Below, piece after piece: positions 1 to 44,820 of a stretch of 44,820 bases of DNA (the stretch's first letter is position 1; each line of letters begins with the position of its first letter). Position numbers and translations under genes: made by a program. Source of the DNA: Candidatus Solibacter sp. (GTDB lineage: Bacteria > Acidobacteriota > Terriglobia > Bryobacterales > Bryobacteraceae); NCBI GenBank assembly GCA_025361425.1, contig JANYAH010000082.1, positions 1 to 44,820 on the forward strand. The letters run 5' to 3'. The notes under the pieces were generated by a model, which did not search any database, had not been told where the DNA came from, and saw nothing but the letters and a program-made list of their open reading frames with translations.

Positions 1-1
1 G

Positions 2-91
2 GGATACAAACAGATTCCGGCGCTCATCAAAGAATTGGAAGCTCTGGCGCCGTCTAAGTTGGGGGTTGTCAAACGGAGAAAGGCGTCGTAG
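2..91 (+). CDS. C-terminal end of an unidentified protein (partial)
   Basis: An open frame enters from the left edge and ends at TAG 89-91. The visible 29 residues include IPALIKELEALAPSK and finish with a basic KRRKAS tail. I do not recognise the family. It lies on the side of the tRNA-Gly 3' half (348-392) where an integrated element would sit, so it may be the last gene of that element; this is inference from position only. It is too short to exclude a chance open frame. Confidence 0.3.
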   Translation, partial: GYKQIPALIKELEALAPSKLGVVKRRKAS

Positions 92-347
92 AGTGGGTTA
101 CGCGGGAGTTGCTACTTTCAACGGAGTTCCGGGCATTCTCAAACATTGAGCTATAACCCACAGACCACTTTCACGTTACCAGGTTGCAAACTCAGATTGC
201 CGTAGCTCTTTGGGGACGCGGTCCGCGTGGAACTCGTGATTCCGTTGTGATTCCATTCGCTCTCAAATCCTGGAAACTGGGGAAACTTCATTGCACTCGG
301 TGGGCGCTGTAATTCGCTAAACCCTTGAGAATCGATGTAGTGCTGTT
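92..347. other. Non-coding stretch left of the tRNA fragment
   Basis: No convincing gene is seen on either strand. GTGGGTTA at 93-100 is repeated in inverted orientation as TAACCCAC at 154-161, with a long 53-nt spacer; I cannot assign a role. The minus-strand open frame over 151-441 is the antisense of the tRNA fragment and is not treated as a gene. Confidence 0.4.
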
Positions 348-392
348 TTCCCAAGCTGGACGTCGCCGGTTCGAATCCGGTCTCCCGCTCCA
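348..392 (+). tRNA. tRNA-Gly(CCC) 3' half without its 5' half (att-site remnant)
   Basis: The bases fit the 3' half of a glycine tRNA exactly: anticodon loop TTCCCAA (348-354, anticodon CCC), anticodon 3' stem GCTGG (355-359), five-base variable loop ACGTC (360-364), T stem GCCGG (365-369), T loop TTCGAAT (370-376), T stem CCGGT (377-381), acceptor strand CTCCCGC (382-388), discriminator T and encoded CCA (390-392). The matching 5' half is absent: bases 343-347 (CTGTT) cannot pair with GCTGG, and no D-arm lies upstream. Similarity starts at the anticodon loop, the usual crossover point of tyrosine integrases. From the orientation, the intact tRNA and the element should lie left of the window. 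It cannot work as a tRNA in this form. Confidence 0.8.
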
Positions 393-618
393 TGTTTTCC
401 TCAGCGGTTATGGGTGGACTCGCGATCGTGTCGTTCACCAAACGAGGGCGCTTTCGGCTGGGCTGGTCTGAAAACTGTCCTGGGAAATAACGCCGATGAC
501 CGCGATGTGCGTGACACGCGACATTTGTTGTCTGGCATGAGGTTCATGAGGAACGCACGGTTGAATCGATTTAACGAAAGCGTCCGGCCGCCTTATCGTA
601 TTCGGCGAGTACGCACGA
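393..618. other. Non-coding stretch between tRNA fragment and response regulator
   Basis: Nothing recognisable is found. Short open frames on both strands lack family resemblance and ribosome binding sites. The interval holds the 3' end of the minus-strand regulator operon, but I see no strong hairpin with a T tract for its terminator. Confidence 0.35.
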
Positions 619-1254
619 TCAGTCCGTAAATGAAACGAGCCCTTGGCGCATGGCAATCGTCGCGGCTTCCGTGCGGTCGGAAACCTCCAACTTCTCTATA
701 ATGTTGTTTACATGGTTCCGAGCCGTGTTATCGCTGATCCCGAAGACGCGGCCGATCTCTTTGTTGGTGAGCCCTCTCGCCACCAACTGCAGGATCTGAT
801 GTTCTCTGGGAGTCAGGTCGGAACGAGTCATGCGATCAGTCAACTGCGCCGCAATGTGCGCGGGGAAGTATCGTTGGTTCGCGCGCACAAGGCGGATCGC
901 CTCGAGTAGTTCGTCCTGAGATGTACTCTTTAGCAGGTAGCCCTGTGCGCCCGCTCCTACAGCTTGATAAATGTCCTCATCGGTGTCGAAACTTGTGAGC
1001 ACGATAATTCGCGGTGGGTCTTTGCGGAGCTTGATGGCACGCATGGTTTCCAATCCGCTCATGCCAGGCATGCGCAAATCGATCAGAATCACGTCGGGGG
1101 CAATCTCTTGAAGCAGCGCAAGTGCCTCTTCGCCGTTAGATGCGCTGCCTATAACTTCTATGCCCGGTTGGGTGCTCAACATGCTCGCGAGGCCCGCGCG
1201 CACTACTGGATGGTCGTCGACAATTAGGATGCGAATGCTTGCAGAATCCGCCAT
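619..1254 (-). CDS. NarL/FixJ-family response regulator
   Basis: A 211-residue two-domain regulator. The receiver domain (about 7-122) has the acidic pair D13/D14, the phospho-acceptor D59 in IDLRMPG, T87 in VLTS and the conserved K109. A LuxR-type helix-turn-helix follows (about 146-205) with LTPREHQILQLVARGLTNKE and the recognition segment ISDNTARNHVNNI. Length is typical. It starts 6 nt after the histidine kinase stop at 1261, so the two are almost certainly cotranscribed cognate partners. It is the last gene of the minus-strand operon that begins at the GntR gene; targets probably include the sugar genes of this locus, which is inference. Confidence 0.93.
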   Translation of the reverse strand: MADSASIRILIVDDHPVVRAGLASMLSTQPGIEVIGSASNGEEALALLQEIAPDVILIDLRMPGMSGLETMRAIKLRKDPPRIIVLTSFDTDEDIYQAVGAGAQGYLLKSTSQDELLEAIRLVRANQRYFPAHIAAQLTDRMTRSDLTPREHQILQLVARGLTNKEIGRVFGISDNTARNHVNNIIEKLEVSDRTEAATIAMRQGLVSFTD

Positions 1255-1260
1255 AGGCCC

Positions 1261-2265
1261 TTATATGTGAAACAGAAGTTTGGGCCACGCCACGATGTCG
1301 AAGCGCGATTTCAGAGGTGCCATCACTTCAACCTGGGTGCCAGAGCCGAGAGTGCTCCTGATCACCAAAGTGGCCGAGATACTGTCTGCTCTATTGCGCA
1401 TTCCCACCAGACCGAATCCGGTATAATTGCCATCCGTCACAAAACCGACTCCGTCATCTTCGACCGACAGGCAGATGGAGGGGCGATGGTGGTGAACCCG
1501 GATCCGGATGGTGCTGGGGCCGGCGTGCCGAATCGAATTTGCAATCGCTTCCTGGCCGATCCGGAATAGCGTGTCCTTGATTCGCGGCGGGATAGTCATC
1601 ACCCCATCCCCACAATATGTCACCACGTTCACTCTGCCGTCCTTGCTCATCCGTTCCGCACAGGCGCGGAGAGCGGCAAGAAGCCCGACGGGTCCGAGCG
1701 TCGGCGGACGAAGACTTGAAATACAACGTCGCACTTCTTCGTGGCTGCTCCGCGCCAACTCCATGGCCAAATCGACCTTTCTTTCGAGAGCCGAGGAATT
1801 CGGGGGCATGCTGTTGCGAATCGCCTGAAGCTGAAAGCCGATTCCAGCGAAACTCTGCGCCAGCGTATCATGAATCTCATGGGCAAGGTGCGCACGCTCT
1901 TCCACAACGGCGCGCAGCCGCCAGTGCTTTGCCAAAAGGTACAAGTGCTGGGATAGAAAGAGAATGCTGAGCATCACCAGCCCCGCAAAGAGGAGGGTGC
2001 GACGACTCCACCATGTTGGCACGGAGACCGCCTCCACATATTCCGAAGCCCGGACCAATAGCGCGGTCCGGGCGGTGCCGGTCCACACCTGTGCGATGTA
2101 GCCATCGGCGGCCACCCCGATCAGTGAGGACTCGGGGCTGGTTTGAAAACTCAGGCGTCCCCCCGCGGCGCGCTCAGCGCCGGGGGGGAGAAGGCACGCC
2201 GCGGTGGCGAACAGCAACAGGGAGCGAAAGATCCACGCGGACTTCATCGAACACATCGCGATCAT
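1261..2265 (-). CDS. NarX/DegS-type sensor histidine kinase (HisKA_3)
   Basis: A membrane kinase of about 334 residues. The N-terminus is a signal anchor (about 8-27), followed by a short extracytoplasmic segment of some 60 residues, a second membrane span (about 89-111), then HisKA_3 with AHEIHDTLAQ (phospho-accepting H132) and an HATPase domain with the N-box QEAIANSIRHA, G1 box VEDDGVGF and G2 box GFGLVGMRNRAD. The ATG at 2265 overlaps the oxidoreductase stop as ATGA, so I use that start; M4 and M7 (2247) are alternatives. The open frame runs on upstream inside the oxidoreductase gene, but that extension is out of frame with a clear gene and carries no sensor domain. The sensor region is too small for a large sugar-binding fold, so the signal may come from a partner protein. 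Confidence 0.88.
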   Translation of the reverse strand: MIAMCSMKSAWIFRSLLLFATAACLLPPGAERAAGGRLSFQTSPESSLIGVAADGYIAQVWTGTARTALLVRASEYVEAVSVPTWWSRRTLLFAGLVMLSILFLSQHLYLLAKHWRLRAVVEERAHLAHEIHDTLAQSFAGIGFQLQAIRNSMPPNSSALERKVDLAMELARSSHEEVRRCISSLRPPTLGPVGLLAALRACAERMSKDGRVNVVTYCGDGVMTIPPRIKDTLFRIGQEAIANSIRHAGPSTIRIRVHHHRPSICLSVEDDGVGFVTDGNYTGFGLVGMRNRADSISATLVIRSTLGSGTQVEVMAPLKSRFDIVAWPKLLFHI

Positions 2266-3719
2266 GAGCGCCGAGCGGGTACGTCCCACGCACTGCCGGC
2301 AATTTCCTTGAGATCCCAACCGCGCCGATATTCGCGGCGCAGGTACTGGTTGGCCTCCTGGCAGTTGGTGACGCGAAAATCCAGGGGATCCCATTGGATC
2401 CGATGGCCCACGCGTAGCGCGATGTTGCCCAGTTGGTAGGCTTCGGTGAACGGGCCGGCATAGCCGAAATGGCACGGCGCCGGCTTGCCCGCTTTGACCG
2501 CTACCGCCCAGTCCTTGTGGACCTCCTCGCGGCCCCACTCGCGCTGCGGAGGTGCCGGAAGCGGTTCCGTGCTCTGGCCGGCAAAAGGTCCGCGGCCAGC
2601 GGGATAACTGCCTTTCGTCCCGATCCAAACCATGCCGCCCTGGCCGCCGCGTAGCGTCGCCGCTCCGGACGCCGATGTAGTCGCAGGGCGTGGGGCTTGC
2701 ATCGCCACGGGTAGGGGCAGGTTGCCGTCGTACCAATAAACCGAAAGCGGGGGATGGATGCCGCGAGCCGCCCAGTCGAACCGGATGATGCACGAATCCG
2801 GGTACATCTCTTTCTTCAGGCCGGACGTTTCCAGCACTTCAATGGCGGAAGGCGCGCCCAGATCGAGAGTCAGAAAGATGACATTCATGCTATGGGGCGC
2901 AATGTCGCCCAGCGCGCCGCTGCCGAAATCCAGCCACCCGCGCCAAGAGAAAGGATGATACAAGGTGCCATTGTTCGCGAACTGCCGCTTTCTTTCCGGA
3001 CTGTAGACTGCATGGCCCGCGGGCCACTTCGCCTGGAAGGGACGGGCCGCCGCGGTGCCAAGCCACAAATCCCAATCCAGCGTGGCGGGCACGGGGTCTT
3101 CGCCTTCCAGACGGTCATGGCCCTGGGGCCAGATCGGGCGGTCGGTCGTCATGTGGATTTCGGTGATTTCGCCCAGCGCGCCAGACTGAATCAACTCCGC
3201 AGTCCGGAGGGTGCGGGGCTCGGCGCTGGTTTGCGTTCCCATCTGCGTGACCACCTTCGTCTGGGCAGCCACACTGGCCATGATTCTGGCCTCATGCACG
3301 GACTTGCAGAGTGGCTTCTGGCAGTAAACGTTGAGGCCATGCCTCATGGCGTACACGCTCATGTAGGCATGGTTGTGGTCTGGCACGGCCACGATCACCC
3401 CGTCGAGTTTCTCCTTTTCGATCATCTTGCGGAAGTCGGTGTACTTTTTGGCGCCCGGATACTCCGCCCCGCGTTTATCCAATACGGTGGAGTCCACGTC
3501 GCACAAAGCCGAGATGTTCTCGCCCAGACCGGCGAATGTCTTGGCGTCAACCCCTCCCATGCCGGCAAGGCCAATGATGCCGAGGTTCAGCTTTTCGTTT
3601 GCCGCGTAGCCTCGCGCCAGGCCGGCGGGAAGAATCATGAACGTGGCGGCGGTTTTCAGCGCCTGGCGGCGAGTCAGACGGTCTTCTGTGTCGAGTCGTT
3701 TCACAACATCACCTCTCAT
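2262..3719 (-). CDS. Tat-exported Gfo/Idh/MocA-family oxidoreductase
   Basis: A 485-residue NAD(P)-dependent oxidoreductase. A Tat signal (TRRQALKTAA, twin arginines R17/R18) is followed by a Rossmann fold starting LNLGIIGLAGMGG (about 45-56). The usual EKP catalytic motif reads CQKPL (about 133-137), a glutamate-to-glutamine variant common in exported members. The C-terminal half is the bacterial Gfo/Idh C-terminal domain. Exported relatives such as Zymomonas glucose-fructose oxidoreductase fold in the cytoplasm with bound NADP before Tat export (established knowledge). It starts 7 nt after the ROK kinase stop and shares ATGA with the kinase gene downstream. Likely role: periplasmic oxidation of a sugar or sugar alcohol; substrate unknown. 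Confidence 0.9.
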   Translation of the reverse strand: MRGDVVKRLDTEDRLTRRQALKTAATFMILPAGLARGYAANEKLNLGIIGLAGMGGVDAKTFAGLGENISALCDVDSTVLDKRGAEYPGAKKYTDFRKMIEKEKLDGVIVAVPDHNHAYMSVYAMRHGLNVYCQKPLCKSVHEARIMASVAAQTKVVTQMGTQTSAEPRTLRTAELIQSGALGEITEIHMTTDRPIWPQGHDRLEGEDPVPATLDWDLWLGTAAARPFQAKWPAGHAVYSPERKRQFANNGTLYHPFSWRGWLDFGSGALGDIAPHSMNVIFLTLDLGAPSAIEVLETSGLKKEMYPDSCIIRFDWAARGIHPPLSVYWYDGNLPLPVAMQAPRPATTSASGAATLRGGQGGMVWIGTKGSYPAGRGPFAGQSTEPLPAPPQREWGREEVHKDWAVAVKAGKPAPCHFGYAGPFTEAYQLGNIALRVGHRIQWDPLDFRVTNCQEANQYLRREYRRGWDLKEIAGSAWDVPARRS

Positions 3720-3726
3720 GACAGTT

Positions 3727-4713
3727 TCAAAAACTTTGGTTTACTGGCGCTATTTCGTGTAACTTAGTGGCGGCCAGCGCTATGCCGCCCAACAGTCCTG
3801 CCTTGTCCTCCAGCAGGGACCGCTCGATACACAAATCCTGGACTGGAAACATGCGAACCCGTTCCTTCACGGTTTCGCGTACGGGTTCGAGCAGCAGATC
3901 GTCCAGGGCTGCCACGCTGCCTCCCAAGACCACAAGATCGGGGTGTAATGCGGTGACCATGTTGGCAATGCCTATGCCGAGCCAGATGGCTGTCCTGCTT
4001 ATGGCTTCCCGCACTGCCGTGTCGCCAGCCCGAGCCGCAGCGCCCATCTCTTTCGGCGTGACCGCGCTGGCGTTCCCGGAGACCATCTCGAAGAGGACAG
4101 GAGCGAGGCCGCTCTGTAACAAGCGGATGCCCTCGCCGACCAGCGCCGGCCCGCTGGCGAGAGTCTCCAGGCAACCTTGGTTGCCGCACCCGCAGAGGAG
4201 GCCGTCCCGCTGCATAGTCTGATGACCGAGTTCGCCGGCCGCACCCAAGCGCCCGAGGCGCAGCTTTCTGTCAACGATGATGCCGCCGCCGATGCCGGTA
4301 CCGATCGTAAGAAAGATCATCGTGTCCACCAGCCTGCCGCGGCCAAAGGTGAACTCTCCCAGTGTCGCCATCCGCGCATCATTGAGCAGAAACACCGGGC
4401 AGCTCAGCGTCAGCGAGAGGGTCTGACCAACCGGCACACCACGCCATTGCGAGGGGAGATTCGGCAGGAACTGGGTGACGCCTGTCCGGACGTCCACCAG
4501 TCCGGGCACTCCCATCCCGACCGCCACCGGCCGTGCGCCTAGACGCGCGGAGAGGTCGTCCACCAGCCCCGCAATCCGGCGCAAAACGGCGGGCGCCCCC
4601 TCGTGGGAATTGGTCGGCACCCGGCCTTCGGCCAAAATCTCGCCGTCTGAACCGGCGAGGACAACCGCGATCTTAGTGCCACCAAGGTCCACGCTTGCAA
4701 ATAACTCTTTCAT
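3727..4713 (-). CDS. ROK-family sugar kinase
   Basis: A 328-residue protein with the ATP-binding motif DLGGTK (9-14), catalytic aspartate region LLNDARMA (D112), the GTGIGGG loop (138-144), the ROK signature GELGHQ (E161, G163, H164) and the zinc-binding CGCGNQGCLE (C174, C176, C181). ROK proteins are glucokinases, N-acetylhexosamine kinases or repressors; no N-terminal helix-turn-helix is present, so this one is an enzyme. It probably phosphorylates the monosaccharide released by the locus, after import. It lies between the GntR gene (68-nt gap) and the Gfo/Idh gene (7-nt gap) in the same operon. Confidence 0.92.
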   Translation of the reverse strand: MKELFASVDLGGTKIAVVLAGSDGEILAEGRVPTNSHEGAPAVLRRIAGLVDDLSARLGARPVAVGMGVPGLVDVRTGVTQFLPNLPSQWRGVPVGQTLSLTLSCPVFLLNDARMATLGEFTFGRGRLVDTMIFLTIGTGIGGGIIVDRKLRLGRLGAAGELGHQTMQRDGLLCGCGNQGCLETLASGPALVGEGIRLLQSGLAPVLFEMVSGNASAVTPKEMGAAARAGDTAVREAISRTAIWLGIGIANMVTALHPDLVVLGGSVAALDDLLLEPVRETVKERVRMFPVQDLCIERSLLEDKAGLLGGIALAATKLHEIAPVNQSF

Positions 4714-4781
4714 CTTCGCCTCTCTGCCTGCACACCCGTCCCACCACGATGTGCAATTCCCGACCTGTCTCTCACCACTGG

Positions 4782-5570
4782 TTAGAGCGCTTTGTCCGAG
4801 ACCTCTAAGAACTCACCTCTTGAATACCCTTCCGGCTGGAGGCTGCCCAGCCGGTTGTGGAATTCGTAGGAATCGCCGCGGTACAACGTGCGCTCCGACC
4901 ATAGCGGCCGGCGGCCGGCCAGATAACCAACGGACTGGATCAGCATGCCGGCTGCGCCATCACGCAGTTTCAACGCGCGCGCGTCGGCGCCACGGGCGTT
5001 CACCGCGCGGATTCTCTCATCGGCGCCCTCAATCGTCAACCCGTAGTGCTCAGTCCAGACTTTGTAGAGAGACCCGCGCACGGCCTCCACGGTCAGGTTC
5101 GGACAGTGCGCCGCGACGACGTAGCGTTTCTCCAGAATCACCGGGAAACCATCTGCCAGGCGCAACCGCTCCATATAGAAGAGTTGGTGTGCCGGCTCTA
5201 CCTGAAGGATCTGCGGAACGTCGTCGAGAACGTCCTTTGCAAGCACTGTTCCGAATTGAAGAACCTCGGTACCGGGCCGCTTGCCGGCGGCAGTTGCCTT
5301 GTCGGTGAAACTCACCAACGCCCGCAAGTTGTAGTCCAGCGCGCGGCCGCGTACAAACGTGCCGACGCCTTTGCGGAACTCCAACAGCCCCTCCGATACC
5401 AGGTTCGACAAGGCTTTATTGGACGTTGCCCGACTTACTCCGAACCGTTCACAGAGCTGTCTTTCGGTGAGGAACTTGCCGCCAATCGGGCATTCACCAG
5501 AGTCAATCAGTTGCTTCAGATAGCCGTTTAGCTGTTGATACAGCGGCTCTTTAACCAAAATAGATGCCAT
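4782..5570 (-). CDS. GntR-family regulator with UTRA ligand domain
   Basis: 262 residues. The N-terminal winged helix (about 1-75) shows LYQQLNGYLKQLIDSGE, the TERQLCERFGVSRATSNKAL recognition helix region and the GVGTFV wing. The C-terminal UTRA domain (about 95-250) resembles effector domains of HutC/NagR-type regulators that bind sugar phosphates or related metabolites. It is the first gene of the minus-strand operon and faces the TonB-dependent receptor gene across a 550-nt control region, so it is the obvious regulator of both arms. The ligand might be the product of the adjacent ROK kinase (inference). Confidence 0.92.
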   Translation of the reverse strand: MASILVKEPLYQQLNGYLKQLIDSGECPIGGKFLTERQLCERFGVSRATSNKALSNLVSEGLLEFRKGVGTFVRGRALDYNLRALVSFTDKATAAGKRPGTEVLQFGTVLAKDVLDDVPQILQVEPAHQLFYMERLRLADGFPVILEKRYVVAAHCPNLTVEAVRGSLYKVWTEHYGLTIEGADERIRAVNARGADARALKLRDGAAGMLIQSVGYLAGRRPLWSERTLYRGDSYEFHNRLGSLQPEGYSRGEFLEVSDKAL

Positions 5571-6120
5571 GTGGCTATGCCTCAGTACAGGTCCGTTATC
5601 TCACGGCATGGAGGCCCTTGTCAAGGCCTAATTAACCCCCGATTTTGCCCTTGGCCGACCTAAACCTGACGGCCCTTCTCTGACGTGCAAGCCAAGCAGC
5701 CAATCCCGGACATCTCCTGTCATACCGGCGAGCCGGTTCTTATTCGAAAGGCTAACGTTCGCCCCAGGCAGATAATGAATAGGTCAATGTAGTATCAACA
5801 GCTTAGCTGCTATTAGTCATGTGCGACAGACCCTTTTTCAAGGCAGGCATCTTGCACCACGGCCCGGTCCCGTAAACCAGTTTCAGGGGATTCCACCCGA
5901 CTGAGTGCTCCGTGGGCACCAGCCACTTGCGAGTGTCTAAAAGAAATTCCCGCAAAAACATAATTGCCACTTACGGGTCGGCAAGTGCGTTTTTTCTGTT
6001 GACGCAAGACGCGACCTGTGGTAAATCTAGTGTGGATCAGCCACCGTTCAAATATTTTTCGCTTCTACGATGTCTTTGCAGAGCATCGTTTTTGGAAAAA
6101 CATCAAACAGGAGACGTGTT
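5571..6120. promoter_or_regulatory. Divergent control region between GntR operon and TonB receptor operon
   Basis: This 550-nt stretch carries no credible gene. It holds two imperfect or short palindromes that could be operators: AGGCC (5612-5616) facing GGCCT (5625-5629), and CAGCT-T-AGCTG at 5799-5809. At 5966-5996 there is a CACTT/AAGTG stem followed by a run of six T, which could act as a small terminator just upstream of the sigma-70-like promoter at 5999. Assignments are by eye and tentative. Confidence 0.45.
5999..6027 (+). promoter_or_regulatory. Candidate sigma-70 promoter of the TonB receptor operon
   Basis: TTGACG (5999-6004) and TAAATC (6022-6027) are separated by exactly 17 nt. 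The -35 matches consensus in five of six positions; the -10 is weak. Transcription would start near 6034 and give an untranslated leader of about 87 nt that ends with an AGGAG ribosome binding site just before ATG 6121. Confidence 0.4.
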
Positions 6121-9100
6121 ATGAAGTCGGCAATGTCGAGATTCGTTATCGGTTTATTGTTCTTGTGTGGCCTGGTTGCCGCACAAGACCGAGGCACAGT
6201 TCGGGGAACCGTCGTGGACCAAACTGGAGCCGCCATCCCGGGCGCCACGGTCACCGTACGGAACGTGGAAACTGGCCTCGTGCAGACCGTGAAGACGGAG
6301 ACGGATGGGGTATACACCGTTCTGTATCTGCCCGTTGGCAACTATTCCGTAACCACGAAGAAGAGCGGGTTTCGCGATGCCCAGACCTCCGGCGTGCGCG
6401 TCAGCGTAGCCAGCATGGTAAACGTAGACGTGGCGATGACGCTCGGCAGCATGGAACAGACTGTTGAAGTCAGCGGCGCTGCCTCACTCGTGGATCTGCA
6501 GGGCACTAACCTCGGAAAGGTGATGCCGACTAAAGCCATCATGGACCTGCCGCTGTTCATCTCCGGTGGTCTGCGCAGCAATATGAACTTCATCATTTTG
6601 ACGCCCGGCGTCCTTGGCGATGCCAGCAACCCTCGAATCGGGGGCGGTCTGTTGGATGGGCAGAGCGAGCAGTTGGACGGCGCCGAGTCCCAGAGTGAAC
6701 GCCGTAACGACCCTTCTATGAACGGTGTCAGCGTTGAGGCGGTGGAAGAGTTCAAAGTGCAAAGTTCGTCCTACTCGGCCGAGTATGGTCGCACCTCCAA
6801 TGGAGTCATCAACTGGGTAACTAAGTCGGGAACGAACGAGTTACATGGCACAGGGTTTCTTTTTGCCCGCAATGAGTTCTTCAACTCCCGCGGATGGACA
6901 GGACCCTTCACGGCGGTTCCGGCTCCGCGGTCCGTGCGGCGCCAGTGGAACCCGGGCGGCAGCGTCGGCGGTCCGGTGATGATCCCCAAAGTGTTCGATG
7001 GCCGCAACAAGGCGTTCTTCTTCTTTGCCTACGAGCAAGCCAAGACTAGGAACGGCCGCGGATTCGGGTTGGTTACTACCCCCATCGATGAATTTAAAAA
7101 CGGCGACCTGCGCAAGCTCGTGGATGCGAGCGGAAACATGATTCCCCTTTACGATCCATTCGACGGCGCAGGCAACCTCCTGTCGGATCAGTCCCAGCGC
7201 CAGCGCCTGCAATGCAACGGCGCGCTGAACGTGATCTGCCCCAACCGAATCGACCCCTTATCGAAGCGTCTGGTGGGCTTGCTAGGGCGGCCGGACAATC
7301 CGAACGCGATTACCAACAACACCCGAAGCTATCGCTACGGCACTTCGCAAACCACGCTTCCCTCGATCAAGGGAGATTACGTGTTCAACGAGAAGCACCG
7401 GGCCAATTTCCTGTACAGCCGCTATTTTAGTCCGGCGCAGCCCAACATCGCGCAATGGCCGGGCACGCTGCCCTCGGACAATTGGAATACCGATACCAAG
7501 ATTCAATACTACCGATTCAATTACGACTACATCATCCGCTCATCCCTGCTGAATCACATTACCTTTGGCTTCAACAAGCGCAACCTCATTGAGAATCCGG
7601 GCAACACCAATAACATTGACGAGAGCATCCGCAAAGCGATGGATTTCCCCGGCGTGCTGACTCCCACGGTTCCGGGAAAGACGGTGAAGTACAACGCCGA
7701 TTATGTTACCTTCGGAACGCACGTCGCCACGGACTCCCGTCAGAAGACCTATGACTTCAAGGAACAACTGGCGTGGATCAAGGGCCGGCACAGCACCAAA
7801 TTCGGGTTCAATTATCTGCGCGGCATGTATCGGCGGTTGGATTACAATGACGCCTATGGCGTAGTGGGCTACTCGGGTGCGGCCACTTCGAACACGTCTG
7901 CGTACGGCGGGCAGCAGGGGTCCGGGTGGGCCGCTTTCCTGCTTGGCGTATCGAGCGGTGGCGACTTCCGCTATCCCGACGATACCGAATTCTTCTGGCC
8001 TTACTACGCATGGTACGCACAGGACGATTTCAAGGCATCGAAGAAGCTGACACTGAATTTCGGGTTACGGTATGAGATCCCGGTTCCCAAACAGGAACGG
8101 AATCTGCACAATTCGAATTTCTGTCCCACCTGCTCCAACGCCGCCGCAGGCGGCCTCCTGGGAGCGATGGTCTACGCCGGTGTGGATCAACAAGGGTCCC
8201 GCTTCGGGCAAACCCGCATGAACGCTTTCGGGCCGCGGCTAGGTTTCGCCTATGAGCTCTCGCCCAAGACCGTTATTCGCGGGGGCGGTTCCATCTACTA
8301 TCAGCCATCGCGCGAAGATGGTAACGCCGACAACGGAATTCAGGGCTTCGGCGGAACCTATAACCCGCCCGGCAACTATCTGGCCAGCGGTATCTCCATG
8401 TTGAATTCCACCGGCTTCCTACCGCTCAATTCACTCATCAACGCCAACAAACCGCCTGTTTCCACTCCGGCGGCCCTGAGTGCCGCACTACTGAACCAAG
8501 GCGTCTTCTATTACAACCCGACGGCCGGCCGCGCGCCCTATTTCGGCGACTGGCAGTTCACAATTGAGCGGACCATAACCAACAATTCGCTTTTCCGCGC
8601 CAGCTATCACGCCACTATAGGGAATAAGCTGCTATCCAGGAAGCAGAGTCAGAACCAGTTGGACCCGAAGTATTGGAGCATCTATGGGACCAGCCTCGGT
8701 CAGTCCATCTCGTCTTTGATGGGCAGCCCCACAGGGAGCGCCCTGCTGGCGGCTAACGGCTTCCGGTTACCGTATCCCAATTTCCCGCAGAACCTGAGCC
8801 TGCAGCAGGCTCTCCGGCCCTACCCGCAATATTCGAACGTGGACAGCAACGCGGGCGGCCAGAACGACGGCCACATGACCTTCCATGCTCTAGAGACCAG
8901 CTTCGAGCATCGCTTCAACCATGGTCTCTATATGATGGCGTCTTACACCTGGGCCAAACTGATCTCCAATACCGATGGTGAGGATGCGAACCGAGGCGAC
9001 GGCTCCGGCCAGAACCAGTACAACCGCGCGCTGGACAAAGCGCTGGGTATCCAGGATAGCCCGCATAACTTCCGGTTGAGTTACGTGTACGAGTTGCCGA

Positions 9101-9636
9101 TCGGCCGCGGCAAACCACTGCTGGCTAACATGCCCAAGCTGGCCAACCTCCTGCTAGGCAACTGGAGAGTGTCGGCCATTCATACCTATGTCAGCGGACG
9201 GGCACTCGGCATCGGGTCGGGTCAGAACTGTTTTGGAGCTTGCGGCACGGCTCGCGCGAGTTTCGCGGTAGGCGCCGGCGACACGATTCCGCTGGTGAAC
9301 CCGGCTTGGAGTTCCGATCCCTCAGTGGCCTACAGTGTTCCGTATCTGAACAAGGCGGCATTCGTTCGCCCTGCGAATATGCAGTACGGCAACACGCCGC
9401 GGCGCATCCCACAGCTTCGTGGTCCTAAGACGATCAACGAAGATCTGGCAATTCTGAAGAACTTTCACGTCACCGAACGCCAGTATTTCGAGATTCGCGC
9501 TTCCGGCTCGAACGCTTTTAACCGGCACATCATCGGCGGTCCGGACACAAACATGGACAGCAACACATTCGGGCTGATCACGAGTAACGGCAACAGCGGC
9601 CGTGAGATCCAGTTCGGACTCAAGTTCTACTTCTAA
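6121..9636 (+). CDS. Oar-like TonB-dependent receptor with carboxypeptidase-regulatory domain
   Basis: An outer-membrane receptor of 1171 residues. A Sec signal peptide ends near AAQ (about 22), then a carboxypeptidase-regulatory-like beta domain (about 24-105, RGTVRGTVVDQTGAAIPGA), a plug region (about 115-250, with VEEFKVQSSSYSAEYG and NWVTKSGTNELHG), and a long beta barrel ending in the aromatic residue of QFGLKFYF. Acidobacteria use such proteins where Bacteroidota use SusC. ATG 6121 is chosen over the upstream ATG at 6070 because it follows AGGAG and opens directly into the signal peptide. First gene of the plus-strand sugar operon; it probably imports the oligosaccharide or glycoside handled downstream. 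No SusD homologue is present. Confidence 0.92.
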   Translation: MKSAMSRFVIGLLFLCGLVAAQDRGTVRGTVVDQTGAAIPGATVTVRNVETGLVQTVKTETDGVYTVLYLPVGNYSVTTKKSGFRDAQTSGVRVSVASMVNVDVAMTLGSMEQTVEVSGAASLVDLQGTNLGKVMPTKAIMDLPLFISGGLRSNMNFIILTPGVLGDASNPRIGGGLLDGQSEQLDGAESQSERRNDPSMNGVSVEAVEEFKVQSSSYSAEYGRTSNGVINWVTKSGTNELHGTGFLFARNEFFNSRGWTGPFTAVPAPRSVRRQWNPGGSVGGPVMIPKVFDGRNKAFFFFAYEQAKTRNGRGFGLVTTPIDEFKNGDLRKLVDASGNMIPLYDPFDGAGNLLSDQSQRQRLQCNGALNVICPNRIDPLSKRLVGLLGRPDNPNAITNNTRSYRYGTSQTTLPSIKGDYVFNEKHRANFLYSRYFSPAQPNIAQWPGTLPSDNWNTDTKIQYYRFNYDYIIRSSLLNHITFGFNKRNLIENPGNTNNIDESIRKAMDFPGVLTPTVPGKTVKYNADYVTFGTHVATDSRQKTYDFKEQLAWIKGRHSTKFGFNYLRGMYRRLDYNDAYGVVGYSGAATSNTSAYGGQQGSGWAAFLLGVSSGGDFRYPDDTEFFWPYYAWYAQDDFKASKKLTLNFGLRYEIPVPKQERNLHNSNFCPTCSNAAAGGLLGAMVYAGVDQQGSRFGQTRMNAFGPRLGFAYELSPKTVIRGGGSIYYQPSREDGNADNGIQGFGGTYNPPGNYLASGISMLNSTGFLPLNSLINANKPPVSTPAALSAALLNQGVFYYNPTAGRAPYFGDWQFTIERTITNNSLFRASYHATIGNKLLSRKQSQNQLDPKYWSIYGTSLGQSISSLMGSPTGSALLAANGFRLPYPNFPQNLSLQQALRPYPQYSNVDSNAGGQNDGHMTFHALETSFEHRFNHGLYMMASYTWAKLISNTDGEDANRGDGSGQNQYNRALDKALGIQDSPHNFRLSYVYELPIGRGKPLLANMPKLANLLLGNWRVSAIHTYVSGRALGIGSGQNCFGACGTARASFAVGAGDTIPLVNPAWSSDPSVAYSVPYLNKAAFVRPANMQYGNTPRRIPQLRGPKTINEDLAILKNFHVTERQYFEIRASGSNAFNRHIIGGPDTNMDSNTFGLITSNGNSGREIQFGLKFYF

Positions 9637-9674
9637 GTCGGGTTTGCCCAGTTACAAAGAGAGACCAGACGAAC

Positions 9675-9815
9675 ATGACATCCCATAACATTGCACCCAC
9701 ACGCCGGAGTTTCCTGGTCGCGCTTTGGCTGCCGCTGCCATTGCTGGGAGCGCCTTAGCCAGGGCAAAAGCACCGACAGGCGGTCGTCTTAGCGTAATTA
9801 GCAGGTTTTCAATTT
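9675..9815 (+). pseudogene. Broken Tat-signal leader of a lost exported protein
   Basis: ATG 9675 opens a frame with TRRSFLVAL, a twin-arginine signal, but it ends at TAG after 27 residues. A single -1 frame shift around 9722 restores a perfect continuation, LAAAAIAGSALARAKA, i.e. the hydrophobic and c-regions of a Tat signal. No mature protein follows; the next gene starts at 9816 with its own Sec signal. This is best read as the start of a deleted Tat-exported protein, perhaps another oxidoreductase, left between two operon genes. Confidence 0.55.
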
Positions 9816-10943
9816 ATGAAACATATACTGGCACTGTTCTGCATCCTGGCGATTCCAGCCACCGCCCAGCAGTACAAGATCGCGGTGGTCTCTATGATTC
9901 ACGCCCACGTGTGGCTGCATTTGGGCACCATGCTGAAAGGCGACAAGGTGAAGCTGGTGGGAGTCGCTGAGACCCTGCCGGAACTCCTCGAGCGCGCCGG
10001 GCGAATCGACGTGATCCCGCAAACCAACAACGTCACCCGCCCGGGTGTCCCGGCAAACCTCATCTACCCCGACTGGAAGAAGATGATCGATGAAACCAAA
10101 CCCGACATCGTCTGGGCGTTCACCGAAACGAACCGGCACCTGGATGTGGTGGAATACTGCGCTCCCCGGGGCATTCACGTTATGGTGGAAAAACCCCTGG
10201 CCGCATCGTATAAGGATGCTCTCGCCATCCAGCGGTTGGCCCGCAAGCACAACATTCAAGTCCTGACGAATTATGGCAGCACCTGGAGCGCTTCGACCTA
10301 CGCGGTGAAGGCCGCGGTGGATTCGGGCGCCATCGGCAAAGTGTTCCGCCTGCATGCGACCGTAGGCCACAACGGGCCCGGCGATCCTGCCAAATCGTCG
10401 TTTGCCGCATGGCTTGCCGATCCGGTGAAAAACGGTGCAGGCGCGCTCGTGGATTTCGGTTGCTACTCCGTGCTGTGGTCGTTGTGGCTGGAAGGGCGCC
10501 CCGAAAGCGTGTACGCGACGTCCTTACACATTAAGCCCCAAATGTTTCCGAAGGTGGAGGATCACGCCACCATCCTGCTCAACTATAAAAATGCCACCGC
10601 CATCTTCGAAGCCAGTTGGGACCTGCCTCCGCGCGCGCCGTCCGGAAACGAACTGTTCGGCACCGGCGGCAGCATCCTGGCAGGCCGCAGGATTGAGTTG
10701 CGGACGTTCGGCGCACGGCCGGCGAGCGGTGGGCGCGGCATGCCGGAGCCCGAAGAGATCAAGGTGGCCCCCCTTCCGCCCGAGCGCTCGGACCCGATCA
10801 ACTACATGGTTGACCGCCTCACGAACAAACAGCCCGTTGAAGGGTTGTCCGCGCTCGACCTCAACGTTGAGGTCAACGAGGTGCTGGAAGCGGCAAAGGA
10901 ATCGGTGAAGACCGGAAAGGCCATCCGGCTTCCCGCCAAGTAA
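9816..10943 (+). CDS. Sec-exported Gfo/Idh/MocA-family protein
   Basis: 375 residues. The N-terminus KHILALFCILAIPATA is a Sec signal peptide, so the protein is periplasmic. A Gfo/Idh fold follows: a nucleotide-binding half with the motif VEKPLAAS and a C-terminal domain with GALVDFGCYSVLWSLWLEG. Oddly, the Rossmann loop after the first strand reads VVSMIHAHVWLHL: the glycines of GxGxxG are missing and an H-x-H appears. Exported Gfo/Idh proteins normally travel by Tat with cofactor bound; Sec export of an unfolded chain plus a degraded motif suggests weak or no dinucleotide binding. It lies in the keto-sugar operon. Possible roles are an oxidoreductase with altered cofactor use, a lyase or hydrolase, or a binding protein. 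Confidence 0.85.
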   Translation: MKHILALFCILAIPATAQQYKIAVVSMIHAHVWLHLGTMLKGDKVKLVGVAETLPELLERAGRIDVIPQTNNVTRPGVPANLIYPDWKKMIDETKPDIVWAFTETNRHLDVVEYCAPRGIHVMVEKPLAASYKDALAIQRLARKHNIQVLTNYGSTWSASTYAVKAAVDSGAIGKVFRLHATVGHNGPGDPAKSSFAAWLADPVKNGAGALVDFGCYSVLWSLWLEGRPESVYATSLHIKPQMFPKVEDHATILLNYKNATAIFEASWDLPPRAPSGNELFGTGGSILAGRRIELRTFGARPASGGRGMPEPEEIKVAPLPPERSDPINYMVDRLTNKQPVEGLSALDLNVEVNEVLEAAKESVKTGKAIRLPAK

Positions 10944-11006
10944 ATTAATCGGTCCGCACAGGCCACGGCTCCGGAAGACCGGCGTCCGTGGAGAACGGGA
11001 GAAATC

Positions 11007-11711
11007 ATGGACTACACGTATTCACAAATCGCAAAGATGATCGACCACTCGCTGCTGAATCCGGTCTTGACGGATCGGGATCTGGAAGCCGGATGTGCCG
11101 TGGCCCGAGCTTATGACGTCGCTTCGGCCTGCGTAAAGCCGTATCACCTCAAGCGATGTGCCGAGTTGCTGGCCGGGAGCACCGTAGCCGCCAGCACGGT
11201 CATCGGGTTTCCTCACGGCGGCAACACGACGGCCGTGAAGGTGGCGGAAGCCGAACAGGCGCTTCGCGACGGCGGCACCGAGTTGGACATGGTCGTTAAT
11301 ATCGGAAAAGTGCTCAGCGAAGACTGGGACTACGTTCGCCAGGATATCCGGGCGGTGGCCGATGTAACTCACGCGGGCGGCGCGATCGTGAAGGTGATCT
11401 TCGAAAACTGCTACTTGCAGGACAGCCACAAGATTAGGCTGTGCGAGATCTGCGCGGAAGTAGGTGCGAATTTCGTCAAGACTTCCACGGGGTATGGCAC
11501 CGGGGGCGCCACGATTGCCGACCTAAAGCTCATGCGCAAGCACTCGCCACCACACATTCGTGTCAAAGCGGCCGGCGGAATACGCACCTTGGATGCGCTG
11601 CTGGAAGTGCGGGAAATTGGCGTGGCCCGGTCGGGCGCTACCCGTACCGCGGAGATGCTGGACGAATGCAAACAGCGCATAGAAGCCTCCACCCTGGTAC
11701 AGCACCGATGA
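11007..11711 (+). CDS. deoC: Deoxyribose-phosphate aldolase
   Basis: 234 residues, the usual length for DeoC. The class I aldolase residues are visible: Schiff-base lysine K158 in FVKTSTGYGTGG, D94 in TELDMVVNIG and the second lysine K187 in RVKAAGGI. A GGGAGA site precedes ATG 11007. DeoC cleaves 2-deoxyribose-5-phosphate to acetaldehyde and glyceraldehyde-3-phosphate in the cytoplasm. Its place in an exported sugar-oxidation operon, without other nucleoside catabolism genes, suggests that it acts on a deoxy- or keto-sugar phosphate from this pathway; that is inference. Its stop overlaps the next start as ATGA (11708-11711). Confidence 0.93.
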   Translation: MDYTYSQIAKMIDHSLLNPVLTDRDLEAGCAVARAYDVASACVKPYHLKRCAELLAGSTVAASTVIGFPHGGNTTAVKVAEAEQALRDGGTELDMVVNIGKVLSEDWDYVRQDIRAVADVTHAGGAIVKVIFENCYLQDSHKIRLCEICAEVGANFVKTSTGYGTGGATIADLKLMRKHSPPHIRVKAAGGIRTLDALLEVREIGVARSGATRTAEMLDECKQRIEASTLVQHR

Positions 11712-13723
11712 GGACAAAACCTGTGATCCGGCGGATGACGTTGCTGGCTGTGATTCTCCTCGGCGTTTGGTGCGTGATGGTGACATCGGCCGGCAGCCCG
11801 CCTGCCGATGCCATAAACGAAGCGCCCAAAGAGCTGGTCTTCGTGCCCATGAAAATCGATGGCCCGGTCCACGATCCCGCGAAGCATACCTTCTGGTTCG
11901 GACCGTTTGCCGAGTGCTCCTCGGTTTTGGACATTGATGGCGATGGCAAGCTCGACATCGCCGCCGGACGGAATTACTATACCGCGCCCAACTGGACGAA
12001 ACACGCGGACTATCGCGACGGCGCCGCCACCAACGGTCCGGACGTCGACGACAACTACGAAGGCACGATGGACGTCAACAACGACGGCCGCATGGACGTG
12101 ATCAGCTCCGGCTGGATGCTCAAGCAGGGCATCTTCTGGTATGAGAACCCGGGCAAGCCGGGTGTGAAGTGGGAGTCCCATGCGCTTCTCCAGACCGACG
12201 GGCTCGAAGGAATGGTCATTGGAAACCTCTCCGGCCACGATGGCAAAGATGTCCTGGTCAACTTCTTCGCGCGCAAGCCGGGCCGTGGCCTGATCTGGTT
12301 CGAACATCTGAACCAGGCTCCCTGGTTCAAAGAGCATGTGTTGGGGCCCGAAAATGTCGGTGTAAGCCATGGAAGCGGCATCGGCGACATCAACGGGGAT
12401 GGCCGCGACGATGTGGTCACCACCAGCGGCTGGTTTGAAGCCCCGGCGCGTCCCACGGAACAACCCTGGATCTGGCACCCGGACTACCAGTTCGCGGCAT
12501 TCGGCGCGGCGGCGGGAAGGCCCGGCGGCGCGGGACTGCCCATCCTGGTCACCGACGTCAACGGCGATGGCCTGAACGACATCATCATGGGCTCTGACCA
12601 CGGCTACGGCTTGGCTTGGTTCGAGCAGAAAATCACCAACGGCAAGCGCAGCTTTGTCCAGCACTGGATCGAAACGGAATATCCCACCTTTCACACGATG
12701 GCTCTGGCCGACCTGGATGGAGACGGCAAGCCGGAACTCATTACAGGGAAACAGTTGCTGGCGCATAACGGCGGCGATGTCGGCGGGCTCGAACCCGTGT
12801 TCGTGTTCTATTACAAAATCAACAAAGGCCATTTCGAAAGGCACATACTCTCCTACAGTTATCTTGAACCGTACTTGGCCGCAGGCTACAACGGCCCGCC
12901 GCCTAACTACGCAATCGGTGTCGGGATGCGGCTGAGCGTGGGCGATCTGGACGGCGACGGCCGCCAGGATATCGTGGTTGCCTGCCGCAGCGGCCTCTAC
13001 GTTTTCTTCAACAAAGGCACTTCGCCGAAAACGCGCGGGAGGAATCCACTTCCAGACCGCGACAGTTATCCGGGCAACGTGACTTGGGAAGCCCCCAGAA
13101 ACCCGCCCCAGGCGAATGGGGAAAACTTCCTGCCGCTTTTCAATGGCCGGGACCTGACCGGCTGGCAACCGGCCGTAAACTGGGCTGTCGAAGACGGTGT
13201 GATCACGCTCAAGAATCGGACGGACCGCCAGGAGCACAACGACAACTATCTCTGGACCGAGCGGCAATACGGCGACTTCGTGCTCGACCTGGAGTTCAAA
13301 GTGGCGCAGGGGACCAATAGCGGAGTCTTCCTGCATACCTCGAATCCGAAGGACCCGGTGCAGACCGGAATCGAGATTCAGGTTGCCAGTTCCGCCCCCG
13401 GCCGTTCTTTGGGCAAAGGTAGCGTCGGCGGTATCTATGACTTAGTGGCACCTACGGCGAATCGACTTAAGCCGGACGACTGGAATCGGTACACCATCAC
13501 CTGCCAGGGACCCCGGATTTCCGTGGTTCTCAATGGGCAACCGGTGAGCGAAGCGAATCTGGACCAATGGCCCCAGGCCCGAAAAAGCCTCGATGGCACC
13601 GTAAACAAGTTCGACAAACCGCTCAAAGACTTCGCGCGGATAGGGTACGTTGGCCTGCAGGATCACGGTACGCCGGTCTGGTATAGGAACATTCGCATCA
13701 AGCCACTCAACCCGAGCCGCTAG
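11708..13723 (+). CDS. Exported FG-GAP/VCBS repeat protein fused to a DUF1080 domain
   Basis: 671 residues, starting at ATG 11708 inside the deoC stop; the longer upstream frame overlaps deoC out of frame. After a signal segment (about 8-28) come at least six calcium-loop motifs of the FG-GAP type, e.g. DIDGDGKLDI, DVNNDGRMDV, DINGDGRDDV and DLDGDGRQDI, forming a probable beta propeller to about residue 440. From about 475 to the end is a DUF1080 domain (LFNGRDLTGWQ, NSGVFLHTSN, WYRNIRIKPL). DUF1080 proteins include 3-keto-disaccharide hydrolases. The fusion suggests a secreted glycoside-binding propeller carrying a keto-glycoside hydrolase or lectin-like jelly roll. Location: periplasm or cell surface. 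Confidence 0.88.
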   Translation: MRTKPVIRRMTLLAVILLGVWCVMVTSAGSPPADAINEAPKELVFVPMKIDGPVHDPAKHTFWFGPFAECSSVLDIDGDGKLDIAAGRNYYTAPNWTKHADYRDGAATNGPDVDDNYEGTMDVNNDGRMDVISSGWMLKQGIFWYENPGKPGVKWESHALLQTDGLEGMVIGNLSGHDGKDVLVNFFARKPGRGLIWFEHLNQAPWFKEHVLGPENVGVSHGSGIGDINGDGRDDVVTTSGWFEAPARPTEQPWIWHPDYQFAAFGAAAGRPGGAGLPILVTDVNGDGLNDIIMGSDHGYGLAWFEQKITNGKRSFVQHWIETEYPTFHTMALADLDGDGKPELITGKQLLAHNGGDVGGLEPVFVFYYKINKGHFERHILSYSYLEPYLAAGYNGPPPNYAIGVGMRLSVGDLDGDGRQDIVVACRSGLYVFFNKGTSPKTRGRNPLPDRDSYPGNVTWEAPRNPPQANGENFLPLFNGRDLTGWQPAVNWAVEDGVITLKNRTDRQEHNDNYLWTERQYGDFVLDLEFKVAQGTNSGVFLHTSNPKDPVQTGIEIQVASSAPGRSLGKGSVGGIYDLVAPTANRLKPDDWNRYTITCQGPRISVVLNGQPVSEANLDQWPQARKSLDGTVNKFDKPLKDFARIGYVGLQDHGTPVWYRNIRIKPLNPSR

Positions 13724-13738
13724 AGCGGAGGGGAGTGG

Positions 13739-14197
13739 ATGGGGGCAATCCAAATGAAGACACATCTATACGTTTTGACGATGTTTCTCGGAGTGATACT
13801 GGCTGTTCATCTGTCGATGAACGGCAAAGTGGGCAGTGTGTTAAACAACGCCCGCGTGGGTAACGCGCTCTTCTGGTGCATCGGCGCGATAGGCGCCTTG
13901 GCGATTGGGCTGACCGGCTGGCAAAGCGGCGCTCTCGGCCCGCTCAAGCAGGTACACCCTGTTTTGTTGACAGCCGGGATCTTGGGTGCGTGTCTGGTCT
14001 TCGCGATTGCCTGGCTGATTCCCCAAGTCGGTGCGGGACCTGTGATGATCACGCTGCTGGCCGGGCAGATTCTGGGCGGGCTGGTCATGTCGCATTACGG
14101 CTGGCTGGGGTCACCGGTACAACCGGTGACGTTGACCAGACTCGCCGGAGTAGCCGTGATGATCGGGGGAGTCGTACTCGCAACCTTTAGTAAGTGA
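13739..14197 (+). CDS. DMT-family (YdcZ/DUF606-like) membrane protein
   Basis: 152 residues, almost all hydrophobic, with about five membrane spans (for instance 7-25, 41-59, 72-92, 97-116, 130-149). Sequence style (GWQSGALGPL, LLAGQILGGLV) fits the small DUF606/YdcZ proteins of the drug/metabolite transporter superfamily. ATG 13739 follows a GGAGGGGAG ribosome site; an ATG at 13754 is an alternative. It starts 15 nt after the FG-GAP/DUF1080 gene and its stop overlaps the next start as GTGA. It may move a product across the inner membrane; substrate unknown. Confidence 0.8.
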   Translation: MGAIQMKTHLYVLTMFLGVILAVHLSMNGKVGSVLNNARVGNALFWCIGAIGALAIGLTGWQSGALGPLKQVHPVLLTAGILGACLVFAIAWLIPQVGAGPVMITLLAGQILGGLVMSHYGWLGSPVQPVTLTRLAGVAVMIGGVVLATFSK

Positions 14198-15174
14198 GCT
14201 CACAGATGCGAAAACTTACCTTGGGATCCTCGGAGGTCGAAGTCAGCGCCCTCTGTTTAGGCACGGATCTGATCGGCAGCAAAATCGACCGTGAGACATC
14301 CTTTCGATTGCTGGATCTCTTCCGGGAGAGCGGCGGCACGTTTGTCGATACGGGAAACTTCTACGCCGCCTGGCTACCCGGATGCAAGGGCGGCGAGAGC
14401 GAGACCACCATCGGCCTCTGGATGAAGGAGCGCGGCAATCGCCATGAGATGGCGATTGCGTCAAAGATCGGCTTCGACTACCCGGGTTGCCAGGGAGGCC
14501 TTAATGCGGCGGAGATTGAGCGGGAATGCGACAAGAGCTTGCGGCGGCTGCAGACCGACAGACTCGACCTGTATTATGCGCACCGCGACGATTCTGAAAC
14601 GCCGGTGGAAGAAACCATGGAGGCGTTCGACCGCCTGATCCGGGCGGGCAAAGTACGCGCCATTGGCGCCAGCAACCTGAGGTCATGGCGCATCGCCGAA
14701 GCGAATACAGTAGCGGGGGCCCACGGATGGGCTCGGTATTCGGCAGTCGAGCAGAGGCACACCTACCTGAGACCGCGGCACGGCGCGGATTTCGGTCCCC
14801 AAGTCTCGATCAATGAAGACCTGAAGGGCTACTGCGGCGCACGTGACATCACGCTCATTGCCTATTCCGCTCTTTTGCAGGGCGCCTACACGCGCCAGGA
14901 CCGTCCGGTGCCCATGCAGTACGCCGGCGTTGATTCCAATGCGCGCCTGGAAGTACTCAGGGGCGTCGCGGAGGAAAGCGGAGTCACCTTGAATCAGGTG
15001 GTGATCGCCTGGATGCGGCAGAGCGACCCGCCAGTGCTGCCAATTATCGCTGGTAGTGAGCCCGGCCAATTGGCAGAGAATCTTGCGGCTTTAAAAGTCA
15101 CGCTCGCCGAAGACCAGATCCGGCGATTGGATGTCGCGGGTAATCCCGACATCAAACAAGCGTGGCTTCGGTAA
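14194..15174 (+). CDS. Aldo/keto reductase
   Basis: 326 residues with the catalytic tetrad of aldo/keto reductases: D52 and Y57 in FVDTGNFY, K91 in SKIGFDYPG and H130 in LYYAHRDD. The C-terminal part has the NADPH-binding segment PIIAGSEPGQLAENLAAL. The start is GTG 14194 in a GTGA overlap with the preceding membrane gene; ATG 14206 is an alternative. No signal peptide, so cytoplasmic. In this locus it would suit reduction of a keto-sugar back to a sugar, complementing the exported oxidoreductases and DUF1080 proteins (inference). Confidence 0.92.
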   Translation: MSSQMRKLTLGSSEVEVSALCLGTDLIGSKIDRETSFRLLDLFRESGGTFVDTGNFYAAWLPGCKGGESETTIGLWMKERGNRHEMAIASKIGFDYPGCQGGLNAAEIERECDKSLRRLQTDRLDLYYAHRDDSETPVEETMEAFDRLIRAGKVRAIGASNLRSWRIAEANTVAGAHGWARYSAVEQRHTYLRPRHGADFGPQVSINEDLKGYCGARDITLIAYSALLQGAYTRQDRPVPMQYAGVDSNARLEVLRGVAEESGVTLNQVVIAWMRQSDPPVLPIIAGSEPGQLAENLAALKVTLAEDQIRRLDVAGNPDIKQAWLR

Positions 15175-15223
15175 CTATGTTAGTGGCTGGACAGCCTCAC
15201 TGCGCTGCCTGAAAAGGAGAGTT

Positions 15224-16270
15224 ATGAAGAGATTCTGGATCTTGTTGAGTATTGCGGCTACGGCCCTACTTTCGGCCCTGGCGCAAAACCCGAGTAACCC
15301 GTTTATCGGCCGCTGGGACATGACCGTCACCATCGGTAATGGTCAATTTCCGAGTTGGCTGGAAGTAACGGAAAACAGCGGCACCCTCGCGGCGCGGGTG
15401 CAGCAACCCACCGGCAACGTGGCCCCCGTGCCCGCCGTGAAAATGGAAGGACCACGCCTCATCGTAACCGTGAACGCCGCCGCTCCAGCCCGGTCCGCGG
15501 CAGACAACCGGCCCGCATTCCCCGGCCGGCCCGAAACCGTTTGGGAGTTGACCGCCCAAGGCGGCAAACTCACAGGCGTTGTGAAGAGCGGAGACAACAC
15601 GCGGCAACTGGCCGGCGTGCGGGCGCCTGCGTTGAAAGCGGCGGCCGTGAAATCATGGGCGGCTCCAGAGCCGCTGTTCAATGGCAAGAATCTCTCCGGC
15701 TGGCAGCCGATCAATAATACTCCCGACTTCTTGGACAACCCCGGTGAGAGCCACTGGACGGTGAAGAACGGAGAACTTACCAACGAAGCGAAGGGGTCCA
15801 ATATCAGGACCACGCGAACTTTCAAAGATTTTAAGCTGCACGTCGAATTCAATTGCCCTCCCGGTGAGAATAGCGGAATCTACCTCCGCGGCCGCTACGA
15901 GGTGCAGGTCGCGCCGCCGCCGGACGCCGCGCGGCAGGTCAACCCGGCCGCCAAAAAGGGACCTGGTCCGGGCACGGGGAGTGGCTACAGAAACCCCTTC
16001 CCCGGCATCGGCTCCATCTATGGCATGCTCGGCCCTGCCACGCCGCCGCCGTTCCGGCCGGACTGGCAGACCTATGACATCACTCTCATCGGGCGATGGG
16101 CGACGGTGATTTTCAACGGCGTAACCACCATTAATAATCAGGAAATAGCCGGCGTAACGGGCGGCGCCCTCGATAGCAACGAGGCCGATCCCGGACCGAT
16201 TTACCTCCAGGGTGACCATCACGGCGGCATCCGGTATCGGAACATGACGATTTCCGTGGCGAAGCGCTGA
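15224..16270 (+). CDS. Exported DUF1080 (3-keto-disaccharide hydrolase-like) protein
   Basis: 348 residues. A Sec signal ends at about ALAQ (21). Residues about 25-140 form a beta-rich domain (PFIGRWDMTVTIGNG) of lipocalin-like appearance, and about 147-345 is a DUF1080 domain with LFNGKNLSGWQ, ENSGIYLRGRYEVQV and GIRYRNMTI. ATG 15224 is chosen because AAAGGAGA lies just upstream and a signal peptide follows; the frame is open further upstream into the aldo/keto reductase end. It is the second DUF1080 gene of the operon. Family members cleave 3-keto-glycosides outside the cytoplasm. It is the last plus-strand gene before the decayed region. Confidence 0.9.
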   Translation: MKRFWILLSIAATALLSALAQNPSNPFIGRWDMTVTIGNGQFPSWLEVTENSGTLAARVQQPTGNVAPVPAVKMEGPRLIVTVNAAAPARSAADNRPAFPGRPETVWELTAQGGKLTGVVKSGDNTRQLAGVRAPALKAAAVKSWAAPEPLFNGKNLSGWQPINNTPDFLDNPGESHWTVKNGELTNEAKGSNIRTTRTFKDFKLHVEFNCPPGENSGIYLRGRYEVQVAPPPDAARQVNPAAKKGPGPGTGSGYRNPFPGIGSIYGMLGPATPPPFRPDWQTYDITLIGRWATVIFNGVTTINNQEIAGVTGGALDSNEADPGPIYLQGDHHGGIRYRNMTISVAKR

Positions 16271-16548
16271 AGCTGTCAACTCGGGGACTGGCTGCGAGAT
16301 TCTTCCCGAATTTCGTTGCCTCTCCCCCGGAAATGGTGCAGGAGCCGCTCTTCTCCCATAAGTACCGTTTCCCGATGTTCCTGGCCGTGTTCATGGTATC
16401 GTCGGGCGATGTCGCCACGGGATTCGCCGTTGCGGCTCGGTGCGTGACCCGCCTTACCGGGAGAAGGTGTGGCCGCTAGGTTCCGAAGAAGGAGTAGTCT
16501 CCCGATAGAATGCCGGTTGCTGTCGCTCCCGATTTGCAGGTTGATGAG
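16271..16548. other. Non-coding stretch downstream of the sugar operon
   Basis: No gene is recognised on either strand, and I see no convincing intrinsic terminator. The stretch leads into the decayed genes at 16549-17021 and may itself be decayed sequence. Confidence 0.35.
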
Positions 16549-16884
16549 TTAGGTCAAAGTCAGAGCGCGGAACATAGCGATGCGCCGCTGCCGCAATGGA
16601 TCGTTGACGACCTTGCTGGCATTGTCGATGACCATTGTGGCGCGATCCTTCGCGGTGAATACGGGCCAGTGCGGGAGTTTCGGGGTATTGGGATCACCCG
16701 TCCGCGCGAAGCGATCCAGGCGTCGCTGACTTTATCGGCGAGGGACATCGCTTCAGGGTTTCCACCCGTCAGCTTGGCGGATATCTGGACGTTGTCGAAA
16801 GCGAAGAGGATCTCCATGTTATGCGGCGATCTCAATTAACTCGGCCGCTTGGTCACCGAGTATCTCCTTTACCCGCGCTCGCAT
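16549..16884 (-). pseudogene. Carboxylesterase type B C-terminus, frameshifted and internally deleted
   Basis: Read on the minus strand, 16884-16819 gives RVKEILGDQAAELIEIAA and a stop, like the region upstream of the last third of para-nitrobenzyl-esterase-type proteins. Then 16817-16549 gives MEILFAFDNVQ, TGGNPEAMSLADKVSDAWIA, and after a one-base loss near 16727 the frame continues FARTGDPNTPKLPHWPVFTA, KDRATMVIDNASKVVNDP and a natural end at TAA 16549-16551. These are standard blocks of the esterase C-terminus. The segment between the first and second block, which should carry the catalytic histidine region, is missing. A dead remnant. Confidence 0.75.
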
Positions 16885-16886
16885 CC

Positions 16887-17021
16887 CATCCGTACGCCGA
16901 CCTGATCGTCGTCTCCGGAAACCCGCTGGTTGATATCGCCGAACTATTGCTAAATGCTGGCCCTTGGGCGAAGCCCGGTTGTCATCGCATCCAGCGTACC
17001 TACATATACTCGGGAATCTGA
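16887..17021 (+). pseudogene. Amidohydrolase C-terminal remnant
   Basis: The plus strand from 16893 reads YADLIVVSGNPLVDIAELL, the signature of the C-terminal end of imidazolonepropionase-like amidohydrolases (usually GKxADLIVVDGNPLxDI). No upstream catalytic part exists; it abuts the esterase remnant directly, and the frame runs on without similarity to a stop at 17019-17021, overlapping the end of argS. It is interpreted as a leftover of a deletion. Confidence 0.65.
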
Positions 17022-18928
17022 ATCCCCAGAATCGATCCGGTGCGCTCCAGTTGAGCCCGGAAGAAATCTGTCATCCATAGCAGGAAGACCTTCCTTTCCC
17101 GATCCGGTTCGTGGATGATCGAGTACTTCTGGTAGAAATTGCTATACGCCTGCGCCAGTTGGAAGGCGTACCGCGCCACGTGTGCCGGCTCGCCCGAATG
17201 CACCGCGCTCTCCACCGCCGAATCCACCTTCGAAGCCGCCAGCAGCATCTGCCAGAAATCCTCGCTCTTGAGCTGGCGCGCCATCGCCGCGCTATCGAGT
17301 TCCTTGCCGAAGTCGGGAAGCTGCTCGCCGCGCTCCTCCAGCTTGCGCAGAATGTTGCGCGCGCGCACCGCCGAGTATTGCACGTACGGACCCGTCTCGC
17401 CCTCGAAGCTCAACGCTTCCTGCAAGTCGAAGGCGATCACCGTATTGCGCGTGAACTTCAACAGGAAATAGCGCAAGGCCGCGATCGCGATCTGCGTGGC
17501 CACGCGCAGATTCTTCTCCGCCGCGTCGTCGGGGTGCCGCGAACTCACCTCTTCCAGCGCTTTGGCGATCAGGCTGTCCATCAGGTCGTCAGCCTTCACG
17601 CCCAGCCCCTTGCGGCCCGATACTTCCACGTACGGACGCTTGCGGTCTTCCTCCGACAGCGAGATGCCCAGGTCCGCGCAGCAGCGCGGCGAAAGCGCCA
17701 CCATCTCGTAATTGAAGTGGATCGATTGGTCCGCCTGCTCGTTGTATCCCAGCGCGCGCAGTCCCGCCACCACAACGTCCTGCAAGTACGATTGCCGCGC
17801 GTCGATCACGTTGAACACGCGCGTGCCGTGCCCGAATTGCTGCCCTGTGGCGGTCGGCTCATCGGTGGTCACCCAGAGTACCCGGCCGTCCGCATACGTC
17901 TGCAACGGACGATAGTAGAAATCCTTGCCCAGTAACCCGAATTTCCAGAGCTGGTATGCGATGTCCTTACCCACATAGGTCACCGTGCCATCGGAGCGCA
18001 CAATCACCTTGCCCTCTTCGGAAAGCCCCGGCATCACCCAGCAGCCCGAGTTCTTGCCCTCGGTCTCGGAATAAATCGCCTTGCGCTCCTTCAGCAATTC
18101 GAACGCCGAGGCCCAGAACTTCAGGTGCAGAATCTCGCTTTCGCGGGGCAGTACGTCGTACTCCACGTCCAGCCGGAGCATCGTCTTCAAATGCGCCTTG
18201 ACCACGGCATCCGCCACCAGGTGCGCCAGAGCGGCGACTTCGCCAACCCCGGCTTCGATGGCGTGCAGCGTGGCGCTGCGCCACGGCAGAGATTCGGGAT
18301 GGTCCTTGTAGTAACTCGACGTGTGCGCGTAAAGATCCCAGCAGTAATAATCGAAGCGCACCGCCGGGTCGGCCAGCAGCGCCTGGACATCCGCGAGGCT
18401 TTTCTTTTCCAGGTAGTGGAAGCCCACCACCACGTCCGCTACCTGCACGCCAGTATTATCGATATAGTTCTGCACTTCGACGCGCTGGCCCCCGGCCCGC
18501 ATCATGCGCACGAACGTGTCGCCCAGCGTCGCGTTGCGCAGGTGACCGATGTGCGCCGCCTTATTAGGATTGATGTTGGTGTGCTCGACGATGATCTTCT
18601 CGGCCGAGCCCCCCGCCGCCGGGCTCTCACCGCGCATTAGGTCCGCGGCATAGGCGCCACGGTCCAAACGGATGTTGATGTACCCGTTGCCGGCCACTTC
18701 CAACGCCGCGACGCCGGGGATCGGGCCGATCTCCGCCGCCAGTTCCCCCGCGATCTTCCTGGGCGCCTGCCGCAACTGCTTCGCCAGTTGGAACGCCGCG
18801 GGCACGGCCATCTCGCCGAAATCGCTCTGCCTCGGCTGCTCGATCGCTACCTCCAGATCGATGCCGTAGCGAACCTGTATGTGCGCGTGGAAGGCGCTCG
18901 AAATCTGCTTTTCAATGGAATGAAACAC
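17000..18928 (-). CDS. argS: Arginine-tRNA ligase
   Basis: 642 residues; attaches arginine to tRNA-Arg in the cytoplasm. The N-terminal Arg-S additional domain (about 1-90, including QSDFGEMAVPAAFQLAK) is followed by the class I core with NPNKAAHIGHLRN (HIGH at 126-129) and a degenerate KMSKS region near GRKGLGVKADDL. The C-terminus is a DALR-type anticodon-binding domain (GPYVQYSAVRARNIL onward), ending PEYM. The start is GTG 18928; the -10-like TATACT lies only 11 nt upstream (18945-18940). Confidence 0.97.
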   Translation of the reverse strand: MFHSIEKQISSAFHAHIQVRYGIDLEVAIEQPRQSDFGEMAVPAAFQLAKQLRQAPRKIAGELAAEIGPIPGVAALEVAGNGYINIRLDRGAYAADLMRGESPAAGGSAEKIIVEHTNINPNKAAHIGHLRNATLGDTFVRMMRAGGQRVEVQNYIDNTGVQVADVVVGFHYLEKKSLADVQALLADPAVRFDYYCWDLYAHTSSYYKDHPESLPWRSATLHAIEAGVGEVAALAHLVADAVVKAHLKTMLRLDVEYDVLPRESEILHLKFWASAFELLKERKAIYSETEGKNSGCWVMPGLSEEGKVIVRSDGTVTYVGKDIAYQLWKFGLLGKDFYYRPLQTYADGRVLWVTTDEPTATGQQFGHGTRVFNVIDARQSYLQDVVVAGLRALGYNEQADQSIHFNYEMVALSPRCCADLGISLSEEDRKRPYVEVSGRKGLGVKADDLMDSLIAKALEEVSSRHPDDAAEKNLRVATQIAIAALRYFLLKFTRNTVIAFDLQEALSFEGETGPYVQYSAVRARNILRKLEERGEQLPDFGKELDSAAMARQLKSEDFWQMLLAASKVDSAVESAVHSGEPAHVARYAFQLAQAYSNFYQKYSIIHEPDRERKVFLLWMTDFFRAQLERTGSILGIQIPEYM

Positions 18929-18957
18929 GGGAAACTACGAGTATAACGTAGCCACCG

Positions 18958-19191
18958 TCAGATCTCGTATTCCGGAGCTTTCGTGCTGCGTCCGAAATTG
19001 ACGTGATTCCAGATGCGCTCATGAGCGAAATACACGCCGGTCTTGAGCACCATATCCACCGCGCCCGCCCCGAGGGAGAGCGAAGCTTTCCCCGTAAGTA
19101 GGTAAAAAATCAGCACGGTGGTCGCCGACCCGAGAATTCGGTAGCTCACCGCTTTGGCAATACTCCGGGAATGGCTTTCTTTGTGGCCCAC
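18958..19191 (-). CDS. DUF2061 small membrane protein
   Basis: 77 residues, matching DUF2061: KAVSYRILGSATTVLIFYLL, then a second hydrophobic stretch and the conserved KTGVYFAHERIWNHVNFG. Two membrane helices are likely (about 15-33 and 41-58). Function unknown; members are sometimes found near sulfur or tRNA genes. The start is GTG 19191. A TACAAT box lies nine bases upstream (19206-19201), so the mRNA may have almost no leader. Confidence 0.88.
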   Translation of the reverse strand: MGHKESHSRSIAKAVSYRILGSATTVLIFYLLTGKASLSLGAGAVDMVLKTGVYFAHERIWNHVNFGRSTKAPEYEI

Positions 19192-19269
19192 CGTTTTCTG
19201 ATTGTACTATACTCGATGGAGATTACAGTGATCGTCGGATTCACCAACTCCAGGTGCGGTGCCCGGTCC

Positions 19270-20421
19270 CTACCCGCAATAATCCGCCGCCGCTTCCGCC
19301 AGAATTTCCGCCAGTTTCACCACCGATTCCACGTCCACCCATTCCACGTCCGAATGCGCCCCCGCTCCGGCGGCTCCGCACACCACCGTCTCCACGCCCG
19401 CCGCCTGCAAAAGCGCCGCGTCCATCCACGGGCTATCGCCGATGTGGATCGCCGGGCAACCCCGCACTCTGGCCGCGGCCCCGTCCACCGCCTTCACAAT
19501 GCGCGCACTCGCCGGCACCTCGAACGGGTTGCGCACGAAGAATGGCCGCACCGTCGCGTGGAAATCCGCATCCTGAGCGGCTAGCCGATCTACGATTGCC
19601 TGAATCTCCGCGGTCGCTTGCGCCTCGGTTTCCCCCGGCACCGTGCGGCGCTCAATCTGCACCGTGCTCGACGCGGCGTACGTGCTCAGGCCGGCGCCGC
19701 CGCTCAGCATGGCGGCGTGCAGCGAGGGCGGCCCCACCAGCGGGTGTGGCGCGCGCGAGCGCAGGTCGCGCTCCAGCTCGCTCAGTTTCGCCAGGAAGTG
19801 GCCCATCTTCATGTTGGCGTCGATGCCCAGTTCGAACTTGCTGCCGTGGGCCGCGCGCCCGGCCGTCTCCACCTGGATCCACAGGTAGCCCTTGTGCGCC
19901 AGGCAGATTTCCAGCCCCGTCGGTTCGGTCACAATCGCGCCATCCACCTTGACGCGCGCGAGCATGTCTCTCGTGCCCAAGCTGCCATACTCCTCGTCCG
20001 CCACCGCCGCCACCAGCACGTCGCCGCGCAGATGTGTGCCCGAATCCTTCAGCGCCTTGGCGGCTGCCATGCACGCCGCCAGTGAGCCTTTCATATCGTA
20101 GGCGCCGCGTCCGTACAGCTTGCCGTCGCGAGTCGCGCCGCTGAACGGTTCTTCCATGCCGGCTACGTCCACCGTGTCGCAGTGCCCGTGGAGCATCAGG
20201 CTGCGCCCGCCCCCCGCGCCCGCCAGGCGTCCCAGCACGCTCGTCCGCCCCGGTGCCGGTTCCAGCGTCTCCACCGTCAGGCCGCAGCCGCGAAGCGACT
20301 CGGCGATGAACGTGGCGATCTCTTTTTCTCCCGGCGCGCCGGGTGCCAGCGTGGGGTTGATCGAATTGATCCGGACCAGGCGGGCCAAAGTTTCGAGTGT
20401 GTACTTGCGGTCAATCTGCAT
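19270..20421 (-). CDS. M20-family metallopeptidase/deacylase (ArgE/DapE-like)
   Basis: 383 residues from ATG 20421; longer frames upstream overlap the GH95 gene and are rejected. The two-zinc site is visible: LHGHCDTVD (H80, D82), the bridging D109 in RGAYDMKG, the general base pair E143/E144 in ADEEYGS, a ligand in VTEPTGLE (about 166) and the final histidine in GAGAHSDVEW. The dimerisation domain sits at about 185-295. It has no signal peptide. M20 enzymes hydrolyse amide bonds of N-acyl amino acids or small peptides; the exact substrate cannot be told. It begins 5 nt after the GH95 stop, an operon pair. Confidence 0.92.
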   Translation of the reverse strand: MQIDRKYTLETLARLVRINSINPTLAPGAPGEKEIATFIAESLRGCGLTVETLEPAPGRTSVLGRLAGAGGGRSLMLHGHCDTVDVAGMEEPFSGATRDGKLYGRGAYDMKGSLAACMAAAKALKDSGTHLRGDVLVAAVADEEYGSLGTRDMLARVKVDGAIVTEPTGLEICLAHKGYLWIQVETAGRAAHGSKFELGIDANMKMGHFLAKLSELERDLRSRAPHPLVGPPSLHAAMLSGGAGLSTYAASSTVQIERRTVPGETEAQATAEIQAIVDRLAAQDADFHATVRPFFVRNPFEVPASARIVKAVDGAAARVRGCPAIHIGDSPWMDAALLQAAGVETVVCGAAGAGAHSDVEWVDVESVVKLAEILAEAAADYCG

Positions 20422-20426
20422 GGCGG

Positions 20427-22640
20427 TTAGAGTCCGGGTTGGAAGGCGGATTTGGCCTGCGAAAGCGCCTGCCCCACTAACTTCACCGCTCGCCCCGCCG
20501 GCAACGTCACCGTCTGCGTGCGTCCGCTGAAACGTACCGTGGCCTTGGTCGCCACCGGAGATCGCAGCGTGGCCAAAGTCAGTTTTCCGCCTTTCCACGC
20601 CATGTCCACCGTCACGTTGCCGCGCGCTTTGAGGCCCGTGACCGCTCCCTCCGCCCACGCCTGGGGCAGCGCCGGCAGTAGATGGATTTCCCCGGCCTGC
20701 GATTGCAGCAGCATCTCCGCCATCCCCGCCGTCGCGCCGAAGTTCCCGTCGATCTGGAACGGCGGGTGCGTATCGAACAGGTTGGAATACACCCCGCCTC
20801 CCTTGCCGTAATCTGTCTTATTCCCCTTGCCCGTGATGTGCAGCAGGTTGCGCAGCAACCGGTGGGCGTGATCGCCGTCCAGCAGCCGCGCCCAGAAATT
20901 GATGCGCCATGCCATGGCCCATCCCGTGGACCGATCGCCCCGCGCGCTCAGCGAAATCTTCGCCGCGCTGGCCAGTTCCGGCGTGGCCACCGGTGAAATC
21001 TGGCGCCCCGGGTGCAATGCGAACAGGTGTGATACGTGGCGGTGCTCGTCGCGAATATCGTCGCGGTCTTCCGGCCACTCCTGTACTTGTCCCCACGCCC
21101 CGATTTTCGGCTTCAACAGCTTCTCCCGCATTTGCGCCACCTTCTGCCGGTACTCGGTATCCACGCCCAGCGCGGTGGCAGCCTCCATGTAATTCGTGAA
21201 AAGATCCCAGACAATTTCCTGGTCGTACGTCACGCCCGGTTCCTCGGGGCCGTGCTCCGGGCTCCAGCCGTCCGGTGTCACCAACGCTCCATCGGCGCGC
21301 GCCACCAGGTGGTCCTCCCAGAATTGAGTTACTTCCTTGAGCACCGGGTAGGCCGTCTTTCGCAGGAACTCCAGATCCCGCGTGAACGCGTAATGCTCCC
21401 AGTAATGCTGCGCGTACCACGCGGATCCGGGAGGATTCCACTTGAAACTCCCCGCGCCGAAAATGTTGTTTTCGGTCTGCACCGTCCAGCCACGCACATT
21501 GGGATAGTGCTGCCGCGTCGCCTCGCCGCGCACGCCGCGCAGGCTGTTCACGTAATCGAAAAACGGAATCGCGCATTCCGGAAGATTCGTCGGCTCCGCT
21601 GGCCAGTAGTTCATTTGAATATTGATGTTGGAGTGATAATCGCTCCGCCACGGGGGGTTGTTGGAGTTATTCCACAGGCCTTGCAGGTTGGCCGGCAGGC
21701 TGCCCGGCCGCGAGGAGGAGATCAGCAGGTAACGGCCGAACTGAAAGAAGAGCGCCTCCAACTCCTCGTCCGCCGCGCCATCGCCATAGCGCACCAGGCG
21801 CTCGTCGGTGGGAAGATCGAGCGCTGTGCTCCCCAGGTTGAGCGACACGCGCCGGAAGAGTGACTGGTAGTCGGCGATATGCGCCGCGCGCAGTGCGGCG
21901 TAGGGCTTCGCCGCCGCTGCCTTCAGTTGCGCTTCGATGCGTTCCTGCGGCGCGCCGCCGCGCCACCCGCGCGCGCGGTCCGCTACATAATTGGTGCCCG
22001 CCGCCACCACGATGGTCAGCGCATCCGCGTTGTCAATCCGCAGCACGCCGTCGGCGGAGGCCGTAACGCGCCCTCCGGTGTTGACTACCTGTACCGCGGT
22101 CTCATATTGCAACCCGTTGGCCAGCGTGCCGCTCGTCATCAGGCGATTGCCGCTCGCCGTTGTCCGCGCCGCGTGAGCGTCGTTCAGCTTCAGTGTGCCA
22201 GTGTAGGCGCCGGACTTGTCCGCGGCGAATCGGCACACCAGCACCTGTTGCGGCGCGCTGGCGAAATACTCGCGGGCATACGCAATTCCATCCGCCGTGT
22301 ATTGAATGCTGTGGATCGCGCGATCGATATCCAGGCGCCGCCGATAACTCTGCGGTGCTCCTTGCGTCAGGTCGAACAACAGGTCCGCCAGGTTCTGATA
22401 GCTCCCCGTGTCCTTCTCGTCCCCGCTCCAGAGCGAGATTTCGTTGAGTTGCAGGTGCTCCTGGCGTGCGTCGCCGAAGATCATGGCGCCCAGCCGTCCA
22501 TTGCCGATCGGCAGTGCCTGGCTCTGCCAGTCTTCGGCCGGCTGATTGTAGTGAAGGGCAAGCCGTTGACCTGATGCGACCGCGGCCAGGGCAAGTGCGG
22601 TGAGAAATGCGCGGACGATAACTTTCATGGTCTTTTCCAT
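20427..22640 (-). CDS. Exported GH95-family glycosidase (alpha-L-fucosidase-like)
   Basis: 737 residues with a Sec signal peptide (to about ASGQ, residue 24). The GH95 start block LPIGNGRLGAMIFGD is followed by the (alpha/alpha)6 barrel: DYHSNINIQMNYWPAE near 335-350 carries the paired asparagines, SPEHGPEEPGVTYDQEI near 460-475 the acidic catalytic region, and FQIDGNFGATAGMAE near 620-635 the second aspartate. GH95 enzymes remove alpha-L-fucose or alpha-L-galactose with inversion. AAGG lies about 8 nt before ATG 22640. The gene is followed by the M20 gene and faces the small basic protein at 22812 across a perfect inverted repeat. Confidence 0.93.
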   Translation of the reverse strand: MEKTMKVIVRAFLTALALAAVASGQRLALHYNQPAEDWQSQALPIGNGRLGAMIFGDARQEHLQLNEISLWSGDEKDTGSYQNLADLLFDLTQGAPQSYRRRLDIDRAIHSIQYTADGIAYAREYFASAPQQVLVCRFAADKSGAYTGTLKLNDAHAARTTASGNRLMTSGTLANGLQYETAVQVVNTGGRVTASADGVLRIDNADALTIVVAAGTNYVADRARGWRGGAPQERIEAQLKAAAAKPYAALRAAHIADYQSLFRRVSLNLGSTALDLPTDERLVRYGDGAADEELEALFFQFGRYLLISSSRPGSLPANLQGLWNNSNNPPWRSDYHSNINIQMNYWPAEPTNLPECAIPFFDYVNSLRGVRGEATRQHYPNVRGWTVQTENNIFGAGSFKWNPPGSAWYAQHYWEHYAFTRDLEFLRKTAYPVLKEVTQFWEDHLVARADGALVTPDGWSPEHGPEEPGVTYDQEIVWDLFTNYMEAATALGVDTEYRQKVAQMREKLLKPKIGAWGQVQEWPEDRDDIRDEHRHVSHLFALHPGRQISPVATPELASAAKISLSARGDRSTGWAMAWRINFWARLLDGDHAHRLLRNLLHITGKGNKTDYGKGGGVYSNLFDTHPPFQIDGNFGATAGMAEMLLQSQAGEIHLLPALPQAWAEGAVTGLKARGNVTVDMAWKGGKLTLATLRSPVATKATVRFSGRTQTVTLPAGRAVKLVGQALSQAKSAFQPGL

Positions 22641-22723
22641 TGTGCACCTTCGGCACCGCCCCGGCGGGTTCCGAGGCTCCTTCGTGCGATGCCTTGCCCG
22701 CGCGCCAACCTTCTAAAAGAGAA

Positions 22724-22753
22724 TCGGTGCCTTTTTGTGCTTAATGGCACCGA
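22724..22753. promoter_or_regulatory. Perfect 8-bp inverted repeat in a divergent promoter
   Basis: TCGGTGCC (22724-22731) and GGCACCGA (22746-22753) are exact inverted copies separated by 14 nt. It lies between the GH95 gene (minus) and the small basic protein gene (plus). It could be an operator for a dimeric regulator or a hairpin in a leader; the spacing of arm centres (22 bp, two turns) favours an operator. Confidence 0.45.
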
Positions 22754-22811
22754 AACTTTCCCTAAAACCATTAGCGCAAATCTTGCCTGCTTAACTTATA
22801 CTTAGAGTTAT

Positions 22812-23075
22812 ATGTCTATTAGTCTTGATAAATCGACCTTGGAAGCGGCTCTGCTAGGTTACCAGCAGCACCTGCAGCAGATTGAAGCCAAGATGGCGGA
22901 GTTGCGGCGCATGCTGAAACAGACCCCTGCCGCCGCCCCTTTCGCCAAGCGCGCGCCTAAAGCCGCCCCCGCAAAGCAGAAGCATCGGATGAGTGCCGAG
23001 GGAAGAGCGCGCATTGCCGCCGCGCAACGCGCTCGCTGGGCCAAATCCAAGAAAGCCCAGAAGTCGCAAGAGTAG
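22812..23075 (+). CDS. Small basic protein with coiled-coil head and Lys/Arg-rich tail
   Basis: 87 residues. Residues about 8-40 form a heptad-like helix (LGYQQHLQQIEAKMAELRRM), then an Ala/Pro/Lys linker and the C-terminal motif RMSAEGRARIAAAQRARWAK, a short helical block often seen at the end of small acidobacterial proteins and resembling DNA-binding tails. The charge pattern suggests a nucleic-acid-binding oligomer, but the family is uncharacterised to me. No ribosome site is visible; TATACT lies at 22797-22802, nine bases before ATG. Confidence 0.7.
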   Translation: MSISLDKSTLEAALLGYQQHLQQIEAKMAELRRMLKQTPAAAPFAKRAPKAAPAKQKHRMSAEGRARIAAAQRARWAKSKKAQKSQE

Positions 23076-23088
23076 AACCCACCCAGAC

Positions 23089-23874
23089 TTAGCTGCGGGC
23101 CTGCGCGGTGTGAACCCGTCGTCGCCAGAGGCAAGCCGCGCCCAGCACAAACAGGCCCGCCGAGATCCATTGCGACGTGTCGAACGCGCCGCCCATCACG
23201 TTCCCCTGCTCGTGTACCCGGAAGAATTCCACCGTGAACCGCGCCGTCGAGTACAGCATCAGGTACGCCCCGATTATTCCTCCGTCGGCGTGCGGTTTGC
23301 GAATCCGCCAGTAGAGCAATCCGAAGATAATAAACTCCGCGGCGGCTTCGTAGAGCTGCGTCGGATGTATCGCGAGTTGGAGCGGCACTCCCACCAGTTC
23401 GTGCGCCACCGGGTTGGTGAACGTCACCGCCCATGGACGGTGGCACTCCACACCCCAGCAGCAGCCCGCCGAAAAGCATCCCAGGCGCCCGATTCCGTGA
23501 CCCAGCGCGATCGCCGGCGCGAATACGTCGGCCGTCTTCCAGCCCGGTAGCCTGGTCTTCCGCATGTACCAGATCGCCACCGCCAGCGCCGCGATCAGCC
23601 CGCCATAAAACACGCCGCCCGCCTGTAACGAGGAGAGTGAAAAAATCTCACCCGGGTGCTGCGAATAGTAAGGGATATCGATCGCAAACATCATCAGCTT
23701 CGCGCCGCCAATCGCCGCCAGCGCGCAGTAGATGCCCAGGTTGGTGACCGCATCCACATTCAGCCCCGCCTCCCGCCCAAGACGTCCGGCCAGCCACAGC
23801 GCCGTCAGAAACGCCGCCGCCACCAGAACGCCATAGGTGTGCAGGAATGAGAAACCCAGAATTTCAGGATACAT
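23089..23874 (-). CDS. lgt: Prolipoprotein diacylglyceryl transferase
   Basis: 261 residues from ATG 23874, inner-membrane enzyme that adds diacylglycerol from phosphatidylglycerol to the lipobox cysteine of prolipoproteins. About seven membrane spans are visible. The signature region reads GHGIGRLGCFSAGCCWG, a Cys-rich variant of the classical GRIGNFxNGE loop, and HPTQLYEA and ARFTVEFFR are conserved. The start lies 11 nt inside the end of lspA, so Lgt and signal peptidase II, which act one after the other, are made together with IleS from one operon. Confidence 0.95.
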   Translation of the reverse strand: MYPEILGFSFLHTYGVLVAAAFLTALWLAGRLGREAGLNVDAVTNLGIYCALAAIGGAKLMMFAIDIPYYSQHPGEIFSLSSLQAGGVFYGGLIAALAVAIWYMRKTRLPGWKTADVFAPAIALGHGIGRLGCFSAGCCWGVECHRPWAVTFTNPVAHELVGVPLQLAIHPTQLYEAAAEFIIFGLLYWRIRKPHADGGIIGAYLMLYSTARFTVEFFRVHEQGNVMGGAFDTSQWISAGLFVLGAACLWRRRVHTAQARS

Positions 23875-24358
23875 TCGCCGCCTGCCGCTTCGGTCGCAGT
23901 AGATCCACCAGCAGCAGCCCGCTGCCAATCACGATTGCCGAATCCGCCACATTGAACGTGTGCCAGTGATACTCGCGAATGTAGAAGTCCAGAAAATCCG
24001 TCACTCGTCCCCACACCGCGCGATCGAACACATTGCCTGCCGCTCCGCCCAGAATCAGCGTGAGCCCCCAAAACGAAGAGCGGTCCAGCCGCTGCCCGCT
24101 CCACAGCATGACCGCCACAAACACCACCGCCGCCGCCGACAGCACCAGCAGCAGCGTGGTGCGCCATTCGTTGGTGGAATCGTTCATGATGCCGAATGCC
24201 ATCCCGCGATTCTCCGAGTGTACGATGTTGAACAACCCCGGGATTACCCGCACCGTGTCCAGCGCCGAGACGTTGCTCTCCACCACCCACTTGCTCAGGC
24301 GGTCCAGCGCGAACACGCCCGCCGCGATTCCGTAGGCCTTCACTCGCGGGTCAGCCAT
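23864..24358 (-). CDS. lspA: Lipoprotein signal peptidase (signal peptidase II)
   Basis: 164 residues with four membrane helices. The aspartic protease motifs are intact: [21 protein letters not shown] (first catalytic Asp) and [13 protein letters not shown] (second Asp). ATG 24358 is chosen because it precedes the first helix; the longer frame is inside ileS. The start overlaps the ileS end by 8 nt and the end overlaps lgt by 11 nt. It cleaves the signal peptide of lipoproteins after Lgt has lipidated them. Confidence 0.96.
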
Positions 24359-27161
24359 GGATAATCTCGTGGACGGCGCCGGCGCACGGCAGGCAGATGG
24401 TCGGGAAACTCGCGTCCCCGCCGACATCCATCGTGTACTTCCAACAGCGCTCGCATTTCTCTCCCGCCGCCCGCTCCACCTTGACGCCAAGACCGTCCCC
24501 TTCCGCCCGATCCACGTCCACCTGCGATACGATGAACAGCCCGGGCAGTTGTCCCGCGTATTGCCGCAGCAGCGTGTATAGGTCGCCATTCGCCGAGAGC
24601 CGCACGCGCGCTTCCAGCGGCGCCCCAATCAGTTTTTCGTTGCGCGCCGTATCCAGATGCTTCAATACGCTGTCCCTCACTTGCATGAGACGGTCCCAGT
24701 TCGCAGCGCGTTTCCTCGCCGCATCGTCCAGCCCGGCCGCCAGTTCGGCCGGCTCTGGAAAGTACGCCAGGTGGATACTCTCGGTGCGTCCCATGTGGCC
24801 CCACACCTCTTCGGCGGTGAAGCTCATCAAGGGCGCCAGCACACGCACAAACGCGTCCAGCAGCCGGTACAGCACCGTTTGCGCGCTGCGCCGCGCCTGC
24901 GATTTCGGCGCCGATGTGTAGAGCCGGTCTTTCAACACGTCGAAGTAAACCGCGCTCAAGTCCAATGTGCAGAACGCGTAGACCGCGTGATAGACCTTGT
25001 GAAACTCGAAGTTCTCGTACCAGACGCGGCAGCGCGCTACCAGGTCCTCGGCGCGCAATAGCATCCACTGGTCCAATTCCGCCATCTCGCCCGCCGGCAC
25101 GGCATCCGTCGCGGCGTCGAAGCCCGCCAGATTGCCTAGCATGTAGCGGAACGTATTCCGCAGCTTGCGGTACGCATCCACCAGGCGCGTCAAAATCGTT
25201 GCCGACATGCGCACGTCTTCGTGGAATTCCACCGACGCCGTCCACAGCCGCAGAATGTCCGCGCCGTGATCCTTGATGATGCTCTCCGGCTCAATCGAGT
25301 TGCCCAGCGACTTGTGCATCGCCTTGCCTTCGCCATCCAGCACCCAGCCGTTCAGCAGGCACGCGCGGTATGGCGAACTCCCCCGCAAGCCCGTGCCCAC
25401 CAGCAGCGAACTGTGAAACCACCCGCGATACTGGTCGCCGCCTTCCAGATATACATCGGCCGGCCACGGCAAGCCGAAGCTCTCGTTGAGCACCGCCAGA
25501 TGGCTCGATCCCGAATCGAACCACACGTCCAGAATGTCCGTCTCCTTGGCGAATTCCGTGCCCCCGCACTTGCCGCACGCGTGCCCGGCCGGCAGCAACT
25601 CCGCCGCCGTCCGTTCGTACCAGATGTCCGCCGTGTGCTCCGCAAACAGGCCCACGATGGTATCCAGAATCTTGCGGTCCGTCATCGGCTCGCGGCAGCC
25701 CTCGCAGTAGAATACGATGATCGGCACGCCCCACACCCGCTGCCGCGAGATGCACCAGTCGGGCCGCACCGCGATCATGTTGGAGATCCGCTCCTGCCCC
25801 CACTCCGGCATCCACTTCACTTGCTTGATGGCATTCAGGGCGTCCTGGCGGAAGTGGTTCAGCTCCATGCCGATGAACCACTGCTCCGTGGCCCGGAAGA
25901 TCACCGGGTTGTGGCAGCGCCAGCAGTGCGGGTAGGAGTGCGCCAGTTTCTCCATGCCCAGCAGCGCCCCCGCGGCCTGCAACAGCTCCATCACAATCGG
26001 GTTGCCTTCCCACACCGTCTTGCCGATCAGCTCGTCCGGAAGATATCCCGGCGCGCCTTCCGCGCGGAAAAATCGCCCCGCCGCATCCACTGGACAAAAC
26101 GTTGCGATGCCGTACTTCTGCCCGATTGCGTAGTCTTCCTGTCCGTGTCCCGGCGCCGTGTGTACCGCCCCCGTGCCCTGTTCCAGCGTCACGTGGTCCG
26201 CCAGGATGCCCAGCGAATCCCGCTCCAGCAGCGGATGGCGGAACACCGCGCCTTCAATCTTCTCACCCTGAAACGTGGCGACGGTCTGGTACTCAAGCCA
26301 GCCCAGTTTCTCCGCCGTCACCTTCACCAGATCCGCCGCCACCAGATACACCGCGCCCGCCACCTCCACCGCCGCGTACTGGTAGCGCGGATTGTAGGCG
26401 ATCGCCATGTTCGCCGGGATGGTCCATGGCGTGGTGGTCCAGATCACCCCGTAGACCTTGCGGCCGGACAGTGCCGGGTCGATCGCCGCCGCGTCCGAGA
26501 CCAGCGCGAACCGCACCCAAATCGAAGGGCTAATGTGGTCCGCGTATTCCACCTCCGCTTCCGCCAGCGCCGTGCGGTCCTTGATGCACCAGTGCACCGG
26601 CTTCAGGCCCTTATACACGTAGCCCTTATCCAGGAAATCTACGAACGCGCCGGCGATCACACTCTGATACTTCGCGCTCATCGTCAGGTACGGATCTTCC
26701 CAGCGCCCCAGCACCCCCAGTCGCTTGAAATCCTGCCGCTGGATATTGACATATTTCTCCGCGTACTTGCGGCACGCCCGCCGGATCTGTACCGCCGTCA
26801 TCTGCGCTTTCTTCGACCCGAGTTCGCTATCCACCTTGATCTCGATCGGCAGGCCGTGACAATCCCAGCCCGGCACGTATGGCGAATCGAAGCCCGCCAT
26901 GGTCTTCGATTTCACCACGAAATCTTTCAGGATCTTATTGAACGCAGTACCCAGGTGAATCCGCCCGTTCGCGTACGGCGGCCCGTCGTGCAGCACGTAC
27001 ACCGGCCGGCCCGCGCGCGACGCGCGAATCTTGTGATATAGCTTCTCCTCCTCCCACCGCGCCAGCATCTTGGGCTCGGCCTGCGGCAGGTTGGCCTTCA
27101 TGGAGAAAGCCGTTGTTGGCAGATTGATCGTCTGCTTCAGTACTACGTTTTGCGGATCCAT
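24351..27161 (-). CDS. ileS: Isoleucine-tRNA ligase
   Basis: About 936 residues. The class I HIGH motif appears as GRIHLGT (about 64-70), the editing domain lies at about 180-400, the KMSKS loop as MHKSLGN (about 613-619), and the C-terminal zinc ribbon has CERCWK (about 904) and CLPC (about 922). ATG 27161 is used; an in-frame ATG six codons upstream (27179) is equally possible because neither has a good ribosome site. It heads the ileS-lspA-lgt operon. A stable hairpin sits just upstream. No T-box sequence is seen. Confidence 0.96.
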
Positions 27162-27183
27162 TTTTGGGGTAACTCTCATGGTA

Positions 27184-27213
27184 CCAAGTAGAGCGGCGTA
27201 AGGCTCCGCTTGG
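27184..27213. promoter_or_regulatory. Hairpin immediately upstream of ileS
   Basis: On the plus strand CCA (27184-27186) plus AGCGG (27192-27196) pair with CCGCT-TGG (27206-27213), a stem of eight base pairs with a five-base bulge and a nine-base loop. It would form in the ileS leader within five bases of the upstream start candidate, so it could limit ribosome access. Function is unproven. Confidence 0.3.
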
Positions 27214-27305
27214 GTGCAATTGCCCCGGCTCAACCAACACATAAGGGAGGATCGATCACCCTCCGGAGAATCCAAGAATTGACGCACGCGGTATGCTGCT
27301 GGTGG

Positions 27306-27501
27306 ATGGGCTTCGACGACTACAAGGTGGTGCTATATCGAAACCAATCCGACGGATGGGTCGCGGAAATCCCGACGGGCCCGCCACAACCATCCCGGTT
27401 CACGGCGGACGGCAAATCGGCGCTCCACTCTTCTACCGAATTTCTACCGAATCTTGAACCAACTTGGAATTGACGAAAAGGAATTCGATCAACTCCGCTA
27501 G
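27306..27501 (+). pseudogene. Collapsed hicB-hicA toxin-antitoxin remnant
   Basis: ATG 27306 opens with [20 protein letters not shown] and EIPT, the N-terminal strand pair of a HicB antitoxin. Near 27377 the match switches to another frame that reads GPATTIPVHGGRQIGAPL and then, after an 11-bp duplication, FYRILNQLGIDEKEFDQLR with stop TAG 27499-27501: the C-terminus of a HicA toxin. The HicB C-terminus and the HicA N-terminus, including the catalytic histidine region, are gone. A deletion evidently joined hicB to hicA. It does not encode a working module. Confidence 0.65.
27431..27452 (+). repeat. Perfect 11-bp tandem duplication
   Basis: TTCTACCGAAT occurs at 27431-27441 and again at 27442-27452 with no spacer. 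Eleven is not a multiple of three, so the second copy shifts the frame inside the hicA-like sequence: removing one copy joins IGAPL directly to FYRIL. A slipped-strand event in an already decaying gene. Confidence 0.85.
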
Positions 27502-27520
27502 CCCCTGCTTTACACCGCGC

Positions 27521-29563
27521 TTACCGCCCGCTGTATTTCTTCCACATCGCCGGGTCGGCCAGCATCTTGATGAACAGCCCGCCCACTACCGACCTCGCCT
27601 GGAAACCCTGCTGCTTCGCCGTCTTCGTGTCATACCAATCGGACAGCGGCACGCGGCTGGCGGAATCGTTGGCGAACTGCCACGCCGGCGCCACAATCTT
27701 CTCGAAATCGGCAGCGTTCCCCGCCAGAGTGGCGGTCCACACCACCCAATCGAGCTTGGTGTAGTCCTTCCGGTTGTCCAGCGGCAACCCGTACTGATTT
27801 TGCTTCGTGAGATAAAAAGCAACCTCCTGGCGCGCGATCTCGGCGGGGAACAGATTCAGGCCCAGCAATTGATCCCACACCAGGTTGTACTTCTGGCTCC
27901 ACGTGCCTGGCTTGTCGAAGGCTAGCTTATAGTGGTCGCCCTCCGCCGCCAGGCCACTCCACTTTCCAGCGAACTCCTGCGCGATCTTCTTAAAGCGCGC
28001 GGCCTCCTGCGCGTGACCCGTCATGCCGGCCAGTTGCGCGTACGCGCCTAGCGCCAAAATAGCCTTAATCGAAAGATTCGCATTGTGCGCCAGGTGTCCC
28101 GCGAAATCGTCCGTCGAGAGCTGGTTCTCCGGGTCGAGACCCTTCTCATTGAGGTACTCGGCCCACTTCGTCAACTGCGGCCAGTAGCGTGCCGCAAAAT
28201 CGGCGTTGCCTTCCACGTGCGCCAGGGCCGCCAGCAGGATCAGCATATTGCCGCTCTCTTCCACCGGCATCTGGTTCTCTTCGGTGCGCTCGCCGCCGCC
28301 GTATACCTGACCGTTCGCCTGCGGGTACGTGCCCAGATCGTGTGGCGCGAAGGGGAAGCGCCAGCGATCCATCCGCGTGTAATCCATCACGGGCTGGAGT
28401 TGCGCCTTCAGCAAACGCGGGCTGAAGAGCAGCGCGAACGGCGCCGCCGGGTAGATCACGTCCACCGTGGCGATGCAGCCGTTGCTGAAGTTCTCTTTGG
28501 GAAAGTAGAGCGCGGTGCCGTCGGCATCGGCCACCAGTTTGTACGCGGCCAGCGTCTGGCGGTAGGCCAGCACCGCCAGTTGCGCGTACTTGGCGCCGCC
28601 GGCCTTGCGCAGATCGGCCATCAGTTCCGTGTCGAAACGCGTGGCGCGCACCAGCAGCGCATCGTGCTCTCGGCGCGCGCTGCGCACCAGGTCGGCGGCC
28701 GTCGCGCCGTTGCGCCGCCACCACGCCCGCTCGCGGCGCTCGAAGTACTCGATCGCATACAGATCGTCATACGCCAGCATCAGGTAGCGCGTCACCGGGC
28801 TCGCCTTCACCTTGCCCAGCGCGACGCTGTAGGCCAGCACCGGGCCGCCGCGCTGCACCTCCCCCAGCTCGTCGGAATCCGGCAATCGGCCCGAGGCGTC
28901 GAACGCGGCGCGCGCCTGCGCACGGTCGCCGGCAAATGTGGTGACCCCCTCGGCCTTATCGCCGGCAACGTAGAGGTAGCCCCAATCGATGCGCACATCG
29001 TCGCCGCGTTTGGCCAGCACCGGCTGCTCGCGCGAGCCCATGCGCAATAGCGGAAGTCCATCCAGTTGATAGCGCGCGGCCAGCACCGCTTGGTCGGGCG
29101 TGTTGACCACCAGGTCGCTGGCGGCGTCGAAATACATCTCTACCTCGTGCTCCCGGCCATCGGCGGATGCGGCGCTCCACTGGATGTAGGTGAGCGGCCG
29201 CGAGAGCACGTCGAGATCGTCGGGCAGCGCGGGGGTGAAGAACGTCAGGCCCACTGTCACGCCCGCCCCGCCGAATTCATAGATCGTGCGCGTCGGCAGC
29301 ACTTCCACCCGCGTCTGCCCCAGTTCGATCCCCGCCTGCCGGTCGCGGCCCATGATGCGATAGCTCTTGCCATCGATCCGCGCGTAAGCGGTGAGCGTGT
29401 TCGGCTTGCCTGTCCAGTGTTTCGTCCCCTCGCCATTGAGGTGGTCGGCCATCGACCAAATACTGAAATAGGGGTCGTGCGCCACCAGCGGAACGGCCGG
29501 CGGACGCATCTGGGCCGTGGCGCCAAACAGCCCAAACCAGATGAAAGCAATACTCCGAATCAT
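27521..29563 (-). CDS. Exported DUF4965 / glutaminase A-like protein
   Basis: 680 residues from ATG 29563 with a signal peptide (IAFIWFGLFGATAQ). An upstream ATG at 29611 is possible; neither has a clear ribosome site. N-terminal block PAVPLVAHDPYFSIWSMAD, a central DUF5127-like beta domain, then DUF4965 and DUF1793 regions with NGCIATVDVIYPAAP, FAPHDLGTYPQANG and NQMPVEESGNML. The family includes the extracellular glutaminases GtaA of fungi and many bacterial proteins of unknown substrate with an (alpha/alpha) barrel, so a glycoside or amide hydrolase is likely. It stands alone, facing the small protein gene at 29640. Confidence 0.88.
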   Translation of the reverse strand: MIRSIAFIWFGLFGATAQMRPPAVPLVAHDPYFSIWSMADHLNGEGTKHWTGKPNTLTAYARIDGKSYRIMGRDRQAGIELGQTRVEVLPTRTIYEFGGAGVTVGLTFFTPALPDDLDVLSRPLTYIQWSAASADGREHEVEMYFDAASDLVVNTPDQAVLAARYQLDGLPLLRMGSREQPVLAKRGDDVRIDWGYLYVAGDKAEGVTTFAGDRAQARAAFDASGRLPDSDELGEVQRGGPVLAYSVALGKVKASPVTRYLMLAYDDLYAIEYFERRERAWWRRNGATAADLVRSARREHDALLVRATRFDTELMADLRKAGGAKYAQLAVLAYRQTLAAYKLVADADGTALYFPKENFSNGCIATVDVIYPAAPFALLFSPRLLKAQLQPVMDYTRMDRWRFPFAPHDLGTYPQANGQVYGGGERTEENQMPVEESGNMLILLAALAHVEGNADFAARYWPQLTKWAEYLNEKGLDPENQLSTDDFAGHLAHNANLSIKAILALGAYAQLAGMTGHAQEAARFKKIAQEFAGKWSGLAAEGDHYKLAFDKPGTWSQKYNLVWDQLLGLNLFPAEIARQEVAFYLTKQNQYGLPLDNRKDYTKLDWVVWTATLAGNAADFEKIVAPAWQFANDSASRVPLSDWYDTKTAKQQGFQARSVVGGLFIKMLADPAMWKKYSGR

Positions 29564-29639
29564 ACAAACAGATTGGCATAAATTAAGGAAAACTGTACGA
29601 GTCCTTCCCATTTCGCCACTACAGGCGTAGAATCAAATT

Positions 29640-29891
29640 ATGGCCAGAGGTTGGCAAAGTAAGTCGGTCGAGGCGCAGATCGACATGGCCGAGCACCGTA
29701 CCGCCATTGCTCGTGCCAAAGTTCTCTCCGAAGAAATGCTCGATTTGCTCCGCAAGAAAGAGAGTCTTTTGATGTCCCGCACCCGTGTGGTCCGGGATCT
29801 GGAAAACGCACAGAGCCCGCGCTATAAGGCCGTTTTGAGCAAGGCCTTGGCGGATCTGGACGCGCAACTTTCAACTCTCGCTGCCGGTTAG
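29640..29891 (+). CDS. Small conserved coiled-coil protein
   Basis: 83 residues starting MARGWQSKSVE, a style I recognise from small acidobacterial proteins. The rest is one long charged helix (QIDMAEHRTAIARAKVLSEE and onwards) with a possible break near residue 58. No signal peptide or catalytic motif. Function unknown. TAGAAT lies at 29628-29633, exactly six bases before ATG, and there is no ribosome site, so a leaderless mRNA is likely. Confidence 0.75.
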   Translation: MARGWQSKSVEAQIDMAEHRTAIARAKVLSEEMLDLLRKKESLLMSRTRVVRDLENAQSPRYKAVLSKALADLDAQLSTLAAG

Positions 29892-30036
29892 CGGGAATAA
29901 CCCTGTGTTCCGCATCGCGTCTCCAATAGGCTGTGGTGCGGGGCACTTCCTCGTCTTACCGCCTATCCGCTGTCTTCTCCCCCGTTGAATTGCATCCCTG
30001 TGCCATACTTGGAATTCAGCCTCCAAATTACCCGGA

Positions 30037-31275
30037 ATGTTCGCCTATTCGCAAAACGACTACTACTGTGAGCAGGTCCCCCTGGCAGATCTCGCCCACC
30101 ACGTCGGAACTCCAGCCTACGTCTATTCCAGCCACGCCATCCGCCAGAACTATGCTGCTTATACGCAGGCGTTCGGAGCCATCCCGTACACCGTTTGCTA
30201 CGCGGTGAAGGCCAATTCCTCGCTCGCCATCCTCGCCCTCCTGGCTAAGGCCGGCGCCGGTTTCGACATCGTCTCCGGTGGCGAACTCTACCGCGTCCTT
30301 CAGGCCGGCGGCGACCCTTCGAAGATCGTCTTCTCCGGCGTCGGCAAGACCGCCGCGGAAGTGGAATACGCACTGGAGAGCGGCATCCACAGCTTCAACT
30401 GCGAATCCGAGGCGGAACTCGCACTGATCGACGCCAAGGCCGCCCGCCTCGGCAAAAAGGCCGGCTTCTCCATCCGCGTCAATCCCGACGTGGACGCCGT
30501 CACCCATCCCTACATTTCCACCGGCCTCAGCCAGCACAAATTCGGCATCGCCATCGCCGATGCCGTCGCCGTCTATGAACGCGCGCGGCAGTTCCAATAC
30601 CTGGTCGCTGAGGGCGTGAGCTGTCACATCGGCTCGCAGATCCTCGACCCCCGCCCGATTCTCGAAGCCGTGGACAAGGTGCTCGCACTCGCTGGCGTGC
30701 TGCGTGCGCAGGGGCACCCCATCCGCCATCTCGATCTCGGCGGCGGCCTCGGCGTGGCCTATCACGCGGGTGAGAAATCGCCGGACATCCGCGCCTTCGT
30801 GGAGATGCTCACCACCCGCCTCCACTCTAGCGGTCTCACCGCCGTGATCGAACCCGGCCGCAGCATCGTCGCTGCCGCCGGCGTCCTGCTCACCCGCGTC
30901 CTCTACCGCAAGCGCAACGGCGATAAGGAATTCCTGATTGTCGATGCCGCGATGAACGACCTCATCCGCCCATCCCTCTATCGCGCGCATCACGAGATCC
31001 TCCCCCTACGCAAGAACGCGCTGCCGCCCGTCACCATGGATGTCGTGGGACCGGTCTGCGAAACCGGCGATTTCCTGGCCCGCGACCGCGCCATGGCCAA
31101 CGCCATGCCCGGCGATTTCCTCGCGGTCTCCACCGCCGGAGCCTACGGCTTCGTCCTCAGTTCAAATTACAACTCGCGCCCCCGCGCGCCGGAAGTGCTC
31201 GTGGAAGGCTCCACTTGGCGCATCATCCGCCAACGCGAGAATTACCAGGACCTGGTCCGCGGCGAAACGCTCTAG
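30037..31275 (+). CDS. lysA: Diaminopimelate decarboxylase
   Basis: 412 residues, the PLP-dependent last step of lysine synthesis (meso-diaminopimelate to lysine). The alanine-racemase-fold barrel carries the PLP lysine K58 in YAVKAN, HIGSQI and HLDLGGGLG for phosphate binding, and EPGRSI; the C-terminal domain has the catalytic cysteine in GPVCETGDFLA and YGFVLSSNYNSRPR. Length and motifs are standard. It appears as a single gene; dapF or argininosuccinate genes are not next to it. Confidence 0.96.
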   Translation: MFAYSQNDYYCEQVPLADLAHHVGTPAYVYSSHAIRQNYAAYTQAFGAIPYTVCYAVKANSSLAILALLAKAGAGFDIVSGGELYRVLQAGGDPSKIVFSGVGKTAAEVEYALESGIHSFNCESEAELALIDAKAARLGKKAGFSIRVNPDVDAVTHPYISTGLSQHKFGIAIADAVAVYERARQFQYLVAEGVSCHIGSQILDPRPILEAVDKVLALAGVLRAQGHPIRHLDLGGGLGVAYHAGEKSPDIRAFVEMLTTRLHSSGLTAVIEPGRSIVAAAGVLLTRVLYRKRNGDKEFLIVDAAMNDLIRPSLYRAHHEILPLRKNALPPVTMDVVGPVCETGDFLARDRAMANAMPGDFLAVSTAGAYGFVLSSNYNSRPRAPEVLVEGSTWRIIRQRENYQDLVRGETL

Positions 31276-31301
31276 CTCGCCAACCGAAAAGTTGCGAACC
31301 C

Positions 31302-31796
31302 TCACTGCACCTGATAGCTCACCGTAATATCCACCGTCTTTGGCGGGTAGCAGGCCTTATGGCTGCAAGCCTGATACCGCAGCTTCCCGGCAGCCGCCCC
31401 AGGACCCGCCGCGGCGTTCGCCGCCACCTTGAAGTTGGCCACCAGGTCGAAGGCCCCGGCGTACACCGAAAGCGCCTGCTCGGAGAACTCGTACTTCTCT
31501 AGCGCCGGCTTAGGGTACGTTACCGCGCCACCCTCCAGCGCACCTAGCGACGTCCACGTCAGCTTCAACGGGATCAGGTACTCCTCGTTCGGCTTGTTGC
31601 TGTTGACGTGATAGCCTTCCTTCACTACCACTGGAATCTTCACTTGCACCGTCGCATTGCGCTTGCCCGCGGCCTTCTGGGGCTCGCCTACGCTCAGGTA
31701 CCCGCTATTTTGTATTTGTGCGAAAAGCGAAGGCAGGCAGAGCCATGCCGCGAGAAGCGTCAGCAACCGGATCTTGTAGCAGCTGTTCGATGCCAT
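31302..31796 (-). CDS. DsbD alpha-domain-like periplasmic protein
   Basis: 164 residues from ATG 31796. A signal peptide (LLTLLAAWLCLPSLFAQ, residues 11-27) leads into an immunoglobulin-like domain with KEGYHVNSNKPNEEYLIPLK and the redox pair C144/C149 in QACSHKACYPPKT, as in the N-terminal domain of DsbD, which takes electrons from the membrane core and passes them to periplasmic partners. The membrane and thioredoxin parts of DsbD are absent. The first 92 nt, including the signal peptide, lie inside the end of the TlpA gene in another frame. TlpA is its likely redox partner. Confidence 0.85.
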   Translation of the reverse strand: MASNSCYKIRLLTLLAAWLCLPSLFAQIQNSGYLSVGEPQKAAGKRNATVQVKIPVVVKEGYHVNSNKPNEEYLIPLKLTWTSLGALEGGAVTYPKPALEKYEFSEQALSVYAGAFDLVANFKVAANAAAGPGAAAGKLRYQACSHKACYPPKTVDITVSYQVQ

Positions 31797-32313
31797 CTTC
31801 GAAAACCTTCTTACTCGCCAGCCCAATGTGGACTGCCGCGATTTTTCCGTTCCGGTCGATCAGGAACGTGGTCGGCAGCGCGTCCACGCCGCCGTAAATC
31901 TGCGCGGTGGCATCGTTGCCAATCACCACGCGGTAATTCACTCCCAGATTAGCCAGAAACGGCTTAACCACTTCCCACCCCTCGTCGTCCATTGAAACCC
32001 CGAGCACCGAGAACCCCTTGTCCTTGTTCTTGCGCTCCATTTCCATGAACCAGGGAATTTCGATCTTGCACGGCCCGCACCAGGTAGCGAAAAAGTCCAG
32101 CAACAGTACCTTCCCCTTGTAGTCCTCCAGATGCACGGTCTTGCCATCGGCATCCTTCAGCGCGAACTCCGGCGCCGGTCTGCGGTCCTGATGCGGCTTA
32201 ACCGGGGCGGCCGCCCTCACGGAGCCGGGCTGGGAGGAGCGGCCCGCAAAAAAAAACCCGGCGAACAGCGCGATGGCGATAGCGGATATCAACAAGAGGC
32301 GCGTTAGTGACAC
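31705..32313 (-). CDS. TlpA/ResA-type membrane-anchored thioredoxin
   Basis: 202 residues: a membrane anchor (about 5-23), then a thioredoxin fold with FATWCGPC (C79/C82), the cis-proline loop DALPTTFLID and the typical VLGVSMDD strand. It reduces disulfides in the periplasm, for example during cytochrome maturation. The normal TlpA fold ends near FEDGIEQLLQ; the last 22 residues are an extension whose DNA also encodes the start and signal peptide of the DsbD-alpha gene. It begins 20 nt after the metalloprotease-like gene. Confidence 0.92.
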   Translation of the reverse strand: MSLTRLLLISAIAIALFAGFFFAGRSSQPGSVRAAAPVKPHQDRRPAPEFALKDADGKTVHLEDYKGKVLLLDFFATWCGPCKIEIPWFMEMERKNKDKGFSVLGVSMDDEGWEVVKPFLANLGVNYRVVIGNDATAQIYGGVDALPTTFLIDRNGKIAAVHIGLASKKVFEDGIEQLLQDPVADASRGMALPAFAFRTNTK

Positions 32314-32333
32314 AGATTAGTTCCCTCATTCAA

Positions 32334-32879
32334 TTATATCGACAAACTGCGGTTCCCCAGAACTTCCGCATACCAGCTTTGCCGTCCGCCGCGCCAGCGT
32401 GCGCTCAGCGTGAACTCCGCGTGCCGCTCCATTCCGCCATACATCCACGCCGCCGTATCGCAGAAGCTCTCGCAGCAATACTCCCGCCAGCCGCGCGTCC
32501 TCCCTGCGATGTCCTCCGCGCGCAGCGCATTCTTCCGCCACTCCGCGCTCCACCCCAGTTCCCCCCGCGCCCGTCCTGCCATTTCCGCGCGCACCACCTC
32601 CTCATAACTTCGCCGCGCCGGATTGCCCAGCCGTAGCCAGATGAAGTGCGCCACCTCATGGACGAAAATCCGCGGAAACTCCGCGCGCAAACAATTGAGA
32701 GCGATGCGCCGCTCGCGCAGAAACGCCCCCGCATGCACCGGCCCGCGCCGGTCCCGCAACCCGCGCACCCAGTGGACCCGCACCGGCAGGCCCTCCAGTG
32801 GCGGCAGGCGCCGCACAACCGGAAGTGCCCGACGGTGCTGAGCGAGGTCATCGAACTGAAAAGGACCGTTGGCCGGCAC
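32334..32879 (-). CDS. Putative HExxH zinc metallopeptidase
   Basis: 181 residues from GTG 32879, 15 nt after the TonB receptor stop. IFVHEVAHFIWLRLGNP carries an HExxH motif (H74, E75, H78). Downstream, EYCCESFCDTAAW (133-145) offers a glutamate (E137) or aspartate (D141) as third ligand and three cysteines. The arrangement HExxH plus a distant E/D fits small gluzincin-like or IrrE-like peptidases, but I cannot assign a family. No signal peptide is apparent, so cytoplasmic. Its place in the TonB operon suggests a role tied to envelope stress or the receptor. Confidence 0.7.
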   Translation of the reverse strand: MPANGPFQFDDLAQHRRALPVVRRLPPLEGLPVRVHWVRGLRDRRGPVHAGAFLRERRIALNCLRAEFPRIFVHEVAHFIWLRLGNPARRSYEEVVRAEMAGRARGELGWSAEWRKNALRAEDIAGRTRGWREYCCESFCDTAAWMYGGMERHAEFTLSARWRGGRQSWYAEVLGNRSLSI

Positions 32880-32894
32880 CCTTTCAGAGTAGCG

Positions 32895-35800
32895 TTAGAA
32901 GTTCAAGCGCAGCGAAAACTGAATCTGCCGGTTCGTCCCAATACCAATCTGGTTCGACACGGTCGATGTCAGCACCCCGAAGTTCCCGCCCGCCGTGCCT
33001 GGCGCAAACGCCACCCCAGGCTGGATCCCACTCGCTCCCGGTCCCGCCGGCAGACCCGCCGACAGCCGCAGGTTCTCCGGGCGGGAGAAGTTTGCATGAT
33101 TGAAAATGTTGTAAAGCTCCGACCGGAACTCCAGGTTCTTTCCTTCTCCCACGCGGAACTTCTTGCTCAACGTGATATCGAACTGCTGCAATCCAGGCCC
33201 GCTCAAGCGGTTGCGCGAAGAGTTGCCGAACGTCCCCGCCGCCGGTATCGAAAACGCCGCCGGATTCAGCCAGTTCAGCCCATTCTTTAGGTACGGGTCC
33301 ACCCCCGCCACTGCGTCCGGACGCCGCACGTTGCGGCTGTTGCCGCCGCCCAGCGTGTTGACCACCGGCTCCGTCACCACCGTGCCGTTGACCACTACCG
33401 GGTTGGCGTAAATGCTGCCATCTCGCTTATCGCGATACGCCAGGTCGGGACGCGTGATCAGCACGTCGATCGGCACGCCGGTGCGCACATTCACCACGCC
33501 GCCCAGTTGCCAGCCTCCCAACAACAGGTCCATCGCTGCCGGTGCGTCCTTCATGAGCTTCTTGCCTTTGCCGACGGGCAGGTCGTACAGCGCCGTCATG
33601 TTGAAGCTGTGACGGATGTCGAAGTTGTTGCTGCCGCGGTCGGCCGCGAAGTTGAACGGGTTACCCGCCGTATTGGCTTCGTTGCTCCCTCCCGAATCGC
33701 CGATGCCGTGCGCCCAACCGTACTGCGCGCCCAGCGAGAGGCCAGAGCTGTAACGGCGGTTTAACGTGATCTGCATCGAATTGTAATTATCCGTGCCGCC
33801 GCTGGTCTTGTAATCGATTTCCGCGAAACGGTTGCCGAACTCGCGCACCGCCGAGCCCACGCCGGTCGCCGCATTCATCGTCGTGCCTATGATCTTGTTG
33901 GTGATGCTCCGCAGGAAGAGATTGCGGCCCTGGCTGCCCACATACGCCACCGTGAGCACGGCATTTCCCGGAATCGCCTGCTGCACCGACGCCGTGTACG
34001 AGAGAACTTTTTCCGGCAGCGTGTAGCCGGGGGCGTACGCGCGCGGCTGATACCCGAGGTTCAAGTCGTTGACGTTGTAGGTCTGGAAAATCGTGCTCAC
34101 GTCGAACGGATAGGCCAGTTGCGCCCCGGAGGTGATGGTGCGGCCGATGCGGTCGTTGGCCGAAGGCTGTATCTGATCCTCGGTCTGCCCTGGGCCGTAA
34201 TAGTAGCCGCCGCCAATGCGAAACACCGTCTGATTCTTGAAGGCTTCCGGTGACCAGCTGAACGCCAGCCGCGGACCGAAATTCTTCGGGGAAGATTTGT
34301 ACCACGCCGCGGAGCCGCCGGCCACAATGTCGCCCTTGGCCATATCGAATACCACGCTCTTCTTGTTCACATCGTGAATCGGCCGGTAGTATTCGTAGCG
34401 CAGCCCGTAACTCATGGTGAGGGTGGGGAGCAGCTTGAACTCATCCTGTGCGTATAGAATGTACAGATTCTGCCGGAGGTGCGCCTTGCCGGAGAGGCCC
34501 GTGAACGGGCTCTTGGCGCTCAAATCGCCGTTGAACGCCATCGAGGAGGGCGTATTAGTCAGAAATGCCGCCACGCTGCCGAAGGAGTAGGTGGTTCCGC
34601 CCAACTGGTCGTTGAACAGCGTCAGCATGCGCAACTCGCCGCCGAACTTCAGGTTGTGATTGCCGCGCACCACGCTCAGGCTGTCCAGAATCGAGGTCGA
34701 ATAGTTGGTGTAGGGCGCGCCCCGGCCGTTGAACGAACTGCTCAGCCGGATCAGGCCGGTCGGTATCGCGATGCCCGCGTTGCCGCTCTGTCCGGCGATT
34801 CCGCCCAGCGCCACGCTGCCGCTCAAGTTCAGAGTCACGCCATTCAGATTCGCGTTCGGGCTCGGACCAGGAACGCCCGCCACCCGCGTCTTGGCTCCGT
34901 TGTAACCGAACTTGGTTTCGTTGATCACCGTCGGCGTCAGCATCTGGCTGAAGCTGGCCACCGCGTTCTGCGGCACGGTGGTCGTGTTGTACTGGCTGAG
35001 CGTGGAATTCTGCGTTTGGGAAGACACGCCCTGGTCCCGGAAGTAGCGCGCGTAGAGGCGGTATTTCGAGCTCAGGTTGTAATCGAAGCGGATGCCCCCG
35101 GCATTCTCACCCACATACGCGGGGGCCGAGATGTTGACAATGTCCAACAACGGGTCTGCCGAACCGAACTGCCCCACCGGGAACGCGCCCAGCAGCGGCC
35201 GTATGGCGGGCGCGATGCAGTTGGCGGTAGTCCCGCCCACGCAATCCGGACGGGCGCGCACGGCCGCGCTCAGAGTGCTCTCCACAATCGGCGATGCCGT
35301 CTTCTGCCGCAGTCCCTCAAAGCTGGCGAAGAAGAACGCCTTCTCTTTCACAATCGGCCCACCGAACGAACCGCCGAACTGGTTCAGGCGAAGTTCGCTC
35401 TTAGTGGCGCCGTCAAAAAAGTTGCGCGCATCCAGCGCGTCATTGCGGATGTATTCGAACGCCGAGCCGTGATAGTTGTTGGAACCAGACTTGGTGACGA
35501 AGCTGATCTGGCCGCCGGTGCCGGTGCCATATTCCGCCGGATAGTTGCTGCTGTCCACACGGAATTCCTGCACGTTCTCGAGGCTCTGTTCCAGCCGGAA
35601 CAGCGACGTGCTTTCCCCGTTCAGGTTGCCCGGCGAACTGTCGATGATCGAAGAGCCTTCCACCCCGTCGAAGCGGATCACATTCTGTTGGTTTGACCGG
35701 CCGCTGAAGCGGATGTTGTCGAAGCTGCCGCTGCCGTTGTTCACCGCGCCCGGGGCCAAGAGGTAAAGCTGGGAAACCTGACGCCCGTTGAGCGGCAATT

Positions 35801-36230
35801 CCGCCACTTCACGGGTGGAAACGTTGGCGCCGATGCGCGCCGAACTCACGTCCACCGTGACCAGTTCCCCGCCGGCCACATTCACTTCGGTAGTCATCGA
35901 CGATGGCGAGAGCGTGATGTTCAGCGTCCGCTCCTGACCCACTTGCAGGCTGATGCCCTGGAACTCCGCCGTCGCCATTCCCGGTGCCATCGCCATCAGC
36001 GAATAGACGGAAGGCTGCAGTTGAGGTGCCAGGTACACACCGTGCTCATCGGTGCTGATCTTCCGGACCTGCCCGGTCTTTTCGTTTTTCACCGCGACGG
36101 ACGCCGCCGGGATGACGGCTCCCGTCGCGTCCGTTACGGTACCCGTCATGCGGGCTGCGTCGGTTTGTGAAAACATCAGGGGCAAAGTCATCGCCCCCAG
36201 CAGCGTAAAACGCAGAACTTTAATTAGCAT
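32895..36230 (-). CDS. Oar-like TonB-dependent receptor with carboxypeptidase-regulatory domain
   Basis: 1111 residues. A Sec signal peptide (KVLRFTLLGAMTLPLMFSQ) precedes a carboxypeptidase-regulatory-like domain (about 26-110, MTGTVTDATGAVIPAASV), a plug (about 115-250, with VAELPLNGRQVSQLYLLAPG and QISFVTKSGSNNYHG) and a beta barrel ending in QFSLRLNF with the terminal aromatic residue. Unlike the receptor at 6121, it directly follows its own TonB-type gene (93-nt gap), so the two likely form a dedicated uptake pair. The ligand is unknown; no carbohydrate enzymes adjoin it. Confidence 0.92.
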   Translation of the reverse strand: MLIKVLRFTLLGAMTLPLMFSQTDAARMTGTVTDATGAVIPAASVAVKNEKTGQVRKISTDEHGVYLAPQLQPSVYSLMAMAPGMATAEFQGISLQVGQERTLNITLSPSSMTTEVNVAGGELVTVDVSSARIGANVSTREVAELPLNGRQVSQLYLLAPGAVNNGSGSFDNIRFSGRSNQQNVIRFDGVEGSSIIDSSPGNLNGESTSLFRLEQSLENVQEFRVDSSNYPAEYGTGTGGQISFVTKSGSNNYHGSAFEYIRNDALDARNFFDGATKSELRLNQFGGSFGGPIVKEKAFFFASFEGLRQKTASPIVESTLSAAVRARPDCVGGTTANCIAPAIRPLLGAFPVGQFGSADPLLDIVNISAPAYVGENAGGIRFDYNLSSKYRLYARYFRDQGVSSQTQNSTLSQYNTTTVPQNAVASFSQMLTPTVINETKFGYNGAKTRVAGVPGPSPNANLNGVTLNLSGSVALGGIAGQSGNAGIAIPTGLIRLSSSFNGRGAPYTNYSTSILDSLSVVRGNHNLKFGGELRMLTLFNDQLGGTTYSFGSVAAFLTNTPSSMAFNGDLSAKSPFTGLSGKAHLRQNLYILYAQDEFKLLPTLTMSYGLRYEYYRPIHDVNKKSVVFDMAKGDIVAGGSAAWYKSSPKNFGPRLAFSWSPEAFKNQTVFRIGGGYYYGPGQTEDQIQPSANDRIGRTITSGAQLAYPFDVSTIFQTYNVNDLNLGYQPRAYAPGYTLPEKVLSYTASVQQAIPGNAVLTVAYVGSQGRNLFLRSITNKIIGTTMNAATGVGSAVREFGNRFAEIDYKTSGGTDNYNSMQITLNRRYSSGLSLGAQYGWAHGIGDSGGSNEANTAGNPFNFAADRGSNNFDIRHSFNMTALYDLPVGKGKKLMKDAPAAMDLLLGGWQLGGVVNVRTGVPIDVLITRPDLAYRDKRDGSIYANPVVVNGTVVTEPVVNTLGGGNSRNVRRPDAVAGVDPYLKNGLNWLNPAAFSIPAAGTFGNSSRNRLSGPGLQQFDITLSKKFRVGEGKNLEFRSELYNIFNHANFSRPENLRLSAGLPAGPGASGIQPGVAFAPGTAGGNFGVLTSTVSNQIGIGTNRQIQFSLRLNF

Positions 36231-36323
36231 TCCGCTTCAAGGTAGCGGAGCCAGGTTACAACCAGATAAATTCCAGATGAAGATATCGTCGTCGGGCATG
36301 CCCCCGGCTGGACGCCTCCGCCC

Positions 36324-37982
36324 TCAACGGTTGGGCGCAAAGTTGAATTGCAGGACGATTTCGGCGGGCACCGCATGGCCGTTAAACTGCGCCGGTTGAA
36401 ATTTCCATCGCCGCGCTGCCTCTGTAGCCGCATCGCGCAACAGTTGGTGCAAGCCAGGTTTCGCCACCGCTTCAGCCTTCACCACGCTGCCCGATGCGTC
36501 CACGGATACTTTGACATCCACCGCCATGGCGGTCCACAGCCTTCCTCTCAGCAGTGCGGGAACACTCGGGACCACCTGATGGATTGCCACCGGAGGGTGC
36601 GCTTCGACCGATAGAAGGGGCCGTTCCACTTGCGGAATCCCCTTGGCCGCGGAATCCACCGGTGCTGACAAGGAAACCGGCGGCTCACGCAGCAAGGAGA
36701 GAGTTCCACTGTTGACCGGGATGGCACCGATGACTGGTGGAGGCTCTGCAATGCGCAGGGGCGCCGCCGTGGCGGTGTCCGGGTTCTTCACCTGTTTGAA
36801 TTCCCTGAGTTCCCGGCGGGGCGCCGTCCCGCTGAAAACTGGGGGCGGAGGCCGTTCACCGGTTTTTGAATTACCCTTCTGCGCACTGGTCAGGCTCGCC
36901 CGGCTCTCCCCGATTCCCGACAGTACCACCGTAAGAGACTCCCGGGTCACCTCTTCGCCGGCAACTACATTCAACTGAAATCGCACCTGGTCCTCAGATG
37001 CTGCGTAGACAACTCTGCCGGCGCGCAACTCCTCGGCAGTCAACGGTACATCGCGGCTCACCTTGCTGCCCCGCACCAGCAACATGCCGAAACTAGCCTT
37101 AGAGATCGCAGCCGCGTTGCCGTCCCACGAAACCAAAAGGTCACTACCGCGCTTCTCGACAGTCAGCCCGAGCGGTGTTTTCACTTCAACTCGAGTTACC
37201 GCTGCCGGCTGCGGCGCCCGCGAATTGGAGCCGCGCCTGAAAAACAGAAACGCGCCCACTAACAGAGCAGCGCCCACTAACAGAGCAGCGCCTACTACCG
37301 CCGTTAGCGCGAGCGCCAACCTCCGCCGGCCCGTTCCCTGTCTAGCCACTGGTTTCGCCGCTATCGAATCCTGCCCGTGGTCAGCCGGCGATTCCGCAAC
37401 AGCTGCGGACGCCGCCCCTTCGGAAATGCCACCCACTATCTCGTCCGCCGGGGACGCGATTCGAATGTTTGACCGCCGTCGCCGCTCGGCGACCGCAAGC
37501 TCCTCCGCGTCGAAGGGGAACAGCATCAACGGCCAATCGAAAAGCTCGCGTTCGCCCCAAAAACAAAAGCGTGCATCGCCGATGCCCGATTCCCCGGTTT
37601 CGATCAGCAGAAACACGGAGCTGGGATGACGGAACAAGCTTTCGGCCAAAGCTTTGTCCACATCCAGCATCGAAGCCGTGCCAATCGGAGTCGTCCGGTA
37701 GAAGCCGACTACGTCCCCGCGCATGCTGGCGGACGCCACCACTACCGAGGCGGCATCCAGTGTCTGCAACGCCTCGGAACCTAGAATCCTCGCGATCCCC
37801 GGCTTGGGTGTATCGCCAGTGAGTAATCCGCACCCCGACAGTACGCCCGCGTCTTTCTCTGAGTCCTGAATCTGCTTCCCGATCCTACTTACGACTTCAA
37901 GACTAAGGTGGACCTGAACTGGCGAGTTGGAAAAACCCCATGTGTAGAAATCCGGAATTGGCTGGTGCGTGGCGGCCGACAT
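36324..37982 (-). CDS. TonB-type energy transducer with degenerate MPN/JAB-like head and Fn3-like domain
   Basis: 552 residues from ATG 37982; the upstream extension has no similarity. Residues 1-165 look like a JAB/MPN fold: CGLLTGD, VVGFYRTTPIG and HPSSVFLLIE match the GLLLG, VVGWYHSHP and VFLLI blocks of that family, but the metal-binding histidines are replaced (Y95, R96, T97), so it should be inactive. A Lys/Arg-rich linker leads to one membrane span (221-248), a fibronectin-III-like domain (about 264-355), a proline-rich stretch and a C-terminal TonB domain (about 470-548, DVKVSVDASGSVVKAEAV, RRWKFQP). Topology: head in the cytoplasm, TonB in the periplasm. It is followed by its likely cognate receptor. 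Confidence 0.8.
   Translation of the reverse strand: MSAATHQPIPDFYTWGFSNSPVQVHLSLEVVSRIGKQIQDSEKDAGVLSGCGLLTGDTPKPGIARILGSEALQTLDAASVVVASASMRGDVVGFYRTTPIGTASMLDVDKALAESLFRHPSSVFLLIETGESGIGDARFCFWGERELFDWPLMLFPFDAEELAVAERRRRSNIRIASPADEIVGGISEGAASAAVAESPADHGQDSIAAKPVARQGTGRRRLALALTAVVGAALLVGAALLVGAFLFFRRGSNSRAPQPAAVTRVEVKTPLGLTVEKRGSDLLVSWDGNAAAISKASFGMLLVRGSKVSRDVPLTAEELRAGRVVYAASEDQVRFQLNVVAGEEVTRESLTVVLSGIGESRASLTSAQKGNSKTGERPPPPVFSGTAPRRELREFKQVKNPDTATAAPLRIAEPPPVIGAIPVNSGTLSLLREPPVSLSAPVDSAAKGIPQVERPLLSVEAHPPVAIHQVVPSVPALLRGRLWTAMAVDVKVSVDASGSVVKAEAVAKPGLHQLLRDAATEAARRWKFQPAQFNGHAVPAEIVLQFNFAPNR
37252..37287 (+). repeat. 18-bp tandem repeat within the TonB membrane span
   Basis: GCGCCCACTAACAGAGCA is present twice in direct tandem (37252-37269 and 37270-37287). 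On the coding strand each unit adds six hydrophobic residues, giving the doubled GAALLVGAALLVGAF in the membrane helix. Loss or gain of a unit keeps the frame and changes helix length by six residues. Confidence 0.85.
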
Positions 37983-38118
37983 TAAAGGTATCTTTCCTGA
38001 GTACACGTTCGAACCCGGGAATCCGTGACCGAATGAGTTTAGGCTACAGTACCTCTTGGGGTGAAACAAGAAGAATATTGTGTATTTCAGAAGTACCGTA
38101 AGTACTGGAACGGCGGTT
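37983..38118. promoter_or_regulatory. Upstream region of the TonB operon
   Basis: 136 nt without a gene. AGTAC (38092-38096) and GTACT (38102-38106) form a small palindrome around CGTAA. On the minus strand AGGAA lies about 12 nt before ATG 37982. The promoter of the five-gene envelope operon should be here, but I cannot point to convincing -35/-10 boxes. Confidence 0.3.
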
Positions 38119-38499
38119 CTACCGCGGGCGCACGGCCGCTTTCTCCCTCTCGCCAAGGCTTTCCGCGTAGCCCTTCATATCCGCCGCGGACACCGTGACC
38201 AGATCCTTCTCCATGTCCTCGCCCGTCTCCACCAGCCGCCGCAGATGCATCGCACCCAGGCGGCAACACCACGGGTCGTCCACTTTACGGCCAACCTCTC
38301 CGGACACCCGCAACAAATCGGCATGAGGCAGCGCGATGGTTTTTTCCGCGCGCCCCCCGTTTTCATCCACCAGGATGAACTTCACATCCACCGTGTCCGC
38401 GTGGCGCAGCGAGATCGCGGTCTGCATCCACTTGAACAGGATCTGGAACTTGCGGCCAAACGGATCGGGTCCGGCTTCGAACTGGCGAAAATTCTCCAT
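38119..38499 (-). CDS. Conserved hypothetical protein
   Basis: 126 residues starting MENFRQFEAGPDPFGRKFQI. The sequence is soluble, without signal peptide, with segments WMQTAISLRHADTVDVKFIL, PWCCRLGAMHLRRLVETGED and MEKDLVTVSAADM. I recognise its style from Acidobacteria but no domain or function. On the minus strand a TAAAAT box (38513-38508) lies eight bases before ATG 38499, overlapping a -10 box for the opposite gene. Confidence 0.75.
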   Translation of the reverse strand: MENFRQFEAGPDPFGRKFQILFKWMQTAISLRHADTVDVKFILVDENGGRAEKTIALPHADLLRVSGEVGRKVDDPWCCRLGAMHLRRLVETGEDMEKDLVTVSAADMKGYAESLGEREKAAVRPR

Positions 38500-38507
38500 G
38501 CCTAATT

Positions 38508-38517
38508 ATTTTACAAT
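38508..38517. promoter_or_regulatory. Overlapping divergent -10 boxes
   Basis: The ten bases ATTTTACAAT contain TAAAAT on the minus strand (38513-38508, for the hypothetical gene) and TACAAT on the plus strand (38512-38517, for the alcohol dehydrogenase). The starts are only 36 bp apart. If both are real, RNA polymerase can use only one at a time. Confidence 0.4.
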
Positions 38518-38535
38518 GGCTGTAGGAAACCCATA

Positions 38536-39564
38536 GTGCTGGTAGCTAAACTCATTGCGCAACGCCAATTCCATCTGACCGAAGAATCAATCGAAAACCC
38601 AGGCCCCGGCGAAGTCCAGGTGCGGGTCAATGCCGTCGGTATCTGCGGCAGCGATCTGCATTCCTATTCCGAAGGCGCGGTGGGCGACACCCCCTGCGAA
38701 TACCCCATGGTGCTGGGCCACGAACCGGCCGGCACCCTGGTCAAGACCGGCACCGGTGTCACAGGCTGGCACCCCGGCGACCGCGCCGCGCTCGAACCGG
38801 CGCTCTACTGCTACCACTGCGAGTTCTGCCGCTCCGGCCATCACAACGTCTGCGCGAATATCCGCTTTCTCAGCAACCCAGGCACTCCCGGATTCTTCCG
38901 TGAGTTCGTCAATCTGCCGGTCGCGAACCTGCTCGCCATCCCGCCGGACCTCCCGCTCGAACTCGCCACAATTGTCGAGCCCCTAGCCGTGGCCATGCAC
39001 TCCATGCGGTTCGCCGCCGTCCAACCCGGCGAAACTGTCGCCGTCTTCGGCGCCGGACCCATCGGATTGCTCACCATCGCCTGCCTCAAAGTGGCCGGTG
39101 CCGGCCGCATCTGGGCCATCGACCCCGTGCCTCATCGCCGCCAACTCGCCCACCACATGGGCGCCCACGCGACGCTAGACCCCGGCCAGATCGACCCCGC
39201 GCGCCAGATCCTGGCCGACACCGCCAACCGCGGCGTGGATTGCGCCATCGATTGTGCCGCCAAGGAAAACACCACCAATGCCGCCATTCGCGCCGCCCGC
39301 AACGCCGGCCGAGTCGTCCTCACCGGCATTCACTCCGCCGCCCTGGTGCCCTTCGAAGTCTCCCCCATGCGCCGCAAGGAACTCGCCATCTTCAATGTGC
39401 GCCGCTCAAACCACGAAGCCCACGAGGCGCTCGCGTTGCTCACCGCACACATGGCATGGTTCGCCCCCCTGTTAACCCACACCCGCCCCCTCCATGGGAT
39501 CGCCGATGCCTTTACCCTCACCGAGCACTACGCCGACGGCGTCGGTAAAATGGTGATCGTGTAG
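38536..39564 (+). CDS. Zinc-dependent medium-chain alcohol/polyol dehydrogenase
   Basis: 342 residues from GTG 38536, preceded by TAGGAAA. Catalytic zinc ligands are C37 in GICGSDLH and H62/E63 in LGHEPAG; the structural zinc cysteines are C92, C95, C98 and C106 in YCYHCEFCRSGHHNVC. The NAD(P)-binding loop is VFGAGPIGLLTIA. This pattern fits sorbitol, threonine or similar polyol dehydrogenases of the MDR superfamily. No sugar genes adjoin it, so the substrate is open. Confidence 0.93.
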   Translation: MLVAKLIAQRQFHLTEESIENPGPGEVQVRVNAVGICGSDLHSYSEGAVGDTPCEYPMVLGHEPAGTLVKTGTGVTGWHPGDRAALEPALYCYHCEFCRSGHHNVCANIRFLSNPGTPGFFREFVNLPVANLLAIPPDLPLELATIVEPLAVAMHSMRFAAVQPGETVAVFGAGPIGLLTIACLKVAGAGRIWAIDPVPHRRQLAHHMGAHATLDPGQIDPARQILADTANRGVDCAIDCAAKENTTNAAIRAARNAGRVVLTGIHSAALVPFEVSPMRRKELAIFNVRRSNHEAHEALALLTAHMAWFAPLLTHTRPLHGIADAFTLTEHYADGVGKMVIV

Positions 39565-39653
39565 CCACCGAATGAGACTTCGCCTGGATGCCCGGCGCAC
39601 CCCGGCCGGCGCACTGCTCATACCAATGTGAATAGAGGGATTAGGACTACAAA

Positions 39654-40535
39654 TTATGGATGTTTGTATGACTCATGGGGCGCCGGCTCCACGTGCACCA
39701 GCACGTCGGCTACCCAATTCAGCCGTGCCAGTATGTTCAGTTGCACCTCATGCGCCAGTTGATGCGACTGCCGCACCGTCATCTCCGAGTCCACCTCCAG
39801 GTGTAGATCGACGTGATACTTGAAACCCGTCTTGCGCGCGAAGCACTTCTCCACGCCGCGCACTCCCTGCACGCCGAACGCCGCCTCCCGGATCTGCCCG
39901 ATCAGCCGCGGGTGGGGCATCGTGTCCATCAGTTGCAGCACCGTCTCGCGCGCCACCCGTATACCGGCTGAAATCACGATCAGCCCCACCACGAACCCTC
40001 CGTAGCGGTCCGCCTCGGCGAAGCGCACGCGGTCCATCAGTGTCAGCCCCACGGCGATCAGTGCGGCAATCGCCGAGACGGTATCCATCGCATCGTTCCA
40101 CGCATCGGCGATCAGTGCATCGCTCTGTAGTTTCCTTCCGTAGTGGAATTTCAACCTGGCCAGGCCGGTCTTGGCGGCCAGCGAGATGCCGAGCGGCCAG
40201 ATGACGAACGCGGCCAGCGGTTGGTGCGGTTGGCCCACCAGGCGGATGGAGTTCCAGGAGATCAGCGCCCCACTCACCATCAGCACCAGCCCGATCAGCA
40301 GGCCGGTCAACGTTTCCAGACGGCCATGGCCGTACGGATGATCGTCATCGGCGGGCTTCGCGGCCAGCGTCAGTCCGAAGAGCACAAAACCCGAGGCGAT
40401 CACATCCGCCGCCGATTCCAACCCGTCCGCCACCACCGCGGTCGAGTGCCCGGACGTTCCAGCTGCGATCTTGATGACGGCCAGCGCGCCAGAAACCAAC
40501 ATCCCGGTGGCGGCCACCCGTTGCCCAACTTGCAT
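39654..40535 (-). CDS. Cation diffusion facilitator metal exporter with a His-free transport site
   Basis: 293 residues, six membrane helices and a C-terminal cytoplasmic ferredoxin-like domain (about 205-290). In helix 2 the metal site reads E40-x3-D44 (GLESAAD), and in helix 5 N147-x3-D151 (AWNDAMD). Zinc-exporting CDFs have His/Asp here; a His-free N/D/E site is closer to manganese or iron exporters. The loop DDDHPYGHGR (63-72) is conserved. The protein should export a divalent metal in exchange for protons. ATG 40535 directly abuts the stop of a 40-codon open frame. Confidence 0.9.
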   Translation of the reverse strand: MQVGQRVAATGMLVSGALAVIKIAAGTSGHSTAVVADGLESAADVIASGFVLFGLTLAAKPADDDHPYGHGRLETLTGLLIGLVLMVSGALISWNSIRLVGQPHQPLAAFVIWPLGISLAAKTGLARLKFHYGRKLQSDALIADAWNDAMDTVSAIAALIAVGLTLMDRVRFAEADRYGGFVVGLIVISAGIRVARETVLQLMDTMPHPRLIGQIREAAFGVQGVRGVEKCFARKTGFKYHVDLHLEVDSEMTVRQSHQLAHEVQLNILARLNWVADVLVHVEPAPHESYKHP

Positions 40536-40658
40536 TTAGTTTGCCGGCTCCTGGCTGGTTTCGCTCGCGCCGAGCGGGTCCATGGGCACTCGCGCGCACC
40601 GGGCAGCCAGCCCCACAGCTTCTGCAGTGTCCGCAGCTATGGGTAATCGATGTGGCAT
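40536..40658 (-). CDS. Possible 40-residue leader peptide between aceE and the CDF gene
   Basis: ATG 40658 opens a 40-codon frame that ends at TAA 40536-40538, touching ATG 40535 of the CDF gene. It begins six bases after the aceE stop (40664). No similarity, signal or ribosome site is seen. The junction would couple translation to the CDF gene, but a chance frame is as likely. Confidence 0.2.
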   Translation of the reverse strand: MPHRLPIAADTAEAVGLAARCARVPMDPLGASETSQEPAN

Positions 40659-40663
40659 TGACC

Positions 40664-43339
40664 CTAAGCCCGTGCCGCGTCTATCTTCTCGGTATCCACG
40701 CCCAGTTCGGCGAAGGCGGCGATCGCCTTTTTGGCGTCGAACTTGCCATCGCGCACCAATCGCGAAAGCGCGGCCGCGGCGATCGATTCCGCGTTAATCT
40801 CGAAGTGGCGCCGCAGGTACTCGCGGTTGTCGCTGCGGCCGAACCCATCGGTCCCGAGCGTCTCCATTCTCCCCGGCAGCCACGGCGCAATTTGGTCGGC
40901 CACTACCTTCATGTAGTCGCTAGCCGCGATAATCGGCCCGTCGGAGCCCTTCAGCGCCTGCAGCAGATACGGCAGCCGAGCCGCTTGATCCGGGTGCAGG
41001 CGGTTCCAGCGCTTCACCGCCAGCGCGTCGCGCCGCAGTTCGTTGTAGCTGGTCGCGCTCCACACATCGGAGGCAACGTCGTATTTCTCCGCCAGAATCT
41101 GCTGCGCCCGCAGGGCTTCATTGAGAATCGGTCCGCTGCCGAACAGGTGTACCTTAGCCTTGCCCTTCTCCGCGGTTTTGAAACGGTACAGGCCCCGCAG
41201 CACGCCCTCCGCATCCAAACCCTCCGGCATGGCCGGCATCGGGTAGTTTTCGTTGTACAGCGTCAGGTAGTAGAAGCAGGCTTCCTGGTTTTGATACATG
41301 CGCCGGATTCCATCCTGCACGATGATCGCGATCTCGTAAGCGTACGCCGGATCGTAGGTGATGCAGTTGGGAACCGTGCTGGCGTGCAGGATGCTATGGC
41401 CGTCCTGGTGCTGCAAGCCTTCGCCGGCCAGCGTGCTCCGCCCGGCGGTGCCGCCGCACAGGAACCCCTTGCCGCGCGCGTCGCCGAAAGCCCAAATCAA
41501 ATCGCCCACTCGCTGGAAACCGAACATCGAATAATAGATAAAAAACGGGATCGTCTCCACCCCGTAGTTGGCGTAAGCCGTACCCGCCGCCGTGAACGAC
41601 GCCATCGATCCCGCCTCGGTGATGCCCTCTTCCAGAATCTGGCCGTCCTTGGATTCCTTGTAGTACAGGAACATTTCCGCATCGTGCGGCTTATAAAGCT
41701 GCCCCTGGTTGGCATAGATCCCGAACTGGCGGAACAAAGACTCCATACCGAACGTACGCGCTTCATCGGGGATGATGGGCACCACCCGCTTGCCCAGTTC
41801 GGGATGTTTCAACAGCAGCGTGAGCACCTTCACCATCGCCATTGTGCTCGAAACTTCGCGGCCCGCCGAGCCTTCCAGCGACTCCTTCAAATACCCCAGG
41901 GGTGGCGCCACAATGGTGCTCGCCGGTACCGTGCGGCTGGGCAGGTACCCGCCCAGCAGACGCCGCCGCTCGTGCAGGTAGCTCATCTCCGGACTGTCCG
42001 AAGGCGGCCGGTAGAACGACGCGTTGCGCGCCGCTTCGTCGGGAATCGGAATCTCGAAGCGCGAGCGGAAGTGCGCGATCTCCGCCTCGTTGAGTTTTTT
42101 CTGCTGGTGGGAAATGTTGCGCCCCTCGCCGGCTTCGCCCAGCCCGTAACCCTTCACGGTGTGCGCCAGAATTAAGGTGGGCCGCCCTTTGGTGTCCAGC
42201 GCCTGCTGATAGGCGTTGAAGACCTTCTTCGGGTCGTGACCGCCGCGCCGCAGCTTGAAGAGTTCTTCGTCGCTCAGGTGCGCCACCAATTCGAGCAGTT
42301 CGGGGTACTTGCCGAAAAAATGCTGCCGGATGTAAGCGCCGTCCTTAGTCACGTAGGTCTGGAACTCGCCATCCACCACTTCGTCCATGCGTTTTTGCAG
42401 CAGTCCGGTGGTGTCGCGCGCTAGCAGCGCATCCCAATCTCCGCCCCAGATCACCTTGATCACATTCCAGCCGGCGCCGCGGAACGCCGCTTCCAGTTCC
42501 TGAATCACCTTGCCGTTGCCGCGCACCGGACCGTCAAGCCGCTGCAAATTGCAGTTGATGACGAACGTGAGGTTATCCAGCCTTTCGCGCGATGCCAGCG
42601 TGATAGAGCCCATGGATTCGGGCTCGTCCATTTCGCCGTCGCCCAGGTAGGCCCAAACGTGGCGTGGCGTTTCCTGGATGATGCCGCGGTTTTCCAGGTA
42701 CCGCATGAAACGCGCCTGGTAGATGGCGTTGATGGGCCCCAGGCCCATCGAGACCGTGGGGAAGCTCCAGAAATCGGGCATCAGCCAAGGGTGCGGGTAA
42801 GACGCTAGACCCGGCGTTTCGCGCAGCTCGTGACGGAAATTCTTCAGGTGATCTTCCGTCAGGCGGCCTTCCAGGAAGGCGCGCGCGTAGACGCCCGGGG
42901 AGGCGTGGCCCTGGAAATAAATCAGGTCGCCCGGTTGGTCGCCATAGCTGGCGTGGAAAAAATGGTTGAAGCCCACTTCCAGCAGTGTGGCCAGCGAGGC
43001 GTAGGTGGAAATATGCCCGCCGATACCCGCATCGTACTTGTTCTGCCGCACCACCATGGCCATCGCGTTCCACCGAATCAGGCTCTTGATGCGGCGCTCC
43101 ATGGCGCGATCCCCGGGATAGGCGACTTCCTCTTTTGGCCGGATGGTGTTGATGTAAGGCGTATTGAACTGGACCGGCACTTCGGCACCTTTGGCGCGGG
43201 CGCGCTCGTTCAGGTGCTCCAGCAGAAAAGCGGCGCGGTCCGGACCGGCTTGATCGATCACCTGGTCCAACGACTCAACCCACTCGGCAGTCTCCTGCGG
43301 ATTTAAGTCTAAAACCCTCTCGTTTAGTTTCTGGTGCAT
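40664..43339 (-). CDS. aceE: Pyruvate dehydrogenase E1 component, homodimeric type
   Basis: 891 residues from ATG 43339; longer frames upstream overlap the DinB gene antisense. The thiamine-diphosphate motif is GDGEMDEPESMG with NCNLQRLDGPVRGNGK downstream (about 233-280). Other conserved parts are GHISTYASLATLLEVGFNHF, YFQGHASPGVYARAF and the C-terminal transketolase region LPGRMETLGTDGFGRSD. It decarboxylates pyruvate and acetylates the lipoyl domain of E2. The aceF and lpd genes are not in this window. A perfect TATAAT lies on the minus strand at 43355-43350. Confidence 0.97.
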   Translation of the reverse strand: MHQKLNERVLDLNPQETAEWVESLDQVIDQAGPDRAAFLLEHLNERARAKGAEVPVQFNTPYINTIRPKEEVAYPGDRAMERRIKSLIRWNAMAMVVRQNKYDAGIGGHISTYASLATLLEVGFNHFFHASYGDQPGDLIYFQGHASPGVYARAFLEGRLTEDHLKNFRHELRETPGLASYPHPWLMPDFWSFPTVSMGLGPINAIYQARFMRYLENRGIIQETPRHVWAYLGDGEMDEPESMGSITLASRERLDNLTFVINCNLQRLDGPVRGNGKVIQELEAAFRGAGWNVIKVIWGGDWDALLARDTTGLLQKRMDEVVDGEFQTYVTKDGAYIRQHFFGKYPELLELVAHLSDEELFKLRRGGHDPKKVFNAYQQALDTKGRPTLILAHTVKGYGLGEAGEGRNISHQQKKLNEAEIAHFRSRFEIPIPDEAARNASFYRPPSDSPEMSYLHERRRLLGGYLPSRTVPASTIVAPPLGYLKESLEGSAGREVSSTMAMVKVLTLLLKHPELGKRVVPIIPDEARTFGMESLFRQFGIYANQGQLYKPHDAEMFLYYKESKDGQILEEGITEAGSMASFTAAGTAYANYGVETIPFFIYYSMFGFQRVGDLIWAFGDARGKGFLCGGTAGRSTLAGEGLQHQDGHSILHASTVPNCITYDPAYAYEIAIIVQDGIRRMYQNQEACFYYLTLYNENYPMPAMPEGLDAEGVLRGLYRFKTAEKGKAKVHLFGSGPILNEALRAQQILAEKYDVASDVWSATSYNELRRDALAVKRWNRLHPDQAARLPYLLQALKGSDGPIIAASDYMKVVADQIAPWLPGRMETLGTDGFGRSDNREYLRRHFEINAESIAAAALSRLVRDGKFDAKKAIAAFAELGVDTEKIDAARA

Positions 43340-43349
43340 GGGTCCTTCT

Positions 43350-43399
43350 ATTATAGTGGGGGACGACGCGGTCGCGCTGGCAGCGGCGCTGGGTACAAT
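43350..43399. promoter_or_regulatory. Divergent -10 boxes for aceE and the DinB gene
   Basis: TATAAT on the minus strand (43355-43350) is ten bases from the aceE ATG, and TACAAT on the plus strand (43394-43399) is six bases from the DinB ATG 43406. Only 66 bp separate the start codons. Both transcripts would have very short or no leaders. No good -35 boxes are evident. Confidence 0.5.
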
Positions 43400-43405
43400 G
43401 TGGTC

Positions 43406-43918
43406 ATGGTCCGAGTGGAACAAGTTCTCGATTCCTGGCGATCCATTCGTCAGGACACCGCCGCCGCCGTGGAAGATTTCCCGGCCGGCGAACTGGATTA
43501 CCGGCCAACGCCCGAACTCGCCACCTTCGGAGAGACGGCGCGCCACGTCTTGGACGCCAGCGACGGCCTCATCGGGCTGCTCCTGGCGGGTGACGAAAAC
43601 TTCACGGGCGGCGATTTCCGGGAGCGCCTCAAACCCCATCTGCGGGCGCTGCCCGCCGATGTGGGCGCCACCGAACTGGCCAACGCCCTCCGGGAATCCG
43701 TGGCCCAACGGACCGAGCAGTTGGCCGCCCTGCCGCCGGAGTTTTTCGCGCAAATCATAACGCGCTTCGACGGGCAGCAGGTAACGCGCCTCGAAATGGT
43801 GCAGACGGTCAAGGAGCACGAATTGACCCATCGCTCGCAACTGTTCATGTATCTTCGCCTCAAGGGGATCGTGCCCGCGACCACGCGCCGCCGGATGGCG
43901 AAGCAAGCCGGGAAATAG
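43406..43918 (+). CDS. DinB-family protein
   Basis: 170 residues forming the four-helix bundle of DinB/YfiT proteins. The metal triad is H47 (ETARHVLDASDG), H138 and H142 (VKEHELTHRSQL). Related proteins include bacillithiol- or mycothiol-dependent transferases and proteins of unknown role. ATG 43406 is used; the upstream extension overlaps aceE. No ribosome site precedes it, and TACAAT sits six bases upstream, so it is a candidate leaderless gene. Confidence 0.88.
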   Translation: MVRVEQVLDSWRSIRQDTAAAVEDFPAGELDYRPTPELATFGETARHVLDASDGLIGLLLAGDENFTGGDFRERLKPHLRALPADVGATELANALRESVAQRTEQLAALPPEFFAQIITRFDGQQVTRLEMVQTVKEHELTHRSQLFMYLRLKGIVPATTRRRMAKQAGK

Positions 43919-43996
43919 GCCCCGGTCGCGCACGAACTTTGCGGTTGCAATCGCGGCTGTCTATCGTATAACAGTAAGTATTCGGGAGGAATTGAG

Positions 43997-44221
43997 ATGG
44001 TCACCTGTCCGGCATGTCAAGGCAATATCGACGTCGATGAAGAAGATGTGGACGAAGGCGACACCATCAGTTGTGATGAGTGTGGCGCGGCCCTCAAAGT
44101 GATTGGGATCGCCCCCCTGGAACTGGAATCGGCCGAAGAAGAAGACGAAGACGAGCCAGATGAAGATGGTTTCATCGAAGAAGAGGAGGAGGAAGAGGAT
44201 GCCGACGAGGACTGGAAATAG
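43997..44221 (+). CDS. LysW-like zinc ribbon with a very acidic tail
   Basis: 74 residues after a strong GGGAGG site. C4, C7, C26 and C29 form a zinc ribbon (CPACQGN, CDECGA) like that of LysW, the amino-group carrier of lysine/arginine synthesis. About 21 of the last 30 residues are Glu or Asp. The end is DADEDWK, whereas LysW ends EDWGE and uses the final glutamate to carry the substrate; here that glutamate is missing. It is therefore probably not a carrier but may be a zinc-ribbon adaptor or an acidic chaperone-like protein. lysA occurs 13 kb away but no lysZ/X genes are here. Confidence 0.8.
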   Translation: MVTCPACQGNIDVDEEDVDEGDTISCDECGAALKVIGIAPLELESAEEEDEDEPDEDGFIEEEEEEEDADEDWK

Positions 44222-44282
44222 CCCGCTCCCGCGCCGGGAACCAATTCCGGCCTCCCCGCGTCCAAACAAGCGGGAGAGTGAC

Positions 44283-44666
44283 ATGTTACGGACATTGACG
44301 GGTTTGCCGGCGCGGTTCCCCCATTTCGTAAGGTTCGCACCCTTCGTGGTGCTCCTGCTCCTGGCCTTCGCCCCGGCAGGTTTCGCCCAGAAAGACAGTG
44401 CTACCCGTAGTGTGCAGGGTGCGGTTTCCAATCCAGACGACGGCGCCGTGATAGGCGGAGTGGTGCAACTCAAGAACATGAAGACGCTCCAGATCCGTTC
44501 CTTCATTACCAAGCAAGACGGCACCTATCATTTTTTCGAACTGAGCCCCGACGTGGATTACGAACTCAAGGCGGATTTCCAGGGCGCTTCGAGCGGCCCC
44601 AAAACCCTCAGTTCGTTCGATTCCCGGAAGAAAGCTGTCATCAATCTGAAATTAAGTAAGAAGTAA
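44283..44666 (+). CDS. Exported single-domain carboxypeptidase-regulatory-like protein
   Basis: 127 residues from ATG 44283, preceded by GGGAGAG. A signal peptide (APFVVLLLLAFAPAGFAQ, ending near residue 36) is followed by one beta-sandwich domain: VQGAVSNPDDGAVIGGVVQL, TKQDGTYHFFELSP, DYELKADFQG and VINLKLSKK. This is the same fold that precedes the barrels of the two receptors, but here it stands alone and ends with Lys-rich residues. It may be a small periplasmic or surface protein; role unknown. It lies 61 nt after the zinc-ribbon gene and could be cotranscribed. Confidence 0.82.
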   Translation: MLRTLTGLPARFPHFVRFAPFVVLLLLAFAPAGFAQKDSATRSVQGAVSNPDDGAVIGGVVQLKNMKTLQIRSFITKQDGTYHFFELSPDVDYELKADFQGASSGPKTLSSFDSRKKAVINLKLSKK

Positions 44667-44706
44667 TTGCAGGGCCGCCAGCGGGTGTGCGACGTAGAAG
44701 TGGAGA

Positions 44707-44820
44707 TCAAGCCGCCGGGCGGCGCGCCTCCCAGTAGTCCTCGAAGCGGTTGTTGAGGTGGCAGCATCGCAGGGCGATGATGGCGTTGGCTCCGCGGACC
44801 GTCCAGAACATGCCGGACTT
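44707..44820 (-). mobile_element. C-terminus of a transposase (ISKra4-like), cut by the window edge
   Basis: Reading leftward from the right edge gives SGMFWTVRGANAIIALRCC, HLNNRFEDYWEARR and a stop at 44709-44707. RGANAIIALRC..RFEDYWE is the typical end of ISKra4-group transposases. Only 37 codons are visible, so completeness and terminal repeats cannot be judged. The insertion sequence or its remnant lies to the right of the window. Confidence 0.8.

Follow-up and report, generated by a model that had tools for sequence, protein, structure and literature searches.

Partnerships between JAMM proteins and pseudo-JAMM proteins are well known from eukaryotic complexes. The JAMM motif has been given as EXnHS/THX7SXXD (excerpts of PMC300881), and MPN− subunits such as KIAA0157/Abraxas, Rpn8, and CSN6 share the MPN fold but have lost the JAMM ligands. 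According to excerpts of PMC4579573 and PMC4140821, MPN− proteins activate their MPN+ partners. In KIAA0157, the pseudodeubiquitinase that partners BRCC36, both histidines are lost (to Cys and Arg), Glu is replaced with Asn and Ser with Thr, and the Asp is kept; a salt contact between Arg103 and Asp115 has been proposed to help order the metal-free site (excerpts of PMC4579573). TonB, HasB, and TolA, for their part, carry a TonB C-terminal domain after a single transmembrane (TM) helix and a Pro-rich linker.

Here we describe a gene in a 44,820-nucleotide stretch of Candidatus Solibacter sp. DNA (contig JANYAH010000082.1), referred to below as the window, whose product shares features with all of these proteins. 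It resembles the MPN− subunits in its MPN fold and lost JAMM ligands and, like KIAA0157 (excerpts of PMC4579573), keeps the Asp and has an Arg in the place of a His, but it is bacterial and membrane anchored, with Fn3 and TonB_C domains, and the Arg replaces the first His in the window head and the second His in KIAA0157. Like TonB, HasB, and TolA, it has a TonB C-terminal domain preceded by a single TM helix and Pro-rich linker, but the ~220 residues ahead of its TM helix contain a folded domain, an Fn3-like domain is present as well, and the helix has no histidine. The fold of the head is common to the Rpn11 homologue 6fju, PfJAMM1 (5ld9), Cap3 (9ild), and a Ubl-deubiquitinase (8tyx), and a paralogue in the host genome (C80) has the complete motif. 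Compared with these bacterial and archaeal JAMM proteins, however, the window protein is without four of the five motif residues, and no gene context like theirs was seen in the window. Four Acidobacteriota JAMM proteins (L018 and L020 to L022) likewise have a JAMM head, followed in each case by a hydrophobic span identified by eye, but their motifs are complete and none has TonB_C by local profile; the Pfam matches of L018 and L022 are to JAB models only.

The window protein is a new domain combination within known superfamilies and fits best as a pseudo-JAMM branch within a family of membrane-anchored JAMM proteins specific to the lineage. Searches of open full-text papers, a scope that excludes subscription papers and preprints, found no description of a bacterial set of membrane-anchored JAMM and pseudo-JAMM proteins or of an MPN head on a TonB-type protein, and no paper combining JAB, TonB, and Acidobacteria or Bryobacter and JAMM. 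JAMM and TonB were mentioned together in one paper, on reverse vaccinology, and Mov34 and Acidobacteria were mentioned together in connection with an archaeal Ubl system and ubiquitin. The passages excerpted from PMC1779556, in which Iyer and colleagues treat prokaryotic Ub-like systems, do not describe an MPN-TM-Fn3 family.

Gene and domain layout of the window protein

The open reading frame had been proposed by a sequence-only reading that gave no strand. It is real but lies on the minus strand, running from an ATG at 37982 to a stop codon at 36324; frame 1 of the plus strand contains several stops over the same interval. The ATG is preceded by AGGAAAG, consistent with a start there, and the open frame of four orthologues opens only 12 to 18 codons 5' of the same ATG, so that we take ATG 37982 as the supported start. 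A TTG farther 5', which would give a protein of 610 amino acids with an extra hydrophobic stretch, was rejected because the four orthologue frames start 12 to 18 codons before the ATG. The blocks GLLTG, VVGFYRTTPIG, and HPSSVFLLIE, on which the earlier MPN/JAB call had rested, are all found in the translation.

Table 1. Coordinates of the gene, its parts, and its neighbors in the window
Feature	Position	Strand	Evidence or conservation
Whole gene, 552 aa: pseudo-JAMM head, TM, Fn3-like domain, Pro-rich linker, TonB_C	36324..37982	-	
Head, MPN fold (degenerate JAMM), residues 12-173	37464..37949	-	AlphaFold, Foldseek, VIA-align, profile control
Arg96, place of first JAMM His	37695..37697	-	Alignment; Arg in 110/113 non-HxH heads
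Asp109, sole JAMM residue retained	37656..37658	-	Alignment; Asp in 145/145 heads
Single TM helix, residues 220-247, without His	37242..37325	-	AlphaFold
Fn3-like beta sandwich, residues 274-353, predicted periplasmic	36924..37163	-	AlphaFold and FN3 structure matches
TonB C-terminal domain, residues 465-548	36339..36590	-	PF03544 and TonB CTD structures
Oar-like TonB-dependent receptor (CarboxypepD_reg + OMP_b-brl_4), ~93 bp downstream; possible partner	32895..36230	-	
126-aa ORF, upstream, function not assigned	38119..38499	-	Kept in three genus relatives: 88, 82, 72% identity

Pfam recognized one domain in the 552-aa protein, TonB_C (PF03544, E = 4.8e-10, residues 488 to 549, above the cut-off), and, besides TonB-type models, direct searches with Pfam and NCBIfam returned only a weak match to an AgmX/PglI tail model; the Pfam fn3 model did not match the window protein. 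AlphaFold prediction of the full-length protein with 31 relatives gave four ordered parts, namely, the head, the TM helix, the Fn3-like part, and the C-terminal domain, with a mean pLDDT of 70 and a pTM of 0.44, values at which the mutual arrangement of the four parts is not predicted. Within the Fn3-like part, 10-residue pLDDT means were 86 to 97 over most of its length, and Foldseek matched it to FN3 domains and FN3-based monobodies (TMt, 0.46 to 0.73). The C-terminal part matched the TonB C-terminal domains 6i97_D, 1u07, and 2gsk_B (TMt, 0.73 to 0.78), and the stretch between these two parts is proline rich and mostly of low AlphaFold confidence. The single membrane span, Fn3-like domain, and TonB domain of the sequence-only reading are thus backed by AlphaFold, Foldseek, and PF03544.

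An MPN head with a lost JAMM site

We modeled the head alone with 52 relatives, which gave a pLDDT of 81 and a pTM of 0.79. Among the best 50 Foldseek matches of this model, 49 came from entries that hold an MPN protein, as judged by their titles or by the family profile search, and the other (9is6_E) has an uninformative title; the best E value was 9.7e-6, to the Rpn11 homologue 6fju, at moderate TMq values (0.37 to 0.51). VIA-align placed 6gvw_A, from the BRCA1-A complex, first (Z = 12.6, rmsd 3.2, 136 residues aligned), followed by BRCC36-KIAA0157, Rpn11, Cap3 (9ild, Z = 11.6), and a bacterial Ubl-deubiquitinase complex (8tyx, Z = 10.7). When the family profile was run against the PDB, archaeal Rpn11 was matched at an E value of 6.1e-6, and weaker matches (E = 0.004 to 0.8) comprised 2kcq and RPN11, RPN8, BRCC36, CSN5, and AMSH chains, with an unrelated acetyltransferase among them (E = 0.0094).

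Profiles of relatives point the same way. The window head scored 54.9 bits with a profile of 101 R-type heads from which the window clade had been excluded, and the best of 1,000 shuffled heads scored 4.1. With a profile of the 32 HxH heads alone, it scored 10.7 bits (E = 0.013) against 6.1 for the best shuffle, a small difference that links it to active JAMM proteins mainly via intermediates; the same profile gave 14.4 to 35.0 bits with the four orthologues of the window gene. The Pfam JAB models did not match the window head even at an E value of 10, and at an E value of ≤0.01 they matched 9 of the 32 full-length family members scanned, the window protein not being among the 9. The MPN/JAB identity of the head, originally called on weak similarity, is borne out by the AlphaFold fold, the Foldseek and VIA-align matches, and the profile of relatives.

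In the H-x-H-x7-S-x2-D register, the site of the window head reads Arg96, Thr98, Leu106, and Asp109, with Ser49 in the place of the Glu (alignment A3 puts Leu48 in the Glu column). The head thus departs from EXnHS/THX7SXXD at four of the five residues, only the Asp staying. Replacement of the two histidines had been noted from the sequence; the catalytic Glu and the Ser prove to be lost as well. Judged by these residues, the site is dead as a metalloprotease.

The MPN-TM-Fn3 family of Bryobacteraceae

Of 201 related genomes searched with a profile (E ≤ 1e-10), 120 contain the family, comprising 119 of 121 Bryobacteraceae, with one to six matches in each of the 119, and 1 of 80 others; being near-universal in Bryobacteraceae, it probably has a general role in these bacteria. 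Across the phylum, the first profile (E ≤ 1e-4) gave matches in 20 of 297 genomes. The weaker of these (L018 to L031) were ordinary JAMM proteins, with HxH in all 14 that were read, and strong members outside Bryobacteraceae were present in G228 (L016 and L036) and in G250 (L017, in which the Fn3-like part is absent by eye). A scan of genome contigs for [VA]G[FY][FY]RSHTR gave 74 loci, all on contigs with Acidobacteriota titles save one. That one (L101, on CALQCC020000010.1) lies in a MAG titled Bordetella parapertussis, a label that is probably wrong.

Four family members are encoded in the host genome, namely, the window gene, C259 (RSH, with TonB_C), C285 (ESH), and C80, in which E, H, H, S, and D are all present as E...HSHx7SxxD. 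C80 exceeded the Pfam JAB cut-off (29.0 against 22.5), was borderline with Prok-JAB (27.4 and 24.8 bits in two runs; cut-off, 25), and gave a weak JAB match in PADLOC (E = 0.0026). C80 (L037, L114) joins an MPN-TM-Fn3-like arrangement to a coiled-coil-like tail, and its gene is not linked to the window gene; in four genomes of the genus (the host's own, G001, G003, and G005), the C80-type gene lies downstream of a gene that we named, by eye, a PAS hybrid histidine kinase. A BLAST cluster had pointed to another MPN gene next to that of C80 type, but the proteins there proved to be this kinase, joined through a spurious overlapping open reading frame, and the idea was rejected.

In a census of 145 heads, HxH was the state of 32, four of which belong to the outgroup; the Ser position is occupied by Ser in 28 of these 32 and by Thr in 4. 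A further 102 heads were RxH, and 11 had other states. These counts are not population frequencies because 74 loci came from the RSHTR scan and the others are best matches only. Four of the 74 loci (L065, L084, L108, and L112), truncated or broken, were left out of the alignments, and alignment A3 holds 52 of the remaining 70 together with the window protein. The census likewise omits these four, the duplicates L128, L153, L156, and L157, and L136, L143, L147, L168, and L185; its outgroup comprises four of the ordinary JAMM matches L018 to L031, with L009 and L032 left out, and L218 to L224 stand outside it. The site states of the window clade are RxT and RxI. TonB_C occurred in none of the 32 HxH heads and in 30 of the 113 others, a separation that rests essentially on one split of the head tree, on which no fewer than five changes of the TonB_C label are required.

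Across 32 aligned full-length members, W286, I303, G306, and G322 of the Fn3-like part were kept in at least 90%. The C-terminal module, on the other hand, may be TonB_C, PEGA, or a coiled-coil-like tail (L037, by eye), or the protein may end after the Fn3-like part. With the Fn3-like part conserved and the tails different, MPN-TM-Fn3 is the usual unit and the tail changeable. The PEGA-type C terminus was seen in place of TonB_C in L220 (by Pfam) and in L221 and L223 (by eye).

Some gene neighborhoods recur among the scan loci. For members without TonB_C, the divergent neighbor is mostly a gene that we take to be rsmI, for a 16S rRNA methyltransferase (36 of the 74 loci). At 17 of the 74 (e.g., L057 and L070), long members with TonB_C are divergent from a gene pair, one gene encoding a protein that begins with a zinc-ribbon-like CxLC stretch and the other a TPR protein; the CxLC protein at L070 had no Pfam match.

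The head tree was built from 72 of the 145 heads with the site columns removed, by a quick method with SH-aLRT support only. One branch of 21 rows is mostly HxH (18 rows, the other three having V, L, or E), and a second, of 47 rows (support, 90), is all Arg and includes, on a long stem of 1.83, the clade of the window protein (support, 99). Three rows of the tree have very long branches, and L010 and the window clade may attract each other according to a warning of the program. The next best matches after the window clade itself, in related genomes, show steps between this branch and that clade. L222 keeps the Glu and has RSH and TonB_C, L218 has lost the Glu and has RTH with TonB_C just below the Pfam cut-off, L219 has RAT and TonB_C, L220, L221, and L223 have RTD, and L224, which is short, has RTE. 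The heads of the window clade are among the most degraded of the family.

Topology, selection, and possible roles

TonB_C is expected to lie in the periplasm. With a single predicted TM helix, this would place the head in the cytoplasm, as the sequence-only reading had it. Positive-inside counts over 131 family members agree with that orientation (N-terminal side richer in 84, C-terminal side richer in 22, 25 ties), but among the 30 TonB_C-bearing members the excess is a weak one (12 against 9).

The head is under purifying selection and is not drifting. For the window gene against its four orthologues, simple Nei-Gojobori counts on short stretches gave head dN/dS values of 0.28, 0.42, 0.41, and 0.28 and pre-TM linker values of 0.80, 0.80, 0.45, and 0.63. 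The Fn3-like part gave 0.35 to 0.60, and in three comparisons each the post-Fn3 linker gave 0.61 to 0.80 and TonB_C 0.27 to 0.49. Among six segments compared, the head had the lowest value against three of the orthologues and was level with TonB_C against the fourth. The clade is patchy, being present in 5 of the 9 genomes of the genus.

We favor, at a probability of about one in two, a single-pass inner-membrane protein in which a cytoplasmic pseudo-JAMM head would serve for docking or allostery and TonB_C would be a tether across the envelope. Such a protein would have arisen from the membrane-anchored MPN-TM-Fn3 proteins of Bryobacteraceae, some of which have a complete JAMM site. By analogy with KIAA0157, Arg96 in the place of a zinc ligand may pair with Asp109, so that the metal-free pocket would stay ordered; the retention of Arg and Asp in the R branch suggests a similar solution, at the first His instead of the second. 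The simplest partner of the docking or allosteric module would be the MPN+ paralogue C80 or another membrane MPN head, and the Fn3-like domain, linker, and TonB_C could extend across the periplasm as far as peptidoglycan or an outer-membrane receptor. The head would then be tethered to the envelope, or report on it, and would not drive transport as a normal TonB does. Against this reading, the C80 gene is unlinked to the window gene and, in the four genomes of the genus, has the kinase and no MPN− gene beside it; the patchiness of the window clade speaks against an essential, fixed pair; the Foldseek TMq values are moderate; and the neighboring genes offer no ubiquitin-like or convincing defense context.

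The reading made from the sequence alone was, instead, that the head could sense a cytoplasmic partner and couple it to outer-membrane transport. On such a view the protein would be a true TonB that works with ExbB/ExbD for the adjacent Oar-like receptor, its activity tuned by the head, and we regard this as rather unlikely. TonB_C scores above the Pfam cut-off, the genome has three ExbD matches, and the receptor lies on the same strand; however, a receptor was found downstream of the gene in only one of the three relatives with a readable downstream side (G003, 88% identity), and the Oar-like receptor barrel PF25183 is matched 71 times in the 5.3-Mb host genome, in part by fragments of a single gene, so that adjacency means little. 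Moreover, a TM histidine corresponding to E. coli H20 is missing from the window protein and from all 30 TonB_C-bearing members, and excerpts of PMC11658791 describe TonB(H20A) as inactive. At four of the eight other TonB_C loci of the host genome, a clear TM helix contains a His, but L206, whose contig carries two ExbD matches, and L208 are also without one, and the missing His is therefore not decisive. On this evidence, a head that senses a cytoplasmic partner and is coupled to outer-membrane transport is no more than a possible reading.

If TonB_C is an anchor, a TolA-like or peptidoglycan tether with the MPN head as a passive cytoplasmic knob might be enough. The missing TM histidine and the variety of C-terminal modules among relatives, as for an anchor, are consistent with this, but a passive knob would drift, which the low dN/dS values of the head argue against, and we consider it improbable. 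Decay of the head into a functionless relic is highly improbable. The long stem, the loss of four of five site residues, and the divergence of the gene (49 to 63% identity between relatives, against 72 to 93% for most neighboring pieces and 64% for one 121-aa piece) could be read in that way, but the dN/dS of the head is 0.28 to 0.42, the frame of the window clade is open in five genomes (one ending at a contig end), Arg96 and Asp109 are invariant in the clade, and blocks such as ARFCFWG are conserved.

Another improbable role, on a par with the passive knob, is that the head binds a Ubl/ThiS-like tail or modified proteins without cleaving them, the rest of the protein anchoring the complex to the envelope. 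Cap3 and the bacterial Ubl-deubiquitinase complex are among its structural matches, and HxH paralogues exist. On the other side, the pseudo-site of KIAA0157 is thought, in excerpts of PMC4579573, to have lost ubiquitin binding too, and PADLOC gave only a single weak match among nine window proteins (mad2, E = 0.0044, on the open reading frame at 38536 to 39561) and, among the nine, no match to CD-NTase, E1, E2, or Ubl gene context. The 126-aa upstream neighbor had only a subthreshold Pfam match, to DUF6489 (E = 0.08).

Within the favored reading of a docking head with a TonB_C tether, a more specific version is unlikely, namely, a trans-envelope regulatory system in which membrane pseudo-JAMM heads pair in the cytoplasm with an active membrane JAMM protease and TonB_C, docked on a receptor or on the wall, relays envelope status to it, or the reverse. 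Because the family is near-universal, co-occurrence of HxH and R-type members is equally compatible with pairing and with its absence.

The family makes it possible to test in bacteria how a metalloprotease turns into a scaffold, related genomes supplying the intermediates, and raises the question of whether TonB-type tails may serve for tethering or signaling rather than for energized import.
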